A DNA stretch of 64,000 nt from Rhizobium rhododendri. Lineage in GTDB: Bacteria; Pseudomonadota; Alphaproteobacteria; Rhizobiales; Rhizobiaceae. The stretch's first letter is position 1. The number at the start of each line of letters is the position of its first letter. The position numbers were made by a program, and so were the translations under genes. Shown here piece after piece: positions 1 to 64,000 of the stretch. Under the pieces are notes generated by a model. That model was not told the origin of the DNA. It searched no databases and saw only the letters and a list, made by a program, of their open reading frames with translations. The stretch spans positions 1,922,001-1,986,000 of the forward strand of contig NZ_CP117267.1 in assembly GCF_007000325.2 (NCBI RefSeq), given 5' to 3'.

Positions 1-599
1 ACCATCGTTACCTGATTGCCCAGTGGAAGCGCGAGATCGGCCCGGAGGCCAAGGGCGACTTCAGCCCCTTCCTCGCCCTGCGCCTCAACAACGGCAAGCT
101 GTTTGCGACTGTCGAGACGAACTACGTCGCGCCGCCGTCGGGTGCGCCAAGCGTGAAACCCGGATCCTGCGCTTCCGGCCAGACGCCTGTCTGGTACCGC
201 CCCGACACCAACCAGATGCGTGCCCTCGTCGCGACAGACGCCACCTGGACCAAGAGCGACGGCGGTGAGTTCACCAGTTGCACGGATGCGATGACCATCA
301 CCGATCGTGGCAACAAACTGCCGACGCCCGGTTCAGGCTGGATCGATTTCGCCATCTACACGCAGCCTGGACCAGACGGCACCGGCCGCATCGAGATTTT
401 TGCCAACGATAAATGGATTGTCACCGTAAAGGGACATATCGGCCACGCGGACAAGGGTCTCGGCAGGAACCAGTATTTCAAGTTCGGCCCTTACCGCGAC
501 GCGGACACTACTGAATGGACCATGTATTACGATGATTTCCGCCGTTCGCCCCGCTGCAGGGATGTTCTGGCCGACGCATCGCTGTGTCCCGCAGACTAA
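1..599 (+). CDS. Polysaccharide lyase, heparin-lyase-I-like (3' part, cut by window edge)
   Basis: The frame is open from base 3, so the start lies outside the window; 198 C-terminal residues are visible. The fold is expected to be a beta-jelly-roll lyase that cleaves uronic-acid polysaccharides outside the cytoplasm. What suggests this family is the run of Trp/Tyr-rich strands (HRYLIAQWKREI near the left edge, then GSGWIDFAIYTQPGPDGTGR, NDKWIVTVKGHIG, and YFKFGPYRD before a closing MYYDDFRRSPRC). These resemble the C-terminal half of the 'polysaccharide lyase' family PF14099 seen in rhizobia. Two Cys pairs are visible. The substrate cannot be told from this part, and a non-catalytic jelly-roll relative is possible. 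Confidence 0.75.
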   Translation, partial: HRYLIAQWKREIGPEAKGDFSPFLALRLNNGKLFATVETNYVAPPSGAPSVKPGSCASGQTPVWYRPDTNQMRALVATDATWTKSDGGEFTSCTDAMTITDRGNKLPTPGSGWIDFAIYTQPGPDGTGRIEIFANDKWIVTVKGHIGHADKGLGRNQYFKFGPYRDADTTEWTMYYDDFRRSPRCRDVLADASLCPAD

Positions 600-686
600 A
601 GGCGAAATAGCGACGAAATTGTTTGGAGGAGCGAACCATTGCGCGCATGGTGCGTTTAGTAAAGTTGTCATCAGGAGGCGATAGCT

Positions 687-983
687 ATGCTTAACACAAC
701 CCGTGACTGTGCTCGCGATAGCGCGAAAAATGCAATCCCGTCGCTGGGAGAAATCGAAGGTCGCCTCGCGGTGCTTGAGATCTTGGCCCAATGCGCCCTC
801 ACCCATGCACTCAGTGAAGGCGACCAGAAGGTCGACAAAGCTCTTCTGGAGGAAATTCGCCGCGCCATGCATGCGAAATGCGGTGAACTGAAGCTCGGCA
901 GCGAGGACGCAGAATCTGCCTTCGGCTTTGCCGAGGAACTGATCAGCGCATCAATAGAAGCATCGAGGCTTAATCGCCAGTGA
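687..983 (+). CDS. Small cytoplasmic protein of unknown function (98 aa)
   Basis: An ATG follows a strong AGGAGG Shine-Dalgarno at 672-677. The product is acidic and mostly helical (EIEGRLAVLEILAQCAL, then KVDKALLEEIRRAMHAKCGE), with no signal peptide or membrane segment. I do not recognise the family. Its TGA stop overlaps the GTG start of the next small gene (980), so the two are probably translated together. A soluble partner for the downstream single-pass membrane peptide is a reasonable inference but not shown. Confidence 0.7.
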   Translation: MLNTTRDCARDSAKNAIPSLGEIEGRLAVLEILAQCALTHALSEGDQKVDKALLEEIRRAMHAKCGELKLGSEDAESAFGFAEELISASIEASRLNRQ

Positions 984-1126
984 TCTCGCGTCGTGCACAA
1001 ATCATCCTCGCAGCCATGGTCGGGCTGGCCGTCATCCTGACTGTGCTGCTTCTCGTCGTCCCAAAAGTCCCTGAAATTCCAGGGACCGATCTGCCCCAGT
1101 CCGGGGCAGCAGCGCCTTCCAAATAG
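980..1126 (+). CDS. Very small single-pass membrane protein (48 aa), coupled to upstream gene
   Basis: A GTG start overlaps the upstream stop (GTGA), and the frame runs to TAG at 1124-1126. The peptide begins with a short basic stretch (MISRRAQ) followed by about 20 hydrophobic residues (IILAAMVGLAVILTVLLLVV) and a short Pro/Ala-rich tail, so an N-in single-pass inner-membrane peptide is expected. It is too short for most gene finders. Support comes from the start-stop coupling and the hydrophobic composition; function unknown. Confidence 0.5.
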   Translation: MISRRAQIILAAMVGLAVILTVLLLVVPKVPEIPGTDLPQSGAAAPSK

Positions 1127-1272
1127 CAGTAATGTACCGTTACGGAACGGTGGGGTGTCCCGTTTTCGGAGGATATTAACACCCCCGTGCGGTCTCGCTT
1201 GAATATTAGAAAAATCGCGGCTTTATGGGATCGTCACCTGATCGCGGGTGCTTTCATCAAGAGGGGGGCGAT

Positions 1273-1470
1273 ATGACCATGCTGATCCAGACGCCGATCT
1301 GCTCCGAAGAAGTCGATGTTCTCGCCGGTGCCCTCTACGCTTGGTGTGCGGAACGGGAAATTAAACTTTCAAGCCAGGCCGGCCTTGCGGCGGCCAACAG
1401 GGCAATCGACCTCCTTCATGCGGGACATCGTACGCAGGAAGATCTCCTCAGCGCTTTGCACAACGCATGA
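1273..1470 (+). CDS. Small protein of unknown function (65 aa)
   Basis: The start ATG at 1273 is chosen because a purine-rich GAGGGGGGCGAT stretch precedes it directly; an upstream in-frame ATG at 1225 lacks such a site. The peptide is acidic and helical (EEVDVLAGALYAWCAERE, ANRAIDLLHAGHRTQEDLLSAL) with no signal or membrane segment. It resembles short helical rhizobial proteins of unknown role. The gene stands alone, about 150 bp before the LuxR-type regulator on the same strand. Confidence 0.55.
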   Translation: MTMLIQTPICSEEVDVLAGALYAWCAEREIKLSSQAGLAAANRAIDLLHAGHRTQEDLLSALHNA

Positions 1471-1595
1471 ACCTAAGGGGCTGACCGACGTCGGACCACG
1501 GGGTCTCGGCCTGACGTGAGATATTCGCGCAACAGTCGCAAAAAACAACCCACGCGACAGATTGATAATTGTTAAATCAACCATGCGAATCTGCG

Positions 1596-1616
1596 GGCTT
1601 GCCGTTACGGTAAGCC
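1596..1616 (+). promoter_or_regulatory. Hyphenated dyad directly before the LuxR-type gene
   Basis: GGCTTGCCG, spacer TTA, CGGTAAGCC: nine paired positions with one G-T wobble, ending four bases before the ATG at 1621. It could be a 21-bp operator for the regulator itself or an RNA hairpin over the ribosome-binding region, since no other Shine-Dalgarno is evident. Confidence 0.4.
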
Positions 1617-1620
1617 TCGC

Positions 1621-2331
1621 ATGACTTCAAAATCGACTTTCAATTCCATATCCCAGACCCTGATCGACAACTGGCTGGATGCAACCAGCCCGATAGAAGA
1701 TCCGGAGACGTTCTGCGGCACGATAAGCGAGACCATGTCTCTGAAGATGTCGCTCAACTTCATCGACACCAGAAGCGATGATCCTCTCGACTGGTATTTC
1801 CGTCGCATCAAGCCCTACGGGATCAACAGTCGCATTCTCAATCTGAAAAAGATGTTTCCCGACGGTCCGTTGAGGAACCTGCCAGACAGGACCTACCTCC
1901 TCGACGCCGTCATCCCCCACTACAGCCGCGCGCTTTCGCTGCGAAAGCCCTTGATCGATCTGGTCCTGACGAAAATCGCCGGCATCAATGTCGGCTACGA
2001 CCGTTTGCTGATCCCTCAAAAAACCAACGGCCGGGCGGAATGGTGCGTATCGTTCACCGAAGGCCGTTTCCTTTTCAAGGCACCTGTTGACGCCAAGCTG
2101 GACCCGGTTGACGAAGTCATCATCCAACTGCTGATGGAGGGCGAGACCGCCAGGGAAATCGCCGTGGAGCTTGGCTTGTCTCAGCGGACCATCGAGCACC
2201 GGATCGACAAGATGAAGATCCGCTATGAGGCGCGCAACGTCGTCCATCTCACCGCCAAGCTTTTCTCCATCCACATGGACCGCCGCATGGCGGAAGACCG
2301 GATTATCGATGCGGGCCAAAGGGAAGACTAG
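1621..2331 (+). CDS. LuxR-family transcriptional regulator (236 aa)
   Basis: The C-terminal third (residues about 161-215) is a GerE/LuxR helix-turn-helix: DPVDEVIIQLLMEGETAREI, then VELGLSQRTIEHRIDKMK, with the usual recognition-helix pattern S-x-R-T-I-E-x-R. The first 150 residues look like a PAS-like sensor fold. They do not show the Trp/Tyr/Asp set of acyl-homoserine-lactone receptors, although the length matches that class. No receiver aspartate is present, so it is not a two-component regulator. The gene is monocistronic, and a dyad sits right before its start. Ligand and targets unknown. Confidence 0.75.
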   Translation: MTSKSTFNSISQTLIDNWLDATSPIEDPETFCGTISETMSLKMSLNFIDTRSDDPLDWYFRRIKPYGINSRILNLKKMFPDGPLRNLPDRTYLLDAVIPHYSRALSLRKPLIDLVLTKIAGINVGYDRLLIPQKTNGRAEWCVSFTEGRFLFKAPVDAKLDPVDEVIIQLLMEGETAREIAVELGLSQRTIEHRIDKMKIRYEARNVVHLTAKLFSIHMDRRMAEDRIIDAGQRED

Positions 2332-2337
2332 CGCGGC

Positions 2338-3042
2338 CTACCTCTTGCGCGCGGCCGCCTGCGCCCGTGCCTTCAGTTGCTCCATCGAAAGACCGGTGGC
2401 AGCGGCGGCAACATTGTAAAGCGCCTTGTTCAGATCCTTCGTCTTGAATGCGATACCGTCGACGCCGCGCTTGCGATCGAAACCCAGCGGATTACCGTCC
2501 CGATCAACCACGACATGCACGCCAAAAAACATCTGGTCGAACTCGCGACTATTCGGCTTGTAGAAGCTTGCACCGGCGGAGGTGTCGAATTCCCCGTCGA
2601 AATTGGCAATGAAAAGCTGCAGCACCGAATAGCTCGCGGACGACTGGCCGACCACCACTTCGCCGAACTTGCAGCTGCCGAGATAGGGGATGGAAGGCAG
2701 CACGCTGGAGCGGTTCGCTTTCCTCATCCGGTTGTTGGCCGGCAGTCGATCGGAAAAAAGATCATGTGCGTCGTTCCCAAGGATCGACAGGTTTTCGCGC
2801 GTCGCCGACGCGACCTCGATGGCGTCCATTGTCGGCAGGATCTTGCGGAAACGCGCTCGTGACGTCTCGGATGGCTCCGGTATTACCTCGCCGTTGCTGA
2901 ACCATCGGGCGTATTTCGCAGCTGCGATTTCGGATTCGGAAGATTGGGAGGCAAGGCTGAGGGAGGCATTCGCTAACTTTACGATGTCGTTTCCGAAGCG
3001 ATTTCCGTATTGTAGCTTTTCGGCGGCCTTCTTGTCAGACAC
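2338..3042 (-). CDS. Hypothetical protein (234 aa)
   Basis: A GTG start at 3042 is preceded by AGGGGAATT at good spacing. No signal peptide or membrane span is seen. The middle holds hydrophobic strands (GSCKFGEVVVGQSSASYSVL, MFFGVHVVVDRDGNPLGFD) that suggest a small alpha/beta domain, and the basic C-terminus ends RAQAAARKR. I do not recognise a family. It converges with the LuxR-type gene, leaving only six bases between the stop codons. Confidence 0.6.
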   Translation of the reverse strand: MSDKKAAEKLQYGNRFGNDIVKLANASLSLASQSSESEIAAAKYARWFSNGEVIPEPSETSRARFRKILPTMDAIEVASATRENLSILGNDAHDLFSDRLPANNRMRKANRSSVLPSIPYLGSCKFGEVVVGQSSASYSVLQLFIANFDGEFDTSAGASFYKPNSREFDQMFFGVHVVVDRDGNPLGFDRKRGVDGIAFKTKDLNKALYNVAAAATGLSMEQLKARAQAAARKR

Positions 3043-3249
3043 TGCAATTCCCCTTTTTTCCCGAGCAGTCTCGTTGCGCTCTGTTGGGATGCTATGGACG
3101 AAATCTTAATGCGACGGCCGATTGGCACCGTAGATTTACCGTGCCAACGTCAAGTTGTGTCTCCCACGTCGGTTGATGGTTAGCAAACTGTGATGATCGG
3201 ACAGGCGCCATTGAGAGGCAAGCAACGCCCAAATTCGGTAAAATTCACG

Positions 3250-3276
3250 AAAAAAGGCGACCCTGAGGCCGCCTTT
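3250..3276 (-). terminator. Rho-independent terminator of the BA14K-like gene
   Basis: On the minus strand, AAAGGCG pairs with CGCCTTT (3253-3276) and is followed by a run of U from the A-tract at 3250-3255. It lies about 25 bases past the stop at 3300. Confidence 0.8.
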
Positions 3277-3299
3277 ATAATCGCTGAAGCTGATACCGA

Positions 3300-3656
3300 T
3301 TACTGGATCCGGATGCGGAACGCACCCGATGGATACCAGAAGCCATCGCTGTGGCGGCGATAGCCGGGACGGCGTTGCTCATAGCCACGATAACCGTTCC
3401 AATTGCCGCGACGATCGCGCGGAGGGCCGCGGCGGAAGCCAGGGCGTTCATCGTTGCGGTAACCGGGTGGGCTGCGGCGATCGCGGTTCATGCGACGAGG
3501 CGGTGGCGCATCGGGATTGTACTGGACAGTCGTAACGTCAGAGCCACCAGCCATTGTCATGGCAGGCAGCGGCGCAGCAGACGCCGGCGCAACCCCGGAA
3601 AGGCCAACCATCGCAGCAAGCGCTGCTGCAGCAAAACCTGTAAAAATTTTCTTCAT
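3300..3656 (-). CDS. BA14K-like secreted protein (118 aa)
   Basis: The N-terminus is a clear Sec signal peptide (MKKIFTGFAAAALAAMVG with an ASA-A cleavage site near residue 27). The mature part is rich in Arg, Gly, Pro and Tyr and ends with GYRRHSDGFWYPSGAF, the hallmark of the BA14K family first known as a Brucella immunoreactive protein and common in Rhizobiales. The protein is therefore expected in the periplasm or on the surface; the molecular role is unknown. A GGAG site precedes the ATG, and a strong terminator follows. Confidence 0.8.
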   Translation of the reverse strand: MKKIFTGFAAAALAAMVGLSGVAPASAAPLPAMTMAGGSDVTTVQYNPDAPPPRRMNRDRRSPPGYRNDERPGFRRGPPRDRRGNWNGYRGYEQRRPGYRRHSDGFWYPSGAFRIRIQ

Positions 3657-3790
3657 CGGTACTCCAATTCGGCGTTATCGCCGCTCATTTCTCAAGGAGC
3701 GCGATGGGAATGACATAGGGTGCAGGCAACATCCGACAAGACGTAAGGTTGTATAATCTGCAGGTTTGCGCCCGATTGTCCCTCACGAGG

Positions 3791-4222
3791 CTACTGATCG
3801 TCCTCCGGAACCTGAACCTCGCCTTGATCCTCCCCGTCCCAGTAATGGACGCGTTCGGCATGGACGTGGATCATCACAACGCCCGGGGTATCCACACCGT
3901 CCTGGAACCAGACGTCCAGCTCGCTCGTCCAGTGCTCGGCAAATCGTGCCTTGTCGCGGATCAGCGCTGCTTCGCCTTCGACAGCGACCGCGAAAGACTT
4001 CTCGCCTTGAAATGTCAGCGACACCTTTGGATTGGCCTCGATGTCGGCGACCATCTTGGCCTCTTCCCAGGTGAAGTAGTAACTGTCGCCATCGTAGTCG
4101 ACATCGCCGTTGTTGCTCATCGGCCGCCCGGCAATCGTACCGTTTTCGGCATGCGTCAGCAGCATGGCGATATCGATATCGCGCATCTTTTCGGCCAGGT
4201 CTTTCAAGGTCATTTCGCTCAT
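3791..4222 (-). CDS. Pyridoxamine 5'-phosphate oxidase-like general stress protein (143 aa)
   Basis: The sequence follows the small flavin-binding split-barrel family of general stress proteins (GSP26 type): a short helix (LKDLAEKMRDIDIAMLLT), the strand with GTIAGRPMS, then YYFTWEEAKMVADIEANP and KVSLTFQGEKSFAVAVEG, and a closing strand with the conserved W-x-D-G-E motif. Such proteins bind FMN or related cofactors and appear under stress; a true PNPOx reaction is unlikely. The ATG follows GGAGGA at 9-base spacing. A perfect inverted repeat (4242-4268) lies just upstream. Confidence 0.85.
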   Translation of the reverse strand: MSEMTLKDLAEKMRDIDIAMLLTHAENGTIAGRPMSNNGDVDYDGDSYYFTWEEAKMVADIEANPKVSLTFQGEKSFAVAVEGEAALIRDKARFAEHWTSELDVWFQDGVDTPGVVMIHVHAERVHYWDGEDQGEVQVPEDDQ

Positions 4223-4241
4223 CCCGACAGTCCTCCAGGTT

Positions 4242-4268
4242 GCATGAACACGTCTAACGTGTTCATGC
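4242..4268 (-). promoter_or_regulatory. Perfect 11-bp inverted repeat upstream of the stress-protein gene
   Basis: GCATGAACACG, spacer TCTAA, CGTGTTCATGC. It lies just upstream of the Shine-Dalgarno of the 3791-4222 gene and about 50 bp past the stop of the 4318-4668 gene. There is no T-run, so an operator, or a stem in the leader RNA, is as likely as a terminator. Confidence 0.5.
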
Positions 4269-4317
4269 GATGAAGGTTCAGGCAGTCGGAGGCTCTAAAT
4301 ACCGATCTACCGTCGGT

Positions 4318-4668
4318 TCAGACTTTTTCGGTCTTTTTGACGGGCGCCTTCTTCTGGGGCTCGACCGGGGCATCGGGTGTCGGTGCCAGCAGCTTGCGCA
4401 GCGAGCTGATCTTGTCTTCCACCAGTGGCCGGAAACGGGAGGCGCGATAAGGCATGTCGGCAGCGCCATAGCCTTCCGGACCGTCATCGTCCCCACGGAA
4501 GATCTCGGCTACCTTGATGCCGAGAAATTCGCCGTCGATGTAGTGCGAATACATGCCAACCCAGCGGATCGTATAGATCTCGTCCTTGCGGATCAGCTGG
4601 TCGATCGACACGTTCTTGAACTTATCGTCGATACAGACGACTTTCTGGCCGACGTAAAAATCGTTCAT
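4318..4668 (-). CDS. Conserved hypothetical protein with SH3-like N-terminus (116 aa)
   Basis: The start at 4668 is chosen for the GAGGATGAG ribosome-binding stretch right before it; an open frame continues upstream but its residues look non-coding. The N-terminal half (NDFYVGQKVVCIDD, EIYTIRWVGM, GEFLGIKVAEI) reads as a small beta-barrel found in short rhizobial proteins. The C-terminus is Lys/Pro-rich (PQKKAPVKKTEKV). No signal or membrane segment. Function unknown. Confidence 0.7.
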   Translation of the reverse strand: MNDFYVGQKVVCIDDKFKNVSIDQLIRKDEIYTIRWVGMYSHYIDGEFLGIKVAEIFRGDDDGPEGYGAADMPYRASRFRPLVEDKISSLRKLLAPTPDAPVEPQKKAPVKKTEKV

Positions 4669-4813
4669 CTCATCCTCATGCAAGAAAACTATCGTCGCCT
4701 TGTGCTGCCGGTGAAGAAAACCGCAGCTGCAAGTTGACAGCCTTATCGCATAATTTATGGCATTTTGCCGACCGGCGCAAACGTTCCGCTTAAAAATTGG
4801 CCTCTGTCGGCGA

Positions 4814-4975
4814 TCAGTGAATGCTGTCGGAGGGGACGTCCTCGCCAAGAATACGAAAGGCTTCGCTGAGAGCAGCGACCAGAATGTCCGTCAGTTTGTC
4901 TGCATCATTGTCCATCAGGAAAAGAGCGACAGTGGAATCCTTGGGGTCGCGGTAAGTCTCTGTTTCGTTCGACAT
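4814..4975 (-). CDS. Very small acidic protein (53 aa)
   Basis: The ATG at 4975 is preceded by AAGGAC, and the frame ends with TGA at 4814. The peptide is acidic, with a central hydrophobic stretch that looks like one amphipathic helix (DKLTDILVAALSEAFRILGE). It lies upstream of, and in the same direction as, the 4318-4668 gene, with a gap of about 145 bp. No family recognised; support is the start context and protein-like composition. Confidence 0.45.
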   Translation of the reverse strand: MSNETETYRDPKDSTVALFLMDNDADKLTDILVAALSEAFRILGEDVPSDSIH

Positions 4976-5087
4976 ATCATTGTCCTTTTTCCCGCCGCGT
5001 CACATCCCGGCGTCTTCGAAGAGTCATAGGCGGCATGGCTTGTGCAAAGCTTGTTAAGGTCTGGCGCGCGGCGACATCAGCGAGAGG

Positions 5088-5504
5088 TCAGTGGCGACTT
5101 CCCGTCCAGCCCGTCAGCACCGTGTCGTTGACGTCGAGGTCGATCCAGCAGTGATAGTCTTCGTCCCTCGAGCTTCCGGAAGCACTGACTTTCCGCTGGC
5201 AACGCGAGGCTCCGGGCCCTCCCTCGCTTCCGAAACGGCGCGTAATCAGCGTAACGCCAGCGGCGGACGTATCGCTGGTCTCGGCACCAAGGGTTTCGAG
5301 CGCGTCGTAGAAATACCTGGCGCCGTCGTCATCGCAGGCAATCTGCGCCACGGGCTTATCCTTGCCGAGAACCACGGGCCTGTTTTCTTCGGCAGCCTGC
5401 ACGATGCATGCCGTCAGCGCCTTGCCGATGCTGTGCGGCTGGGCAGAAGCCGTCATGGGAACGGCCACAAGCGCGCAGAACGCCAGGAAAAGCCGTCTTT
5501 CCAT
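5088..5504 (-). CDS. Exported hypothetical protein (138 aa)
   Basis: Starting at 5504 gives a good Sec signal peptide (ERRLFLAFCALVAVPMTASA, cleavage near AQP), so this start is preferred over a longer open frame. The mature protein has four Cys residues (ACIVQ, IACDDD, SRCQRK, YHCWIDLD), which suggests disulphides in the periplasm. No catalytic motif is recognised. It stands alone, divergent from the DUF2778 gene across a 342-bp spacer. Confidence 0.65.
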   Translation of the reverse strand: MERRLFLAFCALVAVPMTASAQPHSIGKALTACIVQAAEENRPVVLGKDKPVAQIACDDDGARYFYDALETLGAETSDTSAAGVTLITRRFGSEGGPGASRCQRKVSASGSSRDEDYHCWIDLDVNDTVLTGWTGSRH

Positions 5505-5846
5505 TTCTTTTCTCCCATATTTCGGCCGCACGGATTGCCTATGCAGCGCGTCGTCATCGTACCGTCATATTAACCACCCGGTCCGGAATGGCGCAACGGT
5601 CAAGACGGCCGAACTGTTCCAAAAACGAACGCCGAGGTGCCGCTCTTGAGCCGCGACGGACAGAAATTTGCGGCAGAGGCTTCTAATATTCACCGCGTAA
5701 AGGGTTTAGTTACCAAGATTCTTCATTCTTTGAGACGAGCGGCGGGAAGCAGCGGAGACAAACATCGTCTAGCTGACCACCAGCATGGGCTCCGGCACTC
5801 CGGATCGCCTGGCCGCCCGAGTGTGTATCAGTGTGGAACGAGTATC
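5505..5846. other. Divergent intergenic region
   Basis: These 342 bases separate two divergent genes for exported or envelope proteins. I see no convincing small gene. An open frame enters the DUF2778 gene from upstream (from 5637), but its residues look random, and no ribosome-binding site supports that start. The stretch is long for a plain promoter, so a long 5' leader is possible. Confidence 0.5.
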
Positions 5847-7460
5847 ATGGCGTTTGCGATCGAGACGTTTAGGGACGTCAGTCCCAGGGCAGGAAAGGCC
5901 GGCAAGAAAGGCTCGTCCCGCGTCATGACGGTCGGCACCGTGATGATCGGCACCGGCGTGGTCGCCTTTTCCTGGGTAGTAGCCACCGCCTTCGCTCTCC
6001 AGGGCGTCGTCGGTCCCTACGCATCAGGATCTCCCATCCTGCAGAAAACCGGCCCATCGCTGGTGGCACGAGCAGCGTCGCAGCCTGTCGGCCATCCAAG
6101 CCTGCGGCTTGCGACCCTCGACCCCGCCGGCATCAACGCTCTCGCGCTCGCCAACGCCCATCGCTCGGCAATCGCTGCCGAAATGGCCGCCCTCGCCCCG
6201 AGCTACTCCGTCATTGCCAAGAGCGACCGCGTCGTACATGCACCGACCGAGATCGCCGATGCAGGCCAGTCTTCCCATGCGCTCGCAAAGTCGGGACGCC
6301 CGCTGCCTGCCGACGTCATGGCAGCCTTGAAAGTGGCGTTGGCCGCCGTGCCGGCCGGAACAGCCGATGCCGCCGCCGTCCGCACGGCAAGCGTCGATCT
6401 CGACCGCGCCGCAGCGACCAGCGAACGCGCATTGACAGCCTCGGCTCCTGCCCTCCCCGTGACCTCACGCGACGACAGGCTGGCGCTTGCCAGCGCCGCG
6501 CCGACAGGCCCTGGCTCGCAAATTCCGACACCTATGCCCAACCCGACGACGGCGGCGACAGCGTCAGCCGCAGACCGGCCTGTCCAGATGGCCATGATCG
6601 ACCCGACGCCTGCTCCCGCGCGCGACGCGACGGCCCTCGTGCCAGCACAACGCCCGCAGGCCGCCGCAAAGCCTGCCCGTCCGGCAGCCGTCTCCACCCG
6701 TGAGATCGTGCCGCAGCAGCGCCCCGCTGAAAACGACGACGGTCTTCCGTCCAGCGCCGCTGCCATGGTCGAGCCCGATGCACGGCGCGCCAACGTCGCT
6801 GTAGAACAGACCTTCGGACTGGTCATGCCGACCGCTTCCGGCGATTCGTCTGGCACGTCTTCCGCTGATGACATGCTAATGTCGAGCATTCCGCTGCCAA
6901 CCATGCGCCCGGCCCCTTCGCCGGATGCGGCAACGACGCCGGCCGCAAAGCTGACCCGCCCCTCCAAGGCGCTGCTCGCCTACGCCCGTCCTGACGATGC
7001 AGGGATGGACAACGAGCCGGCCTTCAAGGCGCCGACCTCGCTGCCGAACGCCCGCACCCGCGTTGCGATCTACGATATCTCGGCGGCCCGCGTGTACCTG
7101 CCCAATGGAGAGCAGCTTGAGGCCCATTCCGGGCTTGGCCAGATGATCGACAACCCGCGCTACGTCAACCAGAAGAACCGTGGCCCGACGCCACCGCACA
7201 CCTACGACCTGACGATGCGCGAATCGCTGTTCCACGGCGTCGAGGCGATCCGCCTCAACCCCGTCGATCCGCGCGCCATCTACGGTCGCGACGGGCTGCT
7301 GGCCCACACCTACATGCTCGGCCGTCGCGGCGATTCCAACGGCTGCGTCTCCTTCAAGGACTACCGCCGCTTCCTCGCAGCCTTCAAGCGCGGCGAAGTC
7401 AACCGTCTCCTCGTGGTTCCCCACCTCTCGGTCGCCCCCGGCCGTATCGCCTCGCGCTAA
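5847..7460 (+). CDS. DUF2778 / L,D-transpeptidase-like envelope protein (537 aa)
   Basis: A short cytoplasmic N-terminus is followed by one membrane span (about residues 27-51), then a 350-residue low-complexity Ala/Pro/Thr-rich linker, and a C-terminal DUF2778 domain (about 402-530). The domain has the YkuD-like pattern HTYMLGRRGDSNGCVSF, with His487 and Cys500 as the likely catalytic pair. Members of this fold act on peptidoglycan stem peptides. An inner-membrane-tethered enzyme reaching the wall is inferred from the long linker. The start is set at the ATG before AFAIETFRD. The gene is alone on its strand. Confidence 0.75.
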   Translation: MAFAIETFRDVSPRAGKAGKKGSSRVMTVGTVMIGTGVVAFSWVVATAFALQGVVGPYASGSPILQKTGPSLVARAASQPVGHPSLRLATLDPAGINALALANAHRSAIAAEMAALAPSYSVIAKSDRVVHAPTEIADAGQSSHALAKSGRPLPADVMAALKVALAAVPAGTADAAAVRTASVDLDRAAATSERALTASAPALPVTSRDDRLALASAAPTGPGSQIPTPMPNPTTAATASAADRPVQMAMIDPTPAPARDATALVPAQRPQAAAKPARPAAVSTREIVPQQRPAENDDGLPSSAAAMVEPDARRANVAVEQTFGLVMPTASGDSSGTSSADDMLMSSIPLPTMRPAPSPDAATTPAAKLTRPSKALLAYARPDDAGMDNEPAFKAPTSLPNARTRVAIYDISAARVYLPNGEQLEAHSGLGQMIDNPRYVNQKNRGPTPPHTYDLTMRESLFHGVEAIRLNPVDPRAIYGRDGLLAHTYMLGRRGDSNGCVSFKDYRRFLAAFKRGEVNRLLVVPHLSVAPGRIASR

Positions 7461-7628
7461 GCGCTCCGTCCCAGCCGATCCACGCGACGGCAGGGACGAC
7501 TACGTTAAGACCCGCCGGCACTTCTTTCGCATTTAATTAAACATGTCCTGATATATCTGCGATGCGCCTGTATCGAAATCCAAGTACCTGCGTTTAGATC
7601 GAGACAGAGCAACGGACAGGAGCCAGGA

Positions 7629-7997
7629 ATGGCAAGCGACAAAATGACGGTTTTGGTCGTCGAGGACGAAGCGCTGATCCGCCTCGACATCGTTTGCGCA
7701 CTCGAGGATGCTGGTTTCGAGGTTCTCGAAGCCCCGAATGTCGCAAATGCCGTGGCTGTCTTGACGGCACATCCCGAAATCTGCGCTGTTTTTACGGATG
7801 TCGATATGCCGGGATCGATGGATGGACTGAAGCTTGCAGCCGTGGTGTCGATGCAATGGCCGGACACCAAGATCATCGTCACCTCCGGTCGCTGCAACGT
7901 CCAGCCATCCGACCTGCCCGCGGCCAGCCGTTTCGTCGGCAAGCCCTACCATCCGGAAACGATCATCAACAATCTCAGCCAGATGCTGGCCGCTTAG
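7629..7997 (+). CDS. Single-domain response regulator (receiver only, 122 aa)
   Basis: The whole protein is one CheY-like receiver: acidic pair in VVEDEALI (residues 12-13), phosphoacceptor Asp57 in FTDVDMPG, the Thr/Ser switch in IIVTSG (85-86), and Lys105 in VGKPYHP. No output domain is present, so it works as a diffusible phosphate carrier or allosteric partner. The DVDMPGSMDGLKLA segment is typical of alphaproteobacterial stand-alone receivers. It faces two chemoreceptor genes across a 187-bp gap, but the histidine-kinase partner is not in the window. Confidence 0.85.
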   Translation: MASDKMTVLVVEDEALIRLDIVCALEDAGFEVLEAPNVANAVAVLTAHPEICAVFTDVDMPGSMDGLKLAAVVSMQWPDTKIIVTSGRCNVQPSDLPAASRFVGKPYHPETIINNLSQMLAA

Positions 7998-8184
7998 CAA
8001 GCACGCACCAGCGCACTGTTGGAAAGTCGAACCGACTTAATGTTGGGGCGCACACTCGCGCAGTTTGCTGCCGGGGCCTAACACACTCACATCGTGATTT
8101 GTGCCATCCTGTACGGGAGAACAGCGACCTGCGCGCGGAGGTCTTATCCACGCGCAGGCGATTGAACCCTCGTACTGTGCTTCC

Positions 8185-10035
8185 TCAGGCGCGCCGCAGC
8201 TGGCGCCTGGCGACAGGGGCAAGGTCATCCATCTCGGCATCCGCGTGGCGGAGGGTGGATGTGCGGCTGAGCTTGAAGCGGCCGACGAGTTCCGTCAGCA
8301 CGCTTGATCCGGAGAAAAGTTCGTTGCTGAGAGCTGTCGTCTCTTCGGCCATGGCGGCGTTTCTCTGTGTCATCTGGTCCAGCGCGTTGACGGCCGAACT
8401 GATTTCCTGGAGGCCCGTCGCCTGCTCGACGCTGGAGGTGGCGATGGCTTCCACCTTGGCGTCAATCTCGGAGACAAAGCCTTCGATCTTGCGCAGGGCG
8501 ATGCCGGTCTCTCCCACCAGACGGACGCCGGTCGAGACCTCGTTGGACGAGTTGACGATGAGCGCCTTGATCTCTTTTGCAGCCTTGGCCGAGCGCTGCG
8601 CCAATTCGCGCACCTCATGGGCAACGACAGCGAAGCCCTTGCCCTGATCTCCCGCCCGCGCCGCCTCTACGCCCGCGTTCAAAGCCAGCAGGTTCGTCTG
8701 GAAAGCGATTTCGTCGATGACGCCGATGATCTGCGTAATTTCTCCCGACGCCGCCTGGATGCGGTTCATGGCAGCAACCGATTCCTGCACGGTCATGATC
8801 GAGGCATGCGCGCACTGCTTGGCATCGGCAACGAGGTGACGCGTCTCGAGGCTCCGCTCCGACGAGGACCGTACGGTAGCGGTTACTTCTTCCAATGCTG
8901 CGGAGGTCTCTTCCAGCGCCGAAGCCTGCTCTTCGGTACGCTTGGAAAGGCTGTGCGCAGCCTCCTGCATCTCGGTTCCGTTGCCGTGCACCAGCCGGGT
9001 CTTCTGCAATACTTCTTCCAGCGTCGTCTGGAAGTTTGCCAGCGAATTGTTGAAGTCGGCACGCAGGGGTTCGAACTGCTCGCTGAAGCTTGAATCGATC
9101 GTCGTCTGCATGTTGCATTGGGCAAGCCGGCCAAGCCCGGCGCCAAGGGCGTCGATCACCATCTTGACTTGCCTGGATTCTTCCAGCCGCTCGGCCTCGC
9201 GACCGCGCCGCTCGGTTTCGGTCTGGGCTCTCGAGGCCTCCGCCTGATCGTGCAGGCTTCGATTTTCGAGGCCCGCCGTCCGGAAGACATTGAGCGCCGC
9301 AGACATCGCGCCGATCTCGTCGGTCCGGTCGGCGTAAGGGGCAGCCTCGTCGAGATTGCCGCCCGCCATCCTCGACATGGCTGTCGTCATTTTCGTGATC
9401 GGCCGGATCGCTCTCTGCCGGATGGTGACGAGGCCAGCCAGGAACACCACGACCGACAGGCCACCTGCACCGAGCGCCAGCGACATCAGGCTGGACGACA
9501 TGCGGGCGGTTTCCGCCTCCTGCGCTGCCGACAGCGCGTCCGACATCTTCACCAGCTTGAGGACTGCCGCCTCATGTGCGTGGAACGTGTCTTTCAGCTC
9601 CATCAGAGCCGCATGCCTGTCAACCGAGCTGTCGGTAGACAGAAAGCGCTCGTCCATGACCTTCCAGAATACGTCTCCCTTGGCGAGAACATCGTTCTCC
9701 AGCTCGTTCTTGATTCCATCAGGGAGCCCGGACGCACGCCAGTAGGCACGACGCTCGTCGTAATCCTTCCTCAGCGACCGTATCTTTCCGGCATTGACCG
9801 CATAGAGATCGGGGTTGCTGCCGATCTCGTTTGCCAGCATGTAAGATTCTATCAGGTAAAGAGGCGGCGGCAGGATGTCGGCAACCAGATCCTTGCCCTC
9901 GACGATCGACTTGTAGATCGGTCCGTTCACCTTGAGCTTCTCGATCGCATAGGTCTGAAGACCGATGGACACGAGCAGGCCGGCGCCGACGACCAGCCCG
10001 AACAGCAGCAAGGTGCGGGATAGATTGATTTTCAT
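8185..10035 (-). CDS. Methyl-accepting chemotaxis protein (616 aa)
   Basis: Membrane span 1 lies at residues 7-28, a helical periplasmic sensor follows (about 30-180), span 2 is near 184-205, then a HAMP domain (about 206-260), a helical linker, and a signalling domain with the conserved hairpin tip ([20 protein letters not shown], about 441-460, and [19 protein letters not shown]). The C-terminus ends RRQLRRA and lacks the aromatic CheR-docking pentapeptide, so adaptation would need help from a tethered receptor. The neighbouring receptor at 10377 has such a tail and the same orientation. Ligand unknown. Confidence 0.93.
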   Translation of the reverse strand: MKINLSRTLLLFGLVVGAGLLVSIGLQTYAIEKLKVNGPIYKSIVEGKDLVADILPPPLYLIESYMLANEIGSNPDLYAVNAGKIRSLRKDYDERRAYWRASGLPDGIKNELENDVLAKGDVFWKVMDERFLSTDSSVDRHAALMELKDTFHAHEAAVLKLVKMSDALSAAQEAETARMSSSLMSLALGAGGLSVVVFLAGLVTIRQRAIRPITKMTTAMSRMAGGNLDEAAPYADRTDEIGAMSAALNVFRTAGLENRSLHDQAEASRAQTETERRGREAERLEESRQVKMVIDALGAGLGRLAQCNMQTTIDSSFSEQFEPLRADFNNSLANFQTTLEEVLQKTRLVHGNGTEMQEAAHSLSKRTEEQASALEETSAALEEVTATVRSSSERSLETRHLVADAKQCAHASIMTVQESVAAMNRIQAASGEITQIIGVIDEIAFQTNLLALNAGVEAARAGDQGKGFAVVAHEVRELAQRSAKAAKEIKALIVNSSNEVSTGVRLVGETGIALRKIEGFVSEIDAKVEAIATSSVEQATGLQEISSAVNALDQMTQRNAAMAEETTALSNELFSGSSVLTELVGRFKLSRTSTLRHADAEMDDLAPVARRQLRRA

Positions 10036-10376
10036 TTAGGGAGTCCTCATTTAATCGAAGACTGGCATTCAAATCTCAATAAATTATGCACTTAGCGGCG
10101 TCCCTGGCCCCGGATCCTTAACGATTCCAGTAAATTCGCCGGCCGACGGACGGCAATGCAGCCACGCATTGAGGATCGTCCGAAAGGACTGCACGCTCCG
10201 ATATGTGAGCGTCAATACGCTGTAAACACGTGCATTTTAGCAAGAGGCAATCTTCGCGAGCGCGCCGGCCTTGATCACAGAAAGAACAACTCCGAGGCTA
10301 AAAGGGTGCTGGACGGTGGAGCAGATCGCTGCTCCACCGTCCGGTTCCGAAATCCCTTCATAAAAATGCGATGCGC
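10036..10376. other. Spacer between the two chemoreceptor genes
   Basis: This stretch holds the downstream hairpin of the 10377-12305 gene (10311-10342) and the upstream region of the 8185-10035 gene. I see no convincing open frame; a plus-strand frame at 10156-10380 has an unnatural composition. Because a stop-and-restart layout exists here, the two receptors are probably separate transcripts. Confidence 0.5.
10311..10342 (-). terminator. Strong hairpin after the second chemoreceptor gene
   Basis: A perfect 14-bp stem, GGACGGTGGAGCAG / CTGCTCCACCGTCC, with an ATCG loop. It starts 35 bases past the stop at 10377. On the minus strand it is followed by a short CCCTTTT run, so termination is likely but imperfectly canonical. 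Confidence 0.65.
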
Positions 10377-12305
10377 TTAGAACTCTTCCCAGCTAGCGCC
10401 TGAACTGCCGCCGCCTGCTGCCATCTTGCGTGGTGCGGAGAACTGCGCCGCCGGGCGGGACTGACGCGCCGGAGCAGCCATGGCCTGCGCCGTCTGCCTG
10501 AGCGCCGATGACTGCGTGTTCCTGACCCCTTCGAGCTTGAACTGGCTGACGAGTTCGAGAAGCGTATTGGCCTCGTTGGCGAGCGTATTCGACGCGGCGG
10601 TCGACTGCTCCACCATCGCGGCATTCTGCTGTGTCGTCTGGTCCATCGAGTTCACGGCCTGATTGACTTCATGGAGCCCGGTGGCCTGCTCCTTTGCAGA
10701 CGTGGCGATCGAGTCCATGTGGCCGTTAATCTCGACGATGAACTGCCCGATGGTCTTCAGGGCATCGCCGGCATCGCGCACCAGCTTCACGCCGTTTGCG
10801 ACTTCGGACGAAGAGCTGTGGATGAGACCCTTGATTTCCTTGGCTGCCTGCGCCGAACGCTGGGCAAGCTCGCGAACCTCCTGCGCTACGACGGCGAACC
10901 CCTTGCCTGCCTCGCCGGCACGGGCTGCCTCGACGCCGGCATTCAATGCCAGCAGGTTGGTCTGGAAGGCGATTTCGTCGATGACGCCGATGATGTTGGA
11001 AATCTGCTGCGACGAGGTCTCGATCTTCTCCATTGCCTCTTCGGCCCGCGAAACGACTTCAGCAGACTTTCCAGCGGACTCGTTGGCGCGAGATGCCACG
11101 TCGCGTGCATCTTCGGTGCGCTTGGCGGAGTTAGCCACGTTGACGGTGATTTCCTCGACGGCCGCAGCGGTCTCCTCGATCGCGGCAGCCTGTTGCTCCG
11201 TCCGCTTCGACAGATCGTTGGCGCCGGCTGCAATCTCGCGAGTGCCGTTGCCCATGCTGGATACGCTGGTGGTGATCGACGACAGGGCGCCGCCGAGCTG
11301 CTCGACCGACCGGTTGAAGTCGTGGCGCAAGGCATCGAAATCCGGAGAAAATGCTTCCGTCAGCTGGAAGGACAGGTCACCTGCTGCGAGGCGCTTCAGA
11401 CCATCGGCAAGACCCGAGGTTGCGATGCGCAGACGTTCGGCCGCTTCTTCTTCAGCCCGGCGCTGACCCTCGATCCGGTCGATTTCAGCTTGCCGCCTGT
11501 TGTCTTCCGCCTCGCGTTCCAGGCGATTGTTGGAAATCGCTGCCTGACGGAAGATTTCGACCGCGCCGGCCATCTGGCCGATTTCATCGGCCCGGCGGGC
11601 AAAGGGAATTTCCGAATCCGTGTCGCCTTCCGAAAGCTTGCGCATCGAGGTGTTGATGCCGGCAAGCGGACGCGAGACGTTCATTATGGCAAAGAGCGCG
11701 GAGGCAATACCAAGAAGGAGAGCAAGCCCGAGGCACGCGTATGTGACATCCGACGCAAAGGAGATGGTGTGCAACGTAGCGGCGCCTTCGTCCTTGGTGT
11801 TCATGGCGATGTCATCGACAGCTGCCTGAACGGCGTCGCCGGCCGAACTGTAGTCGGTGAGTGCCTTGCCGTAGAACAGCGCTCTCGCCTCATCCGCTTT
11901 GGCATTCTTTGCGAGATTGCCCACTTCACCCCAAGACTGCAGGCCTGCGCTCCAGTTGCGCTTCAGCGTGGCAAACAGCTCGATGTCTTCCTTGTCTACC
12001 AGAAGCGGCTCATAGGTGCGGATGTCATTCTCGACCTTATCGATTGCAGTCTTCAGTATATCTGAGAACTTCTGGCGCTGCTCCGCTGGAGCGTTCAGTA
12101 CGGCGCTTTGATAAATGCGAACATCGCCGATGTCAGCATTCATCTGCCCAAGAAGAATGAAACCCGGAATGCGCTTTTCAATAATGACATGGTTTTTCGT
12201 TTGAATAGAATCGAGAGAATAAACCGCAAAAAAACCTAATCCGGCGGTCATGGCCACAGACACCGAAAATATGCCTAAAAGCTTCGTTGCGACAGAAAGA
12301 TTCAT
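10377..12305 (-). CDS. Methyl-accepting chemotaxis protein with CheR-docking tail (642 aa)
   Basis: Span 1 lies at about residues 8-29, followed by a four-helix-bundle-type periplasmic sensor (30-180), span 2 (about 188-208) and a HAMP domain (211-265). The signalling domain carries the standard tip ([20 protein letters not shown]). The protein ends in SWEEF after a flexible Gly/Pro/Ala linker. This matches the aromatic x-W-x-x-F pentapeptide that tethers CheR or CheB in high-abundance receptors, so it can probably assist adaptation of untethered receptors such as its neighbour. A strong hairpin follows the gene. Confidence 0.95.
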
Positions 12306-12502
12306 ACTCTTGACCCCGATTCGCTGATGCTGGAAATACCAACCGTCAAGAAAATATCGGACAATCGTTAATTATAATATAAACTACTTGTAAAGTATAA
12401 AGACGTTTCTGCAACGCATCGCGCATAGACCATTCGATACTGCATCTATGCTGCTTGGGGCACAGGCGTTGATCGGGGCCGGTTGCCGGCCCCGGTTCCG
12501 GC

Positions 12503-13609
12503 TCAGGCGGGCCTCACCCAGGAACGCACGGTCGTGCCGCCGAAAATCACCTCTTTCGGCAGATCGAAGATGAAATACGGGTTGAACGCCGGCGTCGCAC
12601 CGATCGCATCGAGGCGATGAAGGTGATCGCCCGTCAGTACGATCTCGAGCGAGGCTATGTTCTCGGCGAGTTGCCCGGTGCGGCTCGCCCCGACAAGTAC
12701 GGAGCCAACGCCCGGACGCTGCATGAGCCAGGCGAGAGCGACCGCCGCCATCGGCCGGCCCAGTTCGGCCGCAACCTCCCTCAGCACATCGACCACCGCG
12801 AAGTTCTGCTCGGTAAACAGGAGCCCCCCGAACGGATTGTCACCGTTGAGGCGGCCATCGCTTTCGCCCTCGCCGCCATCGCCGGCGGTGTCCGGAATTG
12901 CCCCGGCCGGCCCGGCACGGCTCAGCATGTCGCGGCCGTATTTGCCGGTCAGCAGACCCGCGGCAAGCGGGCTCCACGGCACGAGGTCCATTCCGAGTTC
13001 GGCAGCAGCGGGAAGAATGTCGAGTTCGACGCCACGATCAACGAGCGAATAGGCATATTGCAGGCCGATTGGCGCCGGCAGGCCATGCGCAGCGGCCAAC
13101 GTCGCGAGCTTGGCGACATACCAGGCCGGCGTGTTCGAGAAACCGTAGTGCAGGATCTTTCCGCTTCGGACCGCATCTGTCAGCGACTGCAGCACCTCTT
13201 CTGCCGGGGTCGTGCGATCCCAGACATGGATCCAGTACATATCGATATAGTCGGTCTGCAGCCGTCTCAGCGATCCCTCGATGCCGAGCCGGATGTTCTT
13301 GGCACCATTGCCGCCATGGAGCGGCGTGCCCTGGCTCCGGGAAAAGCCCGACTTCGTTGCGATCACCACCCGGTCGCGCAATCCCGCCTCCGCGATGAAG
13401 TCCCTCAGCATCTCCTCGCTACGCCCGCCGGAATAGACATCCGCCGTATCGAAGAAGTTGCCGCCGGCAGCGATGTAGGTATCGAAAAGCTCGCGCGATG
13501 CCTTGCTGCCCGAACCCCAGCGCCCGGCGCCGAATGTCATGGTGCCGAGCGCAAGCGGGCTGACGATGAGGCCCGAACGTCCGAGCGTGCGATAGCTGGT
13601 GAGATCCAT
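12503..13609 (-). CDS. Aldo/keto reductase (368 aa)
   Basis: NAD(P)H-dependent reduction of carbonyl compounds by a TIM-barrel enzyme. Catalytic tetrad residues are visible: Asp and Tyr in FDTADVYSGGRSEE, Lys in VIATKSGF, His in MYWIHVWD. The C-terminal cofactor region contains VGSVLVGASRTGQLAENI. The start at 13609 is preferred because GGAAGGAT lies 7 bases ahead, while the longer open frame (to 13648) has no such site. It is divergent from a LysR gene 106 bp away, the usual arrangement for LysR control. Confidence 0.9.
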   Translation of the reverse strand: MDLTSYRTLGRSGLIVSPLALGTMTFGAGRWGSGSKASRELFDTYIAAGGNFFDTADVYSGGRSEEMLRDFIAEAGLRDRVVIATKSGFSRSQGTPLHGGNGAKNIRLGIEGSLRRLQTDYIDMYWIHVWDRTTPAEEVLQSLTDAVRSGKILHYGFSNTPAWYVAKLATLAAAHGLPAPIGLQYAYSLVDRGVELDILPAAAELGMDLVPWSPLAAGLLTGKYGRDMLSRAGPAGAIPDTAGDGGEGESDGRLNGDNPFGGLLFTEQNFAVVDVLREVAAELGRPMAAVALAWLMQRPGVGSVLVGASRTGQLAENIASLEIVLTGDHLHRLDAIGATPAFNPYFIFDLPKEVIFGGTTVRSWVRPA

Positions 13610-13715
13610 GCGAATATCCTTCCGGTTTCGATGTGTTGCTGCGCTCATCCTACAGCACGCCGGAAACCTCGATTATCCATTGCATGGCGCATGAACTTAT
13701 GAGCACACTGCATCA

Positions 13716-14609
13716 ATGGAACGCGGCGAACTGAATGATCTGATGGCATTTGCCGCCGTGGCGCGTGAGCGCAGTTTCACGCGGGCAGCAGCAGCGCTGG
13801 GTATTTCGCCGTCGGCACTCAGCCATGCGATCAGGGGCCTCGAAGAGCGGCTTGGGGTCAGGCTGCTGGCGCGCACGACCCGCAGCGTTGCGCCGACCGA
13901 TGCCGGCCTGCGGCTGTTGCAGCATATCCAGCCGGCTTTTACCCAGATCGAAGCCGGGCTGGAAGCGCTTGGCGAATGGCGCGACAGTCCCTCGGGCAAG
14001 GTCAGGCTGACGACCTTTTCCTACCCGGCCCGGACCATTCTCCGCCAGAAGCTCCCGACCTTTCTTCTGGAAAACCCCGATGTCGAGGTGGAAGTCGACA
14101 TCAACGACCGGCTGGTGGATATCGTCACCGACGGTTTCGATGCCGGCATTCGGTTCGGGGAAACGGTGGCGAAGGACATGATCGCGGTGCGCGTCGGCCC
14201 AGATCTCAGGACCGTCGTCGTCGGCACGCCGTCCTATTTCGAAAACCGCAAGAAGCCCGAGGTGCCGGCCGATCTCGAAGGACACAATTGCATAGGCTAT
14301 CGGCTCGCCAGTGCCGGTGGTCTCCTGCCGTGGGAATTCCAGTCGGGGGCACGCGAGATCAAGATCAGGACATCCGGATCCTTCGTCGTCAACGATGGTG
14401 ACCTCGCCGCCGCAGCCGTTCGCGCCGGTGCCGGCCTCGGCTACATCATGGAAGACGACGTCGCAGACGACATCGCCGCAGGCAGGCTGATCCGCGTCCT
14501 CGATGCATGGTGCCCGCCGTTCCAGGGCTGCTATCTCTACCACCCCAGCCGCCGCCAGACCCCACCAGCCCTGCGCGCCCTCATAGCCGCGCTGAAGGAG
14601 GAGGCGTGA
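13716..14609 (+). CDS. LysR-family transcriptional regulator (297 aa)
   Basis: Residues 1-65 form the winged HTH typical of LysR proteins (ELNDLMAFAAVARERSFTRA, then LGISPSALSHAIRGLEERLG, with RTTRSVAPTDAG closing the wing). Residues about 90-295 form the periplasmic-binding-protein-like effector domain. Length is normal. Because it is divergent from the aldo/keto reductase at 12503-13609, that gene is the probable target. A closely similar layout occurs again at 53.3-55.4 kb. Confidence 0.93.
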   Translation: MERGELNDLMAFAAVARERSFTRAAAALGISPSALSHAIRGLEERLGVRLLARTTRSVAPTDAGLRLLQHIQPAFTQIEAGLEALGEWRDSPSGKVRLTTFSYPARTILRQKLPTFLLENPDVEVEVDINDRLVDIVTDGFDAGIRFGETVAKDMIAVRVGPDLRTVVVGTPSYFENRKKPEVPADLEGHNCIGYRLASAGGLLPWEFQSGAREIKIRTSGSFVVNDGDLAAAAVRAGAGLGYIMEDDVADDIAAGRLIRVLDAWCPPFQGCYLYHPSRRQTPPALRALIAALKEEA

Positions 14610-14702
14610 TCTTATCCGAGGTCATGTAGAAATGCATCGCCGACCGTCCGGCGCGAACATTGCCGTAATGGCATCCGGACGCTCTTGCAGAGGCCACTGA
14701 GC

Positions 14703-15353
14703 CTAGCTGCGGGCGTAACAGCTGAGATCAGACGTATGAATCGCCGCAGGCGTCATGATTATCCTATAATTGTAAACCGCGCAGTCACAGTGTGTTGCTA
14801 CGCTGAAGTTGGATGCCGACCGCTCGAGCACGCCTTTCGACGGACCGTCCGAACCTATTCCCGCTCTATGAACGATCCACTCCATGTCATTGGCCTCTGT
14901 CGCAAGATATTGCATCACCGCTTCGTTGTCTTCATGCTGACCGATATAGGCGCGGGCCAAGGTGTTGCGTATCGTCCAGAAGAGTGGAGAAAGTCTCCCG
15001 TTATAGGGTCTGCTCAGTCCTCCCGCCTGGTAGAGAAGACGCTTTACGCCGTGCCGCCGCATCGAGGGGACAAGCCTTTTCACGAAGGCGGCATTGATCC
15101 TGTCGGTCCTCTGGAGCTTGACATCGCCGAGCATCGAAATGACGAAATCGACCCCGCTCACCAAGGCATCCGTGTCGATCGGATCCGTGATCGACCCCTG
15201 ACGCACCTCGAGGTTCGCCGTTGCGCCGCCCAGCTTTTCCGGAGACCTCGCCAGTGCCCTCACCCTGTGGCCGCCCGCAAGAGCCAGGGAAACGAAATGC
15301 TTGCCCGTACCGCCAGTGGCGCCGAGTACCAGAAAAGTCGATTGTTGGGTCAT
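14703..15353 (-). CDS. NmrA-like / SDR-type NAD(P)-binding protein (216 aa)
   Basis: The dinucleotide-binding loop is at the N-terminus (FLVLGATGGTGKHFVSLAL), followed by RVRALARSPEKL, where an Arg after the second strand fits NADP(H). The atypical short-chain dehydrogenase fold lacks the catalytic Tyr-x-x-x-Lys, so it may sense cofactor or reduce small substrates. The start at 15353 is the ATG immediately before TQQSTFLVLG; the longer frame adds non-conserved residues. Divergent from the AraC-type gene at 15545. Confidence 0.85.
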   Translation of the reverse strand: MTQQSTFLVLGATGGTGKHFVSLALAGGHRVRALARSPEKLGGATANLEVRQGSITDPIDTDALVSGVDFVISMLGDVKLQRTDRINAAFVKRLVPSMRRHGVKRLLYQAGGLSRPYNGRLSPLFWTIRNTLARAYIGQHEDNEAVMQYLATEANDMEWIVHRAGIGSDGPSKGVLERSASNFSVATHCDCAVYNYRIIMTPAAIHTSDLSCYARS

Positions 15354-15544
15354 TCGTGATATCCGTTCGTTAGTGCAACCACGCCCCGGCGCCATAGGAG
15401 TGAGGCCCTTGCCGCTTGGCTCCGAGTCCAAAGCCTGCCACACCCGTTCACGCACAGCCGGCTGCTCCCGTCAGAAAAACTCGCGTCTTTCGCTCCCGTT
15501 TCCGTGAGTTGAAATTAGACCGGGATCTCCGTAGGTTCTATGGC

Positions 15545-16501
15545 ATGGAATCCACATTAGTATCGCGATCGTCCATTCTGGCCAGCGATCCGCTATCGGA
15601 CGTGCTGTCACTGGTGAAAACGCGCGGCTATATGTCGGGCGGGTTGGATTTTGGCGGCAACTGGTCCTACAGCTTCGCGGCGGATTCAGCCTTTCGCTGT
15701 TTCGCGATCGTATCCGGCCAGTGCTGGCTCTCCGTTGCGGATGGACCGGACCCTATCCTGCTTAGGGAAGGCGAGTTCTTTGCCCTGCCCCATGGCCACC
15801 GTTTTTCCCTGGCAAGCGACCCGGCAATCGACCCGGGCAACATCTATGACGAGGTGGACGGTCCCCTCAACGGGCGCGTGCTTCAAATCGGTGGCGGCGG
15901 TAACTGTTGCCTGTTCGGTACCATTTTCACGTTCAGGCAGGAGCTGTCGAGCCATCTGCTCAACGCCCTTCCCGAGATACTGCATATCGACGATGGCGCG
16001 GATCGCTACGCCCTCAAAGCCTATCTGGATCGGATGATGGCGTTGCTGAGGCATCCGCAACCGGGAAGCGTTCTAGTTGCCGAATACCTTGCCGAGACGA
16101 TGTTGGTCGAGGTTTTGCGGCTGCACCTCGCGCAACAGGCAGAGATCGGCATAGGCTGGCTGTTCGCCCTGTCGGATAAGCGCCTTAACCGAGCCGTTAC
16201 CGCCATTCACGAACAGCCCGGCCACAGATGGAGCGTTCGGCAACTCGCAGAGCGCGCCGGCATGTCCCGCTCGGCCTTCGCTTTCCGGTTCAAGGAGAAA
16301 GTTGGAGTATCGGTAATGGAGTATGTCGTGCAGTGGCGAATGATGCTCGCAGCGGACCGCCTCCTGACCACCCCGGACACTATAGCCAACATAGCCAGCA
16401 ACCTCGGATACGATTCCGAAAGCGCATTCGTATTCGCATTCCGCAGGGAAATGGGCTGCACACCGCGCCAGTACAGCCGCCGAGCCGCGCGCGGGGCGTA
16501 G
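15545..16501 (+). CDS. AraC-family transcriptional regulator with cupin sensor (318 aa)
   Basis: An N-terminal cupin-like ligand domain (FGGNWSYSFAADSAFRCFAI, later LREGEFFALPHGHRF) is followed by a C-terminal double HTH (about 215-310) with LAERAGMSRSAFAFRFKEKV and the second helix-turn-helix IASNLGYDSESAFVFAFRRE, ending in the GCTPRQYSR signature. The start at 15545 begins ESTLVSRSS; no strong Shine-Dalgarno is visible. Its divergent neighbour, the NmrA-like gene, is the likely regulated target. Confidence 0.9.
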   Translation: MESTLVSRSSILASDPLSDVLSLVKTRGYMSGGLDFGGNWSYSFAADSAFRCFAIVSGQCWLSVADGPDPILLREGEFFALPHGHRFSLASDPAIDPGNIYDEVDGPLNGRVLQIGGGGNCCLFGTIFTFRQELSSHLLNALPEILHIDDGADRYALKAYLDRMMALLRHPQPGSVLVAEYLAETMLVEVLRLHLAQQAEIGIGWLFALSDKRLNRAVTAIHEQPGHRWSVRQLAERAGMSRSAFAFRFKEKVGVSVMEYVVQWRMMLAADRLLTTPDTIANIASNLGYDSESAFVFAFRREMGCTPRQYSRRAARGA

Positions 16502-16584
16502 CCTGTGCCCATGCGGCCGTGATGGCTGGCAGGGGTCAGCGAGCGTGAAATCTCAGCCCGCCCGTCTGGCAGCACCACATAGCT

Positions 16585-16824
16585 TTACGACGCCGAGAAT
16601 TTTACGGTTACGCCGCGCTGGCGAAAGTAGGCCTGCATCAGCTTCCTGCCTGAGCGATTGTTCTGCACGAGCCGTGAAGGGTCGAATACGGCCTCTTTCA
16701 GGCCGGCTCGCGTCAACGCTGCCTTCAGATCCGCGATATATAAGTCGATATCGGCATTGTTCGCCTGAAGCGATTCATAAACCCGGTTTGTTGCGTCTGC
16801 TACGGTTGGTTCGCTCACGATCAC
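16585..16824 (-). CDS. Small hypothetical protein (79 aa)
   Basis: The frame starts with GTG at 16824; a second GTG at 16818 follows GGAG at better spacing and may be the true start. The peptide is charged and helical (VYESLQANNADIDLYIADLK), with a basic C-terminal part (GRKLMQAYFRQRGVTVK). No export signal. It stands alone between the AraC gene and the accessory patch. Function unknown. Confidence 0.5.
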   Translation of the reverse strand: MIVSEPTVADATNRVYESLQANNADIDLYIADLKAALTRAGLKEAVFDPSRLVQNNRSGRKLMQAYFRQRGVTVKFSAS

Positions 16825-17360
16825 TCCGGTCGCCGTCTGTCAGGCGATTACTATGTTTTTCCGCCCCGATCCTATTGTGGTGAAAATCGCTGGCGTCAAT
16901 AGGGGAACATGGATTGAAACATTACGACCGGGTCGGAGAGGCGCGATACAGACCATATATTGTGAAACCGGTCAGAGCCCCTGCCTGGCGGGCGATCCGC
17001 CAGACCGCCCCGCGAGATGTGTCCGATCCGAATTCTAAAGTGAATGGCGGCCACGGTCTTTTGCTGTCGGCCAGGCTTCAGACCGACACCGACCTGTCCG
17101 CGACAGTGGGACCAACATTCCTGACGGCGGTGACCAGTCTCGGAAAGTCTAATCTGGCAACAAGCATGTAGCAAACCATCGATAACCCGTTCGGCACGAC
17201 GTTGTCACCTATGTCTCCGGGTCGGACATGACGAGACAAGAGTCCGCCGCAACACCTAAGTGATTGAAAAGATTCGACGTCACTGTGATTCACGCAACAA
17301 ACCTGCAATGATTCACGCATCAGCCCGACTATTATGTAATAAAATCAGCAATTTAAGTTT
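16825..17360. other. Gene-poor left border of the accessory patch
   Basis: No convincing gene in 536 bp. A plus-strand frame with a TTG start (16914-17171, 85 codons) is open, but its product has no recognisable features. From about 17.25 kb the sequence becomes visibly AT-richer (poly-A/T runs near 17340-17400). I looked for a copy of the tRNA 3' end that would mark an attachment-site repeat and found none that is exact. Confidence 0.4.
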
Positions 17361-17678
17361 TTACGAAAATTGGCGATTTGTCGCCAAAAATGCCCAAATG
17401 AAGCTTCGGGCGCTGTATCGCGATTGTTCGACAACACCCAAATCGACGGAAGCGCTCACCCGAGAGTCGTGCATAGGGATACCCTTTAGTGTGTTGTGAG
17501 CGTGGGACAACATGTAGATCTGTTCCCCATAGACCCAGACCCTCGCCACATCAAGGTCGTCATTTAGACTGCCTGGTACGCTCGAAACACTGGCCATAAG
17601 ATCCACGAGACTGGTACCCATCTTTCCGCGTCGATCGACAAGCGACGTTCTATTTTGAAGTTGCGCACGCACTTCCAT
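17361..17678 (-). CDS. Orphan open frame beside the IS3 remnant (105 aa)
   Basis: The ATG at 17678 lies a few bases from the point where the IS3-type orfB similarity ends, so this may be the remainder of a gene cut by the element rather than an intact gene. The sequence (KMGTSLVDLMASVSSVPGS, DVARVWVYGEQIYMLSHAHN) looks protein-like, but I do not recognise it. No good Shine-Dalgarno. The codon choice is less GC-rich than in neighbouring core genes. Confidence 0.3.
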   Translation of the reverse strand: MEVRAQLQNRTSLVDRRGKMGTSLVDLMASVSSVPGSLNDDLDVARVWVYGEQIYMLSHAHNTLKGIPMHDSRVSASVDLGVVEQSRYSARSFIWAFLATNRQFS

Positions 17679-17689
17679 TTGCGATAGCG

Positions 17690-18110
17690 GATCGTCTTGC
17701 GTTCGGCGGATATGATGTTGCAGGCCCGTCGTTCCGAAAGACCCATGACGGTCTTCAGATGCGTAACGGCGTCACGCTGGGCGGCGGGCCCTACCATTTT
17801 TTGCAAGAAGCTCGCGGAGTGCGGCCGCATCCAGCATCTGCTCGGCCAGCAACTTCTTTAGCCTGGCATTCTCGTCCTCAAGCGCCTTCAGCCGCTTCGC
17901 CTCGGAGACTTCCATGCCGCCGTATTTGGCCTTCCAGTTATAAAATGTTGCTTCTGAAATCCCGTGCTTGCGGCAGAGATCGGCAGCCTTCGCGCCAGCC
18001 TCCTGCTCCTTCAGCACACCGATAATCTGCTCTTCCGTAAATCTCTGCTTCTTCATTCGTCCGTCCCTTAATAGGCCGGACCCTTACCCATTATGGAGGA
18101 AATTCTCAGT
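17690..18110 (-). mobile_element. IS3-family (IS407-like) remnant
   Basis: An orfA (17772-18056) is followed, in another frame, by the first 35 or so residues of orfB (MVGPAAQRDAVTHLKTVMGL then SERRACNIISAERKTIRYR). The similarity stops abruptly near 17690, so the DDE catalytic part of orfB is missing and the element cannot transpose by itself. The upstream limit near 18110 is estimated from the usual leader length; I could not define terminal repeats. Confidence 0.75.
17772..18056 (-). pseudogene. IS3-family transposase OrfA, altered 3' end
   Basis: KKQRFTEEQIIGVLKEQEAG, then ADLCRKHGISEATFYNWKAK and a leucine-zipper region (LKALEDENARLKKLLAEQML) are typical of the OrfA DNA-binding subunit. 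Members of this group normally end in ...LLxKKW shortly after the A-run that carries the programmed frameshift. Here the run has six A and OrfA reads on as AKNGRARRPA. Loss of one A would explain this. OrfB is truncated too, so the element is dead. Confidence 0.75.
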
Positions 18111-18246
18111 GGCAGGTCAGCCGATTATCAAGGAAACTCCCGAATGGTAGCCTATCAACCAACTTGAAGAAAGCGTGTTGGCAAGTCCCGCCTATGGGTC
18201 TGGATTTTCAAATCATTTCCAAAAGGAAATATATTTTTGTCCATGT

Positions 18247-18711
18247 TTACTTACTTTCGTCGAATGGAATATATTGCTTAAAGGGCCTTTTGGAGTCGGG
18301 AGCTTCTCCGCTTGGATAGAGCAGACAATACATTTTGCTGTGATACACGACGGCTAGAGGATAACATGAGTCAGCCGCGCTCATGCCACGAGCAGAACAT
18401 ATACTGAATCCCTTCCCAATATCCTGAGATGTACATTTCTCGCCAGGACAAAAGTACTGTGTTATCCCGGTGTATCCTTTGGAAAAAAACACAACTGGCT
18501 TCGAATACATGTCCAGAGACCCAACGGTCTCGGCTAGCTTTTTGTAGGCTTTGTCGACATCACTCTTATCGCCAAAACTGAAAGTCGATGGTGTGTCGTT
18601 CGTATAGTCGAACTTAGAAACATCTGTTTCACAGTTCAGAGCGAAAGCCGGTGAGAAAGAAATGATCGCGCCGATCAGTCCGATAAAGATGATATATTGG
18701 TGTGATTTCAT
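18247..18711 (-). CDS. Exported Cys-rich protein coupled to a VgrG-like fragment (154 aa)
   Basis: The ATG at 18711 shares one base with the TGA of the upstream VgrG-like frame (TGATG), so translation is probably coupled. Residues 1-25 form a Sec signal peptide (IIFIGLIGAIISFSPAFA). The mature part has six Cys (LNCETD, YFCPGEKC, SICSARG, DSCYPL, MYCLLY), which suggests disulphides in the periplasm. I do not recognise the family. In T6SS loci such exported partners behind VgrG or effector genes are often immunity proteins or accessory factors; here that is inference from position only. Confidence 0.6.
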   Translation of the reverse strand: MKSHQYIIFIGLIGAIISFSPAFALNCETDVSKFDYTNDTPSTFSFGDKSDVDKAYKKLAETVGSLDMYSKPVVFFSKGYTGITQYFCPGEKCTSQDIGKGFSICSARGMSAADSCYPLAVVYHSKMYCLLYPSGEAPDSKRPFKQYIPFDESK

Positions 18712-19055
18712 CAATTTAGGTCAATCCTCCCACTATCAATAACGACACGCTTCTCGCCGTTTACTTCAATCTCGTCAAAATCCAGGAAAAGTTTAGTGTC
18801 TGAGATGGCGATTGAACCGTCTTCGTGCATCAAGACATTTGAATTGCCACAGGTTAGGTGAAGTTCACCGTTACTCTGCAATGCGGTGCTGTTTTGGGTC
18901 GTTAAAGAGAGTGTGTCATTGCTCATAAGGTTAATACGTGAACCTGCGTTGACGCTGTAGGACAAACCGACATTCGTCGTCATTCCTGCACCAACATTCA
19001 CTGCATTAAAAACACCCACGCTCTCGGTCTTGTTCTTCTCGACAATGACCGACAT
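18711..19055 (-). CDS. VgrG-like C-terminal fragment (114 aa)
   Basis: The repeated pattern N-K-T-E-S-V-G, N-V-G-A-G, VGLSYSVNAGSRINLMSNDT resembles the beta-helical spike region at the C-terminus of T6SS VgrG proteins (T-x-x-V-G and LSYSVxAG repeats). The rest of VgrG (gp27/gp5-like domains, about 500 residues) is absent. GAAGG precedes the ATG, so it may be expressed as a short protein. It could also be a debris fragment. No other T6SS structural gene is in the window. Confidence 0.55.
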   Translation of the reverse strand: MSVIVEKNKTESVGVFNAVNVGAGMTTNVGLSYSVNAGSRINLMSNDTLSLTTQNSTALQSNGELHLTCGNSNVLMHEDGSIAISDTKLFLDFDEIEVNGEKRVVIDSGRIDLN

Positions 19056-19072
19056 GTTACCTTCGCCCGGAT

Positions 19073-19246
19073 TCAGTATTCCGGGAAAGCCGAGTTTTTT
19101 GCCACCTCACCTATTCCGCCGGCCAAAGATGTCAACAAGGAAGTCACTATCCTACCAATGCCGCTTGGCCCCACCGTAAGCATCATGTTTCCGCCAATGA
19201 CCTCCGTGGTGATTGTTTTCCGCCTCAGTTGCACCAATCGTTGCAT
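19073..19246 (-). pseudogene. Short frame against the tRNA, possible T6SS-region debris (57 aa)
   Basis: The frame reads QRLVQLRRKTITTEVIGGNM, then MLTVGPSGIGRIVTSLL and ends at TGA 19073, 18 bp before the VgrG-like ATG. T-I-T-T-E-V-I-G-G-N looks like a beta-repeat strand of the same kind as the next frame, which suggests both are pieces of one former spike or effector gene. It begins only 43 bp past the tRNA 3' end. Expression is doubtful. Confidence 0.3.
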
Positions 19247-19288
19247 TTGTTGCAGCGACCATTGGTTTCGTCAGGACATAGAAAAATG

Positions 19289-19364
19289 TGGTGGGCCCGG
19301 AGAGACTCGAACTCCCAACCAAGCGGTTATGAGCCGCCGGCTCTAACCATTGAGCTACAGGCCC
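19289..19364 (-). tRNA. tRNA with CAU anticodon, probably tRNA-Ile2
   Basis: On the minus strand: acceptor GGGCCTG pairs with CGGGCCC, D-arm GCTCAATGGTTAGAGC, anticodon stem GGCGG/CCGCT with loop CTCATAA (anticodon CAT), T-arm GGGAG TTCGAGT CTCTC, and an encoded CCA (76 nt). The anticodon-arm and variable-loop pattern (GGCG-x-CTCATAA-x-CGCTTGGT) is that of the lysidine-modified isoleucine tRNA that reads AUA, rather than an initiator or elongator tRNA-Met. The 3' end faces the accessory patch. Confidence 0.92.
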
Positions 19365-19513
19365 TACCTTGCGCTCTGCGCAATATATCGGAGCAATGGT
19401 CCTCCGGTATGTCTTGCCTCTAGCCCAAAACTTGTGTCACGACAAGGGATTGCCGCATTGGCTACACAATCAATCGACACAAGGGTATTCCAGAAGAACA
19501 ACGGAGGAAACCG

Positions 19514-20257
19514 ATGACCCTGCCCCAGCCAGCCAGACTTGCCTGCAGCGCCTTTGCCGGCCTTGCCCTGCTGACGCTCACCAGCGCGACGGCCTTTGCA
19601 GCGGGCGAGCCGCGCCAGGCGCTGATCAGCGTTTCCGGCGAAGGCCAGGCGGCTGTCGCGCCCGACATGGCGGTCGTCACGCTGTCGGTCGTCAAGCAAT
19701 CAAAGACTGCCCAGGATGCACTCGATCAGGATAACAAGGCGATGGGCGCGGTTCTGGCGACCCTGAAGAATGCCGGCATCGCCGAGCGCGACCTGCAGAC
19801 CTCCGGCTTTGCCATCCAGCCGCAGTATAATTATCCACCTGCAAAGGACGGCCAGCAGCAACAGCCGGAACTGGTCGGCTACCAGGTGACGAACGGCCTG
19901 ACCGTGCGCGTGCGCGACCTCGGCAAGCTCGGCGGCCTCATCGACCAGGCGGTCGGCCTCGGCATCAACCAGGGCGGCGACATCCAGTTCGTCAACGACA
20001 AGCCGGATGCGGCAATCGAGGCGGCTCGCAAGGATGCCATGGCCAATGCCGCCGCCAAGGCAAAGACGCTCGCCGAAGCCGCCGGCGTCAAGGTCGGCCG
20101 CGTCATCGAGATCACGGAAAATGCCGTGCGCGCAGCACCGCAGCCGATGATGCGTCCGCTTATGCTCAAAGGGGCTTCGGACACGGCCGTGCCTGTCGCC
20201 GGCGGTGAGAACAGCTATAACGTCACTGTCAACGTGACCTATGCGCTCGAGCCATAG
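19514..20257 (+). CDS. SIMPL-domain (DUF541) exported protein (247 aa)
   Basis: A signal peptide (about residues 1-30, cleaved after TAFAA) leads into a SIMPL/DUF541 domain over most of the mature chain: ISVSGEGQAAVAPDMAVVTL at the start, the middle QTSGFAIQPQYNY, and a closing NSYNVTVNVTYALEP. Members are periplasmic or outer-membrane-associated (BP26/OMP28 of Brucella, YggE of E. coli) and are linked to stress tolerance; biochemical role unsettled. The ATG follows GGAGG, and a perfect terminator follows at 20288. Confidence 0.9.
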   Translation: MTLPQPARLACSAFAGLALLTLTSATAFAAGEPRQALISVSGEGQAAVAPDMAVVTLSVVKQSKTAQDALDQDNKAMGAVLATLKNAGIAERDLQTSGFAIQPQYNYPPAKDGQQQQPELVGYQVTNGLTVRVRDLGKLGGLIDQAVGLGINQGGDIQFVNDKPDAAIEAARKDAMANAAAKAKTLAEAAGVKVGRVIEITENAVRAAPQPMMRPLMLKGASDTAVPVAGGENSYNVTVNVTYALEP

Positions 20258-20287
20258 GCCGCAGCGCTCACGGCAACGCCTCAAACG

Positions 20288-20325
20288 AAAGCCGCCCCGG
20301 GTTCGAAGACCCGGGGCGGCTTTTT
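20288..20325 (+). terminator. Strong terminator, probably bidirectional
   Basis: A perfect 15-bp stem AAAGCCGCCCCGGGT / ACCCGGGGCGGCTTT with a 6-base loop and T-runs on both strands. It sits between the convergent SIMPL gene and the 20345-20695 gene, and can serve both. Confidence 0.92.
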
Positions 20326-20344
20326 CGTTCGATGTTCACAGACC

Positions 20345-20695
20345 TCAGCGGCCCATCATCGGGCAGCCGCGGACGTTGGCAAACATGATGGTATCAGGAC
20401 CACGGCGGCTGAAACCGTTGACGACGACACGGCGCGGCGTGACATCGACGACGCGGGCGCGGCGCAGGCCGTAATCGCGGGCGATACCTTCTGCCTGGCG
20501 CGGATCGCAGCCGCGACCACGGAAGCCGGGTGGCGGCATCGGCGGACGGCCGTAATAATCCGGCGGTGGCGGACGGTGATGTCCGGGACCGACGTAGATA
20601 TCGAGGTTCTGTGCAGAGGCCGAGGTCACCGTGCCGGAAAAGGCACCGGCAATCAGCGCCGCCGTCAGGGCGGCTTTGGCCAGAATAAGTTTCAT
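20345..20695 (-). CDS. Small exported protein, paralogue A of a tandem pair (116 aa)
   Basis: The start at 20695 follows GGAGG at good spacing. A signal peptide (KLILAKAALTAALIAGAFSG...ASAQ) is followed by a Pro/Gly-rich stretch and a C-terminal module with CDPRQAEGIARDYGLRRARV, VDVTPRRVVVNGFSRRG, and TIMFANVRGCP. The module's two Cys residues probably form a disulphide. The same module is found in the next gene (20876-21178), so this is a local duplication. Family of unknown function, likely periplasmic. Confidence 0.75.
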   Translation of the reverse strand: MKLILAKAALTAALIAGAFSGTVTSASAQNLDIYVGPGHHRPPPPDYYGRPPMPPPGFRGRGCDPRQAEGIARDYGLRRARVVDVTPRRVVVNGFSRRGPDTIMFANVRGCPMMGR

Positions 20696-20875
20696 GTCAT
20701 CCTCCATGGAGTGTAAATACGATCAGCGCCCACCGCGCCTCCCGCGCAATCGGCGCTGGTGCAACGGCTGGAACCGAAAACGGTTCAGAATCAGCCAAAG
20801 GCATCTTCCAGTTAAAAGCAAGTCCCGCGAGACGCCAGATCAAATATCGCTAAGCGGTGCGGAAAGCCTGCCCCC

Positions 20876-21178
20876 CTATCGGCGCAGCACCGGGCAATCG
20901 GACTGGTTGGCAAACACCATCCGTTCCATGCCATGGTGGCTGCGGCCGACGACCACGACGCGGCGCGGCGTGATCTTGGCAATCTCGGCGCGCCTTATGC
21001 CGGCGGCCCGTGCCTTGCGCACGGCCATCAGCGGCGAGCAGATGTCGCGACCACGATGTTCGTAACGGACCTTCTCCACCGGAGACGAAAGACCGGCAGC
21101 AGAGACCGAGGGCACCATGACCGACACTGCGCTCAACGCAATCAGGCCGGCGGTTCCGAGTTTCGCAAACAGGTTCAT
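20876..21178 (-). CDS. Small exported protein, paralogue B of a tandem pair (100 aa)
   Basis: A signal peptide (NLFAKLGTAGLIALSAVSVM...SVSAA) leads directly into the module CSPLMAVRKARAAGIRRAEI, AKITPRRVVVVGRSHHG, RMVFANQSDCPVL, which aligns end to end with the C-terminal module of the 20345-20695 product but lacks its Pro/Gly linker. The ATG at 21178 follows GGAG; a GTG three codons upstream is an alternative. The conserved Cys pair and TPRRVVV core suggest a compact disulphide-bonded domain. Function unknown. Confidence 0.75.
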   Translation of the reverse strand: MNLFAKLGTAGLIALSAVSVMVPSVSAAGLSSPVEKVRYEHRGRDICSPLMAVRKARAAGIRRAEIAKITPRRVVVVGRSHHGMERMVFANQSDCPVLRR

Positions 21179-21303
21179 CGCATTCACTCCGTTTCCTCAA
21201 TTTCATTGCCCGACGGATCGGGCATGCGGTGAAACCTAGAGGAGCGAGCTTGAACGACAAGCCAACGGCCCGTTCACTTCATATTCAGCGTTCTCTCCGG
21301 AAC

Positions 21304-21726
21304 TTATGCGCCGAGATGCAGTATTACCTCGCGCTGGTGCGGCCGATCCCTGTGTTCGAAAAGGTAGATCCCCTGCCAGGTGCCGAGCAGCAGGCGACCG
21401 TTGTTGACGGGAATGCCGATGGACGTCTGCGTCAGCGCCGCCTTGATATGGGCCGGCATGTCGTCGGCGCCCTCGGCAGTGTGGATCACCCAGCGCATGG
21501 ACGGATCGGAGGACGGTGGCACCAGCCGCCGGAAGAAGGCATCGAGATCGGTCCTGACGTCGTCGTCGGCGTTTTCCTGGATGATCAGCGAGGCCGAGGT
21601 ATGGCGCACGAAGACGGTGAGCAACCCTTCCTCCGCACCGCTGCGGCGCACGAACGCCGCCGCCGCATCCGTGAATTCGTACAGCCCCTGGCCATGGGTC
21701 GACAGCTTGAGAACGGTCTGCGGCAT
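21304..21726 (-). CDS. YjbQ/UPF0047 family protein (140 aa)
   Basis: The start at 21726 (PQTVLKLSTHGQG) follows AAGGAG. The family signature is complete: LLTVFVRHTSASLIIQENAD, then DMPAHIKAALTQTSIGIPVN and LGTWQGIYLFEHRD. YjbQ proteins form trimers and have been given a secondary thiamine-phosphate synthase activity; the physiological role is uncertain. Cytoplasmic. It stands alone, with about 150 bp to the siderophore-interacting protein gene. Confidence 0.93.
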   Translation of the reverse strand: MPQTVLKLSTHGQGLYEFTDAAAAFVRRSGAEEGLLTVFVRHTSASLIIQENADDDVRTDLDAFFRRLVPPSSDPSMRWVIHTAEGADDMPAHIKAALTQTSIGIPVNNGRLLLGTWQGIYLFEHRDRPHQREVILHLGA

Positions 21727-21873
21727 GAAAACTCCTTCGCGCACGGTTTCCCGTGAGGTCGGTCGCGGCGGCGACAAAGTCAAGGGCAGCGAGACCGCCG
21801 GCCGGCTATCGACCAGCCGGCGTTCTTTTCAGGCCGGCAAACCCCGGCATGTGCCTTGGCGTACCCGCCCCGT

Positions 21874-22686
21874 TCAGTCGCTGTGGCTTTCGTGAAAGCC
21901 CGCGCTGCCATGGCGCCAGTAGCCGGCCGACTTTATCCAGCCGCGCGGCACGCCGCGTTGCTCCACCAGCACCTTGCGCAAGGCCTTGGCGACATCCGTC
22001 TCGCCGGCAATCCACACATAGCCGTCGCCATCAGGCAGGGTCAGGTCGGAAAGCGCGGCGAGCCACGCGGCTGTGTCGCTTGCAGCCGACAGCGGTCGGT
22101 GAAGCCATCTGATGTCGAGGTCCGCGCTACTGCTAAAGGCCTGCTCTTCGGCTGGGCCCGTCACGGCGGCGATAACGATGGCGCGCACGCCAGTGCGCAG
22201 TTCCTCCAGCCGTCGGCCGATGGCTGGCAGCGCCGTCTCGTCGCCGACCAGAAGGTACCAGTCGAAATCGTCGGTGACGAGGAAGGAACCGCGCGGACCG
22301 CCGACCCCCAGCCGGCTTCCCGGCACCGCGTTGACGGCCCAGTCGCTGGCCGGACCGGCCTCGTGCACGGCAAAATCGATCGTCAGTTCCTGCCTGTCGG
22401 CATCGTATCGACGCGGCGTGAAGTCACGCACCGGAGACGCGACGACGCCCTCTGCCAGTGGCGTCGCATCCGGTCCGATGGCCGGCCATACCGGTAGCTC
22501 CTCGCCGGGTTTGGGAAAGCAAAGTTTGACATGGTCGTCGTATCCGGCGCTGACGAAGCCGGCGAGATCCTCGCCTCCCAGCGTGATGCGCAGCATGTTG
22601 GGCGTCAGGCGTTCGGTTGCCGTGACGGTCAGAAGCCGGCGACGCAGTTCGTGCCGAACCCGGCCGATGGCGTGTTTTTCTGTCAT
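21874..22686 (-). CDS. Siderophore-interacting protein, FAD-dependent ferric reductase (270 aa)
   Basis: The N-terminal FAD-binding barrel contains LTPNMLRITLGGEDLAGF and the RRYDADRQELTIDF flavin motif with the conserved Arg-x-Tyr. The C-terminal SIP domain begins WYLLVGDETALPAIGRRLEE and ends YVWIAGETDVAKALRKVLV, then RGWIKSAGYWRHG. Such cytosolic enzymes release iron from imported ferric siderophores with NAD(P)H. The ATG follows AAGGAG. The PadR gene lies 25 bp upstream in the same direction, so the two are co-transcribed. Confidence 0.93.
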   Translation of the reverse strand: MTEKHAIGRVRHELRRRLLTVTATERLTPNMLRITLGGEDLAGFVSAGYDDHVKLCFPKPGEELPVWPAIGPDATPLAEGVVASPVRDFTPRRYDADRQELTIDFAVHEAGPASDWAVNAVPGSRLGVGGPRGSFLVTDDFDWYLLVGDETALPAIGRRLEELRTGVRAIVIAAVTGPAEEQAFSSSADLDIRWLHRPLSAASDTAAWLAALSDLTLPDGDGYVWIAGETDVAKALRKVLVEQRGVPRGWIKSAGYWRHGSAGFHESHSD

Positions 22687-22711
22687 GAAATCTCCTTGGT
22701 GGAGGCGGCCT

Positions 22712-23302
22712 CTAGCCGCGATTGATTTCGGCGACGGCGCGGCGGAGGATGTCTGCCAGCCGGCTCGCCTCGTCGGTGGAACAGCCGCGCTTGTGGAACA
22801 GCGCCGTCTTGATCGCCAGCCGCGCCACTTCAAGCGCCTCGTGGCCATGAGCCTCCGGGTCCTGCCCCGCTTGTGGACCGCGCCCCTCCATCACGTCGCG
22901 CACCGCATCCATCTTGGAACCGATATGGGCGAGATCGTCGAGAATGCGGTCGGCGCCGGCCCTGTCCGCCGACAGCGCGGAAAGACCGGTCTCGGTGATG
23001 CGAAACAGCTTCTTGTTACCCTCGGCCTCGCAAACCGCATGACCGATCTCGTCGAGATAGGTGAGCGCCGGGTAGATCATCCCAGGGCTCGGTGTATAGA
23101 AGCCGCCGGAAATATCCTCGATCGTCTTGATCAGCTCGTATCCATGGGCAGGCTGTCGGGCCAGCAGCGCCAAAATCAGCAGCTGCAGATCGCCCGAGCT
23201 GAGCTTGCGGCCGGCCCGAAAGGCGCCGCTGGCGGCAAACCCGCCCTCGAAACGGCCATGCCCGCCCCTGCCACGTCCGTCTCGTCCATGATGATCGCGC
23301 AT
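22712..23302 (-). CDS. PadR-family transcriptional regulator (196 aa)
   Basis: The start at 23302 follows AGGAAATTGTG. After a Gly/Arg/His-rich N-terminus (RDHHGRDGRGRGGHGRF, possibly metal-binding), the PadR winged helix appears (LQLLILALLARQPAHGYELI, GFYTPSPGMIYPALTYLDEI) followed by a helical dimer arm. The operon with the siderophore-interacting protein suggests iron- or oxidant-linked autoregulation. Two palindromes, 23312-23321 and 23336-23349, lie just upstream and are candidate operators. Confidence 0.93.
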   Translation of the reverse strand: MRDHHGRDGRGRGGHGRFEGGFAASGAFRAGRKLSSGDLQLLILALLARQPAHGYELIKTIEDISGGFYTPSPGMIYPALTYLDEIGHAVCEAEGNKKLFRITETGLSALSADRAGADRILDDLAHIGSKMDAVRDVMEGRGPQAGQDPEAHGHEALEVARLAIKTALFHKRGCSTDEASRLADILRRAVAEINRG

Positions 23303-23311
23303 CACAATTTC

Positions 23312-23349
23312 CTTACGTAAGATACAACAGAAAACATATCTTAAGATAT
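23312..23349 (-). promoter_or_regulatory. Two palindromes upstream of the PadR-SIP operon
   Basis: CTTACGTAAG (23312-23321) and ATATCTTAAGATAT (23336-23349) are perfect dyads; the second is the longer and AT-rich. They share a TATCTTA half-site and lie within 50 bp of the PadR start. PadR operators are typically such AT-rich dyads, so autoregulation is likely. Confidence 0.6.
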
Positions 23350-23497
23350 ATCGGCACGGAGCTATTCGCAAGCGAAGATCGATCCAGCGGTCCGATGCGA
23401 AAGAAGAACGAAATCCGCCTCCCGGATACAGTTGCGCCGGCCGACGCGATCCTGGGTGAACCGCATTGGCCGGCGCTTGTCAGGTAAAAAGCTTGGA

Positions 23498-24523
23498 CTA
23501 TTGAAGCGTGGGTCGCTGTGCCTCGGCGACGGCACTGGCTGCCATTTCGCTGTTGGTCTGGCTGCGGTCGAGGCCGGTGGCAACCACGGAGACACGGAAT
23601 GCGCCATCGAGATTGCGGTCGAAAATCGCGCCGACGACGATATCGGCATCTTCGTAGACTTCATCGCGAATGCGGGTAGCGGCTTCGTCGACTTCGAACA
23701 ATGTCATGTCCATGCCGCCGGAGATCGACACCAGCACGCCCTTGGCGCCCTTCAGCGATACGTCGTCGAGCAGCGGATTGGCAATTGCCGCTTCGGCCGC
23801 CTTCATTGCACGGCCCTCGCCTGAGGCCTCGCCAGTACCCATCATAGCCCGGCCCATGCCCTGCATGACGGATTTTACGTCGGCGAAATCGAGGTTGATC
23901 AGGCCTTCCTTGACGATCAGGTCGGTGATGCAGCCAACGCCGGAATAGAGCACGCGGTCGGCGATGACGAAGGCATCGGCGAAGGTGGTCTTGGCATCGG
24001 CAATGCGAAAGAGGTTCTGGTTGGGAATGACGATGACGGTATCGGCCGCCTCGCGTAGCCGCTCGATCCCCTCTTCGGCAGCTTCCATCCGGCGCTTGCC
24101 TTCGAAGGTGAAGGGCTTCGTTACGACCGCAACGGTCAGGATACCGGCAGCACGTGCTGCAGCGGCGATCACCGGAGCTGCTCCCGTGCCGGTGCCACCG
24201 CCCATGCCGGCGGTGACGAAGCACATGTGCGTGCCCTGCAGGTGGTCCATGATCTCGTCGATCGATTCTTCCGCAGCCGCGCGGCCGATTTCCGGCAGCG
24301 AACCGGCGCCGAGACCTTCTGTGACCTGCGCACCGAGTTGGATGAGGCGGGTTGCCTTCGACATGGTCAAGGCCTGCGCGTCGGTGTTTGCCACGACGAA
24401 TTCAGCGCCGCTCAGGCCTTCCGCTATCATGTTGTTGATCGCGTTACCGCCGCCGCCGCCGACGCCGATGACGGTGATTTTAGGCCGCATCTCGGCAATG
24501 TCGGGCTTTGTGATGATGGCCAT
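23498..24523 (-). CDS. ftsZ2: Second FtsZ paralogue without C-terminal tail (341 aa)
   Basis: A tubulin-like GTPase: [14 protein letters not shown] near the N-terminus, the tubulin signature GGGTGTG at residues 108-114, [10 protein letters not shown], and the T7-loop region [11 protein letters not shown]. The core is complete, but the protein ends soon after residue 315 with no disordered linker and no FtsA/ZapA-binding tail peptide. It therefore matches the short extra FtsZ of Rhizobiaceae rather than the main ring-forming protein (about 590 residues). A modulatory or non-essential role is known for such paralogues. Single gene, facing away from ilvE's end. Confidence 0.92.
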
Positions 24524-24763
24524 GTGTCGTCTCCCGTGCCCACGGCGCGGTGGGCTTTGCTATCCTGGTGCGCGTCGGAATGGTCGCCCGCGACGACCGC
24601 TCCGAATCAATTGGCCCAATGTAGCGGGTTAAAAAGGCTAAGAGCAGGCATATATGCAAAAACAGGTGAAAGCCGTGCAGGATTTTTAAAGCCGCCGAAA
24701 GCATCGCGCCAGAGCGGTTGCCGCCTGCCGGCGCGGACCATGTCCGGTCGGACAGGCAGCACG

Positions 24764-24785
24764 GGCCGGCCTTTTCGCGCCGGCC
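24764..24785 (-). terminator. GC-rich hairpin after ilvE
   Basis: GGCCGGC / GCCGGCC with an 8-base loop, about 10 bp past the ilvE stop. There is no T-run on the minus strand, so it may be a weak terminator or a 3'-end stabilising stem. Confidence 0.45.
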
Positions 24786-24796
24786 AGGCTAGAGGG

Positions 24797-25897
24797 TCAG
24801 ACCTCGACGGCGTGCGTCCAGCCATGCGGGTCGTTGGTGGCACCCTGCTGCATGCCGACCAGCGCAGTGCGCAATTCCGCCGTCAGCGGCCCGGTTTCGC
24901 CATCGCCGATGGTGAACTGGCCGTCCGAATGCTTGATCAGGCCGATACCGGCAAGCACAGCCGCAGTGCCACAGGCAAAGGCTTCGCGGAGCTTTCCGCT
25001 CGCCGCATCTGCCTGGAACTCCTCGAACGAGTAGCGCTTCTCCTCGACGCGCAGACCCTTGGCCTCAGCCAGCGCGATCACCGATTTGCGGGTGATGCCG
25101 GGCAGGATCGTGCCGCCGAGCGGCGGGGTCACCATGCTGCCGTCCTTCATGACGAAGAACACGTTCATGCCGCCGAGTTCCTCGATCCAGCGATGCTCGG
25201 CGGCATCGAGAAACACCACCTGGTCGCAGCCCTGCTTGGCTGCCTCGGATTGCGCAACGAGGCTGGCCGCATAGTTGCCGCCGCACTTGGCAGCGCCGGT
25301 GCCGCCATTGGCAGCGCGCGTATAATGCTTTTCGACCCAGACCGACACAGCCTTGCTGCCGCCCTTGAAATAGGATCCGACCGGCGAGGCGATAATGCAG
25401 AAGATATAGTCATGCGCCGGACGGACGCCGAGAAAGGCTTCATTGGCGAACATGAAGGGGCGAAGATAGAGGCTCGCGTCGCCCGACGGGATCCACGCCT
25501 TGTCGACCCGCACCAGCGTTTCGACCGCCTTGATGAACAGGTCCTCCGGCACCGGCGGCATTGCCATGCGGATGGCGCTGTCGGAGAAGCGTCGTGCATT
25601 TTCTTCCGGGCGAAACAGCAGGATACGGCCATCGGCAGTCTTGTAGGCCTTCATCCCCTCGAAGATTTCCTGCGCATAATGCAGCACGGCGCTGGCCGGA
25701 TCGATCGACAACGGCTGGCGGGCGGTCACCTTGGCGTCGTGCCAGCCCTTCTCTGTGGTCCAGCGGGCAAGCACCATATGGTCGGTGAACACCTTGCCGA
25801 AACCCGGTGTCGCCAGCGCCAGCGCACGGTCGGCGTCGGAGACCGGCGACGGGTGAAAATCGATCTTGATATCGGCAATCTTTGAAGTCGTGTCCAT
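24797..25897 (-). CDS. ilvE: Branched-chain amino acid aminotransferase (366 aa)
   Basis: PLP enzyme (fold type IV) that converts the 2-keto acids of Val, Leu and Ile to the amino acids with glutamate. Motifs: ALHYAQEIFEGMKAYKTADG, SLYLRPFMFANEAFLG, the PLP-lysine region GGTGAAKCGGNYAAS, and EELGGMNVFFVMKDG with GGTILPGITRKSVI. The ATG at 25897 has AAGG at 8-base spacing; an ATG three codons upstream (25906) lies too close to it. Divergent from the P5CR-like gene. Confidence 0.93.
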   Translation of the reverse strand: MDTTSKIADIKIDFHPSPVSDADRALALATPGFGKVFTDHMVLARWTTEKGWHDAKVTARQPLSIDPASAVLHYAQEIFEGMKAYKTADGRILLFRPEENARRFSDSAIRMAMPPVPEDLFIKAVETLVRVDKAWIPSGDASLYLRPFMFANEAFLGVRPAHDYIFCIIASPVGSYFKGGSKAVSVWVEKHYTRAANGGTGAAKCGGNYAASLVAQSEAAKQGCDQVVFLDAAEHRWIEELGGMNVFFVMKDGSMVTPPLGGTILPGITRKSVIALAEAKGLRVEEKRYSFEEFQADAASGKLREAFACGTAAVLAGIGLIKHSDGQFTIGDGETGPLTAELRTALVGMQQGATNDPHGWTHAVEV

Positions 25898-26109
25898 TCC
25901 ATCCACCTTGTAACGCAGCGATCGACCCTGCCGCCCGCCAATGATTCACGGGACAATAACGGGGAATTCCGCAAATGGGCAGTGCTGCCTTGGCCAAAAA
26001 CGTCGTGAAATCGCGTTATCCGCGTGGGCAGAGCACCAATCGCGCTCCTGCAACATTGCCCTCAGAGAAGAACCGGCGATAGATGACGAAAAGGGCAAGG
26101 GAGACGTGC

Positions 26110-26880
26110 ATGCGATTGGGATTTATCGGGACCGGCGCAATTACCGAAGCGATCGTCACCGGCGCGCTCGGTGCAGATCTCGCCATCGCATCTATCCTCG
26201 TGTCGCCGCGCAACGCCGACGTCGCAGCCAGGCTCTCTGCCGCCTCGCCCCTCGTCCACATCGCCAAAGACAACCAGGCCGTCGTCGATGGCGCCGACAT
26301 GGTGTTTCTCGCCATCCGGCCGCAGATCGCCGAGACTGTGGTGCGGGCATTGACATTCCGCGCCGACCAGCACGTCGTCAGCCTGATCGCTGCGACTGAC
26401 GGGACCGCCCTTTCCGACTGGATCGGAACAGACCTGCGGCTGACCCGGGCGATCCCTCTGCCCTTCGTCGCCGAGCGGCAGGGCGTGACAGCCATCTTTC
26501 CGCCGGACGAAGACGTCGCCGCCTTTTTCAACGCGCTGGGATCGACCGTCGAAGCAAGGACCGAGGAGGAATACCAGCTTCTCGGCTCAGCCAGCTCCCT
26601 GATGGGAACCTTCTTCGGCATTCTCGAGATCGGCAGCCGCTGGCTGGAAGCGCAGGGGATGCCTTACGACCAGGCGAAGAGCTACCTTGCGCCGCTGTTT
26701 GCCAGCCTCGCCGATACCGCCGCCCGGCCGCAAGCACCGGATTTCGACGTGCTGCGCGGTGAATTCTCGACCAAGGGCGGCCTCAACGAGCAGGTCTTTT
26801 CCGATTTTACAGCCGCGGGCGGTGCGAAGGCGCTGACCGAAGCGCTCGACGACGTCCTCGCCCGCATCAGGGGCAAGTAG
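26110..26880 (+). CDS. Pyrroline-5-carboxylate reductase-like protein (256 aa)
   Basis: The N-terminus has the NAD(P)-binding loop (RLGFIGTGAITEAIV), and the overall layout follows ProC: MVFLAIRPQIAETVV, then the substrate region GTALSDWIGTDLRLTRAIPL, and a helical dimerisation part near the C-terminus with GGLNEQVFSDF. It is shorter and more divergent than biosynthetic ProC, so it may be a paralogue with another imine substrate. The ATG follows AAGGGAG at 7 bases. Divergent from ilvE. Confidence 0.8.
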   Translation: MRLGFIGTGAITEAIVTGALGADLAIASILVSPRNADVAARLSAASPLVHIAKDNQAVVDGADMVFLAIRPQIAETVVRALTFRADQHVVSLIAATDGTALSDWIGTDLRLTRAIPLPFVAERQGVTAIFPPDEDVAAFFNALGSTVEARTEEEYQLLGSASSLMGTFFGILEIGSRWLEAQGMPYDQAKSYLAPLFASLADTAARPQAPDFDVLRGEFSTKGGLNEQVFSDFTAAGGAKALTEALDDVLARIRGK

Positions 26881-26902
26881 ACATCGGGAGAAGCCATCCC
26901 GT

Positions 26903-27442
26903 TCAGCGCTGGCTGGATATCGCGCGGTATTCGGACTTCAAAAGCCCCATCATCGCCATATCCCATCTTTCATCGCCGACACGGGCGCAGGAGCGACGCA
27001 CGCCTTCATGCACGAAACCGAGCTTTTCATAGGTGCGGATCGCGGCGCTGTTGAAAGTGTAGACGTTCAGTTCCAGCCGCTCCATGCCCTCGATGGCAAA
27101 GGCATGTGTAACGACTGCCGAAAGCATGGACAGGCCAAAACCACGACCGCGTTCTTCAGGCGCTATGGCGACGCGCGCCGGGCGGCCCACACCATTTCGG
27201 CGATCCAGCGCCAGTTGCACGTGGCCGACGATGCGGCCATCCAGCGCCCGCGCCGTCCAGATCAGCCGCTCGGGCGCTTCCCCTTGCGTCTCGGCCAGCA
27301 TCGCCTCGCACTGGGTGATATCGAGCGGAAACGCCAGCGTCGGACCCGCCCACTGGATCAATTCGACCTCGGTACCAAACCAGCCAATCAGTGCCTCGAA
27401 ATGCCGCGGCGAAAACGCCTCGAGGGTTACTGCCTCAGCCAT
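26903..27442 (-). CDS. GNAT-family N-acetyltransferase (179 aa)
   Basis: The acetyl-CoA-binding motif A is VAIAPEERGRGFGLSMLSAV, followed by motif B LNVYTFNSAAIRTYEKLGFV. The pattern is closest to RimJ/RimL-type GNATs that modify protein N-termini or small amines; substrate unknown. Its ATG overlaps the end of the upstream MFS gene by 8 bp, so the two are co-translated, which hints at a shared job such as detoxifying or exporting a compound. Confidence 0.88.
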   Translation of the reverse strand: MAEAVTLEAFSPRHFEALIGWFGTEVELIQWAGPTLAFPLDITQCEAMLAETQGEAPERLIWTARALDGRIVGHVQLALDRRNGVGRPARVAIAPEERGRGFGLSMLSAVVTHAFAIEGMERLELNVYTFNSAAIRTYEKLGFVHEGVRRSCARVGDERWDMAMMGLLKSEYRAISSQR

Positions 27443-28661
27443 TCAAAGTCTCCACCTTGGCGAGCGCCGGGAACAACCTCATCCACGCCAGCACCACCAC
27501 GATTGTTCCAATACCGCCGATGACGCCTGTCGCCACCGGCCCGAGGGCCCCGGCCAGCATACCCGATTCGAATTCACCGAGCTGGTTCGACGTACCTATG
27601 AACAGCGAATTCACCGCATTGACCCTGCCGCGCATCGAATCCGGCGTCAGCAGCTGGACAAGCGAACTGCGTACGACGACGCTGACGGTATCCGACGCAC
27701 CGACCACCAGCAGCGCCAACACGGAAAGCGCGATGTTGCTCGACAGCGAGAAGACGATGGTGGCAAGTCCGAAAATGGCGACGGCGAGCAGCATCGTCTT
27801 GCCGACCCCGCTTTGCATCGGCCGGCGCGCCAGCACGATCGACATGGCAAGCGCGCCAACGGCCGGTGCCGCCCGGAGGAGGCCAAGCCCCCAGGGACCG
27901 GCCTTGAGGATGTCATGGGCGAAGATCGGCAGCAGCGCCGTTGCTCCGCCGAGCAGCACCGCAAACAGGTCCAGCGAGATAGTGCCGAGCATGATCGGCC
28001 GGCTGCGGATGAAGGCGACGCCGGCAAACACCGAGCTTAGGGTGACCGGCGCACGCGCCACCGGCACCCGGCGCGCCATGCGGATGGAGATGACGTTGAA
28101 GCTGGCGACGGCAAACAGCACCGACGCCATGACGAAAGGTGCCACCGCATCGAGGCCGTAGAGCAGTCCGCCGACCGACGGGCCGATGATCAGCGCCGTC
28201 TGCATCATCGATGTCGAGGTGGCGATGGCTTTCTGCAACAGCGGCGCGGGCACGATATTCGGCAAAAGCGCTGCCATCGTCGGCCGCTCGAAGGCCTGCA
28301 CGGCCCCGAGCACAGCAACGGCGGCTAGGATCCCGGCGGGCCCGAGCCAGTCGCGCCACACGGCGATGGCAAGTACCACCGCCGTGACCGCCTCGACGAT
28401 CTGGCAGGCAAGGCCGATGCGACGTCGGTCGAAGCGGTCCGCGACATGGCCGACGACGAAGGTGAGGATGACCATCGGCAGGAACTGGCAGAAGCCGACG
28501 AGGCCAAGGGCATAGGCACTGTGGGTCTGGTCGTAGATCATCCAGCCGAGTGCGACGGTCACCGCCTGGAAGGAAAGTTGCGAACAGACCCTGGAGGCAA
28601 CAAAGGAGAGATAGGCGGGGTTGCGCAGCACGCTACCCCCGGCAGGTTGATCGCTGTCCAT
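27435..28661 (-). CDS. MFS exporter, EntS/MFS_3-like (408 aa)
   Basis: About 12 hydrophobic spans are visible. The loop GHVADRFDRRRIGLACQIVE matches the conserved D-R-x-x-R-R motif after helix 2, and FERPTMAALLPNIVPAPLLQ is typical of the MFS_3 group that contains enterobactin exporters. Inner-membrane proton-coupled efflux is expected; the substrate is not known. It lies between an upstream ArsR-type gene and the overlapping GNAT gene, probably one transcription unit. Confidence 0.88.
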   Translation of the reverse strand: MDSDQPAGGSVLRNPAYLSFVASRVCSQLSFQAVTVALGWMIYDQTHSAYALGLVGFCQFLPMVILTFVVGHVADRFDRRRIGLACQIVEAVTAVVLAIAVWRDWLGPAGILAAVAVLGAVQAFERPTMAALLPNIVPAPLLQKAIATSTSMMQTALIIGPSVGGLLYGLDAVAPFVMASVLFAVASFNVISIRMARRVPVARAPVTLSSVFAGVAFIRSRPIMLGTISLDLFAVLLGGATALLPIFAHDILKAGPWGLGLLRAAPAVGALAMSIVLARRPMQSGVGKTMLLAVAIFGLATIVFSLSSNIALSVLALLVVGASDTVSVVVRSSLVQLLTPDSMRGRVNAVNSLFIGTSNQLGEFESGMLAGALGPVATGVIGGIGTIVVVLAWMRLFPALAKVETLNG

Positions 28662-28830
28662 CGGATGTCCTCGGGAACACCGGCCGCCTGATACAGGTCG
28701 ACGCGGAGACTGCCATGGGAGACTTACTTCTCCTGCTCCGCTCGAAACACCGATTTGTCAATTCACGAAATCCGGCGTCTCTCCGAAAGACACGACGGCG
28801 ACGTCGTGGAGCGCAGCTGTCGACAGCCTC

Positions 28831-29178
28831 TCAAGGCGCGCCCGAACCGCCGCGTTCCGGCGGACGCTCGAGAGAAGAGCCGGGCAGGATGTCGTCGAGC
28901 GTTTCGAGCACTTTCTTCACCTGATCCGAGCGGCACGAAAAATAATCCGTATCAACCCGCCTGGTACAGACCACCAGTCCCGCACCACGAAGCGCACCGA
29001 GATGCTTGGAACATGCCCCGCTGCCGATACCCGTTATTAGCGCCAGCGCGTTGAGCGGCAATTCACGCTTCAGCAAGATCCTCAGGATCAGCAGCCGGTC
29101 GCGATCTGCAAGTGCCGCCAGCAATGCCGCGCCGTGCTCGAAAAAAGCACTGTCTCTCAAGGGTTCATCTGAAGGCAT
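28831..29178 (-). CDS. ArsR-family winged-helix regulator (115 aa)
   Basis: A small winged HTH: LLAALADRDRLLILRILLKR, then LPLNALALITGIGSGACSKH as recognition region, LGALRGAGLVVCTRRVDTDY as wing. It has single Cys residues (GACS, VVCT, YFSCR) that might sense thiols or metals, though no classical CxC metal site is present. The ATG at 29178 follows GGAG; a TTG one codon earlier is also open. It lies upstream of the MFS/GNAT pair on the same strand and may control it. Confidence 0.82.
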   Translation of the reverse strand: MPSDEPLRDSAFFEHGAALLAALADRDRLLILRILLKRELPLNALALITGIGSGACSKHLGALRGAGLVVCTRRVDTDYFSCRSDQVKKVLETLDDILPGSSLERPPERGGSGAP

Positions 29179-29476
29179 CAAGGCTCCGCGATCATAAACG
29201 ACGCCGTACTCGTACGACCGATGTGAATGCCGGCTAAGGAAACTGCATCGTGCCGACCGGGTTGATACGCAGGCAGCGGACGCAAAGTTTCAGGAAATTG
29301 CGCGCAATGTCGTCGGCGCATAGCAAATAACCGGACGCAACATCCGATTGAACTCACCGCCAGGCCGCCCACCATCGGGGCTTCGAGCGTGCAACCTCAA
29401 GATTAAATTGCCGGCGTTTTCGCTTCCTTAATCACATTTGCCAATATTGCCGAAAAAGCCCGCAGGAGTTGCGCTG

Positions 29477-31321
29477 ATGAACCGGTTGCTTCCTTCAACC
29501 ATTGTCTCACAGATTGTTTTTGTCACAATAGGGCTGATTTTTCTCGGAATTTCGGCTGTCGCTGGAGCAACGTACTACCAGTTGCGGGAGCGCGTCCTGA
29601 CGACGGCGGCTGACGATGTCAGGGATGCAAGCCGCGCGATGGCGGTCATCTACAGCGTGAAACTCGCCGGCACGACAGTCGATATACGCGACGGCGAACT
29701 TCGCGGCATCGTGCATGATGGCGCCCAACAGGTTTCAGATCATGATCTCGTCGACAAGGTGGCCACGTCGATCGGTGGCGTCGCTACCATCTTCCAGGTC
29801 CAGGACGGCGACTACCTGCGCATTTCGACCAATGTGAAGAAGGAAAACGGCGAGCGAGCCGTCGGTACCAAACTAGCCGCCGACCATCCAGCCCGACCGA
29901 TGCTTGCCGCCGGCAAGCCCTACTACGGCGAGGCCGTTCTGTTCGGAAAGCCGTATATAACCGGCTATTTCCCCATCCGCTCAACCGCCGGCGCGACGAC
30001 CGGGGTTCTGTTTACCGGCATCCCGATGCAGGTCTATTCGGACCAGATCGATGCGCTGAGAACGCTGATTTTGATTGTCGGCGCTGCCGCCATGATCGCC
30101 ATCGGACTGCTCGCCTATGTAACAACGGGGCGTTTGATTCGCCCGCTGACGGTCCTCAGAGGCTCAGTACAGGCGATTTCCTCCGGCACGCTGGACGCCG
30201 CCATACCTTACCTGTCCCGCCGCAATGAATTCGGCGACATCGCCCGGGCACTGGAAGGGTTTCGCGACAACGCCCGTGCAAAGCAATTGATGGAAGGCGA
30301 AAACGCCAGGCAGCGCGCATCCGTCGAGGAAGAGCGGGCTCGCAACGAAAGCGACAAGCGCAGTCTCGACAGCCAGATCGATTTTGCTGTCGAACGGCTC
30401 GCCGGCGGCCTCGCCCGGCTTGCACAGGGCGACCTGTCGCATGACATCGACACACCGTTCGCCGGGCGGCTGGAGCAGTTGCGCATCGACTTCAACGGCT
30501 CGCTGGTGCGCCTGAAGCAGACGATGGTGCAGATCCGCGAAAATACACTCTCGATCCAGGGCAGCGGCTCAGACATGCGTCAGTCCGCACTCGACCTTGC
30601 CAAGCGGACCGAAGATCAGGCAGCATCGCTGGAGGAGACAGCCGCCGCTGTCGAGGAAATCACCGTCACCGTGCGCTCTTCGGCTGACCGAGCCCGCGAT
30701 GTTCAGCAGGTTGTCGGCAAGACGCGCCAGACCGCCAGCAGTTCTGAATCTGTCGTCAACAATGCCATCGAGGCAATGGGCCGCATTGAAAGCGGCGCGC
30801 GGCAAATCGAGCAGATCATCGAGGTGATCGACAGCATCGCCTTCCAGACCAACCTTCTGGCCCTCAATGCCGGCATCGAGGCTGCACGGGCCGGAGATGC
30901 AGGCAAGGGATTTGCCGTCGTCGCCCACGAGGTACGCGAACTTGCACAGCGCTCGGCCGACGCGGCAAAGCAGATAAAGGGGCTGATCGACCAGTCGACC
31001 GCCGAGGTCAAGACCGGATCGGCGCTGGTGCGCGAGGCCGGCCAGGTGCTGACCAGCATCAGCACGCAGATTGTCGAGATCAGCAAGCACATCGATACCA
31101 TCGCCACCGCCGCCCAGGACCAGGCCTCGGCCCTGCAGGAGGTGAACAGCTCCGTCAATGCCATGGACCAGATGACCCAGAAGAACGCCGCCATGGTCGC
31201 CGACACGACAGCTGCCAGCAACGAACTGGCCGACGAGGCCGACGCCCTGCTGACCATCGTCCAGCAATTCCGTACGGACGACGTAACGCAGGCGACGCCA
31301 CGGATGGCCCGCGCGGCGTGA
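29477..31321 (+). CDS. Methyl-accepting chemotaxis protein with Cache sensor (614 aa)
   Basis: The start at 29477 follows AGGAG. Span 1 lies at residues 10-31. A periplasmic single-Cache domain (about 40-190) is marked by [53 protein letters not shown]. Span 2 is at about 195-216, HAMP at 218-270, and the signalling domain has the usual tip [20 protein letters not shown]. No CheR-docking pentapeptide (it ends MARAA). Small organic acids are common ligands of such Cache domains; ligand here unknown. Confidence 0.94.
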
Positions 31322-31357
31322 GACTTAGGCCTCTGGCAGCAGACCGTGCTGACAGGG

Positions 31358-31873
31358 TTAAGCACGGACTGACGTATCAAGCATGATGGCCATGCTGATT
31401 GTATCGATGAAGCGGCCGTCGATGCGGACGGCTCGCCTGAGAACCCCCTCGGTTGCGAAACCGACCTTCTCGTAGAGCGCGATGGCGGCGACATTGTCCG
31501 CATGGACGGAGAGCTCGACGCGGAGAAAATCCCGCTCTCGGGCTTGCTCCAGAGCCGCCTCGATCAATCTCCTGCCGATCCCCCGTCCGCGAAATTCCGG
31601 GATCAGCCCCATCGCCAGGCTACCGCGATGGGCGTGGGCAGGGAAAAAATGACGGGTGATGTTACACCATCCCACTGCGCGGTTGTCGGCGATCGCCACC
31701 ACGTGCGGGTTTTTCCGCCCGATCATATCGAGTACATGCGCACGCATTTCCGCCAGCGAGAAGGCTTCGAGCATCGTCAGATATTTTCGCTCCCGGGCAA
31801 CCGTGTCGAGGGCAGCGTGGAAGCTTTCGACATGCTCGTCTGAGGTCGCGACAATCTCGATTTCCTGTTCCAC
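31358..31873 (-). CDS. GNAT-family N-acetyltransferase (171 aa)
   Basis: Acetyl-CoA binding motif SLAMGLIPEFRGRGIGRRLI, followed by ELSVHADNVAAIALYEKVGF. The length and the closing VRIDGRFIDTISMAIM resemble ribosomal-protein or small-molecule GNATs of the RimI/phosphinothricin type; substrate not identifiable. It converges on the chemoreceptor gene with 36 bp between the stops and lies 22 bp downstream of the DUF930 gene on the same strand. Confidence 0.88.
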   Translation of the reverse strand: MEQEIEIVATSDEHVESFHAALDTVARERKYLTMLEAFSLAEMRAHVLDMIGRKNPHVVAIADNRAVGWCNITRHFFPAHAHRGSLAMGLIPEFRGRGIGRRLIEAALEQARERDFLRVELSVHADNVAAIALYEKVGFATEGVLRRAVRIDGRFIDTISMAIMLDTSVRA

Positions 31874-31895
31874 GCTCCTGCCTCTTTACCAAAAA

Positions 31896-33224
<1,329 letters not shown>

Positions 33225-33653
33225 GCTTCAGTGCCGGTCAAGCGACGCGTCGCCGCCTGGAAAATATGCCAGAATACCAATCATACGAATTCCTTAACGC
33301 CTGCCGACTTGCGAAGATACCGGATTCTCGATCACCATCCCGTCAGCAGACAGAGAGAGCAGAGATGGGGATTGCGGGACGGCGCGTCCAGCCATGACCG
33401 ACAGAGCTCGCGAAATTGCCGCAAGATTGCCGGTCTTCGAGGCTGCGGCACTCCTGTGTGACCGACATGAGCTCGGGATACGCGCCGCCGGCGCTGCATC
33501 TGACGATTGCCATGGACGCGTCCCCAACCCTGCTCACCTTCGACCATCTTCTCCTGAAAGCCGCGTCGAGCCTTGGCCACCCCAGCCCGCCCCATAAAAA
33601 AACCCGGCCAGTGAAAACTGACCGGGTTTCTGTTGGTAACCTCTCGCAAAACC
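33225..33653. other. Spacer between rpoD and the DUF930 gene
   Basis: Several overlapping frames are open on both strands (33394-33597 plus, 33332-33649 minus), but none has a ribosome-binding site or protein-like composition. The only clear element is the rpoD terminator (33594-33629). Confidence 0.45.
33594..33629 (-). terminator. rpoD terminator
   Basis: On the minus strand AAACCCGGTCAG pairs with CTGGCCGGGTTT (one G-T), followed by a run of seven T. It starts 25 bp past the rpoD stop. Confidence 0.9.
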
Positions 33654-35708
33654 TCAGCTGTCGAGGAACGAGCGCAGCTTGCGGCTGCGGCTTGGGTGCT
33701 TGAGCTTGCGCAGCGCCTTGGCTTCGATCTGGCGGATACGTTCGCGTGTGACCGAGAACTGCTGGCCGACTTCTTCCAGCGTGTGGTCCGTGTTCATGCC
33801 GATACCGAAGCGCATGCGAAGCACGCGTTCTTCACGCGGGGTGAGCGAGGCCAGCACCCGGGTCGTCGTTTCGCGAAGGTTCGCCTGGATGGCGGCGTCA
33901 ATCGGCAGCAGCGCGTTCTTGTCCTCGATGAAGTCGCCGAGATGGCTGTCTTCCTCGTCGCCGACAGGCGTTTCGAGCGAGATTGGCTCCTTTGCGATCT
34001 TCAGGACCTTGCGGACCTTTTCGAGCGGCATGGCGAGCTTTTCGGCCAGTTCTTCCGGCGTGGGCTCGCGGCCGATCTCGTGCAGCATCTGGCGCGATGT
34101 CCGGACGATCTTGTTGATCGTCTCGATCATGTGCACCGGAATGCGGATCGTCCGCGCCTGGTCGGCGATCGAGCGGGTGATCGCCTGGCGGATCCACCAG
34201 GTCGCATAAGTCGAGAACTTGTAGCCGCGGCGATACTCGAATTTGTCGACCGCCTTCATCAGGCCGATATTGCCTTCTTGGATAAGGTCGAGGAACTGCA
34301 GGCCACGGTTGGTGTACTTCTTGGCGATGGAAATGACGAGACGCAGATTTGCCTCGACCATTTCCTTCTTGGCGATGCGCGCCTCGCGCTCACCCTTCTG
34401 CACCATGTGGACGATGCGGCGGAATTCCGAGATGGAAATGCCGGTTTCGGTCGCAAGGCTCTGGATATCGCCCCGGATGTCGAGGATCGTCTTGGCTTCG
34501 CTCTCGGCAAACTGCTTCCAGCCGCGGCCGGTCAGGTTGGAGATGAAGGTCATCCAGTTCGGATCGAGCTCGGCACCGGAATAGTGCTCGAGAAAACTGT
34601 CGCGCTTGACGCCGTAGGATTCCGACAGGCGCAGCAGCTTGCCCTCGTTCTGCACGAGACGCTTGTTGATGTCATAAAGCTGCTCGACCAGCGCATCGAT
34701 GCGGTTCTGGTTGAGCGACAGCGACTTGACCGACTTGATGAGCTCGTCTTTCAGCTCCTTGTAGCGGCGCTCCTGGGCCGACGACAGGGCGCCGGCGGCA
34801 GCAAGACGCTGCTCGACCTGCTGGTCCTGCAGCTTGCGCAGCTTCTTGTAGGTCTCGGCAATGGTGTCGAGGGTCAGCATGACCTGCGGGCGCAGCTCGA
34901 ATTCCATCGCGGCAAGCGAAAGGCTGGACTCGTCGTCCTCCTCTTCCTCTTCCTCGCGCTGGCCTTCGCCGCCGACATTGGTGATGTCGTCGTCGCCGAA
35001 GCGTGCCTTGCGGGTCTTTTCCTTTTCCTCGGCGAGCTTACGGTCGGCCTCGATCTTCTCAGGCGACTGGAATTGCGGAGCGGCCTTTGCTTCCGGGCCG
35101 GAATAGGTGGTTTCGAGATCGATGATCTCGCGCAGCAGCGTCGTGCCCTCGTTGAGCTCGTCGCGCCAGATGATCAGCGCCTGGAAGGTCAGCGGGCTCT
35201 CGCAGAGACCGCCGATCATCGTCTCGCGACCGGCCTCGATGCGCTTGGCAATGGCGATTTCGCCCTCGCGCGACAGAAGCTCGACAGAGCCCATTTCGCG
35301 CAGGTACATGCGCACCGGATCGTCGGTGCGGTCGGTCGGCTCTTTCTTCTTGGCGGTGGCCAAGGCGGTGCCAGCCGAAGGCGCAAGCTCGCCGCCTTCG
35401 CTCTCTTCCTCGTTATTGTTGTCATCGTCGTCGGAAGAGGCCGGCGTGCCGGGCTCCTCGACGTCCTCGTCTTCCACGACGTTGATGCCCATGTCCGAGA
35501 GCATGGCCATCGTATCTTCGATCTGCTCGGAGGTGACTTCCTCGGACGGGAGGACGGCATTGAGCTCGTCCATCGTCACGTAGCCGCGCTTCTTGGCGGC
35601 CTTGATCATCTTCTTGACCGCGTCATCGGAAAGATCGAGAAGCGGGCCGTCGGAGGCGCCGTCGCGTTCGACTTCAGCTTCTTCGTTTTCTTTGACTTTG
35701 GTTGCCAT
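33654..35708 (-). CDS. rpoD: RNA polymerase primary sigma factor RpoD (684 aa)
   Basis: Region 1.1 is at the N-terminus ([20 protein letters not shown]), then an acidic low-complexity stretch ([11 protein letters not shown]), the non-conserved insert, and region 2 with [20 protein letters not shown], the -10-recognition helix [20 protein letters not shown]. Region 4 ([37 protein letters not shown]) recognises -35. Length is normal for alphaproteobacterial sigma-70. In related genomes dnaG is usually the upstream neighbour. Here more than 8 kb of other genes intervene. Confidence 0.98.
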
Positions 35709-36146
35709 CTATATAGTCGCTTTCCCTGACGCTGCCCTGCCTGCGGTTGGGCTTGAGAGCCCCGGGCAAAAAACTCGCCCGCCGCAATTGTTCACGAACA
35801 CCTACGGAATGATCTTTAATTCCGAATTAACCACGCGCGCCCAAAAGCTCAAGGCCAGACGGTTCACCTGGCGAACTGCTGGACATTTCTGCCCCATGAC
35901 GCGCGAGACCTTCTCTGCCTGAAATGGTGATTCCCACTATTTCCCTTCCCGTCAAGCTATTCCGCGAAGAATGATGCGGAAAACCCGGAAAAAGCCCGAC
36001 ATACATGGGCCGACTTGGCACGGAGGCCGGTATGGGTGGGATATGGGGAGGATTGGGGGGAAAGACAAGGGTGGGGGTGGGAGGGGTGAGGCCCTACCAT
36101 TCAGATAACTTGAAGCGCGCGCATATCGGATCGAACGGCACCGTTC
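35709..36146. other. Intergenic region upstream of rpoD with a G-rich tract
   Basis: 438 bp without a credible gene. It should hold the rpoD promoter region (35.71-35.95 kb). Between about 36030 and 36095 the plus strand carries eight or so G-runs of three or more (GGGTGGG, GGGG, GGGGGG, GGGTGGGGGTGGGAGGGG), a pattern able to form a G-quadruplex. The border with the AT-richer defence-type gene lies right after it. Confidence 0.55.
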
Positions 36147-38339
36147 TTACGTCGCGGAAAAATCCGAGAAAAGCATTTTTAGTTCCGCCGCGATCCAATC
36201 ATGCGCAAGGGTAAGCGCCGGAGTTTCACCTGTGAAGCCACCGGTCGGAGCGTAGCCATCAAACGCAGGCAATTGTCCAGACCTTGTCTCAACAGTCACA
36301 TCAGACGGCCTACCCAACTTATCCAGTCGTGACAGAACATTTTGGTAATGCCCATTAAATTCAACCCGCCGACTACTACCGATGTCAGGTCCTGAAACAG
36401 GCTGAACAACAACTTTGGGATCAGTGTAGCTTTCAACAGGAATCCACCACTGCTTCAGTTGCCAATCCCCATCTTCTGAACCATTCAATCTCAGGCACCA
36501 CTGAATTGGCCTAATTAGATATCCCTGCATTTCGTCGCGGATAGAGAGAAAACTGAATTGAACAATCTCAACAAATATTTTTTCTGCGCGCTCATATGTC
36601 TCAATAAGTGCTTCGGGCGCTTTTCCAATATCAATTCCGCCGCATTGGCCAGAATATTTTGTCCACCAAACATCAATTTGGACGTCACCAGCGTCTAGGC
36701 AGATTTGCAAGTCATCTAACAGCGCGCTGATAGCGAAATCTCTGTTGTCACTCCCGAAATCACTAACACTGACAAAACTCTCCCTTGCAGGATCGAGAGC
36801 CATCTTGATCGAAACAAGATCAATGCAGTCTCGCGGGAAATTTTCCTGCTCAACCAATATCCTCATACGAGACACTAACCGCTCTCGGGAAAGGTTAACT
36901 CCACCCTTTAACTTTCGCCCTTTAATAATATTCTTGAGGGTTTCACGTAAGACTCCGACACCGATCGCGCGGCCATCGTCTGGCTTTAATCTTGAAAGTA
37001 GGATATTTACATATCGTTGACGAAAACGGGTATCAGTCTGACCCAATGAGACCCGAGCATCATTTACTGAACGCATTTGGAACGAGTATGAGACGCTCGA
37101 CAAACGGGTGTCCAACATTCCTTCTATACCTAATCCACAATTGTTAACCCCTACTTCCTCAAGACAAATTTCATCCCATAACTCTGGAAAATAGGCTAAA
37201 CTTGTCCCCTCGAAGCCATCAAGAATGTCTTGCAACACATTTTGTTGAGCCTCCATCTCCGGAAGCTGGAATAGCATGGAAGACGCGTCGGCTCGAAATT
37301 TGAAAGCTCCAAGATATTCGCATATGCCAGACTGGCTGAGACGTTCCCACAGCGCACGTTGGTAGTGGGGATTGGGTATTTGGCCCATCAGCAACGTTGC
37401 TAACAATGAATCGTTTCGAAAGGTAGTCCGCTCGGTAGAGGTCCTAAATTCTTCTAGCGAGAGCGATGCAAGATGCTTCGCCCTTAAAAAATCCGCCAGC
37501 GCCTCATGTACAAGCTCGACATTGCTCTGCGAAATGTTAAGCGCATCAGATTGCACCAACGCATTAAAAATCTCCTCATCGAAACCAGCTTTTATTAACA
37601 TACCAAAGGCGGCTATGTTTGAAAGTGGCTCGACAAGGCTCTGCTGCGCAAGCAAAAGCAGGGCTGCTTCACGCCGCACACGTATTGCAGGCGACCCATC
37701 CGACCATCCCAAAAACTTTGTCAGCCAGTCATCAAAGAGCTTTGTTAGTGTTTCTGGGCGACTTCCAAATTTGCTGTAGTGTTCACAGATTAACCTGAGG
37801 AATAAAGGGTGCCCCAACCGAGCATTGAGCGCCTTCGGCAAATCCCACGATATATTGTGAGCTATTCCTGAAATTATGCCCTTCTGGAACTCTTGTCTTT
37901 GTTCGTAGTCCAGCTCCTTAAGTCTGACCGCGGGGAGGTAGACATCAGCCGTAGCGGATGGACGTGAAAAGACGAATAGGACAACTTTCGGAAAGTCGCG
38001 TCGAATGGCAGAAATTTCTGCGGCAATGTGTGCTCTACGTGAACTCTGGACTCTCTCTAACCCATCGCAGAATATTATCGCGCCATCCTGCCTACAGACA
38101 TCCCGCCATTTAGAATCTGTAATATGTGGACAATGCGCATTGATCCGCTCATGGGCATATTTGAAAATAGAGATCCCTTCTGCCACCAACTCTACTAAGG
38201 GAACTTCAACTGGAATTTTATTACTGGCAGATTTAGAATAAGATCCGACGGCAACATGAAAAAGATGCTCACATAGCTGAGTTTTGCCGAATCCGGATGG
38301 TCCGGTTATTAAAGCGCCCTTAGGAAATTCTGCTTGCAA
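36147..38339 (-). pseudogene. NACHT/STAND ATPase part of an IS-interrupted nuclease-STAND gene
   Basis: A 730-codon frame that begins (TTG) inside a domain. Walker A is GPSGFGKT (residues 13-20), Walker B with the NACHT-like D-G-L-E is AIIFCDGLE (87-95), and the sensor strand VVLFVFSRPS carries the usual Arg. A winged-helix-like region follows (SNVELVHEALADFLRAKHL), then about 450 residues I cannot assign; they may be the target-sensing part. Upstream the frame is open to the IS630 end at 38376, and joining across the element restores one frame with the nuclease at 39525-40117. Codon use is AT-richer than in neighbours. Alone it lacks the effector domain. Confidence 0.85.
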
Positions 38340-38373
38340 CTCGGCGCTTGAAATTGTCGGCAGATCCTGTCCC

Positions 38374-39468
38374 CTAGTGGATGGAATCTAACGCTTGGTG
38401 CCCGCGTTTAACGGCGGCGATGATTTTGTCGGGATCGGCGGTCCAAGTGAAGGGCTTTGGCTTTTTGTTGTGCTCAACGAGGAAACGGTTGATGGCGGCC
38501 TGGAGATCGACGACGGAATGGAAAACGCCGCGTTTCAGACGCCGCTTCGACAGCCTGGCGAAGAAACCCTCCACCGCGTTGAGCCATGAGCTTGAAGTCG
38601 GAGTGAAGTGGAAGGTGAAACGCTCGTGACGGTCGAGCCAGGCTCTCACCTTGGGATGCTTGTGGGCAGCATAGTTGTCGAGGATGACGTGGACGGCCTT
38701 GTCGTCCGGCACCTGGGCGTTAATGGCGTTGAGGAAGCGGATGAACTCCTGATGACGATGACGCTGCATGTTGCGGCCGATGACGGTGCCGTCGAGCACG
38801 TTGAGGGCGGCAAACAGCGTGGTTGTGCCGTGCCGCTTGTAGTCGTGGGTCATGGTGCCGAGCCGACCCTTCTTCATCGGCAGGCCCGGCTGGGTGCGGT
38901 CGAGCGCCTGGATTTGGCTTTTCTCATCGACCGACAACACGACGGCGTGGGCTGGCGGATCAACATAGAGGCCGACAACGTCTCGCAGCTTGTCGACGAA
39001 TTTCGGGTCGTTGGACAATTTGAACTGCCGCCACCGATGAGGTGCGAGGCCATGCGCTTTCCAGATACGCCTGACTGCGCTGGCGCTGATGCCGGCGGCC
39101 GTCGCCATCATGTCGGCCGTCCAGTGCGTCGTCTCGCCCGGCGGATCAGCCAGCGTCAGGGCCACCACACGCTCGGCGACATCGGGTCCGAGCCGCACAA
39201 TACGCGACGGCCGCGTCTTGTCGCGCAGGAGACCCTCGACGCCTTCTGTGGCGAAGCGCTCTTGCCAGCGCCATACGCAGGTCTTCGATTTGCCGGTCTG
39301 GCGCATAATCTCGACAGTTCCGACGCCATCGGCACTCAGCAGGATGATCTCGGCCCGCCAGACGTGCTTTTGGGGCGCATTGCGATCCCTGGTCAAGGCC
39401 ATCAGGCGTTGGTGATCTGTTGGCGAAACGGTGAACGATATTCCTGTGCGCATGCGCCAGACTCGCAT
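38374..39468 (-). CDS. IS630-family transposase (364 aa)
   Basis: An N-terminal HTH (RAEIILLSADGVGTVEIMRQ, TGKSKTCVWRWQERFATEGV) is followed by a DDE catalytic core: Asp181 in VVLSVDEKSQ, Asp264 in HVILDNYAAHK and Glu300 in SWLNAVEGFF, with 35 residues between the last two. All catalytic residues are present and the frame is intact, so the element may be active. The stop codon TAG is formed by the duplicated target TA plus the next chromosomal G. Confidence 0.95.
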   Translation of the reverse strand: MRVWRMRTGISFTVSPTDHQRLMALTRDRNAPQKHVWRAEIILLSADGVGTVEIMRQTGKSKTCVWRWQERFATEGVEGLLRDKTRPSRIVRLGPDVAERVVALTLADPPGETTHWTADMMATAAGISASAVRRIWKAHGLAPHRWRQFKLSNDPKFVDKLRDVVGLYVDPPAHAVVLSVDEKSQIQALDRTQPGLPMKKGRLGTMTHDYKRHGTTTLFAALNVLDGTVIGRNMQRHRHQEFIRFLNAINAQVPDDKAVHVILDNYAAHKHPKVRAWLDRHERFTFHFTPTSSSWLNAVEGFFARLSKRRLKRGVFHSVVDLQAAINRFLVEHNKKPKPFTWTADPDKIIAAVKRGHQALDSIH

Positions 39469-39522
39469 GCCAACCCAGCAAATGGAATCCCATACAGGAC
39501 TCTTATGTCAGGCGGTAACCAC
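38377..39522 (-). mobile_element. IS630-family insertion sequence (1146 bp) with TA target duplication
   Basis: Both borders carry TA (38375-38376 and 39523-39524), the target duplication of IS630/Tc1-type elements. Both ends begin GTGG when read inward, but no longer terminal repeat is visible by eye. Removing the element plus one TA rejoins the flanking frames exactly (2823 bp, 941 codons). This defines the insertion site inside the nuclease-STAND gene and indicates a recent event. Confidence 0.9.
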
Positions 39523-40117
39523 TAGCTAATGACCGTTGAACAAATCGCTTCGGAGGATTTGTCCTATCGATCTCTGCCGCAATGTAAGCCGCCATTTCAC
39601 CCGCAGCGGTGGCAAAATCCTTTCCCCACAGTCCCTGACAATGTGATATAGCGGCCTGACGCGATATCAATGCCTCAACATCACCGCGCCGTAAGGCCAG
39701 TTCAGTTACGCTGCATGTAAACACCAGACTGTTTTCAGCGGACAATTGCTGCTGCCATATTTCAAACTTGAGGCCGTTTGTAATAATAATGAAGGGTGTT
39801 CGAAGCACTCGAGCGTAAGATTCTACCTGCTGAAAAGCACCCTTTATATCTTTACTTGGGCGCTTCGCCTCAATGACAGCAAGGGAGGTATTTTCGTCTT
39901 TTATTGGACCGCAATATACGACGAAATCCGCTTCAAACGGCCGCCCCTTTTTTACTTGCCCCTGATGAAATTCGACACTTTTTTTTGGAACTATGTCATC
40001 ATCTTTGTCGTACCCCAGCGCATGCAACAATGGAGTTACTAGCCGAGATTCGACAACGGCCTCGGTGTCATCCGGATCAAAAATGATAGCTCCAACCGAA
40101 CTCCAGAAGTCGTTCAT
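39503..40117 (-). pseudogene. HsdR_N-like nuclease domain, 5' part of the interrupted gene
   Basis: The ATG at 40117 (MNDFWSSVGAIIF) is chosen over a longer frame that would overlap recQ. The domain resembles the N-terminus of type I restriction HsdR subunits, a PD-(D/E)xK nuclease: Glu23 in EAVVESRLVTPLL, Asp64 in PFEADFVVYC, Glu83-x-Lys85 in LAVIEAKRP, then FQQVESYARVL and FIIITNGLKFEIW. From about residue 198 the frame reads into the IS and stops at 39503. The original protein continued into the STAND ATPase. It starts 35 bp after recQ ends and may share its transcript. Confidence 0.88.
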
Positions 40118-40151
40118 AGACAGACCCAAAACACCAGCATCATCCCCCCAA

Positions 40152-42146
40152 TCACCCCCGCCCAATCACCGCCAAAAACGCATCCCCATAGCGCTCCAGC
40201 TTCGCCTGCCCCACGCCCGAGATCGCCAGCATCTCGTCCGCACTGCCCGGCCGTTCGCTGGCCATGGCGATCAGCGTCGTGTCCGGAAACACGACATAGG
40301 GCGGCACGCCCAGCGTCTTGGCGATCTTCATGCGCTCGGCCCTCAATTCCTCGAACAGCGCCGCATCCGCTGCCGACAGGCCGGCCGTCCTCGGCGCGCC
40401 GCCGCTTGCAGCGCTCGCGCCGGCACCGCGCCTCGCGGACTTGGCCGTGGCCGGGCGATCCTTGCGGAACTGGATGCTGCGTTCCTTCTTGAACACGGCC
40501 TTGGCATCCGGCGTCAGCTTCAGCGCGCCATAGGCGGTATGATCGACGCTGACGAGGCCGGCGGCGAGAAGCTGGCGGAAGACGGATTGCCAGGTGCGGA
40601 CGGGGATGTCCTTTCCGACGCCGAAGACCGGCATGTCGGCATGGCCGAAGCGCTGGGTCTTCTCGTTGACATTGCCTGTGAGCACATCGATGACGTGGCC
40701 GGCGCCAAAGCGTTCGCCGGTGCGGTAGATGGCGGCCAGCGCCTTGATCGCCGCCTCCGTGCCGTCCCAGGTTTCCACCGGCTTCAGGCAGGTGTCGCAA
40801 TTGCCGCAGTTCCCCGCATGGCTCTCGCCGAAATGGGCAAGAATCGCCTGGCGGCGGCAGCCGGAGGTCTCGCAGATGGCGAGCAGCGCGTTGAGCTTGG
40901 CGCGCTCCACCCGCTTGATTTCGGGGGCCGACGCGCCTTCGTCGATCATCTTGCCGCGCTGGATGACGTCGGCCATGCCATAGGCCATCCAGACGTTGGA
41001 CGGCAGGCCATCGCGGCCGGCGCGTCCCGTTTCCTGATAATAGGCCTCGACGGAGCCCGGGATGTCGAGATGGGCGACATAGCGCACGTTCGGTTTGTCG
41101 ATGCCCATGCCGAAGGCGACCGTGGCGACAAGGCAGAGGTCTTCCTCCTTCAAAAATGCATCCTGGTTGGCATCGCGCACCGCCCGGTCCATGCCGGCGT
41201 GATAGGCGAGTGCCCTGATGCCCTGCCCGTTCAGCCATTCGGCGGTGTCTTCGACCTTGGCGCGCGACAGGCAGTAGACGATGCCGCTGTCGCCCTTGTG
41301 GCCGGAGAGAAAGCGCAGCAGCTGCTGGCGCGGCTGGTCGCGCTCGACGATCTCGTAGGCGATGTTGGGGCGGTCGAAGCTGGTGGAGAAGATTTTTGCG
41401 GTGTCGAGCTGCAGCCGGGCGATGATGTCGTCGCGGGTGTGAGGATCGGCCGTCGCCGTCAGCGCGATGCGCGGCACGCCCGGAAACTGTTCGGCGAGCT
41501 TGCCGAGTTCGCGGTATTCCGGCCGGAAATCATGGCCCCACTGCGACACACAATGGGCCTCGTCGATGGCAAACAGCGCAATCTTCGCGTCACCGATGGT
41601 CTGACGGAAATTGTCGGTAAGGATGCGCTCGGGCGTCATGTAGAGCAGTTCGAGCGTGCCGTTGCGGATGTCGCGATAGATGGCTTGCGCCTCTTCGCGG
41701 GTGATCGACGAATTCAACGCTGCCGCGTTGACACCCAGCTGCTTCAGCGCCTGCACCTGGTCGCGCATCAGCGCAATCAGCGGCGAGACGACAATGCCAA
41801 TGCCGTTGCGGCAGAGCGCCGGGATCTGGAAGCACAGCGACTTGCCGGCGCCGGTCGGAAACAACACGACCGCATCGCCGCCGGAAACGACGTGCTCGAC
41901 CACCTGCTGCTGCTTGCCGCGAAAGGCCGGATAGCCATAGATCCGCTTCAGCACATCGAGCGGCGCCTGCCCGGCGGACGACCTCGGTAACGCCCGCGAG
42001 GTGTGCGGCTCTGGCGCAGCGTACGGCTCGCCGTAGGGCTCCCATCCGGCCGCTTGATCCGGCTCGAAGACATCCCTCGGCGGTTCGAGGCCAAACAACG
42101 CCTCGTCGGTGGAAAACCGTGGATCGTTCTTCTCCGGCTTCGACAT
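40152..42146 (-). CDS. recQ: ATP-dependent DNA helicase RecQ (664 aa)
   Basis: A superfamily 2 helicase that unwinds DNA 3'-5' in recombination and fork repair. After a 60-residue variable N-terminus come [17 protein letters not shown] (Walker A), [18 protein letters not shown] (Walker B and aromatic loop), [15 protein letters not shown], and the arginine finger region [12 protein letters not shown]. The RecQ zinc site uses the Cys in ICETSGCRR and CGNCDTC. A winged helix and a C-terminal HRDC domain ([18 protein letters not shown], ending in [12 protein letters not shown]) complete it. The interrupted defence-type gene follows. Confidence 0.96.
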
Positions 42147-42298
42147 TATCTTCCTTCGCTCGGCAGGTCTTCACGCCCGCCCTGGCCCTTCCCGGGCTGC
42201 TGTTTCATTTCGGCCGCCGCCGTCGAATCGACGGGTGGGAGGCACCCCCGGGGCTGGCCCACCATGGCATGTTTCGAAGTCGACTGCACCCGCTGCAC

Positions 42299-42428
42299 TT
42301 CCCTTCTCCCCTCGGGGAGAAGTGCCGAGCGAATGCGCGGCGATGAGGGGGTCTTCGCGCCGTCGCCGTCGGCTCAAGGCCCCTCATCCGCCCTTCGGGC
42401 ACCTTCTCCCCCGAGGGGAGAAGGGGAA
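42299..42428. repeat. RIME-like intergenic palindromic repeat 1
   Basis: The element has palindromic ends: CTTCTCCCCTCGGGGAGAAG near 42304-42323 and a near-identical copy near 42403-42423, with the inner sequence ...CTCATCCGCCCTTCGGGCAC. Such C/G-rich mosaics are scattered between genes in Rhizobiales. It lies between recQ and gntP and may fold in RNA. Confidence 0.8.
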
Positions 42429-42441
42429 ACGTCCTTCCCGA

Positions 42442-43830
42442 TCAGATCAGCGGCGGCAGCAGGTTCATGAGCAGCACCATGACCAGCCCGACCGCCGAGA
42501 CGATGGACTGGACCACGGAGATCGTCTTCGTCGCTTCGCCCATAGACATGCCGAAGGATTCCTTCACCAGCCAGAAGCCGGCATGGTTGGCATAATTGAA
42601 GAACAGCGAGCCGCAGCCGATCGAGAGCGCCAGCAACGGCACATTGAGCCCCTCGCCGCCCGCTAGCGGCCCGAGCAGGCCGGATGCTCCGACGATGCCG
42701 ACGGTGGCCGAACCCGTCGACACCGACAACAGCATCGAGATGATCCAGCCGAGGATAAGCGGCGATAGGGAGAACTGCTGGCTGAGATGCATGATCGCAT
42801 CCCCGACCTTGGCGTCGGTCAGGACGTGCTGGAACGCGCCGCCGCCAGCGATGATCAGGAGCACGTTGGCGACCGGCTTGACGCTCGCCGACATCGAGCT
42901 GCGCAGCGTCTCCGTGTTTCCATTTCTGATGTAGACGAGCATCAGGGCGGCAAACAGCACACCGATCAGCATGGCAATGGCCGGCTCGCCCAGAAACCCG
43001 GTGACATGGACGATAGCCGCGTCCTTGGGGAAGACCAGTTCGGCAATCGCGTTCGCCAGCATCAGCAGCGCCGGCAACAGGGCTGTGAGCAGGCTGAGCG
43101 CGAGGCCAGGCGGTGTATGGTCTGCACCGTCGACGGGGCCTTCGGACGAGAACTGGTCGATGAGCGCCTGATCCGGCCGAACGGACAGTCGCGGGGTGAT
43201 GAAGGCGCCATAGACCGGTCCGCCGAGAATGATGGCCGGGATTGCGGCGAGGAAGCCATACAGCATCGTCGCGCCGATATTCGTATGCAGCGAGGCGATG
43301 GCGGTGAGCGGTCCCGGATGCGGCGGCACCATGCCGTGCATGGCGGCAAGCGCGGCGATCACGGGAACGCCGACATAGACATAGGCCGAGCCGCGAATAC
43401 TGGAGGCCGCATCGAGCTTGCGCGCCACGCTGAAGACCAGCGGCAAGAGGACGACCAGCCCGACCTCGAAGAACATCGGGATGCCGATGATGAAGGCCGC
43501 CCCGGCCATCGCCCAGGGAAGCAGGCGCACGGAGGTCTTGCGGATGATGATGTCGGAGATGCCTTCGGTCACCCCACCATCCGCCAGTATCCTGCCCAGC
43601 ATCGCCCCCAGCGCGACGACGAGACCGACGGCGCCAAGCGTGTTGCCGGCACCCGACTCGATGGACTTGACCAGCTTGTCCGTCGGCATCCCCGTCAGCA
43701 GACCGACAGCGATGGACGTGATGATCAGCGCGATCAGCGGATGCAGACGCGCGCGGGAAACGATGAGAACGACGAGAAAAATGACGCCGCCAAGGGCGGT
43801 CAGCAAGAGCGCAATGTCCGAGTTTTGCAT
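42442..43830 (-). CDS. GntP-family gluconate:H+ symporter (462 aa)
   Basis: About 12-14 hydrophobic segments, starting LLLTALGGVIFLVVLIVSRA. GntP family motifs are seen in HPLIALIITSIAVGLLTGMP, GAGNTLGAVGLVVALGAMLG, GIPMFFEVGLVVLLPLVFS and HGMVPPHPGPLTAIASL. Members take up gluconate or related sugar acids. The start at 43830 is the ATG before QNSDIALLL; an upstream open frame is not protein-like. No kinase or regulator of gluconate use is adjacent, so the exact substrate is open. Confidence 0.92.
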   Translation of the reverse strand: MQNSDIALLLTALGGVIFLVVLIVSRARLHPLIALIITSIAVGLLTGMPTDKLVKSIESGAGNTLGAVGLVVALGAMLGRILADGGVTEGISDIIIRKTSVRLLPWAMAGAAFIIGIPMFFEVGLVVLLPLVFSVARKLDAASSIRGSAYVYVGVPVIAALAAMHGMVPPHPGPLTAIASLHTNIGATMLYGFLAAIPAIILGGPVYGAFITPRLSVRPDQALIDQFSSEGPVDGADHTPPGLALSLLTALLPALLMLANAIAELVFPKDAAIVHVTGFLGEPAIAMLIGVLFAALMLVYIRNGNTETLRSSMSASVKPVANVLLIIAGGGAFQHVLTDAKVGDAIMHLSQQFSLSPLILGWIISMLLSVSTGSATVGIVGASGLLGPLAGGEGLNVPLLALSIGCGSLFFNYANHAGFWLVKESFGMSMGEATKTISVVQSIVSAVGLVMVLLMNLLPPLI

Positions 43831-44362
43831 GGTCTTTTCCAGCGCCCCCACGGGCCTCGGCGGCTGTCCGCCCGGGCTCGGGAAGCGAATCCTTGATGCC
43901 TCGACGATAATGTCGGCCCCTCTTCGCAGAGCGCCCGGTTTCTGTAAACCGTAGTTGCGCGAACGATGCGTTCCGACTTCGGCCCTCTGCACCGGAGGCG
44001 CCGCTGCAGAGGCTGCGGGGCAGACGCTGTGTCAGCGCAGGTTACCTGGTCCACAGACCGATCGGGATCGGCGGTGATCAAAGGGAACGGGAGACGCATG
44101 AGAGGAAGCGCGTCCCGGCGCGTCGCTTCCCTCCGGCTCAGGCGGAAAATGGGACGGTTCCGCTGATCGAGAATCATCTGGCGCGGTGACCGCAATGGAT
44201 TGTGAGTTTGCGGCGGCGCCCCCCTCTGTCCCTACGGGACATCTCCCCCACAAGGGGGGAGATTGGCCGAGAGCTTTGGGCCCAAAAGGGAAAAGAATGA
44301 TCTCCCCCTTTGTGGGGGCAGATATCAGCGCAGCTGACAGAGGGGGGTATAGCCCATAGTCA
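43831..44362. other. Spacer between gntP and dnaG
   Basis: The 532 bp hold the second RIME-like repeat (44219-44347). The remaining bases show no credible gene. A minus-strand frame at 44032-44412 is a translation of the repeat and is not accepted. Confidence 0.5.
44219..44347. repeat. RIME-like intergenic palindromic repeat 2
   Basis: The outer inverted repeat CCCCCCTCTGTC (44219-44230) pairs perfectly with GACAGAGGGGGG (44336-44347). Inside, two smaller palindromes built from ATCTCCCCC and GGGGGAGAT flank a central GC-rich part. This is a different class from repeat 1. It abuts the end of dnaG, whose terminator it may supply. Confidence 0.82.
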
Positions 44363-46369
44363 TCAGCCGCCGTGGGTGACGGCTGCCTTGACGCGGCCGG
44401 ACAGCAGGCCAAAGCCGTCGATGATGGCTTCCTGGTTTTCCATGCGGGAGATTTCCAGCTGGATCTCGTTCAGCGCCCGCATCAGTTGATCGATGTCATC
44501 CTCGGCACCGGCCTCGGTGGCATCGGCAATCTCGCGCTCGAGCTCGATCTTCTGCCAACGCAGCGCTTTGGTGCGCTTGTGCAGGCCAAGCGCCTGACGA
44601 TATCCCTCGCGGGCATCCTCGATGGCGGCCTCCTCGGTGGCAGTCCAGAGCCGCGCATTGCGCACCTGCTGGTCCAGCCCCTTGATCAGCGCCGCAAACC
44701 CCTGCGCCTCCAGCCTCTCGACCAGATGCTCGCGGGTCAGGTGCGGCCCGGCCAGTGCCGCCGCGGTACCGAGCATGGCCGACCACAGGCGCTGCAGATC
44801 ACGGTTGTCGTAGTCGATCGAGGCGATCTCGTCGTACTCATCCTGCAGCAGCAGCGGATGGTTGACGATGGTCAGCGCCAGCACGCTTTCGCGTAAGGCC
44901 GGCGCAGCGCTATGGCCGCGCACCATGCCGGAGCCGGTCAGCCGGTTGGAAATGGCATTCGGCGCCTTGGTGCTGGCAGGGCCGTTGCCGCGCGGATCGT
45001 TGCGACCGGCGCGACCGCCGCTGGCGTTGCCGCTCCTGAAATTGCGGCCCTGCTGGTTGCCGCCGTTGCGAAACTGCGGCTGGAAGAAAGCATTCAGCCG
45101 GTCGCGGATATCCTGCTGGTAGTGGCGGCGGACATTTTCGTCGGCAATGACCGATACCATCTGCTTCAGTCGTGCCTCGAGTTCGGCGCGGCTTTCCGGC
45201 GTGTCGAACTTGCCGCTCGAGACCTCGCGGCTCCAGACCATCTCGGCCAGCGGCCGCGCCTGCGACATGACCTTGTCGAACGGAGCCCTGCCCTCGTGGC
45301 GGACCATGTCGTCGGGGTCCTTGCCGTCGGGCAGCATGGCAAAGCGCACCGAATAGCCGGGCTTCAGCCGCGGGAGGGCGAGATCGACGCCCCGGTTGGC
45401 GGCGCGGATGCCGGCGGCATCGCCGTCGAAGCACAGAACCGGCTGCGGCGTCATCCGCCAGAGCAGCTCCAGCTGGTTTTCCGTCAGCGCCGTGCCGAGC
45501 GGCGCCACGGCATTCTCGATGCCCGCCTGATGCAGCGCGATGACGTCCATGTAGCCTTCGACGGCAATGATCGTGCCTGATCCATCAGCGCCCTGGCTGG
45601 CGCGCCGGGCGCGATTGAAATTGTAGAGCACGTTGCCCTTGTGGAAGAGCTCGGTCTCGTTCGAGTTCAGGTACTTGGCCGGCGCATCCGGCGCCATGGC
45701 GCGGCCGCCGAAAGCAATCACCTTATCGCGCGACGACAGGATCGGGAACATGATGCGGTCGCGAAAGCGGTCGTAGGCAACGGGGATATCCGGCCCGTGG
45801 ACCACGAGCCCGCAGGCCTCGATCTGGTCCTTCGGGACGTTCTTTCCCGCCAGATATTCCTTCAGCGCGTTGCGGCTGTCGAGCGCAAAGCCAAGCCGGA
45901 AGGTCTCGATGGTCCGGCCCGTCAGGCCACGGTCACGCAGATAGGCCCGCGCCCGCGCACCGCTCGGGCTCTGCAGCTGCTCCTGGAAATACTGCGTCGC
46001 CATCTCCATCACGTCGAGCAGCGAGGTCTGCTCGCGCTGGCGTTTTTCCGCGACAGGATCGGCCGCCGGCATGGCGATGCCGGCCATGTCGGCCACCTGC
46101 TGCACCGCCTCGGGAAAGCTCAGGCCCTCGAGATCGGTGAGGAAGCGAAAATGGTCGCCGGTGACGCCGCAGCCAAAGCAATGATAGCGGCCCTTGCGGT
46201 CCTCGCAGTGAAAGCTCGGCGATTTCTCGCCGTGGAACGGGCAGCAGGCCCAGTAGTCGGCCCGCGACACGTTGGTCTTGCGCTTGTCCCAGCTGACGCG
46301 CCGCGCGATCACGTCCGATATCGGAACGCGGTCGCGGATCTCGTCAAGAAAGGTCGGGGAAAATCGCAT
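44363..46369 (-). CDS. dnaG: DNA primase DnaG (668 aa)
   Basis: Makes RNA primers at the replication fork. The N-terminal CHC2 zinc-binding domain has CCPFHGEKSPSFHC and HCFGCGVTGD. The TOPRIM core shows IIAVEGYMDVIALHQAG (acidic residue), PVLCFDGDAAGIRAA (DxD-like) and the metal-binding region between. The C-terminal helicase-binding domain follows a Gly/Asn/Arg-rich linker (about residues 430-470). The ATG at 46369 is favoured by AGAGG upstream; a GTG two codons earlier is also open. Confidence 0.97.
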   Translation of the reverse strand: MRFSPTFLDEIRDRVPISDVIARRVSWDKRKTNVSRADYWACCPFHGEKSPSFHCEDRKGRYHCFGCGVTGDHFRFLTDLEGLSFPEAVQQVADMAGIAMPAADPVAEKRQREQTSLLDVMEMATQYFQEQLQSPSGARARAYLRDRGLTGRTIETFRLGFALDSRNALKEYLAGKNVPKDQIEACGLVVHGPDIPVAYDRFRDRIMFPILSSRDKVIAFGGRAMAPDAPAKYLNSNETELFHKGNVLYNFNRARRASQGADGSGTIIAVEGYMDVIALHQAGIENAVAPLGTALTENQLELLWRMTPQPVLCFDGDAAGIRAANRGVDLALPRLKPGYSVRFAMLPDGKDPDDMVRHEGRAPFDKVMSQARPLAEMVWSREVSSGKFDTPESRAELEARLKQMVSVIADENVRRHYQQDIRDRLNAFFQPQFRNGGNQQGRNFRSGNASGGRAGRNDPRGNGPASTKAPNAISNRLTGSGMVRGHSAAPALRESVLALTIVNHPLLLQDEYDEIASIDYDNRDLQRLWSAMLGTAAALAGPHLTREHLVERLEAQGFAALIKGLDQQVRNARLWTATEEAAIEDAREGYRQALGLHKRTKALRWQKIELEREIADATEAGAEDDIDQLMRALNEIQLEISRMENQEAIIDGFGLLSGRVKAAVTHGG

Positions 46370-46532
46370 GGACACCTCTGGCTGATGCTTCTCCTATAAG
46401 CCCTAACGTCCGCCATTGCCATGAAACTCGTGGGGGTCAGTGCTGATCCACAGGATTGACAAAGCGGGTGCTGTATATACAAATTGAAATACAGAAATCG
46501 AGTTTAGCGGCTGTGAGGGACGAGAGAACTCC

Positions 46533-46823
46533 ATGCCGCTGATCCGAATACAATTTGCCTCCCACGAATGGGATGAGGACAAACGCCAATCGAATTTGCG
46601 CAAACACTGAATAGATTTCGAAGATGCCGTTCTCGCTTTGCGTGAACCGCATATCGAATACGGCTTTGACAGAGAAGGAGAAGTCCGCACGGTGGCAATC
46701 TGCCCCGACTCCGGAAAACTGATCGCCGTTGTCTATACGATGAGAGGCGAGATCTGCCGGATCATTTAAGCCTGTGCGGCACGAAAGAATGAAATCAGAG
46801 AATATCACCAGAATAACCGCTGA
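46533..46823 (+). pseudogene. brnT: brnT-type toxin gene with two nonsense codons
   Basis: Read through its stops, this frame gives IQFASHEWDEDKRQSNLRKH-stop-IDFEDAVLALREPHIEYGF, then REGEVRTVAICPDSG, VVYTMRGEICRII-stop-AC, ending in EYHQNNR. That is a complete BrnT, a RelE-like ribonuclease of type II systems. The first stop (TGA, 46608-46610) stands where relatives have Gly before I-D-F; the second (TAA, 46767-46769) stands where Ser is usual. Each is one base from a sense codon (GGA, TCA). The ORF overlaps the antitoxin start as in intact loci. Confidence 0.88.
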
Positions 46824-47124
46824 CGAAATCCTTGCGAAACGCGCCCGTGGCGAGGTGAGCGAGACAGACTGGGCGCGCGTCGATGCCATGAGCGACGAGG
46901 ACATCGAGCGCGCCATGCGCGACGATCCCGATTGGGCTGACTTCATCGACATCGACTGGTCGAAGGCCGAGTGGGTCGTTCCCGTTGCCAAGAAAGCCCT
47001 GTCGATCCGGCTCGATCAGGATATCGTCGATTTCTTCCAGGCCAGCGGCAAGGGCTACCAGACCCGGATCAACGCTGTCCTGCGTCACTACATGAGCGAG
47101 GAAAAGAAGCGGCGCGCCAAATAG
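46789..47124 (+). CDS. brnA: BrnA-family antitoxin (111 aa)
   Basis: The ATG at 46789 lies inside the 3' end of the decayed brnT, the normal overlapping arrangement. The N-terminal toxin-binding half is acidic (DEDIERAMRDDPDWADFID), and the C-terminal half is a ribbon-helix-helix DNA-binding domain (KALSIRLDQDIVDFFQASGK, TRINAVLRHYM). BrnA normally binds both BrnT and the shared promoter. The frame is intact, so this is now an antitoxin without its own toxin, though it could still act as a repressor. Confidence 0.92.
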   Translation: MKSENITRITADEILAKRARGEVSETDWARVDAMSDEDIERAMRDDPDWADFIDIDWSKAEWVVPVAKKALSIRLDQDIVDFFQASGKGYQTRINAVLRHYMSEEKKRRAK

Positions 47125-47368
47125 TGGCGGCATCGGTCGCAACAAGGATGCAGATCGCCGCTGCCGACACCTCGATCACGGCGCATTTGCGGCCGAACTT
47201 GCCGCGCGAAACATTATTTTTTTGTAATTTGAAAAGCATGCTGCAGCGCAATAGCTTGCAGATACGGACTGGGACATGCCGGCAGAGTTGATATCTTTGC
47301 GACGCGACATGTCCGGACAGCCCCGCCAAACCGGAAGCCGAGGAGAGCTTCCTGTTTAGGAGACTGGC

Positions 47369-47545
47369 ATGCGAATACTGATCGTCCCCTTTGCCGCCGC
47401 AGCCATCTTCGCGATGGCAAACTACAGTGCCTCGGCCATGAACGACAGCCAGGCAAATAGCCTGAAATCTTTCGACCAAGCTGTCATGGCTTGGCAGATG
47501 GCGCATCACCCCGCGACACCAACGAAGGCCTCGACAAACCGCTGA
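47369..47545 (+). CDS. Small exported protein (58 aa)
   Basis: TTTAGGAGACTGGC precedes the ATG (good Shine-Dalgarno). Residues 1-22 form a signal peptide (RILIVPFAAAAIFAMANYSA, cleavage after ASA). The mature peptide is about 36 residues (NDSQANSLKSFDQAVMAWQM and a Pro/Thr-rich end). No family recognised. Short exported peptides of this kind are often missed by gene finders. The terminator or sRNA candidate at 47617-47700 follows. Confidence 0.6.
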   Translation: MRILIVPFAAAAIFAMANYSASAMNDSQANSLKSFDQAVMAWQMAHHPATPTKASTNR

Positions 47546-47616
47546 TTTCTCGAATTCCCGTGTGAGACACCATCCCTACCCCCGGCGCGGTCTCACATGG
47601 GTGGCTTTGCTATAGA

Positions 47617-47700
47617 CGTCTGATTTTGGGCCCCACCCTGCGTCATCAGACGGCTGCAAAGTACAAAGGCAGGAGCTCCCCCCAGCTCCTGCCTTTTTTA
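47617..47700 (+). ncRNA. Two-hairpin RNA, possible small RNA or long terminator
   Basis: Stem 1 is CGTCTGAT (47617-47624) with ATCAGACG (47645-47652) and a C-rich loop (GGGCCCCACCC). Stem 2 is AAAGGCAGGAGCT / AGCTCCTGCCTTT with a CCCCCC loop and a T-run (47665-47700). C-rich loops able to pair with Shine-Dalgarno sequences are typical of trans-acting alphaproteobacterial small RNAs. I could not assign a promoter with confidence. It may simply terminate the 47369-47545 gene. Confidence 0.4.
47665..47700 (+). terminator. Strong terminator
   Basis: A 13-bp perfect stem with a six-C loop followed by T6, plus-strand orientation. It serves the upstream small gene or an independent RNA. Confidence 0.85.
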
Positions 47701-47720
47701 TGTCCTTGGGCTCGTCGGGA

Positions 47721-48173
47721 TTATTTCAGCAGATCCTTCAGTATCCCGGAGGCTTTGGCGAAATCCATCTGGCCGGCATAGCGCTCCTTCAGCACGGCCA
47801 TGCACTTCCCCATGTCCTTAATGCCGGCAGCGCCGGTCTCGGCGATGACCCCGGCAATGATCTCCCGGGCCTTGTCGTCGGAAATCTGCTCCGGCATGTA
47901 GCCTTGGATAATGGCGATTTCCTCGCGCTCCTTGGCAGCCAGTTCCGGGCGCTTGCCCTCGTCGTAGATCTTGGCCGATTCGTCGCGCTGCTTGATCATC
48001 TTGGCGAGGATCTGCAGGATCTCGTCGTCGCTGGCCGCCTCCTTGGCGACGCCGCGATTGGCGATGTCGCGGTCCTTGATGGCCGACAGGATCAGCCGCA
48101 CGGTCGAAAGCCGGGCAGCATCCTTGGCACGCATCGCATCTTTCTGGGCGTTGGCAAGCGTTTCGCGGATCAT
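47721..48173 (-). CDS. GatB/YqeY-domain protein (150 aa)
   Basis: The start at 48173 follows GAAGGAGTG. The whole protein matches the YqeY family: IRETLANAQKDAMRAKDAAR, STVRLILSAIKDRDIANRG, EILQILAKMIKQRDESAKIY, and IIQGYMPEQISDDKAREIIA, closing with GILKDLLK. This domain is shared with the tRNA-binding tail of GatB in the amidotransferase. The stand-alone role is uncertain. It is divergent from carA, as often found next to carA in Rhizobiaceae. Confidence 0.95.
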   Translation of the reverse strand: MIRETLANAQKDAMRAKDAARLSTVRLILSAIKDRDIANRGVAKEAASDDEILQILAKMIKQRDESAKIYDEGKRPELAAKEREEIAIIQGYMPEQISDDKAREIIAGVIAETGAAGIKDMGKCMAVLKERYAGQMDFAKASGILKDLLK

Positions 48174-48452
48174 GGTACACTCCTTCAACGGGCCAGCCGC
48201 GAAAATCGGCCGCCCCTCATCTGTTTGCATGTCTCTTAGACTATCGGGTCGCGACCGATCAACGCAATTGCACCGGAATTGCCCTAGATAGATTGACCGG
48301 CGGGACACATTTGGCTATTGACCGGGACCTGCACACACATCGATATCAGGACCTGATACAGCGCGACCCTTGTCGTGCGCTCCTGTCCGCGAACCAGAAT
48401 GGCGACTGCGGCCGACCTTTGCAAGGTTTGGCACGCGCACGCCGGAAACGGG

Positions 48453-49664
48453 ATGACAATGACCGCGACTGCCCCTTGGACGACCGAACTGCCGACCGCC
48501 ATGCTGGTTCTTGCTGATGGCACCGTGATCGAGGGCAAGGGCATCGGGGCCACCGGCAAGGTGCAGGCCGAAGTCTGCTTCAACACGGCGCTGACCGGCT
48601 ATGAGGAAATCCTCACAGACCCCTCCTACCTCGGCCAAATCGTCACCTTCACTTTCCCGCATATCGGCAATGTCGGCGCCAATGACGAAGACGTAGAGGA
48701 TCTGACGCCCGCCGGGCGCCACGGCGCCGTCGGCGTCATTTTTAAGGCCGACATCAGCGACCCTTCGAATTATCGGTCGCTCAAGCATCTCGATGCCTGG
48801 CTGAAGGGCCGCGGCATCATCGGCATGTGCGGCATCGACACAAGGGCGCTGACCGCCTGGATCCGCGAGCATGGCGCGCCGAACGCCGTCATCGCCCACG
48901 AACCGACCGGCACCTTCGACATCGACCAGCTGAAGGCCGACGCCAAGGCGTGGAGCGGCCTCGAAGGCCTCGATCTCGCCAAAGTCGCGACTTCGGGCCA
49001 ATCGGCCCAATGGGCTCAGACCCCTTGGGTCTGGAACGAAGGCTATGGCGAACTCGGCCCCGAAGAGGCAAAATACCACGTCGTCTGCCTCGACTACGGG
49101 GTCAAGCGCAACATCCTCCGACTGTTTGCCGGCCTCGACTGCAAGGTCACGATCCTGCCGGCCAATGCCTCGAGCGAAGATGTGCTTGGCCTCAAGCCGG
49201 ACGGCGTCTTCCTGTCAAACGGGCCTGGCGACCCAGCAGCAACCGGCGAATATGCCGTGCCTGTCATCAAGGACCTGATCGACAGCGACATCCCTATGTT
49301 CGGGATCTGCCTCGGCCACCAGATGCTTGGCCTGGCGCTCGGCGGGAAGACCGAAAAGATGCATCAGGGCCACCACGGCGCCAACCATCCGGTCAAGGAC
49401 CACACGACAGGCAAGGTCGAGATCGTCTCGATGAACCATGGTTTCGCGGTCGACGCGAAGTCGCTGCCGGAAGGCGTTGAAGAGACTCACGTATCTCTGT
49501 TCGACGGCTCGAACTGCGGCCTCAGGCTTTCCGGTAAGCCGGTGTTCTCCGTCCAGCACCATCCGGAGGCTTCGCCAGGCCCGCAGGACAGCCACTACCT
49601 CTTCCGCCGCTTCATGAACATGGTGCGCGAGAAGAAGGGCGAACCGGCCCTGACTGAACGCTAA
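48453..49664 (+). CDS. carA: Carbamoyl-phosphate synthase small subunit (403 aa)
   Basis: Hydrolyses glutamine and channels ammonia to CarB for carbamoyl phosphate (arginine and pyrimidine synthesis). The N-terminal CPSase domain has LADGTVIEGKGIGATG and FNTALTGYEEILTDPSYLGQ. The class I amidotransferase has the nucleophile Cys in GICLGHQMLGLALGGK, and the His-Glu pair in VQHHPEASPGPQDS. The start is placed at the ATG before TMTATAPWTTELP; a longer open frame upstream seems non-coding. A terminator follows, so it is separate from carB. Confidence 0.97.
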   Translation: MTMTATAPWTTELPTAMLVLADGTVIEGKGIGATGKVQAEVCFNTALTGYEEILTDPSYLGQIVTFTFPHIGNVGANDEDVEDLTPAGRHGAVGVIFKADISDPSNYRSLKHLDAWLKGRGIIGMCGIDTRALTAWIREHGAPNAVIAHEPTGTFDIDQLKADAKAWSGLEGLDLAKVATSGQSAQWAQTPWVWNEGYGELGPEEAKYHVVCLDYGVKRNILRLFAGLDCKVTILPANASSEDVLGLKPDGVFLSNGPGDPAATGEYAVPVIKDLIDSDIPMFGICLGHQMLGLALGGKTEKMHQGHHGANHPVKDHTTGKVEIVSMNHGFAVDAKSLPEGVEETHVSLFDGSNCGLRLSGKPVFSVQHHPEASPGPQDSHYLFRRFMNMVREKKGEPALTER

Positions 49665-49687
49665 ACCTTATTGAGGAAGATAGATCG

Positions 49688-49721
49688 AGCCCCGGCTGAA
49701 TTTTCAGTCCGGGGCTTTTTT
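49688..49721 (+). terminator. carA terminator
   Basis: AGCCCCGG-CTGA paired with TCAG-TCCGGGGCT and then T6. The run extends into the 3' end of the convergent antitoxin gene. Confidence 0.88.
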
Positions 49722-50006
49722 GTTGCGAGGGGCCAATTTCAGCTGGATGTCGAGAGCGTTGAGCACGCCAAGCAGCGTGCTCAGCTTCGGATCGCCGTCG
49801 GCGCTGAGAGCTTTGTATAGCGCTTCGCGGGTTATGCCTGCCGTTTTCGATACTTCCGTCATGCCTTTGGCGCGCGCAATGACGCCCAACGCCACCGCGA
49901 CATAGGATGCGCTCCCGGAATTAAAAGCATCGCTCAGCAACTCAAGCTGGGATTGGCCGCTCTGCAAATGATCTGCAGCATCGAAAGGTAGCGTCTTCAC
50001 TGGCAA
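49704..50006 (-). CDS. HigA-type antitoxin of a toxin-first module (100 aa)
   Basis: After LPFDAADHLQSGQSQLELL comes a Cro-like HTH (ALGVIARAKGMTEVSKTAGI, TREALYKALSADGDPKLSTL), the pattern of addiction-module antidotes linked to RelE/HigB-type toxins. The TTG at 50006 directly follows the toxin stop (TGATTG); a GTG two codons further in is an alternative. Reads as the second gene of the operon, as in HigBA loci. Its 3' end overlaps the carA terminator. Confidence 0.88.
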   Translation of the reverse strand: MPVKTLPFDAADHLQSGQSQLELLSDAFNSGSASYVAVALGVIARAKGMTEVSKTAGITREALYKALSADGDPKLSTLLGVLNALDIQLKLAPRNKKAPD

Positions 50007-50300
50007 TCAAATCTCCAAATCATCCGCCATGGCCTTGGCTTTCCGTATATCGCGGGTTTGAGAACTCTTGTCGCCGCCCCACAGTAAAATGACCAGGACA
50101 GATCCGCGCTGCACAAAATAAACCCGATACCCAGGCCCATGATCGACGCGCAACTCGCCGATGCCATCGAAGAATTTTATGTCTCCAAACAAACCGGCTT
50201 GCAGTCGAACGATACGCTGGGTGATCCGCTCGACCGCACGCTTGTCTTTCAGGCCATCGAACCAACGCCTGAACAAGATCGTCTGCCGAACTTCGAGCAT
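50007..50300 (-). CDS. RelE/ParE-superfamily toxin (97 aa)
   Basis: LEVRQTILFRRWFDGLKDKR, ITQRIVRLQAGLFGDIKFFD, then GELRVDHGPGYRVYFVQRG and the end GGDKSSQTRDIRKAKAMAD give the classic addiction-module killer (HigB-like) pattern, including the basic K-S-S-Q-x-x-D-I motif. Such toxins cleave mRNA on the ribosome. The frame is intact and the antitoxin is adjacent, so the module can be functional. A GTG two codons upstream of the ATG is also open. Confidence 0.9.
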   Translation of the reverse strand: MLEVRQTILFRRWFDGLKDKRAVERITQRIVRLQAGLFGDIKFFDGIGELRVDHGPGYRVYFVQRGSVLVILLWGGDKSSQTRDIRKAKAMADDLEI

Positions 50301-50322
50301 CGACACAATGTAGAGACAGCTC

Positions 50323-50339
50323 ACAGTTTTGTAAACTGT
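50323..50339 (-). promoter_or_regulatory. Operator-like palindrome of the toxin-antitoxin operon
   Basis: ACAGTTT, TGT, AAACTGT (perfect 7-3-7 dyad) starting 23 bp upstream of the toxin ATG, in the expected promoter. Autoregulation by the antitoxin is the likely use. Confidence 0.6.
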
Positions 50340-50382
50340 AGATTACAGCTTCTTCACAGGACTCATCCTCCGAGCCGCAAAT

Positions 50383-51789
50383 TCAGTCAGCCAACTCGTC
50401 GCGCCCTTCCGCCTTCACCAGCAGATAAAGCCGGACGCACAGCATCGTTGCTGCTGCGGCGAGACCTAGAAGGAAGCCGAGCCAGATACCTATGCCGCCG
50501 AGGCCGAGTGGGAAGGCCAGCACCCATGCTAGCAGGAAGCCGATAGGCCAGTAGGCGACCAGCGCGATGATCATCGGCACCCGCGCGTCCTTCAGACCGC
50601 GCAAGAGGCCGCTGGCGATGGCCTGCAAACCATCCACCAGCTGGAAAATTCCGGCAACGACGATCAGCGGCGCGGCATAGGCGAGCACCTGCGGCGCCTC
50701 GGCAGAGGTCACATCGAGGAACCAGCTGCCGAAATATTCAGGCATCGTGGCAAACAGGATGCCGCCAATGACGGACAGCGTCGAGGAGATGATGAGCACG
50801 GTGATGGCGGCCCGCACGAGTGCGGTGCGGTCGCCACGGCCATGGGCAACACCGATCAGCACGGTGGCCGCCTGCGAAAGCCCGAGCGGGATCATGAAGG
50901 CGATCGATGCCCATTGCAGCGCAATGCCGTGGGCGGCAAGCTCGATGGTGCCGATCCTGCCGATCAGCAACGAGGCTGCGGTAAACAGGCTGACTTCGGC
51001 AAGGATGGTAATGCTGATGGGCAGGCCGAGCCGGACGACGTCCCACAAGGCATGCCAGTCCGGCCGCCAGAGGCGAACGAAAATCTCATAGCGGCGTGTC
51101 TCGGCAATGCTCTGCACATAGCCGACGATGAACAGGAAGCCAGCCGTCTGCACCGCAAGCGCCACATAGGCGGCACCCCGCAGACCCATGGCAGGCAGGC
51201 CGAAATGGCCGAGCACCAGCCCGTAGGCCAGCAGCGCATTCATGGCGAGCATGGCGATGGTGACGTATAGCACGATACTCGCCCGCCCGATGGCGCTGAC
51301 CAGCGAGCGGATCACATTGTAGAGCGACGCCGGCAGCAGCGCGAAGTGGCCGATCTCGATATAGCCTGCGGCAAGTCTGGCGACATCCGGCTTCTGCCCG
51401 GCGGCAAGCAGAATGTCCTCGGCGTAGTAAAACGCCGGCTGCATGATCAGCCAGTAGGCAACGGCCACCCACAGCCCCATCCGCAGAGAGCGGCGAACGC
51501 TGATGACGTCGTCGCGCCCATAGGCCTGCGCCACCATCGGAATGACGGCGATGGAAAAGCCGGAGCCGAAGATCAGGATGGTGAACAGGAACTGGCCCGA
51601 AAGCACCATGGCGGCCAGTTGCTCGGCCCCGAGCCTGCCGACGATCATCACATCCGTCGTGTTTATACCGAGCTGCGCCAGCTGTGCGCCGATCAGCGGC
51701 ACGCCAAGCATGATTGCAGCGCGGAAATGCGCTGGCCAGGAATTGTCGTCGTTATGCGCAAAACGCTGCGCAAGCAAAGGCGTATCCAT
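50383..51789 (-). CDS. MATE-family multidrug efflux protein (468 aa)
   Basis: Twelve hydrophobic segments in two homologous halves. N-terminal half: IMLGVPLIGAQLAQLGINTT, MIVGRLGAEQLAAMVLSGQF; second half: LGLPISITILAEVSLFTAAS, MIPLGLSQAATVLIGVAHGR, which are the conserved MATE helices of NorM type. It exports cationic drugs or dyes with Na+ or H+. The start at 51789 (DTPLLAQRFAHNDD) is internal to a longer open frame. It lies next to a second efflux gene but is not overlapping with it. Confidence 0.93.
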   Translation of the reverse strand: MDTPLLAQRFAHNDDNSWPAHFRAAIMLGVPLIGAQLAQLGINTTDVMIVGRLGAEQLAAMVLSGQFLFTILIFGSGFSIAVIPMVAQAYGRDDVISVRRSLRMGLWVAVAYWLIMQPAFYYAEDILLAAGQKPDVARLAAGYIEIGHFALLPASLYNVIRSLVSAIGRASIVLYVTIAMLAMNALLAYGLVLGHFGLPAMGLRGAAYVALAVQTAGFLFIVGYVQSIAETRRYEIFVRLWRPDWHALWDVVRLGLPISITILAEVSLFTAASLLIGRIGTIELAAHGIALQWASIAFMIPLGLSQAATVLIGVAHGRGDRTALVRAAITVLIISSTLSVIGGILFATMPEYFGSWFLDVTSAEAPQVLAYAAPLIVVAGIFQLVDGLQAIASGLLRGLKDARVPMIIALVAYWPIGFLLAWVLAFPLGLGGIGIWLGFLLGLAAAATMLCVRLYLLVKAEGRDELAD

Positions 51790-51935
51790 GTCGAAAGTCT
51801 CGTCGTTCGCTGCGCCGGTCGACCGGATGGGTCGCAAGCGTTTCGGGCGCTGGTAGCGCAAATAGGCTTTATAAGCCAGTCGCGAGAGCAATTTTGACGA
51901 AGAATGCGGCAGATTCCATGAGGAATGACTAAGCC

Positions 51936-53174
51936 TTAGGCATTTTCTTCAATGTCTCGCGCTTTCGAGCGCACCCTGACCACAAAGACCACAAGCGCCA
52001 CCAGCAGGAAGACCGATGCCATCGCATAGGGAGCCCCGGCAAAGACGATGGGTGCGCTGGGCCCGGTGAACCAACCGAACAACTGGGTGAAGATCAGCGG
52101 TCCGATGATCGTCGTCAGACTGGAAAGGCTGCTCATGGCACCCTGCAACTCGCCCTGCGCCGAGGCCGGCACCGAGGCTGAGGCAATGCTGCGCAGCGGC
52201 GCATCCGCCACGCTTTCCAACGCTGTCGCAACGATGACCGCATAGACCATCCACCCCTCCCAGGCGAAGGCATAGCCGGCAAGACCAGCGGTACAGAAGG
52301 CAAGGCCGACCAGCGCCGTCCGCCATTCGCCGAGGACGGGCACCAGGCGCGGCATGACGAAGCCCATGACGACGGCGCTGCCGATGCCGAACACGCCGAG
52401 CGAAAGACCGATCTGCCGTTCGTTCCAGCCGTACCGGTCGGCGCTGACGAAAGGCCAGACGGCGGGATAGACGGTGTGAGCCAGCCAGTAGAGAAAAAAC
52501 ACCAGACCGATCCAGCCGATACCGGGATAGCTGCGCATCTGCTTCAGCGCACCGAAAGGGTTGGCCCGCGAGAGGTCGAACCGGCGGCGGTTCTTCGCCT
52601 CCAGCGTCTCCGGCAACATGAAGCAGGCGAGCACGAAGTTGACCAGCGACACGAATGCAGCGCCGAAAAACGGCACGCGCGCACCGAACCCGCCGAGAAA
52701 ACCGCCGATGATCGGCCCGAGCACGAAACCCACGCCGAAAGCGATGCCGATCAGCCCGAAATTTTTCGAGCGGTTCTGGTCATCGCTGACATCGGCGATG
52801 TAGGCCGAGCATGTGGCGATGCTGGCACCGCTGATGCCGGCCAGGATTCGGCCGACGAACAGCATCCAGTAACTTGTCGCCAGCGCGCAGATCAGGTTGT
52901 CGATGGCAAAGGTCAGTACCGACGCCAAAAGGACGGGCCGGCGCCCGAACCGATCCGAGAGATTGCCGATAAGCGGGGCAAACAGGAACTGCATGCCGGC
53001 ATAGGCGAGCAGCAGCCATCCCCCTTCCACCGCAGCCTCGCTGATCGAGGCCCCCGTCAATTCCTCGAGATAGGCCGGCAGCACCGGCATGATGATGGCT
53101 ATGCCGATGATGTCGAGGAGCAGGATGACAAAAACGAGGAAGAGGCCGCGGCGGGCAAATGTCGGATCGATCAT
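51936..53174 (-). CDS. MFS efflux protein of the TetA type (412 aa)
   Basis: Twelve spans. FAPLIGNLSDRFGRRPVLLA matches the conserved loop 2-3 motif (G-x-L-x-D-R-x-G-R-R), and VGRILAGISGASIATCSAYI with IADVSDDQNRSKNFGLIGIA matches the antiporter motif and the Tet(A)-group signature in helices 4-5. A drug:H+ antiport is expected; tetracycline itself is only one option. The start at 53174 begins IDPTFARRGLF; the longer frame from 53270 is not conserved-looking. Confidence 0.9.
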   Translation of the reverse strand: MIDPTFARRGLFLVFVILLLDIIGIAIIMPVLPAYLEELTGASISEAAVEGGWLLLAYAGMQFLFAPLIGNLSDRFGRRPVLLASVLTFAIDNLICALATSYWMLFVGRILAGISGASIATCSAYIADVSDDQNRSKNFGLIGIAFGVGFVLGPIIGGFLGGFGARVPFFGAAFVSLVNFVLACFMLPETLEAKNRRRFDLSRANPFGALKQMRSYPGIGWIGLVFFLYWLAHTVYPAVWPFVSADRYGWNERQIGLSLGVFGIGSAVVMGFVMPRLVPVLGEWRTALVGLAFCTAGLAGYAFAWEGWMVYAVIVATALESVADAPLRSIASASVPASAQGELQGAMSSLSSLTTIIGPLIFTQLFGWFTGPSAPIVFAGAPYAMASVFLLVALVVFVVRVRSKARDIEENA

Positions 53175-53344
53175 GAAAGGCGCCTGTATTGATACGCCCG
53201 GGCGTCTGAAGAGACAGAACGGGAACGCAAAACCGCAGTACTTGTGAGCGCTATCGTAGCGCAGAAACAATGGGTGAACAGATCAAATTTATTGATCGAT
53301 AAATCGCTAAAATTCGTTCCAGACCAGAACATTAGATATTGATT

Positions 53345-54256
53345 TCACGGCTGCACGGCCCGTTTCTGGTCGGCCTTCAGAAAATCCACGAACGCGCGCA
53401 GCGGCCCGGGCATGTGGCGGCGGCTGGCATAGTAGAGAAACGGTCCGGGAAAACGGCTGACCCATTCGTCGAGAATAAGGACCAGCTCTCCCGTTGCGAC
53501 GGCTGGCGCGACAATCTCCTCGAAGCAGCGCAGCACGCCCAGTCCGCGCACGGCGGCACCGACCTCGATCTCGAGCGAATCGGTGATCAGCGAGGCCGGC
53601 GGCGACAGGACGAGGCTCTCCTCGCCTCGCTCGAATTCCCAAAGTCCCACCGAACGGCTGACGAAGCGGTGTCGGATGCAGCGGTGCTCGAGCAGGTCGC
53701 TCGGATGTTGCGGCGTACCATTGGCTTCGAGATAGGCCGGAGACGCGGCGGTCACATAACGCTGCTCGCGCGGCCCGAGCGGTACCGCGATCATGTCCTG
53801 TTCCAGCCGCTCGCCATAGCGCACACCGGCGTCGAAGCCGGCGGCCAGCACGTCGATGAAGCTATCGTCGGCCGCCACCTCCAGCCGGATATCCGGATAG
53901 AGCGCCATGAAACGACCAAGCAGCCCGGGCATGATATAACGGGCAACGATGGAGGGGATGTTCAGCTTCAACGTGCCGGCCGGGTTATCGTCGGAACTGT
54001 TGATCTGGTCGAGAGCGGCAGCAACGTCGCTGAACGCCGGCGCCAGCCGCTCCATTAGCCGCTCACCGGCTTCCGTCGGTGTAACGCTGCGGGTGGTACG
54101 GTTCAACAGCCGCAGGCCGAGCTTTTCCTCCAGCCGGCGCACTGCCTCGCTAAGCGCCGAAGGCGAGACGTTGCGCTTGCGGGCGGCGGCGCGAAAACTG
54201 CGCTCTCGGGCAACGGCATGGAAGGCGGCGAGGTCGCCGAGCGGCAGGTCGTCCAT
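53345..54256 (-). CDS. LysR-family transcriptional regulator (303 aa)
   Basis: HTH: LGDLAAFHAVARERSFRAAA, KRNVSPSALSEAVRRLEEKL, then RTTRSVTPTEAGERLME, followed by a periplasmic-binding-protein-like domain. It is of the same subgroup as the 13716-14609 gene (same RERSF, RTTRSV-x-PT-AG wording) and, like that gene, faces an aldo/keto reductase (54371) at a distance of 114 bp. Control of that divergent gene is inferred. Confidence 0.93.
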   Translation of the reverse strand: MDDLPLGDLAAFHAVARERSFRAAARKRNVSPSALSEAVRRLEEKLGLRLLNRTTRSVTPTEAGERLMERLAPAFSDVAAALDQINSSDDNPAGTLKLNIPSIVARYIMPGLLGRFMALYPDIRLEVAADDSFIDVLAAGFDAGVRYGERLEQDMIAVPLGPREQRYVTAASPAYLEANGTPQHPSDLLEHRCIRHRFVSRSVGLWEFERGEESLVLSPPASLITDSLEIEVGAAVRGLGVLRCFEEIVAPAVATGELVLILDEWVSRFPGPFLYYASRRHMPGPLRAFVDFLKADQKRAVQP

Positions 54257-54370
54257 TGTGCAAAAATCCGTACGGCCTGTTTCTAAATATACCGATTATC
54301 GCACAACGCGGGACGGAGTAAACGTCTTTCGAAGACTTCAGACGGAAGTCCGCCATCAAGGAGAATGAGC

Positions 54371-55375
54371 ATGGAAAAGGTTCGTCTGGGCACCACCGGC
54401 CCGCAGGTATCGTCAATCGGCCTCGGCTGCATGGGCATGTCCGGCATGTACGGTCCATCGGACCGGGCAGAAAGCATCGCCACCATCCACGCGGCTCTCG
54501 ATGCAGGCGTCAACCTGCTCGACACCGGCGACTTCTACGGCATGGGCCACAACGAGTTGCTGATCGGCGAAGCCATCAAGGACCGCAGTCGCGACGACTT
54601 CCTGCTCAGCGTCAAGTTCGGTGCGCTCCGCGATCCCGCCGGCGGCTGGAGCGGCTATGACTGCCGGCCTGCGGCAATCAAGAACTTCGTCGCCTACACG
54701 CTGCAACGGCTCGGCGTCGATCACATAGACATCTACCGCCCTGCGCGGCTCGATCCGAACGTGCCAATCGAAGAGACCGTCGGCGCCATCGCCGACCTCA
54801 TCAAGGCGGGATATGTCAGGCATATCGGCCTTTCGGAAGTCGGTGCCGATACCATCCGCCGGGCCGCAGCCGTGCACGAGATCGTCGACCTGCAGATCGA
54901 GTATTCGCTGATCTCGCGCGGCATCGAGGAGAAGATCCTGCCAACGTGCCGCGATCTCGGCATTGCCATCACCGCCTACGGCGTCCTGTCCAGGGGCCTG
55001 ATCAGCGGCCACTGGCAAAAGGATGGCGGCAAGTCCATGGGGGATTTCCGCGCCTTCAGCCCGCGCTTCCAAGAAGGCAATATCGATCAGAACCTCGCAC
55101 TGGTAGAGGCGCTTCGCACGGTTGCGAAAGCCCGGAATGCCTCGGTGGCGCAGATTGCCATTGCCTGGGTGGCGGCCAAAGGCGCGGACATCATCCCCCT
55201 CGTCGGTGCCCGCCGTCGCGACCGTCTGAGCGAGGCGCTCGGCTCGCAGGCCGTGCATCTTTCCGCCGACGATCTGGCCGACATCGAGACAGCCGTCCCG
55301 AAAGATGCTGCCGCCGGCGACCGTTACCCGACCGCAATGCTGGCCCACATGGACAGCGAAAAGAGCCAGCGCTGA
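54371..55375 (+). CDS. Aldo/keto reductase (334 aa)
   Basis: A TIM-barrel reductase of the general type GLGCMGMSGMYGPSDRAESI. The Asp-Tyr pair is seen in LLDTGDFYGMGHNELLIGEA, Lys in LLSVKFGALRD. The fourth position in HIDIYRPARLDP has Arg-Pro where many family members have Gln-Pro or His. The cofactor-binding end has IPLVGARRRDRLSEALGS. The ATG at 54371 has GGAG at 7 bases; another ATG two codons upstream is too close. Divergent from the LysR gene. Confidence 0.92.
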   Translation: MEKVRLGTTGPQVSSIGLGCMGMSGMYGPSDRAESIATIHAALDAGVNLLDTGDFYGMGHNELLIGEAIKDRSRDDFLLSVKFGALRDPAGGWSGYDCRPAAIKNFVAYTLQRLGVDHIDIYRPARLDPNVPIEETVGAIADLIKAGYVRHIGLSEVGADTIRRAAAVHEIVDLQIEYSLISRGIEEKILPTCRDLGIAITAYGVLSRGLISGHWQKDGGKSMGDFRAFSPRFQEGNIDQNLALVEALRTVAKARNASVAQIAIAWVAAKGADIIPLVGARRRDRLSEALGSQAVHLSADDLADIETAVPKDAAAGDRYPTAMLAHMDSEKSQR

Positions 55376-55472
55376 ATTCACCAATGCGCTGGTCAGCTTC
55401 AAACAAGACTGAATTGGCAATGAGACAACGGGGCAGAAACTACGATTACCGCGTCTCTTGAAAGCCGATTTT

Positions 55473-57284
55473 ATGAACCAGTACGTCGTGCCTTTGTCTC
55501 CCGAGCCGTCAGCCCTGCCCGCCATCCTCGGCCGAACGGCGGAATTGCTGGGCGCGGCAGACTATCATGGTGCCATTGCCCTCCTGCAGTCGGAGCACAG
55601 GCTCGTCACCGGCGAACCTGTCGCCTGCAATACGCTCGCCTATCTCCTGATCCAGGTCGACAGGCCATTGGAAGCCGTTTCCTGGTTCGAAGCATCGCTG
55701 CGCATCCGACCGGACGATATTCAGGCGCTGAACGGCCTGGCGATGGCACTGCGATCGACGGGCGATGCGGCAGGTGCCTTGCAATGCTACGACAGGCTCG
55801 TGACCTTGCGGCCGGACGATGCTGTCTGCTGGTACAACCGCGGCGAGTTGCAGGCAGAAGGCCGGCGTCTGCAGGAAGCCCTCTCCAGTCTCGACCGGTC
55901 GATTGCCCTGAAAAACGATCATGCCCCGGCCTTCGTGAAGCGCAGCCATGTGCTGGAATCGCTGGGCGACCTGCCGGCGGCGATCGATGCCGCTGCCCGA
56001 GCCTGCACGCTTCAGCCGGCCGACGTCTCGTCGTGGTCGTTGCTCGGCGATCTCCTGCAGAAAGCAGGCAACCTCGGCCAGGCGATTGCTGCCTATGGAC
56101 GCGCCCTGACGCTCTCGCCCGATGATATCTCATGCATGACGAACCTCGGTGTAGCCCTGAAAGCTGCGGGAAAGATGGACGAAGCGCTGCTGGCCGCTCG
56201 TGCCGTGCTGGCACTCGAACCCGGCAACCAGGACGCGCTGCTTCTCTGCGGCAACGCCGAACTGCATCTCGGCAACGCCGATGCCGCAAGGACGAGCTTT
56301 CTTGCCGCCGCCAAGGCCGGCGTGGCCTGCAGCTATCCGGCATCGCAACAGCCGGCAGCTTTCCGGGCGCTGATGCTGTTCTCACCCTTTGCTGGCAATA
56401 CACCCTACGAAGATCTCATCCGGAATGTCCGCTTCGATACGGACCTCGTGATCGTGCTGGAGAACCATTACTACGATGTCGCGGCACTCGCCAAAAGTGC
56501 CGACGTCGTCGTCAACCTCATCTCCGATGCCGACCTCGGCCTCGACATGATCGGCGCTCTCGGTGAACTCGTCGCGTCGCTGCGCAAACCGGTAATCAAT
56601 CATCCGGCGCTGATCGTCGGAACCGACCGCCAGACAATCTCGCGGCGCCTGGTCGCCGTCCGCGATACCGTCGTGCCCGCTACCAGCCGTATCGGCGCGG
56701 CCGAACTCCTGCGCCGCCTTGCCGATGGTGAGAGCCACGCCTTTCCGCTGATCGTGCGCCATGCCGGCACGCATGGTGGCGAGATGATGGAAGTTGTGGC
56801 CAGCCGGCAAGAATTGCGGACTTTTGCCGAGCAAGCCGGCGATCAGCCGCTCTATCTCACAGACTTCGTAGACTATCGCTCGCAGGACGGTTTCTTTCGA
56901 AAATACCGGCTGATTTTCGTCGGCGACGAGATCTTTCCCTACCATCTGGCGATCGGCGAAAGCTGGAAAGTCCATCATATCTCGACACGCATGACGGAAC
57001 TCGAATGGATGCGCCGGGAGGAACAAGCTTTCCTGGAAAAGCCGACGCATGTCTTCGGCCCATCCGCCATGGCAGCCCTCGAGACCATCAGGCGCATCGT
57101 CAATCTCGATTATTTCGGCATCGACTGCTCCATCGATGCAAGTGGCAAGGTCGTGGTCTTCGAGGTCAACGCCACCATGCTGGTCCATCTCCACAATGAA
57201 GGCTTCGAATACAAGACGCCGCATGTCATGAAGATCAAAGCGGCTTTCGAACGGCTCCTGGAGAAGCGGGCGTCCGCCGTTTGA
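55473..57284 (+). CDS. TPR-ATP-grasp fusion protein (603 aa)
   Basis: The first 270 residues contain about seven tetratricopeptide-like repeats (ALNGLAMALRSTGDAAGALQ, CWYNRGELQAEGRRLQEALS, CMTNLGVALKAAGKMDEALL). The rest resembles an ATP-grasp ligase: a pre-grasp part (VIVLENHYYDVAALAKSADV), PLIVRHAGTHGGEMMEVV as the ATP-lysine loop equivalent, then FFRKYRLIFVGDEIFPYHLA, and GIDCSIDASGKVVVFEVNAT as the metal-binding end. A carboxylate-amine ligase acting with protein partners held by the TPRs is plausible; substrate unknown. The ATG at 55473 is preferred to a TTG at 55458. Confidence 0.8.
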   Translation: MNQYVVPLSPEPSALPAILGRTAELLGAADYHGAIALLQSEHRLVTGEPVACNTLAYLLIQVDRPLEAVSWFEASLRIRPDDIQALNGLAMALRSTGDAAGALQCYDRLVTLRPDDAVCWYNRGELQAEGRRLQEALSSLDRSIALKNDHAPAFVKRSHVLESLGDLPAAIDAAARACTLQPADVSSWSLLGDLLQKAGNLGQAIAAYGRALTLSPDDISCMTNLGVALKAAGKMDEALLAARAVLALEPGNQDALLLCGNAELHLGNADAARTSFLAAAKAGVACSYPASQQPAAFRALMLFSPFAGNTPYEDLIRNVRFDTDLVIVLENHYYDVAALAKSADVVVNLISDADLGLDMIGALGELVASLRKPVINHPALIVGTDRQTISRRLVAVRDTVVPATSRIGAAELLRRLADGESHAFPLIVRHAGTHGGEMMEVVASRQELRTFAEQAGDQPLYLTDFVDYRSQDGFFRKYRLIFVGDEIFPYHLAIGESWKVHHISTRMTELEWMRREEQAFLEKPTHVFGPSAMAALETIRRIVNLDYFGIDCSIDASGKVVVFEVNATMLVHLHNEGFEYKTPHVMKIKAAFERLLEKRASAV

Positions 57285-57311
57285 AGGTCTCTCAGGCTAT
57301 TCTGGCGGCGT

Positions 57312-58160
57312 TCAGGTCGAATTTCCCTCGCGAGCATGTTGACGCTCTGCGGCAAGCACGCGGATGCGGCCGGCGATATCTGGGTCGACTGGATTGTAGA
57401 TGAACAGGCTGAGATCGGGCCGGCCATCGACGGCGAAGGCGGAGTATTCCAGTTCAACCAGGCCGAGGATAGGATGCTGGATCCGCTTCAGGCCATCGCC
57501 GTGGATCTTGACGTCGTTTTCCCGCCATAGCGCCGTGAATTCGGGGCTGGCCTGACACAGTTCCTCGACAAGATCTGCAACCTCGGACACTGCGCCTGCC
57601 CGCGCCACATCGGCCCTGAAGGCGCTGACGACGACGCGCGCGACACTTTCCCAGTCGTGCTGCTTGCCCTTGATGGCTGGGTTGCAGAACATCAGGCGCA
57701 GGATATTGCGCTGCTCGGCCGGAAGTGCGCCGTAGTCCGTCAAAACGACCGCAGAGGCCTGGTTCCAGGCGACGACATCCCAGGTGGCTGTCTTGATGAA
57801 CGCAGGACTGGCGTCGAGCGTATCCAGCAGTCGTTGAAGACGGGGAGAGACGCCCTCGACCGATTTGTAGCAGACCTCGGGTGGCCGCCCGAGACCAAGC
57901 ATGAACAGATGCTCGCGTTCCGGCTCTGTCAACATCAGCCCGCTGGCAATCCGGTTCAGGACGTCGGCAGACGGTGCGCCACCGCGCCCCTGCTCCAGCC
58001 ATGTGTACCAAGTCGGACTGATGTTGGCGCGCTGGGCGACCTCCTCCCTGCGCAGTCCGGGCGTCCGCCTGCGTCCCGAGAACCCGAACGCCGCCGGGTC
58101 GAGCCGTGTGCGACGATCCTTCAGGAAGGACGCCAGTGAACCTGCGGCATTTGTCGGCAT
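57312..58160 (-). CDS. XRE/MmyB-type transcriptional regulator (282 aa)
   Basis: The N-terminal XRE HTH has the MmyB signature RRTPGLRREEVAQRANISPT followed by WYTWLEQGRGGAPSADVLNR. The C-terminal two thirds (LQRLLDTLDASPAFIKTATW, DVVAWNQASAVVL, ending in LELSAF-type strands) form the MmyB ligand-binding domain, which in actinobacterial relatives binds a fatty-acid-like ligand. Length is normal. It is divergent from an SDR gene 95 bp away, its likely target. Confidence 0.9.
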   Translation of the reverse strand: MPTNAAGSLASFLKDRRTRLDPAAFGFSGRRRTPGLRREEVAQRANISPTWYTWLEQGRGGAPSADVLNRIASGLMLTEPEREHLFMLGLGRPPEVCYKSVEGVSPRLQRLLDTLDASPAFIKTATWDVVAWNQASAVVLTDYGALPAEQRNILRLMFCNPAIKGKQHDWESVARVVVSAFRADVARAGAVSEVADLVEELCQASPEFTALWRENDVKIHGDGLKRIQHPILGLVELEYSAFAVDGRPDLSLFIYNPVDPDIAGRIRVLAAERQHAREGNST

Positions 58161-58255
58161 AGCGATCCCGTTATAGTTTATACCCTGATAAGGTCACTAC
58201 TTTAACAGGATAAGTATGTCGGCGATAGTGATTGCACCCAACAAGGAGGTCTATC

Positions 58256-59143
58256 GTGCGAATATTTCTGACCGGTGCTACCGGCTTCATTGGTTCGGCC
58301 CTGGTGCCCGAACTCCTTAAGGCAGGCCATCAGGTGATCGGCATGACGCGCTCGGATGCGGGTGCTGCGGCGTTGGCTGCAGCGGGTGTCGAAGTCCACC
58401 GTGGAACGCTGGAGGACACCGACAGCCTGCGCAGCGGAGCGGCAAAGGCGGACGGCGTCATCCACGCTGCATTCGACCACGAGTTCTCGCGATTTGTCGA
58501 GAATTGCGCAAAAGACGGACGCGCTATCGAAGCACTGGGATCGGCGCTTGCCGGTTCGGACCGGCCGCTGGTCATCACATCAGGCACCGGCATCGGTAGC
58601 CGCGGCCCTGGCGAGCCTGCCACGGAAGACGTGTTCGATGTCAGCCATCCCAATCCACGCATTGCCTCGGAGTTTGCCGGCAACGCGCTTCTGGAACAGG
58701 GGATCAACGTCTCGGTGATGCGGTTGCCGCAGGTCCACGACACGTACAAACAAGGCCTGATAACGCCGCTGCTCGATATAGCGCGGCAGAAAGGCGTCTC
58801 GGCCTATGTTGGCGATGGCCGCAATCGCTGGCCTGCCGGCCATCTCCTGGATGTCGCGCGCCTCTATCGGCTCGCCATCGAAAAGGCCGAACGGGGAGCG
58901 CGCTATAACGCTGTTGGCGAGGAAGGCATCGAGAGCCGCGCAATCGCCGAAGCCCTTGGGCGAGGTCTCAACGTGCCAGTCGTCTCGATCGCACCTGAAA
59001 AGGCGTCGGAGCATTTTGGCTGGATGGGCATGTTTGTCGGCATGGACATGCCCGCATCGAGCGCCCACACTCAGTTAGCGCTCGGCTGGCGCCCAACAGG
59101 CCCGACGCTGCTGTCGGACCTCAATGCCATGAAATACGCGTAA
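58256..59143 (+). CDS. Extended SDR / NAD-dependent epimerase-like oxidoreductase (295 aa)
   Basis: The GTG at 58256 is chosen because AAGGAGG lies 7 bases ahead. The nucleotide loop is RIFLTGATGFIGSALVPELL; next come HQVIGMTRSDAGAAALAAAG and VHRGTLEDTDSL. The atypical SDR layout lacks a clear Tyr-x-x-x-Lys, so a YwnB/NmrA-type or epimerase-like reductase is likely. C-terminal: YNAVGEEGIESRAIAEALGR and TQLALGWRPTGPTLLSDL, common to this family. Divergent from the MmyB-like gene. Confidence 0.88.
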   Translation: MRIFLTGATGFIGSALVPELLKAGHQVIGMTRSDAGAAALAAAGVEVHRGTLEDTDSLRSGAAKADGVIHAAFDHEFSRFVENCAKDGRAIEALGSALAGSDRPLVITSGTGIGSRGPGEPATEDVFDVSHPNPRIASEFAGNALLEQGINVSVMRLPQVHDTYKQGLITPLLDIARQKGVSAYVGDGRNRWPAGHLLDVARLYRLAIEKAERGARYNAVGEEGIESRAIAEALGRGLNVPVVSIAPEKASEHFGWMGMFVGMDMPASSAHTQLALGWRPTGPTLLSDLNAMKYA

Positions 59144-59148
59144 CAAGC

Positions 59149-59186
59149 AAAAGGCCGGCGTCGCAGTATCCCTGCAATGCCGGCCT
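59149..59186 (-). terminator. Terminator of the zinc metallopeptidase gene
   Basis: AGGCCGGC / GCCGGCCT stem with an inner CTGCA/GCAG stem, followed on the minus strand by CTTTTGCTT. It lies between two converging genes, 34 bp past the stop at 59220. Confidence 0.65.
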
Positions 59187-59219
59187 CTATCGATACCAAA
59201 CCGGACAGCGAGCGTTCGC

Positions 59220-60143
59220 TCAGACCGGGTTCGAGAACGTGTCGCAGGAGGTCAGTTTGCCGCTGTCGAAACCCTGCTTGAACCATTTGACACGCTGCGC
59301 CGACGTGCCGTGGTTGAAGCTGTCAGGCACGACATAGCCCTGGCTCTTCTTCTGCAGCGTATCGTCGCCGATCTGCTGGGCTGCGTTCAACGCCTCCTCC
59401 AGATCGCCATTGTCGAGAATACCCTTCTGCTGCGTGAACTTGCCCCAGATCCCGGCAAAGCAGTCAGCCTGCAACTCGATGCGAACGGACATCTTGTTGC
59501 TGTCCACCTCGTTCATCTGGCTGCGGGCCTGATCGGCCTTCGGCAGGATGCCGAGCAGGTTCTGCACGTGATGGCCGACTTCGTGCGCGACGACATAGGC
59601 CTGCGCGAAATCGCCTGAAGCACCGAACTTGTCCTTCATCTCCTGGAAGAATCCCATGTCGAGATAAATCTTGCGGTCGGACGGGCAGTAGAACGGTCCC
59701 GACGCGGTCGACGCGAGGCCGCAGCCCGAGTTCAGCCTGTTGGTGAACAGCACCAGCTTCGGGTCCTCATAGGTCTTGCCCATGGATTTGAAGATGCCGC
59801 CCCAGGTATCCTCGGTCTCGGCAAGCACGGTGGCGACGAACGCCTTTGTTTCATCGTTGCCCGGGTTCTGCGGCGCCGAGTTGCTCTGCTGGTAGCTGGA
59901 ACCGGTATTGCCGGTGTCGCCTTGGCTGAGGATCTGTAGCATGTCGATGCCCATCGCCTTGAGAATGAGGTAGATCACCACCAGGAAGACGATCGTGCCA
60001 ATGCTGAGGCCGCCGCCGGCCCGCCGCATGCCACCGCCCGGAAAGTTGAAACCTCCACCACCGCCGCCAAGCGGTCCGGTGCCTCCTGAAGAGCCACGCT
60101 CATCCTCGATATTGTCGGACTGTCGACGTCCCTTCCATTCCAT
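59220..60143 (-). CDS. Neutral zinc metallopeptidase, YpfJ family (307 aa)
   Basis: A Gly-rich N-terminus (about 45 residues) is followed by one membrane span (IGTIVFLVVIYLILKAMGID) and a periplasmic or extracellular peptidase with the HExxH site in AYVVAHEVGHHVQNLLGI and a third ligand region SVRIELQADCFAGIWGK. CGLAS-TASGPFYCPSDRKIYL supplies Cys likely forming a disulphide. This is the PF04228 family (YpfJ). Substrate proteins are unknown. Single gene, converging with the SDR gene. Confidence 0.93.
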   Translation of the reverse strand: MEWKGRRQSDNIEDERGSSGGTGPLGGGGGGFNFPGGGMRRAGGGLSIGTIVFLVVIYLILKAMGIDMLQILSQGDTGNTGSSYQQSNSAPQNPGNDETKAFVATVLAETEDTWGGIFKSMGKTYEDPKLVLFTNRLNSGCGLASTASGPFYCPSDRKIYLDMGFFQEMKDKFGASGDFAQAYVVAHEVGHHVQNLLGILPKADQARSQMNEVDSNKMSVRIELQADCFAGIWGKFTQQKGILDNGDLEEALNAAQQIGDDTLQKKSQGYVVPDSFNHGTSAQRVKWFKQGFDSGKLTSCDTFSNPV

Positions 60144-60237
60144 GACCTGTCTCCCCGGCTGCGCTCACGGATATCCCGTTAAAGCCTATATATCCGCCGC
60201 ATGCCCAATGACCAGTCGCGAAGGCCAACATCGCACA

Positions 60238-60720
60238 TCAGACAGGAATGCTCGGGGCGCCCCAGGCGGCCCATGCAAGAAATAATGCCATCGCCACCAG
60301 CAGCAGCAGGGGCATCGTCTCGTGACCGGTAAAGACCACAGCGTTCATGATCCGGTGCGGCAGCAGCGTGAAGGCGCCGGCACCCCCGATGCCACCAAAA
60401 TAAAGTCCCAGGACAACACGACGATGACGCGCAATGTCATGCCGGCGGGCAGCGACAATCGCCTGGACGCAGGAATAGAGGACGAAGACCGACAGAAGAT
60501 GGATCGGGCTGAAGCCATGAAAGACGTTCAACTCATGGATGAAGAAGCTGGAAAACGCCCCGACGGCCATCAGCAAAAGCCAGATCTTGCCAAGCAGCCG
60601 ATGCAGCCACGTCCCCTTGCGCCGCAACAGCACGTAGGCGCCGAGCAGCGCTGATGTGACCACGGCAACCACATGGATGTGAATGGCGGGCGAAGCCGAC
60701 AGCAGCGGTTCGAGGGTCAT
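60238..60720 (-). CDS. DUF2306-type membrane protein (160 aa)
   Basis: The start at 60720 begins TLEPLLSASPAIHIHVVAVV; the much longer open frame upstream is an artefact of the divergent dehydrogenase gene. Four hydrophobic segments are seen, with conserved His in AIHIH, WLHRLLGKIW, FIHELNVFHGFSPIHLL and RRHDIARHRRVV. His-rich four-helix membrane proteins of this kind may bind haem, but no cytochrome role is proven. Divergent from the zinc dehydrogenase at 60905. Confidence 0.8.
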   Translation of the reverse strand: MTLEPLLSASPAIHIHVVAVVTSALLGAYVLLRRKGTWLHRLLGKIWLLLMAVGAFSSFFIHELNVFHGFSPIHLLSVFVLYSCVQAIVAARRHDIARHRRVVLGLYFGGIGGAGAFTLLPHRIMNAVVFTGHETMPLLLLVAMALFLAWAAWGAPSIPV

Positions 60721-60904
60721 GGTACAGCACCTCACAAGGCTACCGATCCGACGTCGGCTGGCTCGATCATACCCGACGGCTGCCCGAAGTCGAGGGGCCA
60801 ACGCGGGCGAGAATTCAGTTATAATAGCAGCAGATAGCCTTGACGCGGCAAGGCTTTTGACGCCCATTGCCCGCCAGTCCTTATATCTCTGGGAGGAGAC
60901 ATCG

Positions 60905-61939
60905 ATGCAAGCCATACGTCTCGACGCCGTCGGCCAATTGACCGTCAGCGAGATCGAAAAGCCGGTGCCCGGTAGAGGCGAACTGCTCGTCCGCGTCGAG
61001 GCTTGCGGCATCTGCGGCACGGATCGCCATATCCTCCACGGCGAATTCCCGTCCGCACCGCCGGTCACGCTGGGCCACGAATTTGCCGGCATCGTCGAGG
61101 CCGTCGGCGCTGATACGACAGGCTTTGCGCCCGGTATGCGCGTCACCTGCGATCCGAACATTTCCTGCGGCCTCTGCAGCCAGTGCCGCAGCGGCCGCGT
61201 CAACCTCTGCGAACGGCTGCAGGCAATCGGCATCCACCGCGATGGCGGCTTTGCCGACTACGCGATCCTGCCCGTCACCCAGGCCTTCGAACTGCCGCTT
61301 GGGCTCGACCCGCTGCACGGCGCCTTCTGCGAGCCCCTCGCCTGCTGCCTGCACGGCGTCGACATGGCGAAAATCGAAACCGGTGCCTCGGTGGTCGTGC
61401 TCGGCGGCGGCGTCATAGGCCTGCTGGTGGTGCAACTGGCACGGTTGGCCGGCGCCACCCGCGTCGTCCTAATCACCCGTCACAAGGAAAAGCGCGCCCT
61501 TGCCGAGCGCCTCGGCGCCACCGCGACACTCGATCCAGGCCTCAGCGACCCCATCGCCGCCATATCGGGGCCGGATGGCCTGCTGCCCGGCGGTGCCGAT
61601 GTGGTGTTCGAATGCGCCGGCGTCGCCGAGACGGTGCAGCAATCGACGCGCATGGCAAAGAGCGGCGGCACCGTTGTCATCCTCGGCGTCATGCCGCAGG
61701 GGCAGACCGTGCCGATTGAGCCCTTCGACCTTCTGTTCCGCGAACTGAAATTCATCGGCTCCTTCATCAACCCGTTCACCCACCGGCGCGCCGCCGATCT
61801 CATTGCCTCGGGCGCCGTCGACGTCGCACCACTCATCTCCCGCGTCGTCGGCATGACAGACGGTGCCGAAGCCATCCGCCAGCCGGCCCGCCCCGGCGAA
61901 ATCCGCGTCCTGGTGGTGCCCGATCACGCCGCAAGGTAG
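60905..61939 (+). CDS. Zinc-dependent alcohol/polyol dehydrogenase (344 aa)
   Basis: Catalytic zinc ligands lie in EACGICGTDRHILHGE (Cys, Asp/His pattern), TLGHEFAGIVEAVG (His-Glu) and the structural zinc set CGLCSQCRSGRVNLC. The NAD loop is VVVLGGGVIGLLVVQLARLA. This matches the medium-chain dehydrogenase group of sorbitol, threonine and related alcohol dehydrogenases; substrate open. The ATG follows GGGAGGAG. Single gene just before carB. Confidence 0.94.
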   Translation: MQAIRLDAVGQLTVSEIEKPVPGRGELLVRVEACGICGTDRHILHGEFPSAPPVTLGHEFAGIVEAVGADTTGFAPGMRVTCDPNISCGLCSQCRSGRVNLCERLQAIGIHRDGGFADYAILPVTQAFELPLGLDPLHGAFCEPLACCLHGVDMAKIETGASVVVLGGGVIGLLVVQLARLAGATRVVLITRHKEKRALAERLGATATLDPGLSDPIAAISGPDGLLPGGADVVFECAGVAETVQQSTRMAKSGGTVVILGVMPQGQTVPIEPFDLLFRELKFIGSFINPFTHRRAADLIASGAVDVAPLISRVVGMTDGAEAIRQPARPGEIRVLVVPDHAAR

Positions 61940-62098
61940 GCCACACTCGGAATCCTGTCGATTGGACGATTTATGGGGTTCCGTTTGCAAAAACATTTGC
62001 CTATAAGCCGCTTCTAGCCTTTTGAGATGCAGAGCGCGCGCCCGGCCGGTGGACACACCTGGCTGGTTTTTGGCGCACGCAGAAAATGGATAGAGATC

Positions 62099-64000
62099 AT
62101 GCCGAAGCGCGAAGACATTAAATCGATCCTCATCATCGGCGCGGGGCCGATTGTCATCGGTCAGGCATGCGAATTCGACTATTCAGGCACCCAGGCCTGC
62201 AAGGCACTGAAAGAGGAAGGCTACCGCGTCATCCTCGTCAACTCTAATCCGGCGACGATCATGACCGACCCGGATCTGGCCGACGCCACCTATGTCGAGC
62301 CGATCACGCCTGAAGTCGTCGCCAAGATCATTGCCAAGGAGCGCCCCGACGCGCTGCTGCCGACCATGGGCGGCCAGACTGCGCTCAACACCGCGCTCTC
62401 CCTGAAGAGAATGGGCGTCCTCGACCGCTACAATGTCGAGATGATCGGCGCCAAGCCGGCCGCCATCGACATGGCTGAAGACCGCGCCCTGTTCCGCGAA
62501 GCCATGGCCCGCATCGGCCTCGAAACGCCGAAGTCGCTGCTCGCCAACGCCACCGACATCAAGGAACTTGATCGCAACCGCCACGAAGCAGCGCGCGACG
62601 AGGTCAGGTCCAGGTTGAGCGGCGCCGAGCTGGACACAGCGCTTGACGACCTCGAAAACACCTGGAACCTCGGCGAAACGGACCGCAAGCAGCGCTACAT
62701 GAGCCACGCCATGGCTCTGGCAGCCCAGGCGATCGACGTCGTCGGCTTGCCCGCCATCATCCGTCCGTCCTTCACCATGGGCGGCACCGGCGGCGGCATT
62801 GCCTACAATCGCTCGGAATTCTTCGAGATCGTCGGCTCCGGCCTCGACGCCTCGCCGACCACGGAGGTGCTGATCGAGGAATCGGTGCTCGGCTGGAAGG
62901 AGTATGAAATGGAAGTCGTCCGCGACAAGGCGGACAACTGCATCATCATCTGCTCCATCGAGAACATCGACCCGATGGGCGTCCACACCGGCGATAGCAT
63001 CACAGTCGCCCCGGCCCTGACGCTGACCGACAAAGAATACCAGATGATGCGCAACGCCTCGATCGCCGTGTTGCGCGAGATAGGCGTCGAGACCGGCGGC
63101 TCAAACGTGCAGTTCGCCGTCAACCCGGCCGATGGCCGCCTCGTCGTCATCGAGATGAATCCGCGCGTTTCGCGCTCATCGGCGCTGGCCTCCAAGGCGA
63201 CCGGCTTCCCGATTGCGCGCGTCGCCGCCAAGCTCGCGGTCGGCTACACGCTCGACGAACTCGACAACGACATCACCGGCGGCGCGACGCCTGCTTCGTT
63301 CGAACCGTCGATCGACTACGTCGTCACCAAGATCCCGCGCTTTGCCTTCGAGAAATTCCCGGGCGCCTCGCCAGTGCTGACGACAGCGATGAAGTCGGTC
63401 GGCGAAGTCATGGCCATCGGCCGGACCTTTGCCGAATCCCTGCAGAAGGCGCTTCGCGGCCTTGAAACCGGCCTCACCGGCCTCGACGAGATCGAGATCC
63501 CCGGCACCGAGGAAGGCGAAGGCAGCCGCAACGCCATTCGCGCAGCCATCGGCACGCCGACGCCGGACCGCCTGCGCATGGTGGCCCAGGCGCTGCGCAT
63601 GGGCATGAGCGCCGAAGAGGTGCACGAAGGCTGCAAGATCGACCCATGGTTCATCGCGCAACTCAAGGCCATCGTCGACATGGAAGCCCGTGTTCGCGAA
63701 CATGGCCTGCCGGACGATGCGGTCAATCTGCGCATGCTGAAGGCCATGGGCTTTTCCGACGCGCGCCTGGCGACCCTCACCAACAAGCGGCCGAAGGAAG
63801 TGGCCGAGAAGCGTAACGCCCTCAACGTGCGTCCGGTTTTCAAGCGGATCGACACTTGCGCTGCCGAATTCGCCTCGCCGACTGCCTACATGTATTCGAG
63901 CTACGAGACGCCCTTCGTCGGCGAAGCGCGCTCCGAAGCCAATGTGACGTCGGCCAGAAAGGTCGTCATCCTCGGCGGCGGTCCGAACCGCATAGGCCAG
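62099..64000 (+). CDS. carB: Carbamoyl-phosphate synthase large subunit (5' part, runs off the right edge)
   Basis: 634 codons are visible; the full protein is expected near 1160 residues. It begins [20 protein letters not shown] and shows the first ATP-grasp domain: [12 protein letters not shown], the ATP loop [13 protein letters not shown], and the metal site [20 protein letters not shown]. The helical oligomerisation region follows, and the last visible residues ([13 protein letters not shown]) begin the second synthetase half. An insert between the first ATP-binding segments (about residues 160-200) is the usual alphaproteobacterial form. carA lies 12.4 kb upstream on the same strand. Confidence 0.98.

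What the first reader, a model, noticed from the sequence alone, without database searches (positions are those of the whole stretch)
36147..40117. A single-gene nuclease-STAND ATPase (defence-type) split by IS630, with exact frame restoration
The two frames either side of the IS630 element belong to one gene. Joining base 39523 (end of the TA) to base 38374 gives 2823 bp, exactly 941 codons. The join reads ...QRSLA-RGQDLPTISSAELQ-AEFPKGALITGPSGFGKT without a stop. The restored protein has an HsdR_N-like PD-(D/E)xK nuclease (Glu23, Asp64, Glu83-x-Lys85) directly joined to a NACHT-like ATPase (GPSGFGKT, FCDGLE, FSRPS) and about 450 C-terminal residues I cannot assign. Nuclease-STAND fusions are the architecture of anti-phage Avs-type sensors. 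This combination with an unassigned C-terminus could be an undescribed member. The gene is AT-richer than its surroundings and sits between recQ and rpoD.
Basis: partly seen in the sequence, partly recalled or inferred. Interest (0 to 1): 0.9.

Follow-up and report, generated by a model that had tools for sequence, protein, structure and literature searches.

The report
Bacterial NLR-like nuclease gene, transposon-split
A gene that looks like a bacterial relative of animal NLR immune sensors, joining a DNA-cutting domain to an ATP-driven switch and an unfamiliar sensing domain, has been split in this plant-associated Rhizobium by a jumping gene but is whole in a sister strain, and it sits in a spot where a close relative carries a different gene.

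The parts
39523..40117 (-). N-terminal piece: HsdR_N-type PD-(D/E)xK nuclease domain (Glu23, Asp64, Glu83-x-Lys85, Gln97-x3-Tyr101) plus linker; the frame runs on to a stop at 39503 inside the IS
   Evidence: HSDR_N_2 PF13588 E 3.7e-10, above cutoff; these residues invariant in 14 of 14 rows
38375..39522 (-). IS630-family insertion (one TA copy included); transposase 38374-39468
   Evidence: NF033545 E 7.4e-81; absent from the same place in L003; 5 copies in the genome
37458..38357 (-). NACHT ATPase module (Walker A GPSGFGKT at 38303-38280, CDGLE, FSRPS, winged-helix end HEALADFLRA)
36147..37457 (-). [not shown]
40152..42146 (-). recQ, upstream flank of the exchange slot
   Evidence: match in 36 of 41 genomes at E 1e-100
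33654..35708 (-). rpoD, downstream flank of the exchange slot
   Evidence: match in 39 of 41 genomes at E 1e-100

Best explanation
It is a single-gene bacterial NLR-related (bNACHT-like) conflict protein. In the intact state the C-terminal domain would hold the protein off until it meets an infection cue (a phage product or a disturbed host protein); the NACHT module would then bind ATP and oligomerise, bringing the N-terminal HsdR_N nuclease domains together so that they cut DNA and stop phage growth, probably at the cost of the cell. The gene came in horizontally, in place of kbl-tdh, between recQ and rpoD; in this strain an IS630 copy has recently cut it in the linker between nuclease and NACHT, so the sensor-effector link is lost here. 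Shown: architecture, motif conservation, NLR-like predicted fold, intact sister allele, changed slot content, defence-type neighbours of several relatives. Inferred: horizontal arrival, DNA cutting, oligomerisation, trigger, phage defence.
Against: No functional test exists. PADLOC matches of the family are only to restriction/methylase-type and mads models. At the window locus the gene stands alone among housekeeping genes. 2 of 7 inspected loci (L003, L005) have only housekeeping-type neighbours by my reading. In the control scan 5 of 10 housekeeping-type proteins, RecQ and RpoD of the window among them, also hit PADLOC models at 1e-10, RecQ over nearly the whole model, so even whole-length neighbour matches are not proof. 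Two distant homologues outside the alignment (P0010, P0011) have GKS instead of GKT and lack the SR pair (by eye). The C-terminal region has no recognised sensor fold.
Confidence: 0.75

Rival explanations
1. It is an Avs (AVAST) family member: a nuclease-STAND-sensor protein that binds a conserved phage protein such as portal or terminase directly.
For: Same three-part order; Avs4 8dgf is hit by Foldseek at E 8.6e-7 over 906 alignment columns.
Against: No Avs model of PADLOC at E 0.01 in 14 members; no Avs chain among the 4 PDB sequence matches at E 0.1; Avs4 ranks below 34 chains of NLR entries; Avs sensors are TPR-like as I recall, whereas this C-terminus has no TPR match and an alpha/beta build in the model.
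Confidence: 0.1
2. It is a restriction-like system: an HsdR-derived nuclease with an ATPase that cuts unmodified DNA directly, without an NLR-like trigger.
For: The N-terminal domain is HsdR_N and the best PDB sequence match is an HsdR fragment, 3h1t E 6.9e-4.
Against: The ATPase is NACHT, not an SF2 helicase; I saw no methylase or specificity gene among the ORFs of 35.0-41.5 kb (by reading, no methylase model run) and none is annotated in the stretches L037 and L038.
Confidence: 0.08
3. It is a STAND regulator of some other conflict or of a mobile element (plasmid exclusion, control of gene-transfer-agent release), not a phage sensor.
For: A CARD-NLR-like system in Caulobacter controls gene transfer agent release (PMC13236601, passages); relatives sit on plasmids and next to integrase or transposase genes.
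Against: That system is multi-gene with peptidases; the company here is antiphage-type.
Confidence: 0.07

Closest known systems
bNACHT25 / bNACHT32 (clade 6 bacterial NLR-related proteins)
   Same: N-terminal PD-(D/E)XK DNase, central NACHT, C-terminal sensing part, single gene (PMC12169576, passages)
   Different: Those carry an NCH1 helical C-terminal domain (same paper); here Pfam finds nothing in the C-terminus and the effector is of HsdR_N type. No direct sequence comparison: the bNACHT reference sequences were not at hand.
Avs4 (AVAST type 4)
   Same: Nuclease, STAND ATPase, C-terminal sensor (domain names recalled); Foldseek E 8.6e-7
   Different: No PADLOC Avs match; 940 against 1541 residues; NLR NACHT modules match better
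HsdR of type I restriction (EcoAI/FtnUII type; 3h1t)
   Same: N-terminal nuclease domain
   Different: No helicase motor found; no HsdM/HsdS partner seen
[quoted passage not shown]
   Same: Nuclease-STAND single-gene architecture (PMC9122126, passages)
   Different: C-terminal repeats there; none matched here

Membership tests
Bacterial NLR-related (bNACHT) proteins | Central NACHT module with Walker A/B and winged helix | tested here: met
   [not shown]
Bacterial NLR-related (bNACHT) proteins | Effector, NACHT and C-terminal sensor in one polypeptide | tested here: met
   Intact allele L003 and 14 other full-length homologues, the C-terminus being a sensor by analogy only
Bacterial NLR-related (bNACHT) proteins | Place in one of the published bNACHT clades | not tested
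   Kibby et al. 2023 is not held in the library
Bacterial NLR-related (bNACHT) proteins | Antiphage activity dependent on effector and ATPase | not testable with these tools
   needs an experiment
Avs (AVAST) | Match to PADLOC Avs models | tested here: not met
   none among the 7 families listed for 14 members at E 0.01
Avs (AVAST) | Avs-type fold including TPR-like sensor | tested here: inconclusive
   [not shown]
Type I restriction HsdR | HsdR_N nuclease domain with catalytic residues | tested here: met
Type I restriction HsdR | SF2 helicase motor in the same chain | tested here: not met
   no helicase family in the L003 allele at E 0.1; one other member has DEAD at E 0.055, which I take for a P-loop cross-match

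The most novel reading that the evidence does not exclude
An undescribed family of bacterial NLRs with a fixed HsdR-type DNase effector and a C-terminal alpha/beta sensor of a fold not seen in solved structures, carried in a single-gene exchange slot between recQ and rpoD that different members of the Rhizobium tumorigenes clade fill with unrelated defence genes at the price of the kbl-tdh threonine pathway.
Probability: 0.4. Interest if true: 0.65.

Novelty: new variant of a known kind. Interest (0 to 1): 0.52.

Why it matters
What bacterial NLRs sense is mostly unknown. A compact family with one constant effector whose activity could be read out as DNA cutting, and a C-terminus that matches neither TPR nor other Pfam domains, would be a clean system for finding a new trigger. 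A natural pair of same-species strains, one intact and one IS-broken, plus a close relative with another gene in the same slot, gives a ready comparison of phage sensitivity.

Full report
WHAT IS THERE. The window holds, on the minus strand, recQ (42146-40152), a short ORF from ATG 40117 that ends inside an insertion sequence, an IS630-family transposase (39468-38374), a long ORF ending at 36147, and rpoD (35708-33654) (the names recQ and rpoD are my reading of the sequences). The first piece matches HSDR_N_2 (E 3.7e-10), the long one NACHT weakly (E 0.0012, under the cutoff), the middle one transpos_IS630. The genome (5,959,131 bases, 4 contigs, largest 3,709,686) fits the published size and replicon number of Rhizobium rhododendri rho-6.2T (5.96 Mb; 3.71 Mb chromosome and 3 more replicons), and L51/94 falls in the same clade (PMC10064268, passages); the identification is my inference.

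ONE GENE. I did not remove the insert. A natural allele does the work: L003, from Rhizobium sp. L51/94 chromosome 1, is collinear with the window at 99.99% and 99.91% on the two sides, without the IS; the TA that flanks the IS on both sides here occurs once there. Its ORF has 940 residues. The two window pieces align as head and tail of P0002, P0003 and P0004 (the long piece 91%, 55% and 48% identical). P0002 lacks about 42 residues of the linker. The IS has four more copies of 99-100% identity in the genome, so the insertion is probably recent.

FAMILY. Fifteen full-length single-frame homologues: L003, P0002, P0003, P0004, P0007, P0008, P0009 (Herbaspirillum), P0010, P0011, L002 (G023), L004 (Brucella rhizosphaerae), L005 (Bosea), L008 (G375), L037 (Phaeobacter inhibens plasmid), L038 (Agrobacterium fabrum plasmid); P0005 and P0006 are partial, P0001 is the window's own piece. 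In a 14-row alignment (13 of the 15, without P0010 and P0011, plus P0006) every row matches HSDR_N_2 and NACHT at E 0.1 or better, and E19, E23, D64, E83, K85, Q97, Y101, S225, G228-K229-T230, D302, S335, R336, H488 and D493 are invariant. P0010 and P0011 read GKS and lack the SR pair. It is rare: one pattern-limited scan of 84,980 species genomes confirmed 4 loci, one of them (L006, Ruegeria) over a short stretch only; 3 of 148 congeners at E 1e-20; in an order sample 34 of 397 genomes pass a loose E 0.001 but only the own genome and G375 over the whole length; class sample 1 of 385, the own genome, and phylum sample 2 of 398, the second a NACHT-only partial match, both at E 1e-15; plasmids 6 records over most of the length and a seventh, Deinococcus, over the nuclease domain only.

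COMPANY. Seven loci with flanks were looked at. Five have defence-type genes. G023/L048: a retron-XI RT-protease 189 bp upstream (model 6-508 of 510). G375/L049: AbiEi (2-201 of 201), AbiEii (4-285 of 299) and a SIR2_2 protein that matches only the first fifth of Dsr1. L037: SIR2 (40-410 of 414; 4-bp overlap with our gene), HerA in two partial pieces, and DRT5 (6-492 of 493), with TnsA/TniQ-type transposition genes nearby that I read as a Tn7-like element. L038: Helicase (26-683 of 707) and DUF2290 (29-183 of 195); an annotated SIR2 protein there has no PADLOC match. L004: PDC-M01A and B nearly whole, with an integrase upstream. In L003 and L005 I saw only housekeeping-type neighbours. A control with 10 housekeeping-type proteins gave PADLOC hits at 1e-10 for 5 of them, RecQ over nearly a whole DpdF model, so the association is suggestive, not a statistic; no background rate over random loci was measured.

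THE SLOT. recQ and rpoD flank kbl and tdh in 24 of 24 same-genus genomes whose interval I fetched. kbl is present in 145 of 148 congeners at E 1e-120; the three without are this genome, G469 (same species, intact allele) and G536. The best kbl- and tdh-like matches left in G000 and G469 are 35% and at most 33% identical. In G536 (rpoD 99%, recQ 98% identical; probably R. tumorigenes, my inference) DNA similarity to the window breaks off near 36095 on the rpoD side and at the recQ stop, 40152; the slot holds a 603-residue DUF4365-TPR protein at 43.9% GC, and neither half of our gene nor kbl or tdh is found in that stretch. G536 is not among the 3 of 148 with a family member. DUF4365 as a nuclease-like domain is recalled; PADLOC gives only a weak match to an Argonaute-associated REase part. 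Names kbl and tdh are my reading of the sequences; tdh was not surveyed over the genus.

MECHANISM. By analogy to bNACHT25/32, whose PD-(D/E)XK domain is needed for protection and degrades DNA on activation (PMC12169576, passages), I expect trigger, NACHT oligomerisation and DNA cutting. A NACHT protein with a metallophosphatase, DS-8, is also experimentally antiphage (PMC13092281, passages). In this strain the IS lies in the linker, so at most a free nuclease domain and an unlinked NACHT-sensor could be made; whether either is expressed is unknown.

VERDICT. Observation confirmed; interpretation right in kind, unsupported in the Avs label. A new variant of bacterial NLR-type defence candidates, with an undetermined sensor and a likely exchange slot as the added finding.

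Noticed in passing
window 36095-40152; L079:2934-4745: recQ-rpoD interval looks like an exchange slot: kbl-tdh in 24 of 24 fetched congeners, this NLR-like gene here and in L51/94, a DUF4365-TPR gene in G536.
   Followed up: partly
L048:6933-8549 and 8739-11618: A retron type XI RT-protease gene lies directly upstream of a family member; nuclease-protease pairs are a known defence theme (PMC12799240, passages), so a functional link is conceivable.
   Followed up: no
L037:15815-17647: In the Phaeobacter plasmid locus two adjacent annotated ORFs match the two halves of one HerA model.
   Followed up: no
window 17361-19364: AT-rich stretch (GC 0.449 at 18001-19000) beside tRNA-Met with what I read as an IS3-like orfA and two small ORFs, possibly island debris.
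   Followed up: no
P0002: The 91% identical homologue lacks about 42 residues of the nuclease-NACHT linker, just ahead of the place where the IS sits in the window.
   Followed up: no
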